Source of the DNA: a virus
Direction: 5' to 3' (one strand)
Length of the DNA: 36,274 nucleotides
IMG/VR virus record: IMGVR_UViG_3300042691_020742
Span: 1 to 36,274 of that record
Of this stretch, positions 1 through 36,274 are shown piece after piece; position 1 is the first letter of the stretch; each line of letters opens with the position of its first letter. The position numbers and the translations under genes are program-made. A model generated the notes under the pieces. The model did no database searches, was not told the DNA's origin, and saw nothing but the letters and a program-made list of their open reading frames with translations.

Positions 1-1132
1 CAGTTGTTGTGGCATCAAGAGACTTCTTCATATTAGCAACTTCATCACCAAGTGACTTAATTGTTGCTGTTAGATCGCCAAAGGCATTAGTAACAGATTC
101 CTTGATTTCTGCAATTGCATTTGCAATTACTTCATCAGCCTTTGCAGCATCTTCTGCTGCTGGTGCTTCTGGAGTCTGAATTGCATCTTCTACTGAAGAT
201 GTAGCACTATCTTCTACAACAGAGTCAGACTTTTCTGCTTCAGCAACTGGTGCTTCTGCTTCTACGACTGCTTCTGGTGCTTCTGTTGGTTGTGCCTCTG
301 GAGTGACCTCTGCGGATACTGCTTCTGCTTCTGCAACGGGTGCATCAACTACTGCTGTTGTATCTTCTGACATAGGGTTTACCTCCTTGTTAATCTTAGA
401 AGTATTAATGCCTTTAGCACTATCAACTAAGAACTTTATCATTTCTGCTTTTTCATTATCGTTCTTTTCTACAAAACCAATGTTTTTCATTTCATTTCCA
501 GTTACAGGACTAACGTATGTTTCTTCATCAGAAGTTAAAACAATTCCAGACTCTGAGTCATAAAAAACATTTTCCACAACAACGTCTGCAAGGTCTCCCT
601 TGATTGTGCTTACTCCATCAACCTTTTCAACAGACATAATGCTTGCAAACTGATTTGCTGGGGAGTCTACAAGACTCAACTCAACAAGATCATAGTCTTT
701 AATAATTCTGATTGACTTCTCTAGTTCTTCATTGTATGCATCGTCCCACTTGTTCATTCTACCGCCGATAGAAAAACCTGTGTAGGTTCCATCAAGAACT
801 TTTTCCCATGCATCCTGGGCACCCTTTGAGATATATGTAGAAACATAAACGCCCTTGTAGAACTTCTTTGTTTCTGGATCAAAATACTTTTCTTCCTTAA
901 AAGAAATCATCTTACCTACTGCTGATGGCTGATGCATCTCACGTATGTTTCCACGGAACTTTGCAAAAGCACTCATTGATGCTTCTGTTGTCACAATGTC
1001 ATATTGCTTATCAAGGTTATCAAGTGAAGCAAAGCCAGACACAATTCTTTTTTCTGTGTCTACTTTTCCAAAGGGCATTGATAGACGAACATTGTCGCCA
1101 TCAGTGGTCCAAAAAGCCTTATTTATGTTCAT
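1..1132 (-). CDS. Prohead serine protease, XkdF/S78-like, fused to an acidic scaffold-like tail (partial)
   Basis: Matures the capsid by cleaving scaffold and capsid precursors. The N-terminal ~160 residues match the Caudovirus prohead protease pattern: a beta-rich start, His67 in REMHQPSAVG, Ser121 in YTGFSIGGR and a closing ELSLVDSPAN. The His/Ser spacing is close to that of HK97 gp4. Residues ~220-377 are rich in Ala, Glu, Pro and Val and end in an apparent helical segment, as in a fused scaffolding domain. The C-terminus lies beyond base 1. It follows the portal gene directly, the usual order. Start codons at 1156, 1144 and 1132 are all in frame. I chose 1132 because TGGTATAAT (1151-1143) overlaps the upstream ones and no good ribosome site precedes them; this choice is uncertain. 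Confidence 0.85.
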   Translation of the reverse strand, partial: MNINKAFWTTDGDNVRLSMPFGKVDTEKRIVSGFASLDNLDKQYDIVTTEASMSAFAKFRGNIREMHQPSAVGKMISFKEEKYFDPETKKFYKGVYVSTYISKGAQDAWEKVLDGTYTGFSIGGRMNKWDDAYNEELEKSIRIIKDYDLVELSLVDSPANQFASIMSVEKVDGVSTIKGDLADVVVENVFYDSESGIVLTSDEETYVSPVTGNEMKNIGFVEKNDNEKAEMIKFLVDSAKGINTSKINKEVNPMSEDTTAVVDAPVAEAEAVSAEVTPEAQPTEAPEAVVEAEAPVAEAEKSDSVVEDSATSSVEDAIQTPEAPAAEDAAKADEVIANAIAEIKESVTNAFGDLTATIKSLGDEVANMKKSLDATTT

Positions 1133-1142
1133 ATCGTATTCC

Positions 1143-1151
1143 ATTATACCA
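1143..1151 (-). promoter_or_regulatory. Late-type extended -10 (TGGTATAAT) before the prohead protease
   Basis: TGGTATAAT on the minus strand ends 10 nt before the ATG at 1132, with no -35 match. It belongs to the family of late-region extended -10 boxes. The predicted leader is about 4 nt. Confidence 0.45.
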
Positions 1152-1173
1152 AACATTTATAGAGTTTTCTCAA

Positions 1174-2805
1174 CTATTGAGATGCTCTACCTTCACCCTT
1201 CGGATTTCTGCCAGATACCGTTGCTGGTCCGTCTGACTGACTATTTGTTCTTTCTGCGTCCCTAGAACGATTTCCATTTGCCATTGAGTCTGCTGCTGCT
1301 CTTGCTGTGAGTTGTAGCGGAGAATCTCCATGTTCTGCTTGTGGAAGATCTAGTATATCACGGGCTTCGTTAGGAAGCATGATCTGGTTCTTTACATATC
1401 TTTCAAGAATCTGAGACTGTGCAATTTCATCTGTTAGCGTTAACTCGTTGAACTTGAACTGAAGAATATCTGTTTTTTCTTTTATGATTTTACCAATAAT
1501 TTTTTCAAGGTGCTGTTGCTCTGGGCGAGATACCTGTTCCTTAAAGGTACGATCTTGAGATAAGGCAGCAGCCAAACCAGACTCTGAACCACCAAGTTTA
1601 GAGATTGGTACCTGGTGAGCAATTAAAATATCATCACGATTTTGCTTGCGGTATTCCTTAAATGACCCATCCTGAATTCCATTTTCAATAGGCTTCATAT
1701 CAAACTCAACCTTTGATTGGTCGTTGTCCCCAGGAAGAGGAATGTATAGGGTTCTGTGTGATTGAGACTTAAGCCCTGTTTGCAAGAATCTAAACATCTT
1801 GTCTTCAGCATCAGCAGAAAGTTTTGCTCCCTTAAGAGTAATTACATATCTTGGTACCGCTTTATTTTCAAAATAATCAATGTTGTACTGTGATGCAAGT
1901 TGGTCGCCAATAAGAGATGGCAATGCCGCAATAATATCTGGAACACCATAATATGTATTTAATGGTGAATAATCCTTAAAGTGAATAATTTCGTTTGGAC
2001 GGTTATCCGATGTTAATGGATTAATGTTTGTTGCTCCAAAGTTTCTGAAGTACACAAGTTTTGGCCCAATGATCTGAACATATCCGTCACGAAGGCGACG
2101 AACACGAATTGTTGTTGATGGGATGTGTCCTATATATCCTATTTCGCCAGTAACAGTTCTACCAATTTCCATATATCCATTACCAGTTGCCTGAAGATCG
2201 GTATAAATTTTTTCCATTGTTCTTGTAAAACTATCATCATCATTAAGAGATTCAAGCCAATCACGAAGTTCTAATTTTGCTCTTTCAATTCTTTTACGAG
2301 CACGACTAGTTGCTGCCTGATCTGCATTGTTTTCAAGACTCATCATTGTTCTATCTGTAACATCAAAACGATAACCAAGCCCAACAACATTTTCTACCTT
2401 AGCGTCAATAGCAGCATGATTAGCAAATGATGTGTCATAAAAGTTTGCCAACTCATACATGTTGTATGGTGGAGTAATTACGTCAAATAGTCCGTATCCG
2501 TTTCTGTAAACCAAACCAGGGTTAATTGATTTTGATCCAGTGTCGTTAATTCCTTTTGGGTCAGCATTAGCAGAATCAAGATATCCAGTACTTAAAAGGT
2601 TTACGTTTGCACTGGTAGCAAGATATCCTTCTTGTGTCATTGCCTTGTTAACTTGACGTGTTACACGGCGTTTGAAGTTATCCTCTATCCCGCCCAAACC
2701 TTTTAATTCGTCCCAAGACTTATTGAAAGGATCACTATTCTTAAACTGACTTTCTTGCTTGTCATTTGTTCCAAGCCTTGCATCTATGTAATCGCTATTA
2801 CTCAT
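1174..2805 (-). CDS. Phage portal protein
   Basis: Forms the dodecameric portal ring at the capsid vertex through which DNA is packaged and to which the connector attaches. The central region (AIDAKVENVVGLGYRF, then NEIIHFKDYSPLNTYYGVPD and the following hydrophobic helix) matches HK97/PBSX-type portal proteins. The length, 543 aa, is in family range. The reading frame extends to 2859, but the ATG at 2805 has AAGGA 9 nt upstream and overlaps the end of the preceding gene by 8 nt, so translation is probably coupled. A prohead protease follows 17-40 nt downstream. Terminase genes, commonly next to the portal, are not adjacent here. Confidence 0.93.
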   Translation of the reverse strand: MSNSDYIDARLGTNDKQESQFKNSDPFNKSWDELKGLGGIEDNFKRRVTRQVNKAMTQEGYLATSANVNLLSTGYLDSANADPKGINDTGSKSINPGLVYRNGYGLFDVITPPYNMYELANFYDTSFANHAAIDAKVENVVGLGYRFDVTDRTMMSLENNADQAATSRARKRIERAKLELRDWLESLNDDDSFTRTMEKIYTDLQATGNGYMEIGRTVTGEIGYIGHIPSTTIRVRRLRDGYVQIIGPKLVYFRNFGATNINPLTSDNRPNEIIHFKDYSPLNTYYGVPDIIAALPSLIGDQLASQYNIDYFENKAVPRYVITLKGAKLSADAEDKMFRFLQTGLKSQSHRTLYIPLPGDNDQSKVEFDMKPIENGIQDGSFKEYRKQNRDDILIAHQVPISKLGGSESGLAAALSQDRTFKEQVSRPEQQHLEKIIGKIIKEKTDILQFKFNELTLTDEIAQSQILERYVKNQIMLPNEARDILDLPQAEHGDSPLQLTARAAADSMANGNRSRDAERTNSQSDGPATVSGRNPKGEGRASQ

Positions 2806-3193
2806 CAAATTGATCCTTGCCTGCCTTATTAAGTGTCTGTTGTGCAGCATGCCATGCACCCAGATCGTTCATTGATGGGATAAGTCCAGACTTCATTCTG
2901 TCCATTTGCTCTGAATACTCTTCGTCTGTAATTCTGGTTAGCCCAGGAACAAAAACTGCCTCTCCATCGCCTTCATCTCCATAATGCTTTGCTGCTGCTT
3001 TTAATTCTGCAATTTTTGTAAGGTCATTACGCATAGATTCAATGTTAAGTACGTTTCCGCTACCATCTGTAAACCATTTTCCATTTGACTTCTTATATAC
3101 GTATAGACCCCAGTTATACTTCTTTTCAATAACCTGCCTACGTACATTTTTTACGAGGGGTTCGCCAGTTTCAGGGTTAATTAATGCATCCAT
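2798..3193 (-). CDS. Hypothetical protein between LamG-like protein and portal
   Basis: A 131-aa acidic, soluble protein with no membrane segment; I do not recognise a family. It starts MDALINPETGEPL and has a charged C-terminal half (EEYSEQMDRMKSG). Its place immediately upstream of the portal, with overlapping ends, suggests a head or connector accessory role, which is inference only. The frame opens at 3199, but a late-type box TGGTATACT (3209-3201) lies 7 nt before the ATG at 3193 and would leave 3199 untranscribed, so 3193 is the likely leaderless start. Confidence 0.8.
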   Translation of the reverse strand: MDALINPETGEPLVKNVRRQVIEKKYNWGLYVYKKSNGKWFTDGSGNVLNIESMRNDLTKIAELKAAAKHYGDEGDGEAVFVPGLTRITDEEYSEQMDRMKSGLIPSMNDLGAWHAAQQTLNKAGKDQFDE

Positions 3194-3200
3194 AACCATC

Positions 3201-3209
3201 AGTATACCA
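3201..3209 (-). promoter_or_regulatory. Late-type extended -10 (TGGTATACT), leaderless start
   Basis: TGGTATACT on the minus strand is followed by 7 nt and then the ATG at 3193. There is no -35. The spacing predicts a transcript beginning at or within 1 nt of the start codon. Confidence 0.5.
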
Positions 3210-3211
3210 TA

Positions 3212-6200
3212 TTACACTGGAGTTTTAACGGTTGTCTGCCAACTTGCTTCTGTATAGATCCTTAATCTGTCATCATCAAACGACATTCCTTGTCCATCAT
3301 CAACAATAATCTTATTTGTACCTATATATGCCTTATAAATCTCATCTGGATTTGTTGCGTAAAGGTTTGAAGAAGCAATGACCAGCACTTCCTGCCAAAC
3401 ATAGTTGCTAAGCCAATACTGCCAGTCTAGGTCAAGAACCCCATCATCTTTAACCTTAATCCAAGGCCTTGTTATATATTTCTGAAGTTGCTGAAGACTG
3501 TTTGCTTGATAGTAAGAAACATTGTTAAAAAGCATTGGACCGTTGAGATTGATTGCCCCAACATAAGAGTCAAAACTTAAAGAGTTTGAAAAAGAAAGAC
3601 CAAGGGATAACCATTCTCCCGTGCTTATTCGTGGTTCTCTGACTAGATTTCCATTTACATAATAGGCAATTCCATTAAAATCTTCCCCAGTCAATAAACT
3701 TTTTGCATAAATTCTTCCACGATTTTTAATGCTTGTATCTGCAACAAAATAAAACTTAATTGTGTCTGTTTTATACTTAATGTCAAAAAGTTCTAGTGGT
3801 AATTCTGGGAACAAAGCATCGTCATATCTTATCCATAACTGTGCAGCATTAATTTGATAAGAAGAAGATCTTGATTCATTAATTGACATAGCAATTCCAC
3901 GACTTATGTCTGAACTAAAATCTCCACGAATCTTAATTCCAGAATCTTTAGTAAGGTATAGATAAGGGCTACTTCCTTTGTAAATACTAAAAGGATTTTT
4001 TGATTTATAATCAAAATATAAACCAGTTTTTTTATAAGGGAATAACTTGAGTCCAAATCTTGTGCCAATTGGGTTAAAAGAATTATTGTTAAGAGCCTGT
4101 GAAGAAATTTCTAACTTTTTAATTTGTAAAGGCTTTTTAATAATGCCACGAACATAAAAGTCAATATGATAAACAATTGCTAACTCATTAAAATCAACAG
4201 ACTTAGTAGGGTATAAGACTGTTCCATTCATAACCTCAAACTTTGTTCTTTGCCAATTAGGATATAGTTCAAGATCAATAACCCCATCAATATTTGGTTT
4301 TTCTTCATAAATAAAATAATCCTGTAGTGCGTTTGCTCCGCTTTCTATATACTGAAAACTAATATATGTTTTAACAAAGGCATTTTGTGTGTCATAAAAT
4401 TGGTATGGCTCTACAAGTTGTTCTCCAATAATTGACGTTGAAGGATAGTCAACGTTAAACTGCAAAAAGTCTAGATCGTAATATTCTACACCGCTTTTAT
4501 CTTTAACATATTTTCCAAAATATGATAGTGGCTGATAATCTTCCCAGTATCCATAAGAAGCAATGTCTAAATAAAAAGAATCATACTCTTGAAGAGGTAT
4601 TAGAGTATAACTTGCTGTATGATTAATTAAATCTTCTGCATCAGACAATATGACAATTCCATTTTCATCAAAATGATTATTTATAACTCGGGTATTAAGT
4701 GTTGTACAAAATGCAAAAGAATACATTTTACCAGTAAAAGAATATTGATTTTCATCTTCTCCAGCAACATAAAGTTTTAAACCATTTCTATTTCCAAAAA
4801 ATGTTGATACGTTTCCACCAAATGTATCCACTAACTGGTCTATTGAAAATCCAACAGCAAATAAGTCTCCAGAAGTAATTTCATCTGAAATATAGATCTC
4901 TTCTTCAACATTATTAAACGTAAGAAAATAACGAATTTGATCTGCATTTTTTCTAACAGTAAAAAGATTTCCATTTATGCTATTGTATATTTTGAATAAA
5001 GTTTCTTCTGAGGATAAATTGGTAGAACTAAAAATTCCAAACACTGAGTGAACTTCATCATTTAGAATGTTAAATGATGGGAAATTAATATAAGAATGAT
5101 TATTATTCCATGTTGAATTTGGATTAAAGGTTATAAACTTGTGTGTGCCAGACTGAACACTTTTATTATCTTCATAAAAATTATTTAGTGTTTTTGTTCC
5201 AGTAAATATTTCTGGTAGTCCGTAGTTTGGCACAGTTAAAGATGTTGAGGTAGTTCCAATGTTATCAAAATTTCCTTGTGACCATTGTGCAAGATTTGGA
5301 TAAGAATAATTTGCTGTATATTCTGCAAAAGGATAATCAATAAATGCAGATGTTCCGTTATATGAAGAGTTAATTGCCTGTGATGGGGGTACTGCTTGAC
5401 CATAAACCCACCTACGCTTTGCAACGTTTATTGGTACTTGATAAGGATAAATTGCTATACAGTCAAGTTCAAAAGGACTAACATCTTCATAGGCGTAAAA
5501 TCCTAGCCAGTCTTGATTTTTGTTATTCTCGTCAAACTCATTTGGAAGAGAAAGATTATTTGTGTCTACTGTAAAAGAAATAACTTGCTCACCATTTATC
5601 AAAACAGATGCTAGATCACGAATTATTCTGATTTGTATAAGCATTGGACGAAACCATTCTCCAACAAAATGAGAAGCAAAATTATTTCCTATTGCAAGAG
5701 TTAAAAATCCATTATTAACATATAAACCATCTGTTGATGCAATTGGTCCAAAAATTCTTTTATCTGTTGAACTGCTTGAATTTATTCTTAGCCAGAACTC
5801 AACAGTGTAATCAAGGTATTGTCCTTTTTTATTTAAAAATCCTTTTCCAGGAACGATTAAGGATGCATCTTCATCTGGAAAAATCTTGGTAACATTTGCT
5901 GCACCAAATACTAATGGCAAACTTGTATTTCTTGCTAAAAGACTATTGGATATCAGATAGTATCCATTTTCATTGGATATTCCATATGGAGCAATATTTA
6001 TACATTCCCTATCTCCGTATGTAGATATTTCTGATGGCACTGTTTCACTATAAATACCTAAAGAGGTTACATTAAATTCTTCTGACCATTGACCTGCAGT
6101 TATTCCATTAACATAAAATCTATATGCTTCTGTTGTAAGACCGCCAGACAATGTTGTTATCTTTAGTACAAGCCTTAACTGAGCATTAACATCTGGTGTT

Positions 6201-6664
6201 TCAAAGGTCTCAGAAACAAATAGCCAAGATTGTGTTGTGCTTGTTTCAAATGTTTTAAAATAAGAAACGTTTGTTGATGTGGTTGGATCTGTATATTCAT
6301 AGCCAATAGATATTGACTGCATGTATGCACTATCACAAAATACATATCCACCAACACAAAAACTTCCAAGATTTTGATCAAGCATATTAAGATTAAGAAG
6401 ATTTGGACTAGTTACAACAATATCGTTTGTAGAGCCAGAAGGAACATCTCCTTCAAGTACTGTGGTTGGGCTATCTATAAAAGGTTCACCAGTTATTGCT
6501 GTTCCAGAATATGCTGTACCGCCCGAAATATCCCATTCTACATCAATTTCTCTTTGTGCATCTGTTATTAAACTTAAATAGTCTAACTTATCATCTAGAG
6601 CCCAAAGCCCTATTGGATGTTCTGCAAATACTTTTTCTGCGTATAAGTTTGATGGATTAGACAT
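3212..6664 (-). CDS. Large LamG/concanavalin-A-like structural protein
   Basis: A 1150-aa protein built mainly of beta-strand sequence rich in Asn, Tyr, Phe and Ser. Segments such as YTVEFWLRINSSSS, LASVLINGEQVISF and DWLGFYAYEDV are typical of LamG/ConA-like jelly-roll repeats; at least two such regions can be seen (about residues 270-410 and 520-680), and the C-terminal half is similar in style. These domains bind carbohydrate, so a virion-surface or adsorption role is likely. It has no signal peptide. The ATG at 6664 has AGGAG 6 nt upstream, and the gene lies between nrdJ and the portal operon. No tape-measure pattern (long coiled coil) is seen, so I do not call it that. Confidence 0.75.
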   Translation of the reverse strand: MSNPSNLYAEKVFAEHPIGLWALDDKLDYLSLITDAQREIDVEWDISGGTAYSGTAITGEPFIDSPTTVLEGDVPSGSTNDIVVTSPNLLNLNMLDQNLGSFCVGGYVFCDSAYMQSISIGYEYTDPTTSTNVSYFKTFETSTTQSWLFVSETFETPDVNAQLRLVLKITTLSGGLTTEAYRFYVNGITAGQWSEEFNVTSLGIYSETVPSEISTYGDRECINIAPYGISNENGYYLISNSLLARNTSLPLVFGAANVTKIFPDEDASLIVPGKGFLNKKGQYLDYTVEFWLRINSSSSTDKRIFGPIASTDGLYVNNGFLTLAIGNNFASHFVGEWFRPMLIQIRIIRDLASVLINGEQVISFTVDTNNLSLPNEFDENNKNQDWLGFYAYEDVSPFELDCIAIYPYQVPINVAKRRWVYGQAVPPSQAINSSYNGTSAFIDYPFAEYTANYSYPNLAQWSQGNFDNIGTTSTSLTVPNYGLPEIFTGTKTLNNFYEDNKSVQSGTHKFITFNPNSTWNNNHSYINFPSFNILNDEVHSVFGIFSSTNLSSEETLFKIYNSINGNLFTVRKNADQIRYFLTFNNVEEEIYISDEITSGDLFAVGFSIDQLVDTFGGNVSTFFGNRNGLKLYVAGEDENQYSFTGKMYSFAFCTTLNTRVINNHFDENGIVILSDAEDLINHTASYTLIPLQEYDSFYLDIASYGYWEDYQPLSYFGKYVKDKSGVEYYDLDFLQFNVDYPSTSIIGEQLVEPYQFYDTQNAFVKTYISFQYIESGANALQDYFIYEEKPNIDGVIDLELYPNWQRTKFEVMNGTVLYPTKSVDFNELAIVYHIDFYVRGIIKKPLQIKKLEISSQALNNNSFNPIGTRFGLKLFPYKKTGLYFDYKSKNPFSIYKGSSPYLYLTKDSGIKIRGDFSSDISRGIAMSINESRSSSYQINAAQLWIRYDDALFPELPLELFDIKYKTDTIKFYFVADTSIKNRGRIYAKSLLTGEDFNGIAYYVNGNLVREPRISTGEWLSLGLSFSNSLSFDSYVGAINLNGPMLFNNVSYYQANSLQQLQKYITRPWIKVKDDGVLDLDWQYWLSNYVWQEVLVIASSNLYATNPDEIYKAYIGTNKIIVDDGQGMSFDDDRLRIYTEASWQTTVKTPV

Positions 6665-6681
6665 TGTTCTCCTATCACACT

Positions 6682-6690
6682 ATTATAGCA
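6682..6690 (-). promoter_or_regulatory. Late-type extended -10 (TGCTATAAT) before the LamG-like gene
   Basis: TGCTATAAT on the minus strand lies 17 nt before the ATG at 6664, so the leader is short and includes AGGAG. No -35 is evident. It sits in the 35-nt gap after nrdJ. Confidence 0.5.
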
Positions 6691-6699
6691 GGCTAGAGA

Positions 6700-8733
6700 T
6701 TAATAAAACTTAATCTCACAAGCATCAGTTGAGCAGTATGCTTCTCCTGCTGCCTCAAGATTTTCAACACCATCATAAATAGCAGACCAGTCAATCTTAC
6801 CAATCTTGCCTACATAAGCGTTGTATTCTTCTCTTGTGATTTCTGTATATGGCTGCTGAGGATATGTTTTATTTCCCATCGGAAGGAATGAAACTGCCTT
6901 CAACTGTCCTTCATACATATTCAATGCTGGGGCAACAAACTTCTTCTCTTCCTCTTTGTCAAATGAAAGAGTTACAGAAACACCATTGTCTGACCAGTAC
7001 TTCTGAGCAGTTGCTGCCAAACCAATCTTTTCAAATAGGCTAACCTGCTTCTCAGAACGTTTATGTCCTGATGCAACTGGGAAGTAAACTACCTGTGTGT
7101 TTGCTGATACTAAATCTGGTTCAACTTTATATCCCGCTGCCTTAAATAAATGAAGCATTGGATCTTGATCACCAAATCTAATAGCACGTAGATAGAACTC
7201 TCCACCAGGGCCCCAGTGAACTCCAGGAGTAGCACCAGAAAGTAGTGATACAGATCCTGATGGCTTAACTGTTGTTACACGCACTGATTCACGAACACAT
7301 AGCCACTCTGAATATGAATGATCATATTTACGAATTGTGTTGTATCCTTCATCCATCCATTCACGAATTACTGGAAGACCATGCTCATCAGCAAATGCAG
7401 CAATACCTGTAAGAGATGTACCAATACGGCGATTGCGTTGCATAATACCGTTTGTCTGTTGCCAATGTGTTGGCATAAGAGTTACGGTCTTTCCATAAAG
7501 ATAAGCAAACTTCAATGTCTTTAGGAAGTCCTCTTTGGACTCATGGCGATTTAGGTGTACCTCTACAAGTGTACAAAGTTCGTATGATTCCAGTGGTTGC
7601 TCCGCACAAGGATTGAAGCCCATAATGCGAGTATCCTTATAATCAGGAGCATCTGCAAGACGACCATAATTACGAGCAACATCAAGCCAGATAAAACCTG
7701 GCTCTCCATTGTCGGCAATTAAATCTATATAGTCTTCATACTTAGTTCCAACCTCAGCAGCAATAGAGTTATTACTCATCCATGCCCAACCTGGTTTTTC
7801 TGGATCATATGAATTTCTTTCAGGAAATACCTCTGGATTCTTAAGATTAATAAAACCTTCATCTTCTGGTGTACCAAGTGCAAGGGTAGCAGAACGACGA
7901 ACATTTCCAGAAACAACGCAGGTACCGATAAGATTTACAATATCTACAATAGCACGGCTATCAAGTGCTTCTCCTGCTCTAGAACCGATGACATTACGAA
8001 TGCGTGTATGGAGATCAATAAGTGGTGCTGGACCGCTTGCAACGCCTCCAAAGCCCTTAATAGGTGCTCCTAGAGGTCGGATAAGGTCATAGTTGAATTC
8101 TTGGATAGGCTGGTTTTGACGAAGGAATGAATTAATAAGTAATCTAACAGACTCTACCCATCCTTCACGAGTATCTGGAATTTCGTATGTAGAGGCTGGC
8201 TCTGTAGGTGCATAAATAACCATCTGCTTGTCTTGTCCAAGGGTATCAAAGCCTACCCCAATACCCAACATCAAAGCATCCATTACCCAGGCAAAAAGGG
8301 ATCCTGGATCGTTTCTGTCAATATCACGAGTAGATACCATAGCGCAGTTTTGCAGGGAAGCAGAGTTACGCTTCTCCATAGTCATAGGAGTTCCAAATGC
8401 CCAGAGACCACGACCTGGTGGTGTCCACTTCAATTCAAACATTCTTTGGAATGCTTCTTGTGCAGACTTCTGAGCCTTGTTATCATTCCATGGTAGACGA
8501 TTATCTTTAGCGTGGTTTTTTTGAACTGAGTACATACCCTCAATTACACGACGGCAAACCTCATGCCAGCGTTCTTTAGTTCCATCTTCCTTAACACGAG
8601 AATATGTACGAATAAATGTAATCTCTCCTAATGAATTAGAACCTGCATCTGAGAATCCAAATGGTGCTGGAGTGTTATTATATTTATTTACAAATTCATC
8701 TGAAAGACGAAAAGAGAATACTGTATCTGACAT
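6700..8733 (-). CDS. nrdJ: Adenosylcobalamin-dependent ribonucleoside-triphosphate reductase (class II)
   Basis: Reduces ribonucleoside triphosphates to dNTPs with a B12-generated thiyl radical, supplying precursors for phage replication. The sequence matches the monomeric Lactobacillus-type enzyme (RTPR). It has the redox pair Cys130 (SLQNC) and Cys387, the radical Cys376 and catalytic Glu378 in NPCAEQPL (11 residues before Cys387, as in the family), GTCVVSGNVRRSA near 271, and the C-terminal thioredoxin-relay pair Cys667/Cys672 (CSTDAC). All key residues are present; at 677 aa it is somewhat shorter than the ~740-aa prototype. It has its own promoter and AAAGG ribosome site, and follows a terminator, so it is a separate transcription unit inside the virion-gene block. 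No cobalamin riboswitch was seen. Confidence 0.95.
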   Translation of the reverse strand: MSDTVFSFRLSDEFVNKYNNTPAPFGFSDAGSNSLGEITFIRTYSRVKEDGTKERWHEVCRRVIEGMYSVQKNHAKDNRLPWNDNKAQKSAQEAFQRMFELKWTPPGRGLWAFGTPMTMEKRNSASLQNCAMVSTRDIDRNDPGSLFAWVMDALMLGIGVGFDTLGQDKQMVIYAPTEPASTYEIPDTREGWVESVRLLINSFLRQNQPIQEFNYDLIRPLGAPIKGFGGVASGPAPLIDLHTRIRNVIGSRAGEALDSRAIVDIVNLIGTCVVSGNVRRSATLALGTPEDEGFINLKNPEVFPERNSYDPEKPGWAWMSNNSIAAEVGTKYEDYIDLIADNGEPGFIWLDVARNYGRLADAPDYKDTRIMGFNPCAEQPLESYELCTLVEVHLNRHESKEDFLKTLKFAYLYGKTVTLMPTHWQQTNGIMQRNRRIGTSLTGIAAFADEHGLPVIREWMDEGYNTIRKYDHSYSEWLCVRESVRVTTVKPSGSVSLLSGATPGVHWGPGGEFYLRAIRFGDQDPMLHLFKAAGYKVEPDLVSANTQVVYFPVASGHKRSEKQVSLFEKIGLAATAQKYWSDNGVSVTLSFDKEEEKKFVAPALNMYEGQLKAVSFLPMGNKTYPQQPYTEITREEYNAYVGKIGKIDWSAIYDGVENLEAAGEAYCSTDACEIKFY

Positions 8734-8795
8734 TTATTATTTACCTTTCATAGCAAAATTAGTTGAGTACTTTGCAAAAACCAAAGTAGTGCTTA

Positions 8796-8803
8796 AGTAT
8801 ATC
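8796..8803 (-). promoter_or_regulatory. Putative promoter -10 of nrdJ
   Basis: GATATACT on the minus strand lies ~60 nt before the nrdJ start, between the upstream terminator and the AAAGG site. The -35 is poor, so this is tentative. Confidence 0.4.
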
Positions 8804-8811
8804 ATAGTTTA

Positions 8812-8841
8812 AAAAGAAAAACACGCTCAAAAAGAGCGTGT
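8812..8841 (-). terminator. Rho-independent terminator after the MtD_N fibre gene
   Basis: A perfect 8-bp stem, ACACGCTC/GAGCGTGT, closes a 5-nt loop. In minus-strand reading it is followed by TTTTCTTTTT. It lies ~40 nt after the stop of the fibre gene ending at 8884. Confidence 0.85.
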
Positions 8842-8883
8842 AAATCTTTAGTTTAGAGTTAGTGCTTTAATTTTTATAAAGTA

Positions 8884-10434
8884 CTATGCACCAATTAGCA
8901 TTAATTCGCTAAACGCTGCACCTGCTGCTGCTGTTCTCCATTCAGGAGCAGTTCCAGCAGAGTTCATGTACATTACCTGATTTGCTGTACCCTTTGGTAA
9001 AGCAGCAAGAGTATCTGTTGCTGAAGCATAAATCATGTCACCAGCAGTATATCCTGTCAAACCAGTTCCACCAAGTGTAGTTACAACTGTGTCAAGATCA
9101 AACTGAGATGTTCCAACGTTCCATGAAATTCCAGTACCAGCAAGAGTTGACTGGTCTACTTCAGCATTTTGAACTGCACCATCAACATAAGCGGCATCTA
9201 CCTTATCATCAAGTTGATCTTGAATTGCTGATGTTACACCGCTTAGGTATCCAATTTCAGTGTTTGTAACAGATCCAACAGCCAATGATGAAACTGTTAA
9301 TCCAGCAAGTTCTAGGTCATCTAGTGAGCCTTGTGTAAAGTCTACAGTTGTTGTTGGTTCTGTTGTTACACCCTTAAACAACTTCCACTTATCTGTTGAT
9401 ACGTCTCTTACAAGACCTGAGTGCTTTGCTGCTCCGTCGTTATACCCAACTACGATACCAAGGTCAACTGTGTTTCCTGAATTCTGATGAGCAAGTTGAA
9501 CTAAGTTATCTTCAATAACAATTGAAGTTGCTGATGCTGCAAAATTAGTACCATTTACAGTAAAGTCACCATCTACAATAAGATCATCAGTTGTTACTGT
9601 GCCTGTAAATGTTGGTGAAGCAAGGTTTGCCTTAAGATCAAGTGCTGACTGTGTTGCAGTTGATACTGGCTTGTTTGCATCTGATGTATTATCTACGTTT
9701 CCAAGACCAACCATAGTTGCGGTAATGCCAGAAACTGTTCCTGTAAATGTTGGAGAAGCAATTGGAGCCTTGTCATCTAACTGAGACTGGATTCCAGATG
9801 TTACACCATTAAGGTATCCGATTTCAGTGTCTGAAACATCTGCAACTCTTGCTTGAATTGTTGAAGTATCTACAGAAATTGCTCCTGTTGAGTCATTATA
9901 TGAAAGACCAGTTCCAAGGTTTTCACCAACTGCATCTTGTGCTCTTTCATCTGTGAAATACTTGTTTGTTGAACCTTCTACAAGATTATCTGTATTTGAG
10001 TCTGAGACTCCATTTTCAGCAGTAATGGTCAAACCATTCTTGTCGCCAGTAATAGTAATATTAGACTTTGTTGCACCTGTTAGGAGTGATGCTGCAAATG
10101 CCTTAGTTGCTAGTTCTGCTGTATCTGCAATACCGTGAACGTTTGTGGTGTCTGCTTGGTGGTTAGAAAGATTTGTAGCAACAGTTGTAAAGAATGAAGG
10201 GTCATCTCCAATTGCTGCAGCAAGTTCGTTTAGTGTATTAAGAAGGCCTGGTGCACCGTCAATAAGTGTATCTGCATCAACGAAGTAGCCTAAGTCTGCC
10301 CAGTGATTTGTTCCATCACCAATTTTAAATTTATTTGTATCTGATTCAAATCCAATTTCACCTGCATTGAGGATTGGATTAGCAGCGGTCCATTGTGAGG
10401 CTGTACCTCTGCGCTGTTGCATTCTTGTTGCCAT
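8884..10434 (-). CDS. Tail fibre / receptor-binding type protein with MtD_N-like N-terminus
   Basis: A 516-aa structural protein. Residues 1-50 (MATRMQQRRGTASQW, NPILNAGEIGFESDTNKFKI, GDGTNHWADL) match the N-terminal domain of major-tropism-determinant type phage fibres, which anchors the fibre to the tail. The rest is a low-complexity Thr/Ala/Asp-rich shaft with repeated SPTFTGTV and VGLGNVDNTSDANKPVS units, common in long fibres, and an EWRTAAAGA-type end. The start has TTAGGAG upstream, and TGATATAAT (10472-10464) supplies a promoter. A terminator follows. The fibre genes 10478-10936 and 10954-13260 precede it in transcription. Confidence 0.85.
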   Translation of the reverse strand: MATRMQQRRGTASQWTAANPILNAGEIGFESDTNKFKIGDGTNHWADLGYFVDADTLIDGAPGLLNTLNELAAAIGDDPSFFTTVATNLSNHQADTTNVHGIADTAELATKAFAASLLTGATKSNITITGDKNGLTITAENGVSDSNTDNLVEGSTNKYFTDERAQDAVGENLGTGLSYNDSTGAISVDTSTIQARVADVSDTEIGYLNGVTSGIQSQLDDKAPIASPTFTGTVSGITATMVGLGNVDNTSDANKPVSTATQSALDLKANLASPTFTGTVTTDDLIVDGDFTVNGTNFAASATSIVIEDNLVQLAHQNSGNTVDLGIVVGYNDGAAKHSGLVRDVSTDKWKLFKGVTTEPTTTVDFTQGSLDDLELAGLTVSSLAVGSVTNTEIGYLSGVTSAIQDQLDDKVDAAYVDGAVQNAEVDQSTLAGTGISWNVGTSQFDLDTVVTTLGGTGLTGYTAGDMIYASATDTLAALPKGTANQVMYMNSAGTAPEWRTAAAGAAFSELMLIGA

Positions 10435-10463
10435 TTATATACTCCTAACGTATATTTAGTTAT

Positions 10464-10472
10464 ATTATATCA
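10464..10472 (-). promoter_or_regulatory. Late-type extended -10 (TGATATAAT)
   Basis: TGATATAAT on the minus strand lies about 30 nt before the fibre gene start at 10434, leaving a leader that carries TTAGGAG. No -35 is visible. Confidence 0.5.
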
Positions 10473-10477
10473 GATAA

Positions 10478-10936
10478 TTAGTTAAAATTATCTACTGCAA
10501 TTCCGCCATCCCAGGTTACTTCAAACACATTTGTGTTATAAAACCCAGACTCTACATAATCTCCTGGCTCATCATAATAACCTGCATCTTTGAAAATACT
10601 GACCACTAAGCCAGTGCCATCAATTGCGGTATCGTGAATGTGCTGTGGTAGATCTAATGTATCATTCAACAATGCAATAGAATTCCATGCTGAATTTATA
10701 TATAGATATAAGTGTTCACTTATGTCATCAAAGAATAGTTGACCTTCACTTGCTGGACTAGGAAATGTAGAACCCGAAGGAACTCTAAAACCAGCAATAG
10801 AATTATCTACGTACTCTTTTGTTGCTGCGTGAACAGATTGGGTAGGAGAGGCAACAATAACATTTCCCCCAAATGAACCACCACCATTAACGAAGAGTCC
10901 ATTTTTTACTTTGAAGTCTTTGTCTACTGTTGCCAT
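10478..10936 (-). CDS. Small fibre/appendage structural protein
   Basis: A 152-aa protein beginning MATVDKDFKVKNGLFVNGG, very close to the start of the 768-aa neighbour (MATVNKDFKIKHGLIVEG), so the two share an N-terminal attachment module. It continues with SPTQSVHAATKEYVDNSIAG, a phage-fibre repeat type, and a GQLFFDDISEHLYLYINSAW segment resembling tail-fibre head-binding pieces. AGAGGAG precedes the start. It is probably an accessory fibre or adaptor. Confidence 0.75.
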   Translation of the reverse strand: MATVDKDFKVKNGLFVNGGGSFGGNVIVASPTQSVHAATKEYVDNSIAGFRVPSGSTFPSPASEGQLFFDDISEHLYLYINSAWNSIALLNDTLDLPQHIHDTAIDGTGLVVSIFKDAGYYDEPGDYVESGFYNTNVFEVTWDGGIAVDNFN

Positions 10937-10953
10937 CTCTTACTCCTCTTTAA

Positions 10954-13260
10954 TTATGCTAGTAGTGTTCCGACAACATTAACTGTTGAGTTATTGTTTG
11001 CGGTTTGTACACGAAGTCTTACATCTGTACCACTTACATCAGCAGATACTGTCATTGCTGAACCATTTGTTCCAACAATTGCGTACTCTGTGATTGCTAC
11101 GTTATCTGAAGTGTCAAGTGTAAGAAGAACTTCAGAAACTTCTGTATGTGATCCATATGCTGTCTTTACTAAGAACTTCGCTGAACGATAGTCTGCCTTA
11201 GCAAATGAGTATGCTGTAACAGTTGATGCTGTAGCAATAAGACCAGTTGTTGCTGCAACCTGCTTAGCAAGTGAGTTAACCTCAACTGCTGTAAAGTTTG
11301 GAACAACTGCTTCAAGAGCAGAAACTGCACGAGCATTTGTAAAGTACATTGTTCCAGATGTTCCTGTTGCCAATGGATCTTCATCAAGGTCTGCAGTTGT
11401 AGAGTCTGCAACACCATTTTCTGCAGTAATTGTTAGACCATTTTCATCACCTGTGATAGTAATGTTAGTCTTTGAAGCATTAGTCAAAAGATCTGCTGCA
11501 GACTCCTTAGCACGAACATCTGTAAAGTACTGTGCTGTTCCTTCTGAAACATCATCTGTATCAAGTGTTACGCTTGAACCAAGTGCTGTTGAGTATCCAT
11601 TAACTGTAATTGAGTCGTTAACAAGTGATGCGTTTGCAATGTTTGAAACAGTATTGCTTGATCCATCAATTGTTTTATTTGTTAGAGTCTGTGAATCAGA
11701 TGTTCCAACAATATTGCCAGTTACTCCATGAACACCAGTTGTTGCTGACTCATGTGTTGAAAGATCTCCAGAAACACCAGATACCGCTCCATCAACATAG
11801 AACTTAGTTGCAGCATCCTGATTGCCTACTGGCTCTTCAAGGTTTGTAATTGTGTATGTATTGACAGCATCAAGGTTTGCGCCTAGTGTTGTACCAGAAC
11901 CAATAGTCTTGTTTGTAAGTGTCTGTGAGTCAGATGTTCCAACTACATCACCAGTTACACCGTGAGCAGATGTTAGACCTGTGTGAGCATCAACTTCGCC
12001 ATCAACATATGATCTTGTTGCTGTGATTGTGTCATCAATTTCAAATACTGTACCGTCAAGAGTTAGACCGTTGCCAGCAGTAAATGTTCCTGCACCTGAG
12101 AACTGTGTAAATGATATTGGGTCTGTTCCAATTGTTGCTGGCTTAAGTGTTTGCACCCAACCTGTATTAGCATAAGTACCAGCACTTACGAAGATAAAGT
12201 CTCCGCTATCTACTTCTGTTGCTGTATCAAAGTCTGTTGCACGAAGTGCTTGACCTGAAGCCTGAACTACGTAGATACCGTTTTCTGCACCATTTGTCTG
12301 ACCATTAAGAAGAATACGGTCTCCTGTTGCAAGTGTTACTCCACCAGCAGTGTCTCCATTTTCAAGAGCGGTAGCAATTGCAACGTTTGTAAGAATTGCT
12401 GCTCGTGCTGCTGGATGAACATGTAGTCCTTCTGAAACTGCATCAACATAAGCCTTTGTTGCAGCATCTGTGCTGTTTGTTGGTGTACCAAGATTTGTAA
12501 TCTGGAATCCACCTGCAGCAAGATCTCCACCAAGAGTCTTGTTAGAAATTGTTTGTGCATCTGTTGTGCCTACAACGTTACCTGTAACTCCGTGAACTCC
12601 AGAAGCAACATCGTGGTTATTTATTGCATTTGTAAGATCTGATTCTGTTGCAACAACTGAATCATCAATTCTAATTGCTCCACCAGAAATTTCAAGACCA
12701 TTTCCTAGGTGTGCAGTAAATGCTCCAGTGTTAACGTCGTAGTTTAGTCCGTCACCAGCAGAAACTGCATTACGAGCAAGTGAGTCTGAGAAGTACTTAT
12801 TTGTAGCGCCTTCTGCAACATCATCTGTTGTTAATGCATCTGCGTGATCAATTGCATTCTGCTCTGCAGTATTTGCATATCCCTGCGCTGTTGAAAGAGC
12901 AGTAATGATTTCACCATCTGTGTAGCCATTAGCATCTGACTCTGCAGTATCTGCATATCCTTGTGCTGTTTGAAGAGCAGTAGTAATTTCGCCATCTGTG
13001 TAAGAATTAGCGCTTCCTTCTGCAGCAGATGCTGACCCATATGAATCAAAAACATTTGCCTTAACGTTAAGTTCACCAGAAATTACTTCTAGTTGTGTTG
13101 ACTCAACAGAGGTGATGAGTGTTTCTCCACCAATAAGGTCAATAATATAGTTATCTGAATCTGTGTTCTTTGTAAGAATGTCATTGCCATCAATGGTACC
13201 TGTTGTACCTTCAACAATGAGTCCATGCTTAATTTTAAAGTCTTTGTTGACTGTTGCCAT
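10954..13260 (-). CDS. Long tail fibre-like protein with repeated shaft
   Basis: A 768-aa low-complexity fibre. The N-terminus MATVNKDFKIKHGLIVEG is shared with the next gene. The shaft holds several copies of HGVTGNVVGTSDSQTLTNKT and of NLGTPTNSTDAATKAYVD, which are widespread in tailed-phage fibres and usually form trimeric beta-structure. Two paired AQGYADTAE-type repeats occur near residues 90-130. The C-terminal ~120 residues (from about NFTAVEVNSLAKQ) look like a globular beta-domain and resemble the end of the next gene upstream (13277-13723), suggesting a shared module. AAGGAG precedes the start. Confidence 0.8.
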   Translation of the reverse strand: MATVNKDFKIKHGLIVEGTTGTIDGNDILTKNTDSDNYIIDLIGGETLITSVESTQLEVISGELNVKANVFDSYGSASAAEGSANSYTDGEITTALQTAQGYADTAESDANGYTDGEIITALSTAQGYANTAEQNAIDHADALTTDDVAEGATNKYFSDSLARNAVSAGDGLNYDVNTGAFTAHLGNGLEISGGAIRIDDSVVATESDLTNAINNHDVASGVHGVTGNVVGTTDAQTISNKTLGGDLAAGGFQITNLGTPTNSTDAATKAYVDAVSEGLHVHPAARAAILTNVAIATALENGDTAGGVTLATGDRILLNGQTNGAENGIYVVQASGQALRATDFDTATEVDSGDFIFVSAGTYANTGWVQTLKPATIGTDPISFTQFSGAGTFTAGNGLTLDGTVFEIDDTITATRSYVDGEVDAHTGLTSAHGVTGDVVGTSDSQTLTNKTIGSGTTLGANLDAVNTYTITNLEEPVGNQDAATKFYVDGAVSGVSGDLSTHESATTGVHGVTGNIVGTSDSQTLTNKTIDGSSNTVSNIANASLVNDSITVNGYSTALGSSVTLDTDDVSEGTAQYFTDVRAKESAADLLTNASKTNITITGDENGLTITAENGVADSTTADLDEDPLATGTSGTMYFTNARAVSALEAVVPNFTAVEVNSLAKQVAATTGLIATASTVTAYSFAKADYRSAKFLVKTAYGSHTEVSEVLLTLDTSDNVAITEYAIVGTNGSAMTVSADVSGTDVRLRVQTANNNSTVNVVGTLLA

Positions 13261-13276
13261 TTTTTATCTCCTTAAG

Positions 13277-13723
13277 TTATGCCTTCAAACCAATACGTGC
13301 ATAACGTACGGTTATCGGGGTGATTCCTGGGGCTGGTGTAACAGTGAGGGCAACCGTGTTACTAACCCTGGAGACGCTAATGGTGCCAATATTCCCATCG
13401 GTGTCTATAGTTCCATACTCGCTGACAGAAACATCTTCTCCGTCAACTAGAATGGTCATCTCTGTGGCGTAAAACTTATTATCGCCAGCAGAAGTCTTTG
13501 CTATGGAGATAATGTACTTTACCATTCTCCATTGTGTTGCATCAAAATTATCAACTACGGTAACATTCTCAATACCGTTGATTGTGTTGTCGTTGTTACC
13601 AAAAGAGCCAAGGTTTGTTGCTTGACCTGCGGTAGTGTCAATTAAATCTACATAGTCTTGTTGACTTGGACGATCACCAGTCTCAAACTTGGTCTTTACA
13701 TTTGGTATAGATACTTGGGCCAT
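13277..13723 (-). CDS. Small structural (fibre-associated) protein, leaderless
   Basis: A 148-aa beta-rich protein, MAQVSIPNVKTKFETGDRP, with a later stretch (KYIISIAKTSAGDNKFYATEMTILVDG) resembling the C-terminal domain of the 768-aa fibre (RSAKFLVKTAYGSHTEVSEVLLTLD). The shared domain (about residues 65-148) suggests both attach to the same virion structure. TGTTATAAT lies exactly 6 nt before the ATG, so translation is probably leaderless; no ribosome site is visible. It begins a fibre operon running to 8884. Confidence 0.75.
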   Translation of the reverse strand: MAQVSIPNVKTKFETGDRPSQQDYVDLIDTTAGQATNLGSFGNNDNTINGIENVTVVDNFDATQWRMVKYIISIAKTSAGDNKFYATEMTILVDGEDVSVSEYGTIDTDGNIGTISVSRVSNTVALTVTPAPGITPITVRYARIGLKA

Positions 13724-13729
13724 ACATGT

Positions 13730-13738
13730 ATTATAACA
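13730..13738 (-). promoter_or_regulatory. Late-type extended -10 (TGTTATAAT), leaderless start
   Basis: TGTTATAAT on the minus strand is followed by 6 nt and the ATG at 13723, the classical actinobacterial leaderless spacing. The -35 region is A/T only. Confidence 0.6.
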
Positions 13739-13755
13739 TAATTAATTATAAATAT

Positions 13756-13980
13756 TTAAATAATCCAGTTAGAAAAGCCAATGACCTGGAGCCCAATTCC
13801 TGGGGGATTTGAAGAAGAATATCCCTCAATGCCAATAGTTGTAAACCTTACTCTAAATGGAAGGATTGATTCAATCTTTGTGATTGGTGCAGCATACCTA
13901 ATTTGTGTCTTTGGATGATTAACTGTTTCTGGGATAGTTATTCTTTTTCTGTAATCATCAATAATTACAGCGCTTGCCAT
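13756..13980 (-). CDS. Hypothetical small structural protein
   Basis: A 74-aa protein (MASAVIIDDYRKRITIPETV...) that I do not recognise. It is beta-rich, ends in hydrophobic GLQVIGFSNWII and has no clear membrane helix. Its ATG shares one base with the stop of the upstream gene (TAATG), so it is translationally coupled to the RGD-type beta-sandwich protein at 13980-14384. The context indicates a virion component. Confidence 0.7.
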   Translation of the reverse strand: MASAVIIDDYRKRITIPETVNHPKTQIRYAAPITKIESILPFRVRFTTIGIEGYSSSNPPGIGLQVIGFSNWII

Positions 13981-14384
13981 TAGTCAGTTACATCCTCAAT
14001 GATTATCATTTTACCCTGGCAAACTGTCCATACTCTATCGGCGTCAGATAACTCAACATCAAATACATCTCCAGTTTGAAGTTGAATGGTTTGAGCAGAT
14101 GTAAGAGAAACTGTAAATTCTCCTATTTCATCATTTGGTGTTTGTGTAGGGACAATTGTAAAAATAGTTCCAGCAGAGTCTTGAGAAATATCTCCTGCTA
14201 CATCTGGACGGCGGAACTCACAAAGAATATCCCAGTCTTCAATAATTAATGGATCTTGATTATCATCTGTTGTATAAACTCTAAATGCTGCTGTATCGCC
14301 TCTAACGACAGTCCAAGTAACAATTGGTGGTCTTAAACCAACATCGTAAGCGCTTTTTGATTCTTGCCCTCTGTATGTAGCCAT
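13980..14384 (-). CDS. Beta-sandwich structural protein of the 'WTVVRGD' family (copy 1)
   Basis: A 134-aa protein with IVTWTVVRGDTAAFRVY near residue 24 and strand-rich sequence ending in a conserved-looking KMIIIEDVTD. The protein at 19979-20374 has the same WTVVRGD start and a similar end (ICVLGDVTP); 18790-19149 is a more distant relative (YYRGDTFEF). The fold is probably Ig-like or BppU-N-like, as in baseplate or fibre adaptors; this is inferred from pattern only. It is the first gene of its unit, with TGATATAAT 9 nt before the ATG and no ribosome site. Confidence 0.75.
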   Translation of the reverse strand: MATYRGQESKSAYDVGLRPPIVTWTVVRGDTAAFRVYTTDDNQDPLIIEDWDILCEFRRPDVAGDISQDSAGTIFTIVPTQTPNDEIGEFTVSLTSAQTIQLQTGDVFDVELSDADRVWTVCQGKMIIIEDVTD

Positions 14385-14393
14385 AGTTCTTTT

Positions 14394-14402
14394 ATTATAT
14401 CA
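14394..14402 (-). promoter_or_regulatory. Late-type extended -10 (TGATATAAT), near-leaderless
   Basis: TGATATAAT on the minus strand ends 9 nt before the ATG at 14384; the predicted leader is 0-3 nt. No -35 is seen. An inverted ATGTCCG-type motif (minus strand, from 14463) lies ~60 bp upstream. Confidence 0.55.
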
Positions 14403-14469
14403 CATATAACTAATAATATATTTTGTTATCAAATTGTTATAATCATATAGTACAAAACGGACATTAATC

Positions 14470-14498
14470 TTGTACTTGTCAGTAGATTGTGTTATACT
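14470..14498 (+). promoter_or_regulatory. Promoter of the lysozyme-like gene (TTGTAC-17-TATACT with spacer TGTCAG)
   Basis: -35 TTGTAC (14470-14475), a 17-bp spacer and -10 TATACT (14493-14498). TGTCAG sits in the spacer exactly 10 bp before the -10, as in the early-region promoters. No CRP-like site is visible upstream. The predicted start is ~14505. Confidence 0.7.
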
Positions 14499-14503
14499 AG
14501 ATT

Positions 14504-14525
14504 ATGAGACCAACCAAGGTCTCAT
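14504..14525 (+). promoter_or_regulatory. Stem-loop at the 5' end of the lysozyme-like mRNA
   Basis: A perfect 8-bp stem, ATGAGACC/GGTCTCAT, with a 6-nt AACCAA loop. It begins at the predicted transcription start and ends about 10 nt before the Shine-Dalgarno TAGGAGG. It has no T-tract, so it is not a terminator; a 5' stabilising hairpin or a translational control element would fit. Confidence 0.6.
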
Positions 14526-14548
14526 TCGTTTCTTAGGAGGTAAAAACT

Positions 14549-15100
14549 ATGAGAGAAACAAAAGTGTGGTTAGGGGTAATGTTATTGGTGGTGTCTTCTT
14601 CTATTTTTGCAAATAATGCAAATGCAGTGAATACTAATACCAAGAATAATTTACTAAGTAAATATGCCCAGGATCAATCTACCGCCCATAAAGCGGTTTT
14701 TTTGGTTTCTAGGGAAGAAATATTAAAAAAGTATGAAAATGCAACAAAACTATCAGATTCAGAATTGGCTCTGGTATTAAGTTCAGTAGGATTTAAAGGA
14801 CAAGACTTGAAAGAGGCTTGGGCTGTAGCAAAGAAAGAGTCTAACGGTAGACCTCTTGCGTTCAATGGAAATGCTTCAACTGGAGACAGTTCTTATGGTA
14901 TTTTTCAAATCAATATGATTGGAATGCTTGGTCCAGACCGTAGAGATAAGTTTGAACTAGATCACAATGCTGATCTTTTCAATCCAGTAGTGAATGCAAA
15001 AATTGCATATCATATGAGTGATGGTGGTAAGGACTGGTCTGCTTGGAAGGGTTTAACCCAAAGAACTAAGGAGTGGATGACCAAGTTCCCAAAGTTATAA
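14549..15100 (+). CDS. Secreted lysozyme/transglycosylase-like muralytic enzyme
   Basis: Cleaves peptidoglycan glycan strands, probably for host lysis. Residues 1-26 form a signal peptide (basic start, hydrophobic WLGVMLLVVSSSIF, ANA cleavage site). The C-terminal domain (~70-183) has the lysozyme-like pattern: Glu97 in KKESNGRPLAF, then SYGIFQIN near 114-121 and a KIAYHMSDGGKDWSAW segment. This resembles small SLT or resuscitation-type domains of actinobacteria and their phages. A strong TAGGAGG site precedes the ATG. It is the only plus-strand gene within the minus-strand block, isolated by its own promoter and a terminator, so its timing can be set independently. It carries no separate cell-wall-binding domain. 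Confidence 0.85.
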   Translation: MRETKVWLGVMLLVVSSSIFANNANAVNTNTKNNLLSKYAQDQSTAHKAVFLVSREEILKKYENATKLSDSELALVLSSVGFKGQDLKEAWAVAKKESNGRPLAFNGNASTGDSSYGIFQINMIGMLGPDRRDKFELDHNADLFNPVVNAKIAYHMSDGGKDWSAWKGLTQRTKEWMTKFPKL

Positions 15101-15107
15101 TTTAGGG

Positions 15108-15158
15108 TAAAAAAATACCCCCTTGGCTAAATGCTTTGGGGGTATTTTCTTTTTTTTA
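15108..15158. terminator. Bidirectional rho-independent terminator
   Basis: A 10-bp stem, AAATACCCCC/GGGGGTATTT (15113-15122 with 15138-15147), is followed by a T-rich tract on the plus strand and preceded by an A-tract that gives T residues on the minus strand. It lies between the lysozyme-like gene and the convergent structural gene ending at 15161. Confidence 0.9.
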
Positions 15159-15160
15159 AA

Positions 15161-15490
15161 TTACTCAGTTGGTGTTAATGCCACTACATTATCTTCTGAG
15201 TCTCTTCCAATAAAGGAATTAGTTTCAGAATCATATCCCCATCCAGTTGCTGGATGAAGTAGTGGGTCAGCCATTATGCTTGTAATTTCAACCATCTTAG
15301 GTTGACTCAAAAATATTGCTGACAGTCTATCATCTGTAAAGATAATATCTGCAACCTCGTCATCAACAACAAAAGCAATTGCTCTTGCTTGCTCATGAAC
15401 TGGGGCTGTGCTTACAACTTCTTCGTGTCCCTCTGGAACACCTGATACTGGACCGTCTCCTGTATCTTTTGGACCTAGATCTGCGCTCAT
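15161..15490 (-). CDS. Hypothetical protein next to zinc-ribbon gene
   Basis: A 109-aa acidic protein starting MSADLGPKDTGDGPVSG. Residues ~35-75 (ARAIAFVVDDEVADIIFTDDRLSAIFLSQP) look like a small alpha/beta fold, and the C-terminus (GWGYDSETNSFI) resembles a segment seen in phage proteins that track fibre or metadata genes. I do not recognise a family. GAGGAAG precedes the ATG, and the gene starts 2 nt after the upstream zinc-ribbon stop, in one operon. Confidence 0.7.
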   Translation of the reverse strand: MSADLGPKDTGDGPVSGVPEGHEEVVSTAPVHEQARAIAFVVDDEVADIIFTDDRLSAIFLSQPKMVEITSIMADPLLHPATGWGYDSETNSFIGRDSEDNVVALTPTE

Positions 15491-15491
15491 A

Positions 15492-15725
15492 CTATTTCAC
15501 TTCCTCTGTTTCTATGGCTTCCCATTTTCCTATTGGACAAAATGCTTCCGCTAGTTTTGTCTTAAGGACCATTATACACCCACATTCTTTGCATTGCTTT
15601 GTTGCCTGGATAAGTCTTGGACATTCTTTACAAATGCTAAATCTTTCATCAGCAACCTCTTTACTCACCTTCTTTTTTGTTGGATCTAGAAGATCCCAAG
15701 GTTTTACTGCTCTTCTCTCTGTCAT
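15492..15725 (-). CDS. Small zinc-ribbon protein (CxxC-CxxCxC-CPIGKW type), copy 1
   Basis: A 77-aa protein with CKECP, CKECGCIM and CPIGKW, spaced as in a four-cysteine zinc ribbon; the pattern resembles small phage DUF6171-like proteins. The second copy at 23933-24136 shares SxCxxC, CKxCxCFMKLKTxL and CPIGKW. No enzymatic residues are apparent. AAGGGG precedes the ATG. The function is unknown; binding to nucleic acid or protein is possible. Confidence 0.78.
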   Translation of the reverse strand: MTERRAVKPWDLLDPTKKKVSKEVADERFSICKECPRLIQATKQCKECGCIMVLKTKLAEAFCPIGKWEAIETEEVK

Positions 15726-15742
15726 TACTACCCCTTATTTTC

Positions 15743-17263
15743 TTAGAAGCCTGTTGTTTCAAAGTCATCAAGTGTTGAACCCTGATTCATTGCTCCAGAT
15801 GATGTTTTAATTATACCAAACTTGTTTGACTTAGTATTAAATGTAGGAGTAAGGTTACGTGTTGTATAGGCAGTACCATTATAGTTCTCTTGTGGATAAC
15901 CAACAATTGTTACTGTACCATTTGAACCAGTTACAACAGACATTGACGCTAGTTTAGGTGTAGCATTTGATGCATCTGACTGTGCAATTGCTGTTCCTGA
16001 TCCCATGCTAAAGTCTTCAATTGTTGATGCTGATCCGCCTTCAACCTTAATTGTTCTCATATAGTTGGTAACAGTTGAAACAGTTGCATTTGTTCCGCAT
16101 GAACCATTATAATACTGGGTAAATCCACCAATTGAACAGCAGAATGACCATCTTGCCGCCTCATCACCTTGACAAGTGCTGCATGAGCATCCAAGGTTTC
16201 TTGGTGCTGAACCACCTGTTGGTGAATATTGTACATAAGTTGCTGAACAACTATAACTTACACCTGTACAACATCCTCCAGGGTTACATCCGTTTCCAGA
16301 GCAGCCTCTTGAAGAATATCCACCGCAGTTTGTTGATGTTCCAACAGTTCCAAAACTATATGTTGCCATATATGTATTTGCATCTGTTGCCCAATAAACA
16401 AGACCTGTTCCTGGTGTTAATGTTCCAGCCTTTGTTGTACCAAAATTGCTGTTCATTGTAATTACTGCAACTGCTGAAGAAGAGGCAGTTTGTGCTTGAG
16501 ATCCGTTTGCATACCAAACACCAGTAAGTGCTTGCCACTCTGAATCTGCTGTTGTTGTGCTTCCAAGATTAACTGTTGTTGTTCTATTGAATGTATCACC
16601 ATCTGCAAGTGGAACTGTATTTGGAGTAAGTGAATTTGATGTTCCTCCAAGAGAGTTTCCGTTACTATTTACTGCTATAACGCTAAATGTGTAACTTACG
16701 TTTTGAGCAAATGCACCAGTTACAGTAAGTGGGCTAGAACTTCCAGTTACCGTTAAAGGAATAGACGGAGTGCTTTGAACAAGATAACTTGTAATTGTTT
16801 CTCCGCCACCGTCTGGCGCTGTAAATGGAACTTGTACGGTTGTTTTGTTTTGACGTACAGCAGTTCCAGCAGTAGGTTGTGCAGCAACAGTTCTTGCTGT
16901 AATTGCACTTGATGAAGGAGTGCTTGCTGTTTGTGATGATCCGCTACCTCCAACTGCTTTTACTGTAAATGTGTATTCAGTTCCAGATTGAAGACCAGTT
17001 ATTGTAATAGGGCTTGTTGATGAGGTTGCTGTAATATCTCCTGGAGAAGATGTAACAACATATGATACTGGAATTCCACCTTTTGAATTTGGTGAAACAA
17101 CAATTGTTGCTGCTCCATTATTGTATCCACGACCAGTACCAACATTTGTAGCAGAAACAAGAGTTGGAACGTTTGGAACATCTGCAATTTTTGCTGCTCC
17201 TGCAGAACCATCGTTGTACTTCTTGCCTGTTAGGTTAGAGTCACTTGCTTTTCTTACTGCCAT
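15743..17263 (-). CDS. Fibronectin type III-domain virion protein with cysteine-rich segment
   Basis: A 506-aa protein. After a short N-terminal tag, two fibronectin-III domains are visible (about 35-125, with VSYVVTSSPG and LQSGTEYTFTVKAV, and 130-215, with ITSYLVQSTP and NVSYTFSVIAVNS). Residues ~225-300 look like a beta-sandwich. Residues ~310-390 hold at least 14 cysteines in short spacing (CGGYSSRGCSGNGCNPGGCC), unusual for a phage fibre. Fn3 domains in phages often bind the cell surface. TGAGGT precedes the ATG. It lies in a run of small structural genes. Confidence 0.8.
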   Translation of the reverse strand: MAVRKASDSNLTGKKYNDGSAGAAKIADVPNVPTLVSATNVGTGRGYNNGAATIVVSPNSKGGIPVSYVVTSSPGDITATSSTSPITITGLQSGTEYTFTVKAVGGSGSSQTASTPSSSAITARTVAAQPTAGTAVRQNKTTVQVPFTAPDGGGETITSYLVQSTPSIPLTVTGSSSPLTVTGAFAQNVSYTFSVIAVNSNGNSLGGTSNSLTPNTVPLADGDTFNRTTTVNLGSTTTADSEWQALTGVWYANGSQAQTASSSAVAVITMNSNFGTTKAGTLTPGTGLVYWATDANTYMATYSFGTVGTSTNCGGYSSRGCSGNGCNPGGCCTGVSYSCSATYVQYSPTGGSAPRNLGCSCSTCQGDEAARWSFCCSIGGFTQYYNGSCGTNATVSTVTNYMRTIKVEGGSASTIEDFSMGSGTAIAQSDASNATPKLASMSVVTGSNGTVTIVGYPQENYNGTAYTTRNLTPTFNTKSNKFGIIKTSSGAMNQGSTLDDFETTGF

Positions 17264-17286
17264 AATACATTACCTCAATCTTTTAA

Positions 17287-17613
17287 TTAGGAAATTTCTG
17301 AACCAAATGCTGAGAATGACATGTCTCCTGAAGAGGCATACACACGAATTAAATCTGATGCTGCAAGAGTAATACCAACTGTAAGCATGATTGAGTCATT
17401 TGCAGGAACTGTTGCTCCATAAACAACCCAGTGCTTCTGTGTTGTTGAAGCATCTGCTGCTGGACGTACTGCGATACGATATGTACCTGCTGTTCCAGCC
17501 TGATTACAGATTGCAATTGTTGATACAACAGCAGCAGATCCTGCTGTGTAAAGTGTTGTTTCTGTTGTTGCGCTAGGTGCTGCCTGCGCTAGAACTTTAT
17601 AGGTTGTTGCCAT
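17287..17613 (-). CDS. Small conserved-type virion protein
   Basis: A 108-aa protein (MATTYKVLAQAAPSATTETTLYT) with alternating strands and ISTIAICNQ / GATVPANDSIMLTVG / RVYASSGDMSFSAFG motifs. This pattern is frequent among short phage structural proteins encoded near fibres. GGAAGGA precedes the ATG. It is probably a decoration or appendage component. Confidence 0.75.
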   Translation of the reverse strand: MATTYKVLAQAAPSATTETTLYTAGSAAVVSTIAICNQAGTAGTYRIAVRPAADASTTQKHWVVYGATVPANDSIMLTVGITLAASDLIRVYASSGDMSFSAFGSEIS

Positions 17614-17637
17614 GGTGGATCCTTCCGTTATTTACAT

Positions 17638-17646
17638 ATTGTATCA
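17638..17646 (-). promoter_or_regulatory. Late-type extended -10 (TGATACAAT)
   Basis: TGATACAAT on the minus strand lies ~24 nt before the ATG at 17613. The leader contains GGAAGGATCC. No -35 is seen. Confidence 0.45.
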
Positions 17647-17653
17647 TAGATTT

Positions 17654-18184
17654 TTAGCATCCCATTAACATAATAACGTTTGGGAGTAAGTCTATGTTTT
17701 CTCCTAGTTCAACCTCAAACCCATCAACAGTAATTGATGAATTTACTAAAGCAGAATTAGGAATATCTGTTAGTGTATTGTTTAAGCCGCTTATTGTTTT
17801 ATTTGAAAAAACAATTGAGTTGCTTAGGGTGACTTCTGGCGCTGCCCACTGTAATCCAGATGCTGTTCCTGAGTTGGCTGTAAGCACTTGTCCATTTGAT
17901 CCTACCGACAAAAGAATAGGAGTTCCTGAACTTGATGCACTAATTATTGATCCCTTGGAAGTTAAAAATGCGGTTCCAATAGTATCTATGTTATTTATCT
18001 GTTCTTGAAGATCATTAATTGTATATGCTATTGATGGGCTTACTAAATTTGTTGTATTGGTTTCATTAACGTCGTAATCGTATGATCCATAGTGATAAAC
18101 TCTTAGGGCTGCTTGAATATCAGCAGAATCTGCGTACCCTGGTATTTTTGTTGGGACTAATTCTCCGATTGTTTCAACTGCCAT
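17654..18184 (-). CDS. Fibre-type structural protein
   Basis: A 176-aa protein beginning MAVETIGELVPTKIPGYADS, with AALRVYHYGSYDYD and a C-terminal half (VFSNKTISGLNNTLTDIPNS, SITVDG) like the fibre-shaft repeats of the 768-aa protein (NKTI, SLVNDSITVNGY). It is therefore likely to be another fibre or fibre-tip component. AGAGGTG precedes the ATG, and TGGTATAAT supplies a promoter. Confidence 0.75.
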   Translation of the reverse strand: MAVETIGELVPTKIPGYADSADIQAALRVYHYGSYDYDVNETNTTNLVSPSIAYTINDLQEQINNIDTIGTAFLTSKGSIISASSSGTPILLSVGSNGQVLTANSGTASGLQWAAPEVTLSNSIVFSNKTISGLNNTLTDIPNSALVNSSITVDGFEVELGENIDLLPNVIMLMGC

Positions 18185-18201
18185 GTTTTCACCTCTTGAA
18201 A

Positions 18202-18210
18202 ATTATACCA
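18202..18210 (-). promoter_or_regulatory. Late-type extended -10 (TGGTATAAT)
   Basis: TGGTATAAT on the minus strand lies 17 nt before the ATG at 18184. The leader is about 11 nt and contains AGAGGTG. It overlaps the end of the preceding gene. Confidence 0.5.
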
Positions 18211-18790
18211 CAGTTGTGTTTACTGAAATAAACAAATATACCGAAACATCTGTGGCTGTTAATGTCTGCCAAGATCCAGAGTATTCCATTGCCTTTATGG
18301 TTATTTGAAGGTTTGATCCAGAAACCTGTACGTTTGATATTGAAGAAGATACAACATTTGAATGCTTGATGTTATGCTGTACGTTAAAGTTTGAGGCAAC
18401 CAAAGGTGATCCAGTAACGGTAACAATTGATGATATAGGAACAGTTACCGTTGCAGTTCCAGACGTAAAATCAATTGTTTGATCCAGTCTTGCATGTAGT
18501 GCTGGGTTTACCTTTAATATTGTTTCCCACTGATTTGCTCCTGGAACTGAAACATACTGATACATATAGGAATAATCTGTTCCTGGTGAAACATTTATGT
18601 AGAGGTCATTTAAGTAAATATCTTGGCTAAAAATTTTTCCACCAGATGTTAGGCTGTTTGGTTCTCCAGAACCAACAAATACTTTGCTGCCTCGCTGTCC
18701 AGTTGGACCTATGTCAACTGCAACTTCTATAATTTCTGGAGGAGCAATTATTGCAAGATCATCGGTATTTACTGGAATTGATAAAACCAC
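18203..18790 (-). CDS. Hypothetical virion protein, GTG start
   Basis: A 195-aa beta-rich protein (IAPPEIIEVAVDIGPTGQRGSK) with a single collagen-like GPTGQRG and strand-rich Ser/Val sequence after it. The GTG at 18790 shares a base with the stop of the upstream gene and has GGAG 8 nt before it, so coupling is likely. The context (RGD-type and collagen-like proteins on either side) indicates an appendage component; no family is recognised. Confidence 0.7.
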   Translation of the reverse strand: MVLSIPVNTDDLAIIAPPEIIEVAVDIGPTGQRGSKVFVGSGEPNSLTSGGKIFSQDIYLNDLYINVSPGTDYSYMYQYVSVPGANQWETILKVNPALHARLDQTIDFTSGTATVTVPISSIVTVTGSPLVASNFNVQHNIKHSNVVSSSISNVQVSGSNLQITIKAMEYSGSWQTLTATDVSVYLFISVNTTVV

Positions 18791-19149
18791 TATACTGCTC
18801 CAGAGATATCATCTGTTACAGTTATATTTCCAGTAACCAATGTATGAATAATACCTGTTGTGCTAACAATTTCAACATCATAGACATATGTGCCAGCAGT
18901 TAAAGTTCTTCCTACGGTTGGTGTAATTTTACATGTAACTGTGTCCAAAACATTGTCAACTATTGCAGATGCAATTTTTTGAACTCCTGCAGCACCTCTA
19001 ACATTTGAAATAATAAAATTTGCTGATGATCCTGATCCAGTAAAAGAGTCTAAAGAAAAAGTAGTTCCGTTTGCTGATTTTGGGCTAATCACAAACTCAA
19101 AAGTGTCACCACGATAATAGTTAAAATTATATGTACCTGGAAATGCCAT
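18790..19149 (-). CDS. Beta-sandwich structural protein of the 'RGD' family (copy 3, divergent)
   Basis: A 119-aa protein, NFNYYRGDTFEFVISPKS, with a YDVEIVSTTGIIHTLVTGNI end. The layout (RGD followed by an F-V strand, closing D-V-E strands and a short acidic tail) parallels 13980-14384 and 19979-20374, though identity is low. AGGAGG precedes the ATG and TGATATAAT lies upstream, so it may begin a unit. The role is probably that of a virion adaptor; this is inference. Confidence 0.7.
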   Translation of the reverse strand: MAFPGTYNFNYYRGDTFEFVISPKSANGTTFSLDSFTGSGSSANFIISNVRGAAGVQKIASAIVDNVLDTVTCKITPTVGRTLTAGTYVYDVEIVSTTGIIHTLVTGNITVTDDISGAV

Positions 19150-19164
19150 TATTCCTCCTGCTTC

Positions 19165-19173
19165 ATTATATCA
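19165..19173 (-). promoter_or_regulatory. Late-type extended -10 (TGATATAAT)
   Basis: TGATATAAT on the minus strand, ~15 nt before the ATG at 19149; the short leader contains AGGAGG. It overlaps the stop of the upstream gene. Confidence 0.5.
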
Positions 19174-19890
19174 TGAAACTGCTATGTATACAGACCGCAA
19201 CACTGCCTCACAAGGATTATCTGTTCTGATCTGTGGTATTCCACCAAACCCTAGACCTCTTAACTCATGAATAAATATTGTTTGTTCAACTGAAAAATCA
19301 TAGTCATATTGATATTTTAGATTTCCTATATATGAGATTGGGGAGTTGATATCGTCTACCAAAAGTGTTTTTACCCAAACCTCTGTATTATTACTGTATG
19401 TAGTTAGTGTTAGATTATAACGAACTGTTATAATTGCACCCACGTTTAAATTTTTAAAGTTAAGTTTTCTTGTTGTTGGGTTCCACAAAGAAACGTGACC
19501 TTTGGGTAAAAATTTTTCATTTAAATTATCTTCAACTTTATTTAAGTATAAAGATACCCATCCGTCTTCACCCTGATCAACACCAGTTCTTTTTTGTATT
19601 GGTAGATAATTCTCGTAATACCCCCACCCAATTTGCTGCTCTGATGGAGACAATACGCTTTTTCCATCAATACCATTTTTTCCATCTTTTCCTGGATTAC
19701 CTTGATCGCCTTTTTCTCCACGTTCACCTTGAGGACCCCTTATTCCTTGATCACCTTTTGGTCCTTGTGGACCTTGAGGCCCAGGAACTGGAAGAAATGA
19801 AAGTGTATTTTCTTGATACTGAGAATCTTCTACTTTTGATGCATAGGTAGATTTTTTAATTGGAGAGTCCATGCTTTTAGATATTGCCAT
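19171..19890 (-). CDS. Collagen-like fibre protein
   Basis: A 239-aa protein. Residues ~35-77 are an uninterrupted Gly-X-Y run (PGPQGPQGPKGDQG ... GKDGKNGIDGK), expected to form a collagen-like triple helix and hence a trimeric fibre. Next come a conserved-looking QIGWGYYENY and a C-terminal globular beta-domain of ~150 aa. TAGGA lies just before the ATG. A 27-aa gene overlaps the region immediately upstream. It is likely to be a receptor-contacting or decoration fibre. Confidence 0.8.
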   Translation of the reverse strand: MAISKSMDSPIKKSTYASKVEDSQYQENTLSFLPVPGPQGPQGPKGDQGIRGPQGERGEKGDQGNPGKDGKNGIDGKSVLSPSEQQIGWGYYENYLPIQKRTGVDQGEDGWVSLYLNKVEDNLNEKFLPKGHVSLWNPTTRKLNFKNLNVGAIITVRYNLTLTTYSNNTEVWVKTLLVDDINSPISYIGNLKYQYDYDFSVEQTIFIHELRGLGFGGIPQIRTDNPCEAVLRSVYIAVS

Positions 19891-19898
19891 GTCCTAGC

Positions 19899-19982
19899 CT
19901 ACTTCTTTACTTTAAAAATAGTTCCATTTACTTTTATAAGTGGAGGAAGTTTAACATTTTTATCATTAATTTTAATTATCAT
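19899..19982 (-). CDS. 27-residue microprotein in the fibre operon
   Basis: A short basic protein, MIIKINDKNVKLPPLIKV followed by NGTIFKVKK. The start overlaps the stop of the upstream gene (ATGA) and has a strong GGAGGT 5 nt before it; the next gene starts 8 nt after its stop. The tight packing and strong ribosome site argue that it is real. It is lysine-rich, with no membrane segment; function unknown. Confidence 0.6.
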   Translation of the reverse strand: MIIKINDKNVKLPPLIKVNGTIFKVKK

Positions 19983-20374
19983 AAACTACCTCCAGGTGTA
20001 ACGTCTCCAAGAACACAAATAGTTCCTATGACTGGTGTCCATGTAATTGTTGAATTTCCGTCAGGAACTTTTGCTTGAAGGTCAAAGGATAACTCTGCTA
20101 CAACTGATTTATAATTAAGTCCCCAATTTGCAGTTGTTTCGGCTGGGGCAGTAACAGTAACAACACTTCCATCTACCGTGACAGGAAGATCATCTAGAAC
20201 GTCTGAAGATGAATCATAGGCTGTTGCCTTGTATGTCCAACCTTCTGTATCAAATTCTGTTACTTCGTCATTTTCAAGAAGAGATACTGTAAAAGATGCA
20301 GAGTCTCCACGAACAACGGTCCATTGTATATTTGCTGGGGTGGCCCCAAATTTTTCTATTGTAGGAGAGCACAT
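19979..20374 (-). CDS. Beta-sandwich structural protein of the 'WTVVRGD' family (copy 2)
   Basis: A 131-aa protein with IQWTVVRGDSASFTVSL near residue 18, DTEGWTYKATAYD and a closing GTICVLGDVTPG. It is clearly related to 13980-14384 (same WTVVRGD, same WDI/WTY position and same end). It begins the leftward late block: TGGTATAAT lies 7 nt before the ATG, with no ribosome site, so it is probably leaderless. The family is likely a virion adaptor domain. Confidence 0.75.
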   Translation of the reverse strand: MCSPTIEKFGATPANIQWTVVRGDSASFTVSLLENDEVTEFDTEGWTYKATAYDSSSDVLDDLPVTVDGSVVTVTAPAETTANWGLNYKSVVAELSFDLQAKVPDGNSTITWTPVIGTICVLGDVTPGGSL

Positions 20375-20381
20375 ATCATTG

Positions 20382-20390
20382 ATTATACCA
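20382..20390 (-). promoter_or_regulatory. Late-type extended -10 (TGGTATAAT), leaderless start
   Basis: TGGTATAAT on the minus strand, 7 nt before the ATG at 20374. No -35 is present; GC-rich palindromes lie immediately upstream. Confidence 0.55.
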
Positions 20391-20405
20391 TAATAAATAG
20401 GATTA

Positions 20406-20448
20406 ACCCCTAGGGGCAGTGGGGGTGGGTAGAGAGCAACCTAGGGGT
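20406..20448. repeat. GC-rich inverted repeat with CCTAGG palindromes
   Basis: ACCCCTAGG (20406-20414) and CCTAGGGGT (20440-20448) form a perfect 9-bp inverted repeat. The left arm is itself part of the palindrome CCCCTAGGGG (20407-20416). The block, including GTGGGGGTGGG between the arms, is far more GC-rich than its surroundings and lies between divergent genes. It could be a protein-binding or packaging-related site; no T-tract follows. Confidence 0.6.
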
Positions 20449-20685
20449 CAACCAGTATGATTATAACATTATATTATCAAAAATGACCAGAATACATTAA
20501 AGTTTATAAAGTTTTGTTATATATTAAATTGTTATAAAACTGTTATAGTAACAATATTCCTCTTTGTCCGTTTTATACCAATAAGCCAGAGTACTGATGG
20601 TGTATACTTGAAATATATAAAGAAAAGAAATAACTAACTAGTAATATATATTATATATATTATATAGTATATAGGGGGTAAAAAC
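20449..20685. other. AT-rich intergenic region between divergent genes
   Basis: This stretch, together with the GC-rich repeat to its left, makes a ~310-base gap. It is largely A/T, with AT-only palindromes at 20641-20670. TGTCCGTTTTATAC (20565-20578) matches the early-region ATGTCCG motif. No further gene was seen. Confidence 0.6.
20565..20608 (+). promoter_or_regulatory. Putative promoter with TGTCCG motif for the 20686 gene
   Basis: TGTCCGTTTTATAC (20565-20578) is followed by TGTATACT, -10 TATACT at 20603-20608. The -35 is poor. No CRP-like site or TGTCAG spacer element is seen, so it is only a partial version of the early module. Confidence 0.45.
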
Positions 20686-21414
20686 ATTAAAGTATTCAAA
20701 AACGAAATATTGTTTTATCCAGTTGATGAACATGCTGCAACTTATTCAGAACCACCTCAACCAGCACTAAACTTTATCCCCGAATGGCATAGGGTTCTTC
20801 CAAAGTATAGCGAAGGTAAAAACTTTGTTAACTATGGGGGATCTGGAAACAATCTAACTGTAAAATCTTGTTTGCCAGTAACAGATGCTTTTACTGCTGG
20901 TTATATAATTTCTTCTTTTTACGATATGCAGGTTACTAGAAATAATGCTGGAAAACCACAAATTAGTTGGGCACTAAACAATAGAAATGTTTCACCACAA
21001 CTAGTTCAAAGCAATCAACCAAGAAAACATAACTTTGTCAATATTGATGGATATGACGATTCAGAGTTTAGTTGGCTACCAGTTTGGTGTATAAAAACTC
21101 CAAAAGGATATAGTTCAATGTTTGTTCATCCCCTTAATAGAATTGATCTTCCGTTTTATACAATTGGAGGAGTAATTGATACTGATGGATGGGGAGATGC
21201 TGGAAAACATCCTTTTATGTTTAAAAAAGGATGGGAAGGAATAATCCCTTCTGGGACACCATTAATACAGGTTATACCTTTTAAAAGAGAAGACTGGAAT
21301 TCTAAAACTGATAACTCAATGACCAAAGAATATTCAAAAAAGATAATTCAAAGAGATAAAAAGTTAAAAGATTATTACAGACTAAATCATTGGAACTCAA
21401 AAAAATATCGTTAA
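20686..21414 (+). CDS. PEW/GVVDTD-family protein (paralogue A), probable ATT start
   Basis: One of five related proteins in the window. Motifs in order: FIPEWHR, VKSCLPVTDAFTAGYIIS, IKTPKGYSSMFVHPLN, GGVIDTDGWGD and a C-terminal SGTPLIQVIPFKREDW. The last two recall the GVIDxDY and GxxIAQL motifs of dUTPase-type proteins; the family's function is unknown. A TTG codon at 20710 lacks a ribosome site, whereas ATT at 20686 has GGGGG 7 nt upstream and gives MKVFKNEILFYP, matching the MKITFRAES start of the paralogue at 26516-27220. I therefore prefer 20686; only the start is uncertain. Confidence 0.8.
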   Translation: MKVFKNEILFYPVDEHAATYSEPPQPALNFIPEWHRVLPKYSEGKNFVNYGGSGNNLTVKSCLPVTDAFTAGYIISSFYDMQVTRNNAGKPQISWALNNRNVSPQLVQSNQPRKHNFVNIDGYDDSEFSWLPVWCIKTPKGYSSMFVHPLNRIDLPFYTIGGVIDTDGWGDAGKHPFMFKKGWEGIIPSGTPLIQVIPFKREDWNSKTDNSMTKEYSKKIIQRDKKLKDYYRLNHWNSKKYR

Positions 21415-21624
21415 TTACTTATGATTCTGTAAGTGTTCAAACATCATATCGTAAAGTTTGTCAACTTTTAGTTCTAACCTATTGACGGAATCTTTTAGCG
21501 ATGATCCAGAATTCGGCTTAAGTTCGCTAAGATAATGCTTTACTAAAAACTTAACTCCACCAACAAGAATACCAAAAATTGTTAAACAAGTTAAAATTAG
21601 TCCTGCCCAGTCTTGTGGAGTCAT
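21415..21624 (-). CDS. Small membrane protein, holin-like
   Basis: A 69-aa protein with one clear membrane helix (residues ~7-27, WAGLILTCLTIFGILVGGVKF), then a soluble amphipathic tail (SVNRLELKVDKLYDMMFEHL) that may form a coiled coil. Size and layout match small actinophage membrane proteins proposed as holins or holin partners. TGATATAAT lies 7 nt before the ATG, with no ribosome site, so it is probably leaderless. It is not adjacent to the lysozyme-like gene, which weakens the lysis assignment. Confidence 0.7.
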   Translation of the reverse strand: MTPQDWAGLILTCLTIFGILVGGVKFLVKHYLSELKPNSGSSLKDSVNRLELKVDKLYDMMFEHLQNHK

Positions 21625-21631
21625 AAGGTTT

Positions 21632-21640
21632 ATTATATCA
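21632..21640 (-). promoter_or_regulatory. Late-type extended -10 (TGATATAAT), leaderless start
   Basis: TGATATAAT on the minus strand, 7 nt before the ATG at 21624; no -35. Confidence 0.55.
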
Positions 21641-21654
21641 CTATTTGATATTAA

Positions 21655-22596
21655 TTACTCACAAATATATGAGAATGACATGTGAAACTTATCATCTGTG
21701 TCTATGTTAATAGGAGTATTGTTATTAAAACTTTGATCTGCAGCACTGCTTCCTATTGCCCAAAGAGTAAAAGTTGAAGACGTTGGAGAAAGGTGTCCTT
21801 TAAGACTATAGTGATCTATTCCTTGGTTTGTAACTTTATGAATTGATCCACCATAAATATCAGTATGATACTTTGATGGCAATGGCAATGTCAAAGAATA
21901 TTGTCCAGTTCCAAAGTTAGTAACAGTTGTAAACAAAACATCAATCTGTACAGTAACTAAGTTTCCAATTTTCACATATGATCCTGTTGCAGGCGTATTA
22001 GTAAAAGTTAATCCTGTACCGCTCCAAACTGGACTGTAAGAATTAATTGTGGTTGTTCCAGTATCTAAGTTTGCATCTGCTCCATCAGCACCGTCGGCAC
22101 CATCTGCGCCTTTAGGAATCCAAACTTCCCATTGACCATTACTTAGGTAATCAACTGGATCACCAAGTTGTCCACTTGCTTTAGCAAGATATAGTTGTCC
22201 ATCTGATCCTCTAACTACTGCAATGTCTGGAAGATATCCATTTGTTGAAACGTAGTTACCTAAATAATAAATTCCAAAATCTGTACCGTTAGTTCCATTT
22301 GTACCATCTGCACCATCAGTTCCGTCTGCTCCTGCATCACCTTTAGAAGATACTAAAAGCCATCCATAACCAGGAGGGTTATAAGAAGAAAACTGACCAT
22401 CAGGGTGATAGTAAGAAGATCCTTGATATTGAACAACTGATCCAGGAGCATAGTCAACTCCATTTACCCATTCGCCTAAAAAGTTCCAAAGAGCATCTGT
22501 ACCGTCAGAACCATCAGCACCTGCTGGACCTGGTTCTCCTTGTGGCCCTGGTGTTCCAGATCCGTCACCTATTCCTGGATGGGTAAAACGTGCCAT
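21655..22596 (-). CDS. Collagen-like fibre protein, second copy
   Basis: A 313-aa protein with three Gly-X-Y tracts (SGTPGPQGEPGPAGADGSDG near 13, DAGADGTDGADGTNGTNGTD near 90 and GADGADGADGADANL near 165) separated by aromatic-rich modules (WVNGVDYAPGSVVQYQGSSYYH; YYLGNYVSTNGYLPDIAVV) that resemble carbohydrate-binding or fibre-interruption domains. The C-terminal ~130 aa are a beta-domain with VTVQIDVLFTTVTNFGTGQY. It is translationally coupled to the upstream 94-aa gene (TAATG). It probably forms a trimeric surface fibre. Confidence 0.8.
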   Translation of the reverse strand: MARFTHPGIGDGSGTPGPQGEPGPAGADGSDGTDALWNFLGEWVNGVDYAPGSVVQYQGSSYYHPDGQFSSYNPPGYGWLLVSSKGDAGADGTDGADGTNGTNGTDFGIYYLGNYVSTNGYLPDIAVVRGSDGQLYLAKASGQLGDPVDYLSNGQWEVWIPKGADGADGADGADANLDTGTTTINSYSPVWSGTGLTFTNTPATGSYVKIGNLVTVQIDVLFTTVTNFGTGQYSLTLPLPSKYHTDIYGGSIHKVTNQGIDHYSLKGHLSPTSSTFTLWAIGSSAADQSFNNNTPINIDTDDKFHMSFSYICE

Positions 22597-22880
22597 TACG
22601 CACCAGATTCAAGACTTGTTTTAATTACTGCTACTTTCATATTTGATCCCGATGCTATTGCGTACAACGCATCTACAGTCGGAAGTTCAAATGAAATTGA
22701 GTGGTTAGGTAAAATTCTAAAACCATAATCGGTGCTTGAAGTCTCGGCGGTTCCACCAATATAGATATATCCCGAATCGTTTACATTTTGAAGCGTAATA
22801 TCCATTCCGCTGTGAAGTCCGATTGGAGTCAAGCGGGTAGCCGAAGTGTTGGATAATGCTGTAAGCACATGCTGGGTCAT
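22596..22880 (-). CDS. Small virion protein upstream of collagen-like fibre
   Basis: A 94-aa beta-rich protein (MTQHVLTALSNTSATRLTP; DITLQNVNDSGYIYIGG; FRILPNHSISFELP; VAVIKTSLESGA). The pattern of short strands resembles phage head or tail decoration proteins encoded next to fibres. TGATATAAT lies exactly 6 nt before the ATG and no ribosome site is visible, so it is probably leaderless. The stop shares one base with the start of the collagen-like gene. Confidence 0.75.
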   Translation of the reverse strand: MTQHVLTALSNTSATRLTPIGLHSGMDITLQNVNDSGYIYIGGTAETSSTDYGFRILPNHSISFELPTVDALYAIASGSNMKVAVIKTSLESGA

Positions 22881-22883
22881 AAT

Positions 22884-22911
22884 TTGATTATATCATTTTA
22901 TATGATAGAAT
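22884..22911 (+). promoter_or_regulatory. Putative promoter (TTGATT-16-TAGAAT) for the 22931 gene
   Basis: TTGATT (22884-22889), a 16-bp spacer and TAGAAT (22906-22911), 20 nt before the TTG start. The element overlaps the divergent late promoter, so the two may interfere. Confidence 0.5.
22887..22895 (-). promoter_or_regulatory. Late-type extended -10 (TGATATAAT), leaderless start
   Basis: TGATATAAT on the minus strand is followed by 6 nt and the ATG at 22880; no -35. Confidence 0.6.
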
Positions 22912-22930
22912 TATTCTTTTAGGGGGAAAC

Positions 22931-23215
22931 TTGATAAAACCAAAAGAAATACTAGAAGTAACTAAACAATTAGGTCAAAGATCATATTGGACTAAAACAA
23001 ACATTATTGAGTTTTGGGCTTTTAGTACAAAATTAAGTATTATTATTCCTGGTCTTTTGTTTGGAGTTCAATTTTGGTGGCTATACATATTTGCGCTGGT
23101 ATCAAGTCTAGCGCTTATATTAACCTCAACCGTAAAAACTCTTCCGACAATTATATACTTTAACGTCGGTTGGACCATCCTTGCTACTGGCGCTCTTTTA
23201 AAGCATTTCTTTTAA
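22931..23215 (+). CDS. Small membrane protein, function unknown
   Basis: A 94-aa protein with a basic/amphipathic N-terminus (~25 aa) and two or three membrane segments (about 32-50, 52-68 and 73-92). It starts with TTG, preceded by AGGGGG at ideal spacing. It stands alone between a divergent virion gene and the nuclease operon. A holin or superinfection-exclusion protein is possible, but nothing in the sequence decides this. Confidence 0.7.
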   Translation: MIKPKEILEVTKQLGQRSYWTKTNIIEFWAFSTKLSIIIPGLLFGVQFWWLYIFALVSSLALILTSTVKTLPTIIYFNVGWTILATGALLKHFF

Positions 23216-23304
23216 GTCCGCCGAAATAGAGATATCAAACCACCTATGTACAAACCTTGCATTATAAATGCCCTATGTACACGTATTGGTAACATTTCGT
23301 TATA

Positions 23305-23333
23305 TTGACAGATAGATCCTTTTACGATACAAT
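23305..23333 (+). promoter_or_regulatory. Consensus promoter driving a leaderless nuclease mRNA
   Basis: TTGACA (23305-23310), a 17-bp spacer and TACAAT (23328-23333). The ATG begins 7 nt after the -10, at the predicted first transcribed base. This is the closest match to the sigma-70 consensus in the window. Confidence 0.8.
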
Positions 23334-23339
23334 GGGTAG

Positions 23340-23936
23340 ATGGTAGATAGCATCAAAAATATTTTAAAAGTACACCTTCTCAACAAACTAAAATTTCACC
23401 ACACTATATACAGGCTTCCTGCAATAAGTGAATATCTAGAAGAACTTATTTCCGAAACGCTAAATGAAAACGGCATGCCAAATGACTGGAAGCCTCAAAG
23501 AACAAACTCACCGTCTAAAGACTTTACCCTAGATAGCGGAGAGAGCGTATCTATCAAGTCTGGTTTGTATAACATTAAGAACGGCACCCTAAAATTTTCG
23601 GGAAGTAGGTTAGGAAAGCATACTGGCATAGACGAAATGCTAAAGTCCATAAAAGACAACCATGCAGACTACTATGTTTGCGTAGCCAAAAACGACCAGG
23701 ATTGGTCTCCTACGCCAAATAGGGACGAACCTAAGACCTACTATCTCTTTGTCTTTGAAAGTGGCTTATTGGACTATTCTGGCGGTATTTGGAGTAAGGT
23801 AGAAAACGACCTAGGGTATAAATACGTACTAGATGTACCAGGCATGCATGCTAAAATAGTATCTAGTATGAGTCATCAGTTATGGACTACTGTGGACTTA
23901 AGCATTATAGGCGATCCAGAGAAGTTGGTTGTATGA
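23340..23936 (+). CDS. Restriction-endonuclease-like protein (PD-(D/E)XK type)
   Basis: A 198-aa protein resembling small type II restriction nucleases. Asp61 precedes GESVSIKSG (68-75, with Lys73), followed by LKFSGSRLGKHTGIDEMLKSI, a pattern seen where nucleases bind DNA and assemble the active site. The canonical acidic residue before x-Lys is Ser71, with Glu68 close by, so catalytic assignment is tentative. No methyltransferase is encoded nearby, unlike a classical restriction system; degradation of host DNA, exclusion of rival phages or homing are possible. It begins a four- to five-gene operon (23340-25776) and is predicted to be leaderless. Its stop overlaps the next start. Confidence 0.65.
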   Translation: MVDSIKNILKVHLLNKLKFHHTIYRLPAISEYLEELISETLNENGMPNDWKPQRTNSPSKDFTLDSGESVSIKSGLYNIKNGTLKFSGSRLGKHTGIDEMLKSIKDNHADYYVCVAKNDQDWSPTPNRDEPKTYYLFVFESGLLDYSGGIWSKVENDLGYKYVLDVPGMHAKIVSSMSHQLWTTVDLSIIGDPEKLVV

Positions 23937-24136
23937 GCGATGATGTTAATATAGGGGATTGGCTTAAGCCTTCTTCGCCTAGAGCCAGCGATGCTGTCAT
24001 CAATACCCGCCTAGAAATCTGTTCTGGATGTGAGTTCTTTAGTCCTAGAATGTCTAGATGTAAGAAATGTAAATGCTTTATGAAACTTAAAACCGAATTA
24101 CTTCATGCTCGTTGCCCTATTGGAAAGTGGTCATAA
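23933..24136 (+). CDS. Small zinc-ribbon protein, copy 2
   Basis: A 67-aa protein with CSGCEFF, CKKCKCFMKLKTELL and CPIGKWS: a four-cysteine zinc ribbon closely related to 15492-15725. The start at 23933 overlaps the nuclease stop (ATGA) and the stop overlaps the next start (TAATG), so it is tightly coupled. A longer frame begins at 23882 but would overlap the nuclease by 55 nt. Function unknown; its copy in the late block also sits in a small-gene operon. Confidence 0.78.
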   Translation: MSDDVNIGDWLKPSSPRASDAVINTRLEICSGCEFFSPRMSRCKKCKCFMKLKTELLHARCPIGKWS

Positions 24137-24831
24137 TGAACAGACTTGGATTCATTAATCTTTATGATATTGATGAAAGGTACTATCCCGTTCCTAGTAG
24201 CGCTGTCCTGCCAGAATGGTACAAGAAAACTCATTCATATGTTCAGGACAAAAGGCATCCTGATGGAATGACCATTAAAAGATGTATTCCAATTTTTGAT
24301 TCTATTACCGCTGGATATACGATCCTTTTGCATGCAGATATATTCGTTGGATTTGAATATCAAAACAATCAAAAAATACAAGTTACTCAGTGGAGCAATC
24401 TTATAGAGTTTCCATTTATACAATCGCATGCATTTGATCAGTTTTCTCAATATCCAGAAATGGAAAAAGGAGTTGCAGCGAAAAAGTTTGTTAATCCCTT
24501 TGCTGTAGTTACGCCCAAGGGATATTCTTGTTTATTCACACAGCCAATGCATCAGGATAAAAGCCCGATAAAGATATTTGAAGGAGTTGTAGATACCGAC
24601 AGACAGCACATCGTCAATATCCCTTTTGTGTATATAGATCCAGACTTTGAAGGAGTCATACCTGCTGGCACACCCATAGCACAGATTATTCCGTTTAAAA
24701 GAGAGTCTTGGAAATTTGAAATTGACAACAAAAAAGATATAGAGTCTTATAAGAAACAGAAGAGAAGTCTAGGATCAAATATCTTTGCTCAGTATAAAGA
24801 TTTCTTTTGGACAAGAAAAGAATATAAATGA
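24136..24831 (+). CDS. PEW/GVVDTD-family protein (paralogue B)
   Basis: A 231-aa protein with LPEWYKKTH, IKRCIPIFDSITAGYTILL, VTPKGYSCLFTQPMHQ, EGVVDTDRQ and AGTPIAQIIPFKRESW: all the signature motifs of the five-member set, in the same order. The motif GTPIAQIIP is especially close to the dUTPase-type GxxIAQL end. The start at 24136 overlaps the zinc-ribbon stop; the stop overlaps the next gene by 4 nt. Its place in the nuclease operon suggests a shared, early or accessory role. No enzyme activity is established. Confidence 0.8.
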   Translation: MNRLGFINLYDIDERYYPVPSSAVLPEWYKKTHSYVQDKRHPDGMTIKRCIPIFDSITAGYTILLHADIFVGFEYQNNQKIQVTQWSNLIEFPFIQSHAFDQFSQYPEMEKGVAAKKFVNPFAVVTPKGYSCLFTQPMHQDKSPIKIFEGVVDTDRQHIVNIPFVYIDPDFEGVIPAGTPIAQIIPFKRESWKFEIDNKKDIESYKKQKRSLGSNIFAQYKDFFWTRKEYK

Positions 24832-25022
24832 GAGACTGGCAAAATAAGGATTGGCTTGTTAACCAGTATATTACGATGGGTCGTAGTGTTTCCTGGATAG
24901 CAGATTTAGTTAAGGTTCATCCTGATCTTATTAGGTTCTATCTTGATCAGTTTGAGATTTATCGTCCCCTGCCAAAATGCAAGCATGGTATGATTATTTG
25001 TGAGAGATGTAATAAGGAGTAA
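24828..25022 (+). CDS. Small helix-turn-helix-like protein with a CxxC end
   Basis: A 64-aa protein. Residues ~10-45 (WLVNQYITMGRSVSWIADLV, then KVHPDLIRFYLDQF) fit a helix-turn-helix of the kind used for DNA recognition in phage regulators and homing-associated proteins. The end, CKHGMIICERC, has paired cysteines and a histidine that could bind zinc. It overlaps the previous stop (ATGA) and has no spacing for its own promoter. A DNA-binding partner of the nuclease operon is possible. Confidence 0.65.
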   Translation: MRDWQNKDWLVNQYITMGRSVSWIADLVKVHPDLIRFYLDQFEIYRPLPKCKHGMIICERCNKE

Positions 25023-25023
25023 A

Positions 25024-25776
25024 GTGAAAAAACAACCATTAAAAGTATATTGGTCTCCAGTTTTTTATAGAGAGCGAGAAGACTTTACATTTTTATTTAA
25101 TAAGCCCGAAACAGTTTTTAATAGTTTATTAAAGTTAAAAAATAAAAGCAATCTAGACGAAACAATATTTGCATGTCCTGCATTTGCTAATGTATATAAA
25201 AAAGTTTTAACTTTTGCTACTCCAATTTCCTCAGAATATGAATATGATTTTTCTCAAGATAGAAAACACATTGTTGCAAAAGGAGAAACTTCTATTCCAA
25301 TACTTTCAACAAGACCTTTTATATTTAATTATGGTCCAAATTTTATTATGCCACTTAATACAATATTTTTTGCAGAAGAACCACTTAACGCAAGATTAAC
25401 TCCCCCGTACCTACATAATTCAGAATTTTTAAAGTATGCAACTATTATGTCTGGAGAGTTTGATATAGGCCAGTGGTTTAGACCAATTAGTTTTGAGTTA
25501 CAGATGTGGAAAGATAAAGGAACGTTAAAGTTTAATGAAAATGATGCATTGATGTATCTTGAATTTTTTACAGATAGAACCATAGAGTTAGTAAGATTTG
25601 ATATGTCAAAACAACTTTTAAACCTAATGGAGAGTGTCACCACCTCTCGTCAAGTATTTGGAAGATCATCACTTTCTAAGAAATACGAAAGGTTCAAGAA
25701 TGTTGGATTGCGTGAAAAAGTTTTAACAGAAATAAAGAAAAATCTTATTGACGAAGAACCGATGATTATTCGTTAA
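25024..25776 (+). CDS. PEW/GVVDTD-family relative, divergent (paralogue C)
   Basis: A 250-aa protein with a GTG start. Its outline follows the other family members (FACPAFANVYKKVLTF; PLNTIFFAEEPLNARLTPPY; SGEFDIGQWFRPISFELQMW; ALMYLEFFTDRTIELVRF), but the PEW, TPKGYS and GTP motifs are absent or changed, so membership is less certain. I chose GTG at 25024 because AAGGAG lies 5 nt upstream; the ATG at 25000 is inside the preceding gene. Its stop codon overlaps that of the convergent gene ending at 25773. Confidence 0.6.
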   Translation: MKKQPLKVYWSPVFYREREDFTFLFNKPETVFNSLLKLKNKSNLDETIFACPAFANVYKKVLTFATPISSEYEYDFSQDRKHIVAKGETSIPILSTRPFIFNYGPNFIMPLNTIFFAEEPLNARLTPPYLHNSEFLKYATIMSGEFDIGQWFRPISFELQMWKDKGTLKFNENDALMYLEFFTDRTIELVRFDMSKQLLNLMESVTTSRQVFGRSSLSKKYERFKNVGLREKVLTEIKKNLIDEEPMIIR

Positions 25777-26519
25777 GGTTTTTGGTGATCTGGAAATTTG
25801 TTTTCGTAAATGTCTGTTCCTTTAAAATAAAATCTTCCAACTTGATTTGGTAATTCTTCTTCTACTGTTGCTCTGTGTATATTAGCATCATTGGTTGCAT
25901 TTATTTCTTCAGTAATTGTTTCTTGGTCAAACACTTCTTCTGCACTCTTTAGTTCAAAACTATCTGCAAAGTATCTTGGAATAGGTATAAAGGCTGCAAG
26001 CGGAGTCCCCTTGGTTATTTGAACACGTATCCCAGGCATTTGTACTTTTAGGTTAAATGTAAAATCTCTTCTTAGATTGTCGCACTCAACAACTCCAGTC
26101 ATTACCGTTACATTAGGAATAATATGGTTCGGCGGATTGATTGTCATTAGGTTAACTCCAGGAGGAGTTCTTAGCGAAAATGGCAAATTGATTGTTATTA
26201 TTCCCTGACCAAAATGTGAATACACTGATGGGTGAAGTTGTTTTTCTTTAAACTCTTCTCCAACCATAACCTTTAAAGATTCTTTGTTGTGTCCACCATC
26301 CCACCAAAATTCAAAATCGTGCTCTGAAACCACAGAAAACCCATACTGATTGCCTATTGTAAGTGGCAAACATCTGTAGAAGTGTGGAGTAAACCATTCT
26401 CTTTTCTTTGTATTCTTTTGAACAATCTGATGAATCCTTTCATCGCTTACAGGCTTAGGTTCTATGTGAGGAAAATATACAATTGTTTTGTCTGGTACAT
26501 CATTGCCTTGATTGATCAC
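25773..26519 (-). CDS. DUF6065-like protein (paralogue D)
   Basis: A 248-aa protein: FYRCLPLTIGNQYGFSV, FWWDGGHN, VYSHFGQGIITI, LRTPPGVNLMTINPPN, TGVVECD and KGTPLAAFIPIPRY. The order and residues match what I recall of DUF6065, a family of unknown function. The TGVVECD and GTPLAAFIP parts correspond to GVVDTD and GTPxxQxIPFKR in the neighbouring paralogues, so all five may be one superfamily. It is coupled to the gene ending at 26516 (overlap of 4 nt). The C-terminal 60 residues are acidic and probably flexible. Confidence 0.75.
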   Translation of the reverse strand: MINQGNDVPDKTIVYFPHIEPKPVSDERIHQIVQKNTKKREWFTPHFYRCLPLTIGNQYGFSVVSEHDFEFWWDGGHNKESLKVMVGEEFKEKQLHPSVYSHFGQGIITINLPFSLRTPPGVNLMTINPPNHIIPNVTVMTGVVECDNLRRDFTFNLKVQMPGIRVQITKGTPLAAFIPIPRYFADSFELKSAEEVFDQETITEEINATNDANIHRATVEEELPNQVGRFYFKGTDIYENKFPDHQKP

Positions 26520-27220
26520 TTAAAACTCTTCTTTTGCCAAAAGTTTTTTATGTAGTTGTTTACTAATGTATTTTTTAAGTCACGATTCCAACTTATCACA
26601 GATTCATCATGCTCCATATAATTATATTCTGATTCCCAGTTATCTCTCTTAAATGGTATCAGTTGCATCATTGGTGTACCACGCTCAACAACTCCGTTAA
26701 AGCCTTTTTTAACAAAACAAGGTGGAGTTAAAGAGATAGGATAAGTGTCATAATCAACAATGGCTGGCATAACTCTAAATGGATTATTAGGATATCCTAT
26801 TGGAGGTATCACAAGCATAGAGTATCCCTTTGGTAATTTTGTTAGCCAATAGTTCATGTATTTTGCTTGATGCTTATATCCATCTGGAATTGCTATGTCA
26901 GATGGGTTGTGTGTTGCAAAAACGTCTTTTTGTACTCTCCAACTTAGATTCAAACGTTCTTCGTCTTGTTCAACTAAAACATCAGACCACAGTGGAATAA
27001 TATATCCAGCAGTTAGCAAGTCAAGCATTGGTGTGCACTTTTTCATCATAGCCGTTGTTTCACGACCTCTGATTCTCATCTTCTTGCCATCTGGATCACC
27101 TGGTGATGGTTCATAAGGCTTTGCTTTTCTCCACCACTCAGGAAGATATTGAGAAGTAGGAACAGGTCTAGGACATACCTCATAGTCAATCTTAGATTCT
27201 GCTCTAAACGTTATTTTCAT
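26516..27220 (-). CDS. PEW/GVVDTD-family protein (paralogue E)
   Basis: A 234-aa protein with YLPEWWRKA, MKKCTPMLDLLTAGYIIPLW, LTKLPKGYSMLVIPPI, PAIVDYDTYP and RGTPMMQLIPFKRDNW. It resembles conserved proteins I have seen in marine phages, annotated only as hypothetical. AATCGGGGG precedes the ATG. It forms a three-gene operon with the 41-aa gene 15 nt upstream and the DUF6065-like gene downstream. The PLW and PKGYS regions are hydrophobic strands, consistent with a compact beta-fold. Confidence 0.8.
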   Translation of the reverse strand: MKITFRAESKIDYEVCPRPVPTSQYLPEWWRKAKPYEPSPGDPDGKKMRIRGRETTAMMKKCTPMLDLLTAGYIIPLWSDVLVEQDEERLNLSWRVQKDVFATHNPSDIAIPDGYKHQAKYMNYWLTKLPKGYSMLVIPPIGYPNNPFRVMPAIVDYDTYPISLTPPCFVKKGFNGVVERGTPMMQLIPFKRDNWESEYNYMEHDESVISWNRDLKNTLVNNYIKNFWQKKSFK

Positions 27221-27234
27221 AAAATCCCCCGATT

Positions 27235-27360
27235 TTAATTTTTACAATTGCAGTTGTCGCAACATTCCTCTTTAAAAATTTTTAGTGCCAAACCATCATT
27301 TTCTGTTTGCTCAGTAGGCTCTAGTTCTAAGTAGTTCTCAAAATTGTCTAGTATTCCCAT
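27235..27360 (-). CDS. 41-aa cysteine-rich microprotein, leaderless
   Basis: A 41-aa acidic protein (MGILDNFENYLELEPTEQ...) ending KEECCDNCNCKN: four cysteines in eight residues that could bind a metal. TATAAT (27372-27367) lies exactly 6 nt before the ATG, so the mRNA would be leaderless. The gene leads the operon with paralogues E and D. The function is unknown. Confidence 0.6.
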   Translation of the reverse strand: MGILDNFENYLELEPTEQTENDGLALKIFKEECCDNCNCKN

Positions 27361-27366
27361 ATGTCT

Positions 27367-27372
27367 ATTATA
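27367..27372 (-). promoter_or_regulatory. -10 box (TATAAT) for a leaderless transcript
   Basis: TATAAT on the minus strand, preceded by GGC and followed by 6 nt and the ATG at 27360. No clear -35. Confidence 0.55.
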
Positions 27373-27486
27373 GCCTATATAAACCACCAAATCTGAAAAA
27401 TTATAAAAAAAATGACTTTTGACAAAATCTGAATATTTTTATGAGATGTACGATGCATGTTTTAGATAAATAAATCTAAAAAAAAT

Positions 27487-27569
27487 AGTGAGCACACAAG
27501 TGAGCACTAGTACCAGCAAACATTTAGGCAGTACTACCAGCAAGATCGTTGATAGTACTACCAGCAAAA
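27487..27569. repeat. Tandem repeats: three TACCAGCAA iterons at 24-bp period plus doubled AGTGAGCAC
   Basis: TACCAGCAA begins at 27511, 27535 and 27559, exactly 24 bp apart; the last two copies extend to AGTACTACCAGCAA. Just to the left, AGTGAGCAC occurs at 27487-27495 and 27499-27507. The array is in a ~210-base noncoding gap, right after the last gene of a leftward operon. The regular spacing of about two helical turns suggests repeated binding of one protein, such as a replication initiator. Confidence 0.7.
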
Positions 27570-27571
27570 TG

Positions 27572-27757
27572 CTAGATAGATTTTGTGCCCTGCACCCAGC
27601 CACTATGCACACCAATTAGCGGTGCATCAACGCATACCGCAGTACCTATTGGCAGTGCGTTAGCGTATTGTTCAATGAATCTATTGAACGTTTCTTTATC
27701 TGGTAGCGTCATTCTCTTTTCGCCACCATTCCATGTAGTTAATTTAATCTCTATCAT
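27572..27757 (-). CDS. Small protein, paralogue of 30553-30747
   Basis: A 61-aa protein: IEIKLTTWNGGEKRMTLPDK, FIEQYANALPIGTAVCV and a closing GVHSGWVQGT. The gene at 30553-30747 has the same pattern (VNLETFNGSVKVISLP, FISTYPTQLPVGVSVKI and GTLRGT), so the two are diverged copies on opposite sides of the divergent control region. Family and function are not recognised. It follows the upstream small gene without a gap. Confidence 0.7.
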   Translation of the reverse strand: MIEIKLTTWNGGEKRMTLPDKETFNRFIEQYANALPIGTAVCVDAPLIGVHSGWVQGTKSI

Positions 27758-27901
27758 TTATTCATTCCAATCTAATACTAGTTCATCATTTTCATCAACA
27801 CAATCGCATGACTCTACATCGTAGGTATTGTCATCACCAAAATATAGGAATCCTGCACCCTTGCACTCATCGCAAGGGATAACCATGATATCTTTTATCA
27901 T
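27758..27901 (-). CDS. Small zinc-binding-like protein (CDECKGAG)
   Basis: A 47-aa acidic protein, MIKDIMVIPCDECKGAGFLYF followed by a CDC pair, and a very acidic C-terminus. CDECKGAG matches one half of a DnaJ-type zinc-finger repeat (CxxCxGxG). Its ATG comes directly after the previous stop and its stop directly before the next ATG, so the three leftward genes form a gapless operon. Confidence 0.65.
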   Translation of the reverse strand: MIKDIMVIPCDECKGAGFLYFGDDNTYDVESCDCVDENDELVLDWNE

Positions 27902-28129
27902 TTATTTAACCCCCATAACTACGGACATATAGCGTTTAGCAATACGCTTAGCCATAGGGTGAAGGATAACCTTTCTACCCTCGTAGGTAGGTGGATACTT
28001 ATCGTTAATGCGTTGAGCAATTCGGATAGGTATCATTTTAGATTGTGGCGCATAGCCACCCGCTTCTAGACCAAAGTCTTTAGCGATATCGGAACGAATC
28101 TCGTTATAGTAGTTAGTTAATGTAGTCAT
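27902..28129 (-). CDS. Small early protein, first of the leftward operon
   Basis: A 75-aa basic protein (MTTLTNYYNEIRSDIAKDFG...) with an arginine/lysine-rich C-terminal half (RIAQRINDKYPP; PMAKRIAKRYMSVVMG); DNA or RNA binding is possible but no fold is recognised. AAAGGTGG lies ~8 nt before the ATG. Transcribed from two tandem promoters at 28245-28273 and 28397-28425 with a ~110-nt leader. Confidence 0.7.
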   Translation of the reverse strand: MTTLTNYYNEIRSDIAKDFGLEAGGYAPQSKMIPIRIAQRINDKYPPTYEGRKVILHPMAKRIAKRYMSVVMGVK

Positions 28130-28244
28130 TTGAGACCACCTTTCTTTTAATGCGATTAGACTATCTAATCTTTTTGCTGACCTAGGTTATTTGCTCTATA
28201 TTCTAGAGGCTCACTAGGATTTTTTATTTAATTTTATAGTAGTA

Positions 28245-28310
28245 ATACTAGCACACATATCGCCAAAAGTCAAGGCGACACGCCGTAGGCGTTGTGTGAT
28301 TTGGGTCACT
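28245..28310 (-). promoter_or_regulatory. Leftward promoter 1 (TTGACT-17-TAGTAT) with CRP-like site
   Basis: -35 TTGACT (28273-28268) and -10 TAGTAT (28250-28245), preceded by TGC. A CRP-like TGTGA-N6-TCACT lies at 28295-28310, centred 52.5 bp upstream of the -10. GGCGTGTCG sits just before the -35, as in the promoter at 30154-30182. Confidence 0.75.
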
Positions 28311-28396
28311 TATTTGCTAGGCTCACCCTCTTGTTGAGGTTTATTTGCTAGGCTCATGACCTGCTTCTTTGTCACTATTTAATTGTTATAGTAGTA

Positions 28397-28483
28397 ATAC
28401 TAGCATACATTTCCCAAAAAGTCAAGTTTAGACACGGACAAAACGGACATTTCTAGTGTGATATACACCACATTGGTCGAAAA
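28397..28483 (-). promoter_or_regulatory. Leftward promoter 2, complete early module
   Basis: -35 TTGACT (28425-28420), 17 bp, -10 TAGTAT (28402-28397). Upstream on the minus strand are ATGTCCGTTTTGTCCG (from 28450, 48 bp before the -10), a CRP-like site TGTGG-N6-TCACA (28472-28457, centre 62.5 bp before the -10) and TTTTCGAC (28483-28476). The order and spacing equal those of plus-strand modules. Confidence 0.8.
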
Positions 28484-28498
28484 AATGTCGAAAAAAAG

Positions 28499-28624
28499 TT
28501 ATCCACATGACGTAGATCACACTCAGATTTGAGCGTGAGTTATCCACATGACCTACATCACATTTCAAAATGTCCGATTTGGTATGATTACTGGCTAGTA
28601 GATGTCAGACCCCTATGGTAGACT
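28499..28624 (+). promoter_or_regulatory. Rightward early promoter A with DnaA-box/CRP-like double repeat
   Basis: A direct repeat (28499-28521 and 28540-28562) joins TTATCCACA to a CRP-like CATGA-N6-TCACA. Then come ATGTCCGATTT (28570-28580), TGTCAG (28603-28608), a 10-bp gap and -10 TAGACT (28619-28624). The second CRP-like site is centred 64.5 bp before the -10. The -35 hexamer is poor, so activation may be needed. Confidence 0.7.
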
Positions 28625-28678
28625 TCTATATATAGAAGGTTGAAAAAGAAGTAAGCCCCTTAAAGAAAGGAAGTCAAA

Positions 28679-28855
28679 ATGACTTCATTAAACACAATGT
28701 GTAAAACACATATTCCATTCGTTCCTGCTATTTCAGAAGTTGGTGATGACCAATTTACATTCTGCATGGAATGTGAAAACAATATTGAGCGTTGGTATAA
28801 CGATACCGACCCTGAGCGTCTACCTATGTGGACTGATTGGAAGGTATCTAAATAA
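28679..28855 (+). CDS. Small early protein with paired cysteines
   Basis: A 58-aa protein: an early CKTH, then FCMECENNIERW and a C-terminal MWTDWKV. The C-x3-H and CxxC spacing is compatible with a small zinc finger; many early actinophage proteins look like this. It is the first gene of the rightward early operon; AAAGGAAG precedes the ATG. Function not recognised. Confidence 0.65.
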   Translation: MTSLNTMCKTHIPFVPAISEVGDDQFTFCMECENNIERWYNDTDPERLPMWTDWKVSK

Positions 28856-28989
28856 TGAACCTTGATGAATATAAAAAATTCGTAAATGATAAGCGTTTAT
28901 TCTCACGAATTGACGCTATGGCTATTCTTGAAAATGCTGCTAAGCAAAATGAACTTATCCACTCTCAAAAAGAAAATGAGGAAAACTAA
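28855..28989 (+). CDS. 44-aa early protein
   Basis: A charged helical protein (MNLDEYKKFVNDKRLFSRID... HSQKENEEN), coupled at both ends by TAATG overlaps. No family is recognised. Two in-frame TTATCCAC sequences here and in the next gene resemble DnaA boxes but are explained by coding. Confidence 0.6.
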   Translation: MNLDEYKKFVNDKRLFSRIDAMAILENAAKQNELIHSQKENEEN

Positions 28990-29150
28990 TGACCATTTAT
29001 CCACTACAATCCGTTTGCGGAAAAAACACTTTCTATGTAGACCCATTTGAGGTAAATGCAAATCCTCATGGTGCAGTGTGTTGCGATAATTGCAACTCAA
29101 TTTTAATCTGCCGTGAGGCATGGGACTTTCTATACAAGGGGGTTAAATAA
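28989..29150 (+). CDS. 53-aa early protein with CCDNC motif
   Basis: MTIYPLQSVCGKNTF, with CCDNCNSILICREAW in the second half: five or six cysteines compatible with a zinc knuckle. Coupled to both neighbours by TAATG. Function unknown. Confidence 0.6.
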   Translation: MTIYPLQSVCGKNTFYVDPFEVNANPHGAVCCDNCNSILICREAWDFLYKGVK

Positions 29151-29248
29151 TGACTAAAATAAATTGTAAAGGTTGCGATGAATTCGTAATAGAACTTCCT
29201 GATGATGAAGCAGAATTTTTAACTGCAATGTGCGAAAGGTGCTGGTAA
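29150..29248 (+). CDS. 32-aa zinc-finger-like microprotein
   Basis: MTKINCKGCDEFVIELPDDE followed by a CERCW end: two CxxC pairs separated by 19 residues, the spacing of a minimal zinc ribbon. TAATG overlap with the previous gene. Likely real given operon packing and conserved-looking metal ligands. Confidence 0.6.
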   Translation: MTKINCKGCDEFVIELPDDEAEFLTAMCERCW

Positions 29249-29252
29249 ATAA

Positions 29253-29435
29253 ATGGTTAGCGATATGCAATTACTTCAACAAGTAAAAGAGATGGCAATT
29301 AAAATCCGTAATGGAAATGCAGATAGTGGAAAATCTTATCTGCTTGGATACTTGTGGGCAACGCTCACGCCTGAACAACAAAATGAAACTGCACTTGCAT
29401 TTTCTGATGAACTGATTGGACAAATAGAAAAATGA
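29253..29435 (+). CDS. Small early protein
   Basis: A 60-aa acidic helical protein, MVSDMQLLQQVKEMAIKIRNG, with a SYLLGYLWATLTPEQQNE segment. I do not recognise it. The stop overlaps the start of the membrane microprotein that follows (ATGA). Confidence 0.65.
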   Translation: MVSDMQLLQQVKEMAIKIRNGNADSGKSYLLGYLWATLTPEQQNETALAFSDELIGQIEK

Positions 29436-29518
29436 TGGAATTTTGGCAAAATGGTAATGCTGCTTTTTGGTTCTTGATGATTTTATTTATCTATGGGCTT
29501 TGGCAATATACAAAATAA
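29432..29518 (+). CDS. 28-aa membrane microprotein
   Basis: Two ATGs in tandem (29432, 29435), then EFWQNGNAAFWFLMILFIYG and LWQYTK: one membrane helix. It overlaps the previous stop and is the last gene before a terminator. Function unknown; small phage membrane peptides sometimes act as holin-like or host-targeting factors. Confidence 0.55.
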   Translation: MMEFWQNGNAAFWFLMILFIYGLWQYTK

Positions 29519-29530
29519 AAAAAAGAAAAG

Positions 29531-29556
29531 TAGTTGAGAGATCAACTATTTTTTTT
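29531..29556 (+). terminator. Rho-independent terminator of the first early operon
   Basis: A perfect stem TAGTTGA/TCAACTA with a GAGA loop, followed by eight T residues. It ends the 28679-29518 operon just before the next module. Confidence 0.92.
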
Positions 29557-29563
29557 CGATAAA

Positions 29564-29641
29564 TGTGAGATTTATCACAATCCCAAATGTCCGATTTTTC
29601 CTTTTTATACCCCTCAAAATGTCAGACCCCCCTGCTATACT
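29564..29641 (+). promoter_or_regulatory. Early promoter B, complete module
   Basis: A perfect CRP-like TGTGA-N6-TCACA (29564-29579), ATGTCCGATTT (29587-29597), TGTCAG (29620-29625), 10 bp, then TGC and -10 TATACT (29636-29641). CRP centre to -10: 64.5 bp. The -35 position reads CTCAAA, a poor match. Confidence 0.8.
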
Positions 29642-29689
29642 TCTAGTATAAAGAAAGTTGCTAAAGGTTAGCAAAAGAAAGGAGTCAAA

Positions 29690-29917
29690 ATGACTCAAAA
29701 TATAATCAAAAATCAGGAGTTCTACACTTGCCCTGATAACTTCTACTACGTAGGAGCAGACGCAGGGTCTCACCTCTGCTCTCACACTAACTTCACTAAA
29801 GAGGTTGGTACTAAAAATGTAATCGGTCAATACCGAATCACACGTAAGTGCAACGATTGCCACGCATATCGCACTTACTTCCTCTACGCTAAAGTGGCAA
29901 GAAAGGGTCGTAAATAA
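29690..29917 (+). CDS. Small early protein with Cys/His pattern
   Basis: A 75-aa basic protein: FYTCPDNFYYVGADAGSHLC, SHTNFTKEVG and RKCNDCHAYRTYF. Cys and His residues arranged C...H-x2-C-x-H...C-x2-C-H fit a zinc-binding fold. AAAGGAG precedes the ATG. Family unknown. Confidence 0.68.
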   Translation: MTQNIIKNQEFYTCPDNFYYVGADAGSHLCSHTNFTKEVGTKNVIGQYRITRKCNDCHAYRTYFLYAKVARKGRK

Positions 29918-29918
29918 T

Positions 29919-30065
29919 ATGACTAAAAAAAATGTACTAATTAGTTTCGTTACTGATGCTGATACCGATCTTCAAGCGGTATTTAATTTAAATAAAATAA
30001 TGCATAAACTTTCTGATAACGAATTAGAAAAATTTAATGCGTTTGAAGTTTTAGATGTAGAGTAA
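29919..30065 (+). CDS. 48-aa early protein
   Basis: MTKKNVLISFVTDADTDLQA followed by KIMHKLSDNELEKFNAFEVL. Its beta-alpha-alpha look suggests a small folded domain. It starts 1 nt after the previous stop. No family is recognised. Confidence 0.6.
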   Translation: MTKKNVLISFVTDADTDLQAVFNLNKIMHKLSDNELEKFNAFEVLDVE

Positions 30066-30106
30066 ATTCTACTCTAAAATTTTTCGACGAACTCGGGCGT
30101 GTCGCA

Positions 30107-30182
30107 TGTGTTTAAGGTCACATAAAAACTTTCCCAGTTTACGGCGTGTCGTGTTGACTTTTTGACATTTATCTGGTAGTAT
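30107..30182 (+). promoter_or_regulatory. Early promoter I (TTGACT-17-TAGTAT) with CRP-like site
   Basis: CRP-like TGTGT-N6-TCACA (30107-30122), then ACGGCGTGTCG just before -35 TTGACT (30154-30159), a 17-bp spacer and -10 TAGTAT (30177-30182). CRP centre to -10: 62.5 bp. It closely matches leftward promoter 1 over ~24 bases. Confidence 0.75.
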
Positions 30183-30215
30183 TCTCTTATACAATTAAAT
30201 AAGTAGCAATAAGCG

Positions 30216-30301
30216 TGTGACGCATATCACATGGCTTGAGCGTCTCAAAGGTTGAGATTTTATCGCTAGGATTTGATTTCTAGTGTTAAAAATGCTAAAC
30301 T
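30216..30301 (+). promoter_or_regulatory. Early promoter M with CRP-like site
   Basis: A perfect CRP-like TGTGA-N6-TCACA (30216-30231), then TTGATT (30273-30278), 17 bp, TGC and -10 TAAACT (30296-30301). CRP centre to -10: 72.5 bp. TGTCAG is not present in the spacer. The same CRP-like site lies downstream of promoter I and could affect it. Confidence 0.7.
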
Positions 30302-30335
30302 TGCTATATCAACAAAAAGAAAAGAAGGTGACAAT

Positions 30336-30551
30336 ATGTCAGCCAATGTATACACAATATCCAACCTACTTGTAGGAAAACAATATATCTCCAACACTTT
30401 GCGTGGAGAAATCATAAGTGCAGAGCCTCACCCTAAGCCAATTTGGTATGACGGGTGCGAAACTTATCTTGTAGAGGTTGCACCTAATAGCGGTTATGGT
30501 GCATGGCGTAAATCTACCTACCGCACAATTGCAGTAAGAAAGGAAAACTAA
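30336..30551 (+). CDS. Small early protein
   Basis: A 71-aa beta-rich protein: MSANVYTISNLLVGKQYISN, GEIISAEPHPKP and YLVEVAPNSGYGAW. The opening pattern (YxxxxLxxGxxY...GxI) is loosely like the SH3-like pair at 33704 and 34512. AAGAAGGTG precedes the ATG; an in-frame ATG at 30273 overlaps the promoter and is rejected. Confidence 0.65.
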   Translation: MSANVYTISNLLVGKQYISNTLRGEIISAEPHPKPIWYDGCETYLVEVAPNSGYGAWRKSTYRTIAVRKEN

Positions 30552-30552
30552 T

Positions 30553-30747
30553 ATGTATAAAGTAAATCTAGAAACTTTTAACGGAAGCGTTAAAGTAATC
30601 AGCCTACCCTCAAAAGGTGCGGTTGCACAATTCATATCAACATACCCAACACAATTACCCGTTGGCGTATCAGTAAAAATCGCTTGCGATACTCTTGGAA
30701 TTCGTGGCACACTTCGTGGCACTTCAACCCTAGTAAACTCAAACTAA
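30553..30747 (+). CDS. Small early protein, paralogue of 27572-27757
   Basis: A 64-aa protein: MYKVNLETFNGSVKVISLPS, FISTYPTQLPVGVSVKI and GIRGTLRGTSTL. It matches the leftward gene 27572-27757 across its whole length (NG, LP, FI..Y...LP.G..V and GT), indicating duplication and dispersal. Its start lies 1 nt after the previous stop. Function unknown. Confidence 0.7.
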   Translation: MYKVNLETFNGSVKVISLPSKGAVAQFISTYPTQLPVGVSVKIACDTLGIRGTLRGTSTLVNSN

Positions 30748-30766
30748 AAGAATAGGAAATAAATAA

Positions 30767-30973
30767 ATGGTAAAAGTACCTCACTCACTTAACTTCGTAA
30801 CTGAAGTAGACGAAACACATCCAATCGGAATGCAACTACTTGCACTCTCACAAGAAATGCAAAAAGAAATGCTTGAAGGAATGCTAAAAGAATTGCTAGT
30901 GCCTGCTATTGCTCCAGTAATCGCAGACCTAAATAAAAACGGCTCTTATGCAATTCTAAAGGTGGTAGAATAA
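30767..30973 (+). CDS. Small early protein
   Basis: A 68-aa helical protein: THPIGMQLLALSQEMQKEML, EGMLKELLVPAIAPVIADL and a short strand at the end. It has amphipathic helices with no clear membrane segment. AATAGGAAATAA precedes the ATG. Overlaps the next start (TAATG). No family is recognised. Confidence 0.65.
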   Translation: MVKVPHSLNFVTEVDETHPIGMQLLALSQEMQKEMLEGMLKELLVPAIAPVIADLNKNGSYAILKVVE

Positions 30974-31158
30974 TGATGACACGCAAAGACTATGTAGCCG
31001 TTGCAGATATTCTTTCAGGCTATCAAAATGCAATGATTGACAACTTTTGGTGGGAAGATTTGGTAAATGACTTTGCAGATTTCTTTGCAAGCGATAATCC
31101 AAACTTCAAACGTGATAGATTCACAGAAGCATGCGAAACAATAGGGGGAAGCGACTAA
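30973..31158 (+). CDS. Small early protein
   Basis: A 61-aa helical, aromatic, acidic protein: DYVAVADILSGYQNAMIDNF and FADFFASDNPNFKRDRF. Two ATGs in tandem; the first overlaps the previous stop. The pattern (YVAVADILSGY...F...D..RF) is seen in small actinophage proteins of unknown role. Confidence 0.68.
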   Translation: MMTRKDYVAVADILSGYQNAMIDNFWWEDLVNDFADFFASDNPNFKRDRFTEACETIGGSD

Positions 31159-31305
31159 ATGCTAACTAATTTAGATTTGCTTGCAATCATAATTGCACTT
31201 GTTGGTTCAGGAATTGTAATGGGATTGTTTTGGAAACAAAACATTGAACTAACAAAAGAAAACTATCGCTTGCGTAACGAATTGCGTAAATCAAAACTAC
31301 TATAA
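31159..31305 (+). CDS. 48-aa membrane protein
   Basis: MLTNLDLLAIIIALVGSGIV and MGLFW form one membrane helix; the rest (QNIELTKENYRLRNELRKSK) is a basic amphipathic helix likely to lie in the cytoplasm. It follows the previous stop directly. The layout is like that of small inner-membrane phage proteins; function unknown. Confidence 0.62.
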   Translation: MLTNLDLLAIIIALVGSGIVMGLFWKQNIELTKENYRLRNELRKSKLL

Positions 31306-31315
31306 ATAAAAATCC

Positions 31316-31338
31316 TGAGCATGATCTAAAACTGCTCA
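31316..31338. repeat. TGAGCA...TGCTCA inverted repeat, copy 1
   Basis: TGAGCA (31316-31321) and TGCTCA (31333-31338), an 11-nt loop with TGATCTAAAAC. Located 10 nt after the stop of the membrane protein. One of four related elements. Confidence 0.65.
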
Positions 31339-31341
31339 AAA

Positions 31342-31472
31342 TTTTCGACCCGCAGTCGGGCGTGTCGCCCACAGGTTATCCACAGGTTACGTACGATGTG
31401 AATTTAATCACAGGAACTATGTCCGATTTATACCTTTAAGGAATTGCAAATGTCACCCCATTCTGATAGGAT
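31342..31472 (+). promoter_or_regulatory. Early promoter D, complete module
   Basis: TTTTCGAC (31342-31349), the palindrome GGGCGTGTCGCCC (31358-31370), a DnaA-box match TTATCCACA (31376-31384), a perfect CRP-like TGTGA-N6-TCACA (31397-31412), ATGTCCGATTT (31419-31429), -35 TTGCAA (31444-31449), TGTCAC in the spacer and -10 TAGGAT (31467-31472). CRP centre to -10: 62.5 bp. Confidence 0.78.
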
Positions 31473-31505
31473 ATTTATATCAAGTTAAAGAAAGAAGGCA
31501 CCCCC

Positions 31506-31655
31506 ATGACCACACACGTATGTATGCAGTGTAATGAAAATGCAGTAGATATAACTGAACTCTATTGCTTCCGTTGCTACCTTGACCGAGAGGTAGAAGC
31601 CATGATAGGCTATGGCTATATTGACCAACTATTCACAACTCAGGAGGCTAACTAA
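31506..31655 (+). CDS. 49-aa zinc-finger-like protein
   Basis: MTTHVCMQCNENAVDITELY followed by CFRCYLDREVEAM: two CxxC pairs 11 residues apart, a treble-clef or zinc-ribbon spacing. AAAGAAGG precedes the ATG. First gene of its operon. The role is probably regulatory or as an adaptor; this is inference. Confidence 0.65.
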   Translation: MTTHVCMQCNENAVDITELYCFRCYLDREVEAMIGYGYIDQLFTTQEAN

Positions 31656-31656
31656 T

Positions 31657-31767
31657 ATGGATTTCTATGACGACTACTATGAAAACGATATGATTCGCCC
31701 TAACGCAGTAGGTTGCTATTGCAAATTAAATTATCTATGCTCAGAATGTAAAGGAAGTTACAACTAA
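31657..31767 (+). CDS. 36-aa acidic, cysteine-containing microprotein
   Basis: MDFYDDYYENDMIRPNAVGC, then YCK and LCSEC. The CxC and CxxC pair could bind zinc; the N-terminus is very acidic. Tight packing (1 nt after the previous stop; TAATG with the next) supports it as real. Confidence 0.58.
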   Translation: MDFYDDYYENDMIRPNAVGCYCKLNYLCSECKGSYN

Positions 31768-31976
31768 TGGAATATAACTACTCACTTACAGTTTCCTATG
31801 ACGGAGAACTTGTATCAACAACTCGCACCGCAGATATGCTAGAAATAGTTAATGCGTGGAATAAATGTGTAGACTTTGGCGATGCTAAAGAATACGCAAC
31901 TTATAACTTGTCAGACCTTACTGGCAAAATGTACACTAAGACCTTCTATCGTAACGGAAATGTGAGCGTAAAATAA
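31767..31976 (+). CDS. Small early protein
   Basis: A 69-aa protein: YSLTVSYDGELVSTTRTADM, IVNAWNKCVDFGDAKEY and a TKTFYRNGNVSV end. Beta-alpha-beta in pattern; no family recognised. TAATG overlap with the previous gene. Confidence 0.68.
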   Translation: MEYNYSLTVSYDGELVSTTRTADMLEIVNAWNKCVDFGDAKEYATYNLSDLTGKMYTKTFYRNGNVSVK

Positions 31977-31977
31977 T

Positions 31978-32316
31978 ATGGGTTCAATTACAGCATTAGG
32001 AATTAAAGATACAGTCTTGGACTTGGAGACTCAGATTCTCTATCACCTTAAGGGTAATCACTATCCTCCAGTCCCCGCAGAAATGGTGGCACCTTGCATT
32101 GAAGCGATTGACGCTTACTATGATGAGGACTATGACCGCATGATTGACATGCCAAAGGTTGGTGACTTTCAGATTCTTTATCGTGGCTCAACGCAAGCAC
32201 CTGCACACGCTATTGTAGACCAGCACCACCTTCACACTTTCATTGACCCAGTAGATGATTGGCAAGACGGCTCTGATGACTTTCCACTTTCACTAGAATA
32301 TGACGAAGGGTACTAA
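31978..32316 (+). CDS. Hypothetical early protein, acidic
   Basis: A 112-aa protein: LDLETQILYHLKGNHYPPVP, AIDAYYDEDYDRMIDMP, FQILYRGSTQAPAHAIV and a very acidic C-terminus (DDWQDGSDDFPLSLEYDEG). It resembles conserved small actinophage early proteins of unknown function. Strong negative charge might mimic DNA or block a DNA-binding host protein, but this is speculation. Confidence 0.68.
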   Translation: MGSITALGIKDTVLDLETQILYHLKGNHYPPVPAEMVAPCIEAIDAYYDEDYDRMIDMPKVGDFQILYRGSTQAPAHAIVDQHHLHTFIDPVDDWQDGSDDFPLSLEYDEGY

Positions 32317-32317
32317 A

Positions 32318-32560
32318 ATGCCTGCTACAATAAACAACATGGAACTTGTATGGGCAGATAAATTAACGCCAGGGTCATTGATGGTTGATGATCTGATAAA
32401 GGTTGATGATGAGTTAATTGAAATCATTGATATTAATTCTGATTCAACTGGCGATAATTATTTTATTAGATATGCAGATGCATATGGCGAACGTGATGAA
32501 TTAATTCTTGCACACGATGCATATGTTGATTTATATGTGTATGTAGATTTAGACGAATAA
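32318..32560 (+). CDS. Small acidic early protein
   Basis: An 80-aa protein: MPATINNMELVWADKLTPGS, LIKVDDELIEIIDINSDS and DNYFIRYADAYGERDEL, with alternating strands as in small SH3-like or barrel folds. I chose 32318 because AAGGG lies 9 nt upstream; an in-frame ATG at 32300 is inside the previous gene. Confidence 0.66.
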   Translation: MPATINNMELVWADKLTPGSLMVDDLIKVDDELIEIIDINSDSTGDNYFIRYADAYGERDELILAHDAYVDLYVYVDLDE

Positions 32561-32579
32561 AAATTTCGACCCGCCCGAT

Positions 32580-32636
32580 ATGTCCGTTTTATACGTTTTA
32601 CGTGGAGTTGCATTTTTCTCCCAAGTTTGCTAAGAT
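32580..32636 (+). promoter_or_regulatory. Promoter E (TTGCAT-17-TAAGAT), leaderless
   Basis: ATGTCCGTTTT (32580-32590), -35 TTGCAT (32608-32613), 17 bp, TGC and -10 TAAGAT (32631-32636), then 6 nt to the ATG at 32643. No CRP-like site and no TGTCAG. TTTCGAC lies just upstream (32564-32570). Confidence 0.7.
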
Positions 32637-32642
32637 TAATAT

Positions 32643-32789
32643 ATGAAAAAGACACAAGAGGAATTACGCAGGCTTATGGAATTACGTAGGTCCAACGCTG
32701 CTTCTGCCGTGCCTAATAAAAAGAAATATGACAGAAAGAAATGTCAGTCCCTAATGTTAAAATTAAAAAAGGAACAAGAAAGTGAGTAA
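32643..32789 (+). CDS. 48-aa basic protein, leaderless
   Basis: MKKTQEELRRLMELRRSNAA followed by NKKKYDRKKCQSLM and KLKKEQE: very basic and helical, likely to bind nucleic acid. The ATG sits 6 nt after the -10 box, at the predicted first transcribed base. It precedes the GP88-type gene. Confidence 0.6.
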   Translation: MKKTQEELRRLMELRRSNAASAVPNKKKYDRKKCQSLMLKLKKEQESE

Positions 32790-32795
32790 CCCACC

Positions 32796-33518
32796 ATGTC
32801 AAAATTACTTAGAAGCAAAGATAGGAAAGTAGCAAATGCCGTCACCCCTAATGGAAAACAAGCAAGTATCGCCAACACTTTTGGATTGCCTGCTGGAAAG
32901 GCTTACTCGTGCCCTGGTGCCACTAGTGTATGTGAAAGCGTATGCTACGCAGGAAAACTTGAAAAGGTCTTCCCAACAGTAAAGGTTAATCTACTTCATA
33001 ACTGGAACTTACTTAAAGACGCAGACGGAGAAACAATGGTCCGTCTACTTAATGAAATGATTATTGATTTCAAGGCTGATTGTGTTAAGCGCAATGCACC
33101 TATGCTATTCCGCATTCATTGGGACGGAGATTTCTTTAATGATACTTATACATATGCATGGAAAATAATTATTGATAAGCACCCTGATATTCAATTTTGG
33201 GTTTATACTAGAGTTAGATCTGCCGCCCTCATCCTAAAGGACATTCCTAATCTATCTTTATACTATTCTACAGATAGCGACAATAAAGAGATAGGTACAG
33301 ACCTTAAGTCTAATCATGGTATCCGTCTTGCATACCTTGCTAAGAATTTTGCAATAGGACAGGCAGACATGAAAGAGTTATTTAATAAGCCTGGTGCTAA
33401 GTGTCCTGAGAATAAGAAGGCTATCCCACTTATTAGCAAAGAGGGGAGCGCTTGCGTTTCTTGCGGTTTATGTGTATACTCAAAGAGCGACATAGTGTTC
33501 TCGTCAAGCAAGAAATGA
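32796..33518 (+). CDS. GP88-family protein with two cysteine clusters
   Basis: A 240-aa protein matching the actinophage gene product 88 family: NTFGLPAGKAYSCPGATSVC and CYAGK near residues 28-54, then RIHWDGDFFNDTYTYAWKI, a barrel-like centre with FWVYTR, and C-terminal CPENKK and CVSCGLCVYS. The cysteine clusters could hold iron-sulfur or zinc; the HWDGDFF and beta/alpha layout suggest an enzyme, but no activity is established. The start is 6 nt after the upstream stop. Confidence 0.82.
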   Translation: MSKLLRSKDRKVANAVTPNGKQASIANTFGLPAGKAYSCPGATSVCESVCYAGKLEKVFPTVKVNLLHNWNLLKDADGETMVRLLNEMIIDFKADCVKRNAPMLFRIHWDGDFFNDTYTYAWKIIIDKHPDIQFWVYTRVRSAALILKDIPNLSLYYSTDSDNKEIGTDLKSNHGIRLAYLAKNFAIGQADMKELFNKPGAKCPENKKAIPLISKEGSACVSCGLCVYSKSDIVFSSSKK

Positions 33519-33524
33519 GGATAA

Positions 33525-33590
33525 ATGAATAACTTATTAGTCATATTAGCCATAACAGCCGTAATCCTAATGGTGGCTGGTGGAAGGTGA
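33525..33590 (+). CDS. 21-aa membrane microprotein
   Basis: MNNLLVILAITAVILMVAGG and R: essentially one membrane helix. TGAGGA lies 4 nt before the ATG, and it begins 6 nt after the GP88 stop. Its stop is within the next CRP-like site. Confidence 0.5.
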   Translation: MNNLLVILAITAVILMVAGGR

Positions 33591-33671
33591 TATAAATCAC
33601 ACCCCCATATATCTCAAAATATGAGATTTTTGGGTAAAAATGTTGAAAATGTCAGTAGAAAATGCTACACT
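33586..33671 (+). promoter_or_regulatory. Early promoter F with CRP-like site
   Basis: GGTGA-N6-TCACA (33586-33601; one mismatch), -35 TTGAAA (33643-33648), TGTCAG in the spacer (33650-33655), 10 bp, TGC and -10 TACACT (33666-33671). CRP centre to -10: 72.5 bp. No ATGTCCG. Confidence 0.72.
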
Positions 33672-33703
33672 AGAAATATCAACCTAACAAAAGGAGAAAC
33701 AAA

Positions 33704-33865
33704 ATGACAGTAGGAACAGCAACATACAAGGTAGGCGACACTTATACTTCACAGAAGTCTAAGATTACAGGAACTATCGTTGAAATCGTGCCAACTAGCA
33801 AGAACACAGTTCGTGTTAAGTTAGATGTAAATGGCAATATCCGTTGGACTACTTGGAAGGCGTAA
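33704..33865 (+). CDS. Small SH3-like protein, copy 1
   Basis: A 53-aa protein: MTVGTATYKVGDTYTSQKSK, ITGTIVEIVPTSKNTVRVKL and DVNGNIRW. The gene at 34512 has the same pattern (YQIGDLFTTSKTGITGRIV, LTRVSLQLANGQRR). Five short strands fit an SH3-like barrel. AAGGAG precedes the ATG. Function unknown. Confidence 0.7.
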   Translation: MTVGTATYKVGDTYTSQKSKITGTIVEIVPTSKNTVRVKLDVNGNIRWTTWKA

Positions 33866-33892
33866 GCCTTTCTTGCGAAACAGGGGCAGTTT

Positions 33893-33943
33893 AGAGAGTG
33901 TTCTCGCCCAATGTCGTAAGTAAGAACTCTCCCCCTTCGGGGG
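33893..33943 (+). other. Two stem-loops, one with a UUCG tetraloop
   Basis: GAGAGTGTTCT near 33894 can pair with AGAACTCTC (33923-33931). CCCCC-TTC-GGGGG (33931-33943) forms a very stable C(UUCG)G hairpin. No T-tract follows, so a terminator is possible but not typical; it may be a processing or stabilising element ahead of promoter G. Confidence 0.6.
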
Positions 33944-33945
33944 AA

Positions 33946-33968
33946 ATGTCAGACCGACCCCCTATAAT
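33946..33968 (+). promoter_or_regulatory. Promoter G (TGTCAG-10-TATAAT)
   Basis: TGTCAG (33947-33952), 10 bp and -10 TATAAT (33963-33968). The -35 position is GGGGAA, no match; there is no CRP-like site. It shows TGTCAG conserved where the -35 is not. Confidence 0.6.
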
Positions 33969-34003
33969 ATAAATACAACCACCAAAGAAAAGAGAGCAAA
34001 ACA

Positions 34004-34429
34004 ATGGCAACAAGAGGAAAAGCAATTAGCGTGAAAATCGCAACACCAAAGGTAATCAAGGCACTAGAAGCATCACTCGCTAAACTAGAGTCAGACTACA
34101 CTTCGCAAGAAGCAAATGAAGCAAAGTATCAGAAGCAATATGAGAAGTATAAGAAGGAACTTATTGACTATGCGGTAGCAAATATCAAGAAGGCAGAAAA
34201 CTTCCGTACTAACTTCCGTTCTTGGAATAACAACCTGAACATTGACTTTGATTTGACAGTATCCGAAAAGGATTTGCCAAAGTGTCCTGAGCGTGATTTC
34301 ACTACTATGCACGAACACAATTATCGTGAGCAGAAGGAAGAAATTGCAAATGCAATTCGTATTCTCAAGATGACAGATGAAGAAGTTGTAAATACTTCTA
34401 CATACAATGCGGTAGCACGATACCTATAA
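34004..34429 (+). CDS. Coiled-coil early protein
   Basis: A 141-aa protein: a basic start (MATRGKAISVKIATPKVIKA), a coiled-coil region (~20-70, LEASLAKLESDYTSQE and KYQKQYEKYKKELIDYAV), then a beta-like middle and a C-terminal helix. The family is not recognised. AAAAGAGAG precedes the ATG. Confidence 0.7.
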   Translation: MATRGKAISVKIATPKVIKALEASLAKLESDYTSQEANEAKYQKQYEKYKKELIDYAVANIKKAENFRTNFRSWNNNLNIDFDLTVSEKDLPKCPERDFTTMHEHNYREQKEEIANAIRILKMTDEEVVNTSTYNAVARYL

Positions 34430-34450
34430 TTCCCAAATTGGGAAAAGTCC

Positions 34451-34475
34451 TGAGCATGACTACTAAAACTGCTCA
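34451..34475. repeat. TGAGCA...TGCTCA inverted repeat, copy 2
   Basis: TGAGCA (34451-34456) and TGCTCA (34470-34475), directly followed by CTATAATT, with TATAAT at 34477-34482 as a possible -10 for the 34512 gene. The inverted repeat would cover the -35 area. Confidence 0.65.
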
Positions 34476-34511
34476 CTATAATTAACCACCACAACAGAAA
34501 GGCAAAACAAA

Positions 34512-34682
34512 ATGACACTAAGCGGATACACTTACCAAATCGGTGATCTATTCACTACAAGCAAAACAGGAATTACAGGTAGAATTGTAAAGTTCTCACC
34601 ACTTAATTCTAAACTTACTAGAGTTTCATTACAGTTAGCAAATGGTCAGCGCCGTCTTGCTATGGTAAGCACAACTAAATAA
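34512..34682 (+). CDS. Small SH3-like protein, copy 2
   Basis: A 56-aa protein paralogous to 33704-33865: YTYQIGDLFTTSKTGITGRI, VKFSPLNSKLTRVSL, QLANGQRR. The conserved YxxGD, TxxKxxITGxIV and NGxxR define the family. CAGAAAGG lies ~12 nt before the ATG. Two diverged copies 650 bp apart suggest a tandem duplication that was later interrupted. Confidence 0.7.
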   Translation: MTLSGYTYQIGDLFTTSKTGITGRIVKFSPLNSKLTRVSLQLANGQRRLAMVSTTK

Positions 34683-34808
34683 ATAGAATTCGCCAGGCTG
34701 ATTAGGGCGATTATAGAAATACTATAGAGCACAGTTCACACCAACTGCAAGAGGTGTAAATTCCTGAGCATGAATCAAAAAGGCTCACTCTTAATCCCCG
34801 AAAATTTT
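34683..34808 (+). ncRNA. Candidate structured RNA region 1
   Basis: A chain of short stems: CGCC/GGCG near 34692-34710, TATAG/CTATA near 34712-34726, CAGTT/AACTG near 34732-34746, then TGAGCA/GGCTCA (34765-34787, copy 3 of the inverted repeat). No T-tract and no open reading frame. Could be a regulatory RNA or a processed leader; a tRNA was considered and not supported. Confidence 0.4.
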
Positions 34809-34902
34809 GTCGAAAAATGTGATTCATCTCACACGGTTTAAGTCTCACATTTTAAGATTTACGGGCTTTTGATTTGATTTTGTCAGTCCTAGGATATATA
34901 CT
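34809..34902 (+). promoter_or_regulatory. Early promoter H with CRP-like site
   Basis: GTCGAAAA (34809-34816, TTTTCGAC reversed), a perfect CRP-like TGTGA-N6-TCACA (34818-34833), -35 TTGATT (34874-34879), TGTCAG (34881-34886), 10 bp and -10 TATACT (34897-34902). CRP centre to -10: 71.5 bp. Confidence 0.78.
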
Positions 34903-34931
34903 TATATTAACGCCACAAGAAAGAAGAAAAA

Positions 34932-35195
34932 ATGATAAGCACAGCCCTCGCAATCCAAAACGCTACTGGCGACGCAGTAGTTGATTTTAGCACACTAATC
35001 ATGGCTAAGACAATTACAAATAGTCGTGAAACAATGACAGAAGAAGAATTTACAAATGCCTTATTTTCTTACTCTGCACACTTAGCCTCACTAACGGCTA
35101 CACTAGTATCGTCTGCCTGCTTGACAAAAGAGCAACTAGATGAGATGATTAGTACAATCAAAGAAATGGAACAAATGGGAAAGGACGCCCTCTAA
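34932..35195 (+). CDS. Hypothetical early protein
   Basis: An 87-aa helical protein: ISTALAIQNATGDAVVDF, NALFSYSAHLASLTATLVSS and ACLTKEQLDEMISTIKEMEQ. It resembles small all-helical phage regulators in style but no family is recognised. The ribosome site is A/G-rich but weak. Its stop overlaps the next start (TAATG). Confidence 0.68.
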   Translation: MISTALAIQNATGDAVVDFSTLIMAKTITNSRETMTEEEFTNALFSYSAHLASLTATLVSSACLTKEQLDEMISTIKEMEQMGKDAL

Positions 35196-35614
35196 TGGAT
35201 ACAGTACAAACAGCAACAACGGAATTCCTTGCTCGTCAGATTGATGAGAAGGATGCACGTATTACACAACTAGAAGAGTCTCATGCAAGACTGGCCCAAC
35301 GTGATATGCATACTGCAGCAATGTTGAACAAGTTACGTGAGGAACTTAAGGAGTGGACCCGTCATGAACTACGTGAAGATAATATTACACAGGAGCAGGC
35401 CGAAGTCCTTGCACGAATGGGTGATTTTAAACTTACACAGACATATGATGTAACAATGCTAGTAGAGCACACATTTACCGTTGACCTAGAGTCAGGTGAA
35501 GATATTGATGACCTGCTATCTACAATTGAATTCAGCGCTGATTCATATCATACAACACTGGATAACGTTGACTACAATGTTAGTGAAACTAACTACGATG
35601 AAACCGACTACTAA
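35195..35614 (+). CDS. Coiled-coil early protein with acidic C-terminus
   Basis: A 139-aa protein: an N-terminal coiled coil (~10-60, EFLARQIDEKDARITQLEES; MLNKLREELKEW), then a beta-rich section (TYDVTMLVEHTFTVDL) and an acidic end (DNVDYNVSETNYDETD). The pattern of a coiled coil followed by a small beta-domain occurs in early actinophage proteins. Coupled to the previous gene by TAATG. Function unknown. Confidence 0.7.
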   Translation: MDTVQTATTEFLARQIDEKDARITQLEESHARLAQRDMHTAAMLNKLREELKEWTRHELREDNITQEQAEVLARMGDFKLTQTYDVTMLVEHTFTVDLESGEDIDDLLSTIEFSADSYHTTLDNVDYNVSETNYDETDY

Positions 35615-35786
35615 CTTTTCATAGGGGGCTATGAAATAGACCTACCGAATGTCTATAAACTAGGTAAGGGCCCTGAGTAAGGCCACGTAAACTGCTCACT
35701 ATAATTGGGCGTTGAAAGGTAGACTCATCAACTACCGCAAAATGTGGATAAGGCTGATGTAAAAGCAAACACCACACCCAATAAAA
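35615..35786 (+). ncRNA. Candidate structured RNA region 2
   Basis: A chain of hairpins: TTTCATAG/CTATGAAA (35617-35636, GGGG loop), ATAGAC/GTCTAT (35636-35656), TGAGTA/TGCTCA (35674-35698, copy 4 of the inverted repeat with a G-U change), then GGTAG/CTACC (35718-35736). TATAAT occurs at 35700-35705, and a reversed DnaA-box match TGTGGATAA at 35743-35751. No gene is seen; with module C this fills a 324-base gap. Confidence 0.45.
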
Positions 35787-35901
35787 TTTTCGACCCGTGT
35801 GATCAACATCACATGTGATTTACGACTCCATTAAGAAAATGTCCGATTTGCCCCATGTTTACGTATCCTGATTTGCATATGTCAGACCATCCTGCTATAC
35901 T
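35787..35901 (+). promoter_or_regulatory. Early promoter C, complete module
   Basis: TTTTCGAC (35787-35794), a perfect CRP-like TGTGA-N6-TCACA (35798-35813), ATGTCCGATTT (35839-35849), -35 TTGCAT (35873-35878), TGTCAG (35880-35885), 10 bp, TGC and -10 TATACT (35896-35901). CRP centre to -10: 90.5 bp. All elements of the module are present in order. Confidence 0.82.
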
Positions 35902-35938
35902 TGAAATTCAACAACAAAAAGAAAAGGAAAAACAACTC

Positions 35939-36274
35939 ATGGCACATGACCTAGAAAATCAAAACGGCAAGACCTCTTTCGCATCTTTCCGTGAACCCGC
36001 TTGGCATGGATTGGGTACCGTATTCACTGAAGAAAAAACAACCGCAGAAATGCTAGAAGCAGCAAATCTAAATGGTTGGAATGTTCGTCTTGAAGATATG
36101 GAAATCCCAACACACTTAACAAGCGACAAGACATACCAATATGTCGTACGCACAAACCCTACCGACAATTCACAAACCGATGTTCTCGGTGTTGTTGGTG
36201 AGCGTTATCATGTATTGCAGAATGAAGATTTATTCTCATTCGGTGATAATATCCTAGACGGCGGTGGTCGTTGG
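35939..36274 (+). CDS. DUF932 / TIGR03299 phage-plasmid protein (partial)
   Basis: The first 112 residues of a protein cut by the window end. FREPAWHGLGTVFTEEKTTA, GWNVRLEDMEIP and GVVGERYHVLQNEDLFSFG are characteristic of the phage/plasmid-like TIGR03299 (DUF932) family, usually ~300-400 aa and encoded in early regions of phages and plasmids; its function is unsettled. AAAAGGAAAAA precedes the ATG. Driven by module C. Confidence 0.9.
   Translation, partial: MAHDLENQNGKTSFASFREPAWHGLGTVFTEEKTTAEMLEAANLNGWNVRLEDMEIPTHLTSDKTYQYVVRTNPTDNSQTDVLGVVGERYHVLQNEDLFSFGDNILDGGGRW

Follow-up and report, generated by a model that had tools for sequence, protein, structure and literature searches.

The window analyzed here, a stretch of 36,274 nucleotides of freshwater phage DNA (IMGVR_UViG_3300042691_020742), carries five paralogous genes between positions 20686 and 27220. 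The locus raises the question of what a phage does with five versions of one protein: whether they are dUTPases, a likeness to which an earlier note had seen in their motifs, and, if not, what they may have become.

Relationships among the five proteins

All five reading frames are open across the spans in Table 1, and the proteins are called here by the lowest coordinate of their genes. The 20686 frame opens with the non-standard start codon ATT, which is kept behind GGGGG in two sibling phages. In BLASTP comparisons 20686, 24136, and 26516 match one another at E 3e-27 to 4e-33, and 25773 matches 24136 (E 6e-6) and 20686 (E 8e-5); 25024 finds none of the other four (best E 0.5). The phrog_7084 profile matches four of the proteins (20686, 24136, 26516, and 25773; E 2e-51 to 2.6e-12), in 25773 over residues 44–194 only; 25024 lies outside it and is assigned to phrog_17480. 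The likeness of 25773 to DUF6065 (PF19541) proved to be full membership (133.3 bits, cut-off 26.6 bits), and it is the sole member among the five; 24136 scores 17.3 bits, under the cut-off, and the other three have no listed match. A control model for 25773, built without the window, its siblings, and the DUF6065-branch rows, recovers the protein at E 3.9e-16, versus 1.1 for the best unrelated open reading frame in the window, so the homology is far beyond chance.

The divergent 25024 is linked to the others only by profile–profile comparison (hhalign against the phrog_7084 set, 133 colinear columns at E 1.7e-5; unrelated control profiles, E 0.24 and 0.44) and by a common predicted fold, which together exclude a chance likeness. 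On this profile evidence 20686, 24136, 26516, and 25773 are unambiguous homologues and 25024 is a remote one; the original claim of five related proteins stands outright for the four (phrog_7084 E ≤ 3e-12) and at the remote level for the fifth. The ordered set of motifs said to be common to all five is literal in three proteins, blurred in 25773 (RCLPL, TPPGVN, GVVECD, and KGTPLAAFIPIPR), and essentially missing from 25024 (ACPAF and GEFDIGQWFRP in its place).

Table 1. Coordinates of the five genes, of conserved elements in paralogue 2, and of two small neighboring genes
Position	Strand	Feature	Evidence
20686..21414	+	Predicted dUTPase-fold paralogue 1 (phrog_7084), probable ATT start	phrog_7084 E 1.3e-41; orthologues in L001–L003; dN/dS 0.066 to L001
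24136..24831	+	Predicted dUTPase-fold paralogue 2 (phrog_7084), structure modeled	phrog_7084 E 2e-51; AF2 pLDDT 94.4; PDB dUTPases Z ≤ 11.0
25024..25776	+	Divergent predicted dUTPase-fold paralogue 3 (phrog_17480 branch), structure modeled	hhalign E 1.7e-5 to phrog_7084 set; AF2 pLDDT 94.2; Z 7.4
25773..26519	-	dUTPase-family paralogue 4, Pfam DUF6065	PF19541 E 1.3e-38; phrog_7084 E 2.6e-12
26516..27220	-	dUTPase-family paralogue 5 (phrog_7084)	phrog_7084 E 4.1e-44; dN/dS 0.029 to L001
24283..24285	+	Codon of invariant Cys50, paralogue 2 (motif-1 region KxCxPxxD)	Cys 120/120 (A3), 59/59 (A6)
24583..24600	+	GVVDTD, motif-3 equivalent of paralogue 2 (dUTPase GxIDxDYRG)	Aligned by hmmsearch and hhalign
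24667..24702	+	GTPIAQIIPFKR, motif-4 equivalent of paralogue 2 (dUTPase GDRIAQ)	Aligned to dUTPase motif 4
23897..24136	+	Small Cys-rich (zinc-ribbon-like) DUF6171 protein	PF19668 27.2 bits (cut-off 27); overlaps paralogue 2 start
24828..25022	+	Small HTH protein between paralogues 2 and 3, overlaps stop of the 24136 gene	HTH_28 E 0.005, phrog_8446 E 1.4e-4, both weak

Predicted fold and altered dUTPase motifs

Fold models were made for 24136 and 25024; 25773 and 26516 were assigned to the family by sequence. Both AlphaFold2 models (pLDDT in Table 1) are single-domain (231–250 residues), and when compared with the PDB all 50 listed entries are dUTPases in each case, with a best Z of 11.0 for 24136 and of 7.4 for 25024 (rmsd 3.2 over 109 residues). 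The 24136 model aligns with the Mycobacterium tuberculosis dUTPase at Z 10.8 (VIA-align; rmsd 2.6 over 112 residues), and Foldseek matches are dUTPases and one dCTP deaminase (E 4e-5 to 1e-3). A trimeric-dUTPase (beta-clip) type of fold is therefore well supported by these models for 24136 and 25024 at the level of the monomer. This bears out the fold first proposed from the motifs, as dUTPases rank above everything else in both comparisons; no fold unlike the beta-clip was found, and profile similarity ties all five proteins together. The link to dUTPases in sequence is weak (E 0.049; E 0.0029) and is carried by motifs 3 and 4: the first PDB matches of a profile from 120 family sequences (alignment A3) are dUTPases aligned at these motifs, at only E 0.049. 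A profile of the 25024 branch compared directly with dUTPases gave nothing (E 0.57), and the canonical dUTPase profile (PF00692) matches neither the window nor any of the five proteins.

Like canonical trimeric dUTPases, the phage proteins are predicted to adopt this fold, and they have the motif-3 and motif-4 stretches in the same order and, in most members, the motif-3 Asp and the motif-4 Gln; they differ in being about 100 residues longer, with an extra N-terminal PEW region, an invariant Cys, and C-terminal helices. The Arg-Ser of motif 2 (PRS(S/G)) and the glycine-rich arm of motif 5 (RGxGGFGSTG) are each found in none of the 120 A3 sequences versus nine of nine canonical controls. The place of the motif-1 Asp (xDLxA; A3 column 62) is mostly taken by Ile, Val, Thr, Leu, or Met, given a correspondence of motifs 1 and 2 drawn from order and secondary structure. 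As judged by their motifs the five proteins are not canonical dUTPases, since motif 2 Arg-Ser and the motif 5 arm are gone and the motif-1 Asp is replaced. The motif-3 Asp (GxIDxxY) is Asp in 81% and Glu in 16% of A3, with an aromatic residue within two positions of the second motif-3 Asp in 83 of 120 sequences; the motif-4 Gln (G(D/E)RIAQ) is kept in 83%. The 25024 branch (59 sequences, alignment A6) has D or N at the motif-3 position and does not retain the motif-4 Gln.

The invariant residues of A3 are instead one Cys, one Trp, and one Gly; the Cys is present at the equivalent place throughout A6 (179 sequences in the two alignments) and also in haloarchaeal viruses. Lys48, Asp55, Asp155, Thr179, Gln183, and Arg189 (24136 numbering, in which the Cys is Cys50) are near-invariant polar residues. 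The four motif-equivalent stretches hold 19 of the 25 positions with the highest conservation (p 2e-9, for windows picked after the alignment had been viewed), which, with the invariant Cys and the low dN/dS given below, speaks for a function that is still maintained. The role of this small set of residues, now named, is directly testable.

Distribution, age, and selection

The family is large and essentially unstudied. It counts at least 593 viral loci, to which the 25024 branch adds at least 202, as well as 120 loci in cellular genomes, and its viral members are spread over hundreds of contigs; carriers are phages, archaeal viruses (dozens of HF2-like haloviruses among them), and bacteria, including many alphaproteobacterial genomes. 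The libraries searched give neither a fold nor a function for DUF6065 (PF19541), phrog_7084, and phrog_17480, and our literature search found no paper naming any of them. New here are the predicted dUTPase fold for these entries, two of them phage families and one a Pfam family, and the connection of all three to one another.

One sibling phage has eight copies. The four A3 paralogues of the window belong to four distinct clades, and every one of them has orthologues in other phages, which excludes a recent tandem duplication. Purifying selection on these four is strong (dN/dS 0.03–0.12; 0.03–0.13 in comparisons with L001). The diversified role once argued from the number of copies agrees with this picture of old, diversified paralogues under purifying selection.

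Possible functions

We infer that the five are phage dUTPase-related proteins whose remodeled pocket binds a ligand or partner and does not hydrolyze dUTP, an explanation that we judge about evenly poised between right and wrong. All five gene products would belong to one superfamily with the dUTPase (beta-clip) fold, presumably trimeric as the fold implies. They have lost the residues and arm with which a dUTPase holds and hydrolyzes its substrate (the Asp of motif 1, the Arg-Ser of motif 2, and motif 5), mostly retained the motif-3 Asp and motif-4 Gln, and gained the invariant Cys and Trp. The old nucleotide pocket may have been remodeled to take another ligand, possibly a nucleotide or a metabolite linked to one, or a partner controlled by such a ligand; each of the five old lineages may have its own ligand or target, so that the phage keeps several copies. 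Nucleotide binding or sensing as suggested in the earlier note gains no support from the motifs, as three of the five dUTPase motifs are gone.

A comparable case is provided by the herpesvirus DURPs: these viral proteins kept the dUTPase fold after losing dUTPase function, and their genes multiplied by duplication (PMC11599850). DURPs have three domains. The proteins described here have one, show a different set of conserved residues, and are found in haloviruses and bacteria as well as in phages; they resemble DURPs in history and use and are not members of that group. The findings suggest that dUTPase has been a source of new proteins for phages, as it was for herpesviruses. More tentatively, and at slightly less than an even chance, the family may be the prokaryotic-virus counterpart of DURPs, a very large superfamily with up to eight members per genome and a remodeled invariant-Cys site serving a new ligand-gated or catalytic role in infection.

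Unlikely, but the leading alternative, is that the dUTPase scaffold came to support a new enzymatic reaction, in which Cys50 with Asp55, Asp153/155, Gln183, and Arg189 would act on some small metabolite such as a nucleotide. This would account for a Cys invariant across two branches and in haloarchaeal viruses, for the near-invariant polar residues, and for some viral copies lying in islands of halogenases, oxygenases, and methyltransferases; but an invariant Cys can be structural, and the 25024 branch varies at motif 3 and lost the motif-4 Gln. Trp halogenase genes often lie beside family members in loci selected by A3/A4, but the association is not specific: a family member occurs in 16 of 80 halogenase-selected loci versus 12 of 80 ribonucleotide-reductase control loci, and a halogenase partnership was rejected.

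Rather less probable is a purely protein-binding module with no ligand (host-takeover, counter-defense, or antirepressor), the paralogues hitting different host proteins. Precedents are the staphylococcal phage dUTPases, which bind the SaPI repressor Stl and so derepress SaPIs (PMC5593958), and the DURPs and the BIV dUTPase-related gene (PMC4261571), both of which work without dUTPase activity; several copies per phage, lying near tail-fibre and other variable genes, would also fit. The staphylococcal proteins resemble those described here as phage-encoded dUTPase folds used for regulation, but they are enzymatically active and their regulatory role needs motifs IV, V, and VI, whereas the present family lacks motif V. 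Against such a module, host-targeting proteins are usually variable at the binding face, whereas conservation here is polar and concentrated at dUTPase-motif positions; bacterial chromosomes, too, retain copies, with an ECF sigma/anti-sigma pair and a subtilase as neighbors; and a PADLOC search gave no match for the family, so that a defense function was rejected.

That the proteins are still active dUTPases or dNTP pyrophosphatases with heavily altered motifs, serving as the phage's own dUTPase, is very improbable. The predicted fold and the mostly retained motif-3 Asp and motif-4 Gln agree with it, halovirus copies adjoin or lie near thymidylate synthase or ribonucleotide reductase genes, and a canonical dUTPase is missing from the window and from 30 of the 32 related records, many of which are fragments. 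Against this, motif 2 Arg-Ser and motif 5 are gone in every A3 sequence and the motif-1 Asp is replaced; HF2 and Hardygib1 additionally have a PF00692 match; so do 11 of 12 cellular carriers tested, and on that evidence the family is not a replacement for dUTPase; and it would be hard to see why a phage should carry a housekeeping enzyme five to eight times over. Least probable of all is a minor virion or tail-fibre-associated protein: tail-fibre genes often adjoin in these phages and in haloviruses, but the 20686 gene and the HF2/HSTV-2 copies are on the other strand from the tail genes, in Rhizobiales the gene is a stable chromosomal one in a non-phage locus, and no tail domain was matched. 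Our literature search found no proteomics placing a family protein in halovirus virions.

Cellular relatives have varied neighborhoods that name no function, a point against the proposed reading. The suggested link to a nuclease operon was not supported: the gene at 23340 has no match among nuclease families or solved structures, giving no evidence that it encodes a nuclease, and only two of the five paralogues share its strand and follow it downstream. Whether the small HTH protein belongs to the gene set is uncertain. The DUF6171 protein is a possible partner; its gene adjoins dUTPase-fold genes also in loci not selected by the dUTPase-fold family.

Kinship of the five proteins and predicted fold of two

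All five open reading frames claimed by the earlier note are present in the 36,274-base IMG/VR record at the positions it gave (Table; proteins are named by first coordinate). Proteins 20686, 24136, and 26516 share about 30% pairwise identity (BLASTP, E 3e-27 to 4e-33); 25773 matches these three at E 6e-6 to 0.01, and 25024 has no significant pairwise match to the other four (E 0.5). Based on 104 foreign sequences, with window, sibling, and DUF6065-branch rows left out, a model finds exactly four members in the window (E 6e-78, 2e-71, 2e-68, and 4e-16), the next score being noise (E 1.1). The branch of the remote fifth member, 25024, has at least 202 viral loci; its 59-sequence profile aligns with the 120-sequence profile of the four-member family over 133 colinear columns (E 1.7e-5, probability 79%), and unrelated profiles in comparisons of this type reach only E 0.24 and 0.44.

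Window features and one further locus
Feature	Position	Family or remark
Ribonucleotide reductase gene	6700-8733	
Gene 20686	20686-21414	phrog_7084 (PHROGs)
Apparent ATT start of gene 20686	20686-20688	
Small membrane protein	22931-23215	
Small Cys-rich protein	23897-24136	DUF6171; overlaps start of gene 24136
Gene 24136	24136-24831	phrog_7084
Gene 25024	25024-25776	phrog_17480
Gene 25773	25773-26519	phrog_7084; DUF6065 (Pfam)
Gene 26516	26516-27220	phrog_7084
227-residue phage protein	L081:4274-4951	no Pfam match

The dUTPase-type fold that had been guessed from raw sequence proved right for the models of 24136 and 25024. The AlphaFold2 model of 24136 (120 aligned sequences; pLDDT 94.4, pTM 0.88) has dUTPases and one dCTP deaminase as its top Foldseek matches in the PDB (E 4e-5 to 1e-3); on re-alignment all 50 PDB entries listed are dUTPases (Z up to 11.0), including that of M. 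tuberculosis (Z 10.8, rmsd 2.6, 112 residues). For the 25024 model (pLDDT 94.2, pTM 0.90) the 50 entries listed are again all dUTPases, at Z scores (6.6 to 7.4) that are weak taken alone; the predicted fold is nonetheless convincing because this list is uniform and viral-structure neighbours are shared with 24136 (e.g., A0A516LX19, A0A6J7WYP2, and A0A6J5LC89). Sequence links, weak on their own, corroborate the structural result: the 120-sequence profile has dUTPases as its best PDB matches, with the alignment falling exactly on GVIDSD and GDRIAQ (E 0.049), and hhalign against nine canonical dUTPases aligned the same stretches (E 0.0029).

Loss of dUTPase motifs and a putative new site

Of the canonical trimeric dUTPase (PF00692) motifs, motif 2, PRS(G/S), and motif 5 occur in none of the 120 family sequences; nine of nine real dUTPases, from genomes also having the family, carry both. 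At the column equivalent to the motif 1 Asp most sequences have Ile, Val, Thr, Leu, or Met, the motif 3 Asp position holds Asp in 81% and Glu in 16%, and the motif 4 Gln is kept in 83%. Trp28, Cys50, and Gly60 (24136 numbering) are invariant, Asp155, Thr179, and Arg189 are each found in more than 90% of sequences, and Lys48 and Asp55 in more than 80%. The four motif-equivalent stretches hold 19 of the 25 most conserved positions (p 2e-9, an optimistic value, the windows having been picked after the alignment was seen). The natural reading of this pattern, short of proof, is a putative site in the old dUTPase place with a new job.

Our preferred interpretation, to which we give an even chance, is a dUTPase-fold binding protein, probably trimeric like dUTPases, that would have given up dUTP hydrolysis and whose remodelled pocket may bind another ligand, or a partner under ligand control; the paralogues may have separate targets. 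Its main rival, a new enzyme built around the invariant Cys, is about half as probable. Cys50 is equivalent to Cys51, invariant in the 25024 branch; in both models the residue directly precedes a predicted helix (51-58 or 52-58), and a strand comes next at 61.

Precedents exist for such a binding protein. Herpesviruses have 17 dUTPase-related proteins, likely produced by duplication, and one of these, UL82 of HCMV, has lost dUTPase function (PMC11599850); the dUTPase-related gene of BIV is required for replication and has no detectable activity (PMC4261571); and the Stl repressor is a binding partner of staphylococcal phage dUTPases (PMC5593958). Viral reuse of a degenerate dUTPase is known from eukaryotic viruses; new here is a prokaryotic-virus family this large with its own conserved residues. 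A literature search found no mention of DUF6065, phrog_7084, or phrog_17480.

Distribution and history

Relatives are encoded at at least 593 viral loci and at 120 cellular loci (mostly Rhizobiales among the matches listed); a phylum-wide draw found them in 20 of 299 genomes. One to five copies of the four-member family are carried by 14 of 16 long contigs chosen solely by a ribonucleotide reductase similar to the window's, and a sibling record (G312) has eight copies, six of this family and two of the 25024 branch. HF2-like haloviruses have a single copy at the tail-fibre module end, near ribonucleotide reductase or thymidylate synthase. In a quick tree with SH-aLRT support the window's four copies fall into four separate clades, each with orthologues in other phages, which rules out recent copying; dN/dS against the sibling phage L001 is 0.03-0.13 for all five genes, evidence of purifying selection. 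The paralogues are old lineages maintained side by side.

At least 80 other viral contigs carry the window's ribonucleotide reductase at 93% identity or more, and it seems unusually conserved compared with the dUTPase-fold genes (78-92% identity, nearest siblings).

The apparent start codon of gene 20686 is ATT, preceded by a ribosome-binding GGGGG stretch. Siblings L001 and L002 retain this ATT and have CTT in place of the TTG codon found downstream in the window; L003 has an ATG nearby. This is a possible natural AUU-initiated phage gene.

Genomic neighbourhoods

In Rhizobiales the dUTPase-fold gene lies in a recurring chromosomal locus (conserved in L097, L146, L152, L169, and others) with an ECF sigma factor, an S8 subtilase, and an anti-sigma factor, the last called from a weak zf-HC2 match; neighbours in other alphaproteobacteria are variable. 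The Rhizobiales locus also has a Ser/Asn-repeat secreted protein, read on the strand opposite a called ORF. A canonical dUTPase-family match is present too in 11 of 12 cellular carriers tested, so the family protein is no replacement for dUTPase.

Phage members adjoin one another and tail-fibre genes. The best partner lead is the DUF6171 protein, because, of its seven loci in a sample of other phages selected independently of the family, four place it directly beside a family member (Fisher p 0.018). Tryptophan halogenase, 2OG oxygenases, and methyltransferases lie near members in some phages; the halogenase link did not pass its control. Homologues of the window's small membrane protein lie directly 3′ of a tryptophan halogenase in several other phages; the window has no such halogenase, as if it had been lost. 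A distinct 227-residue phage family adjoins genes of the four-member family and has a CFPQTFKFYVPW stretch reminiscent of it, and is possibly a further remote branch.
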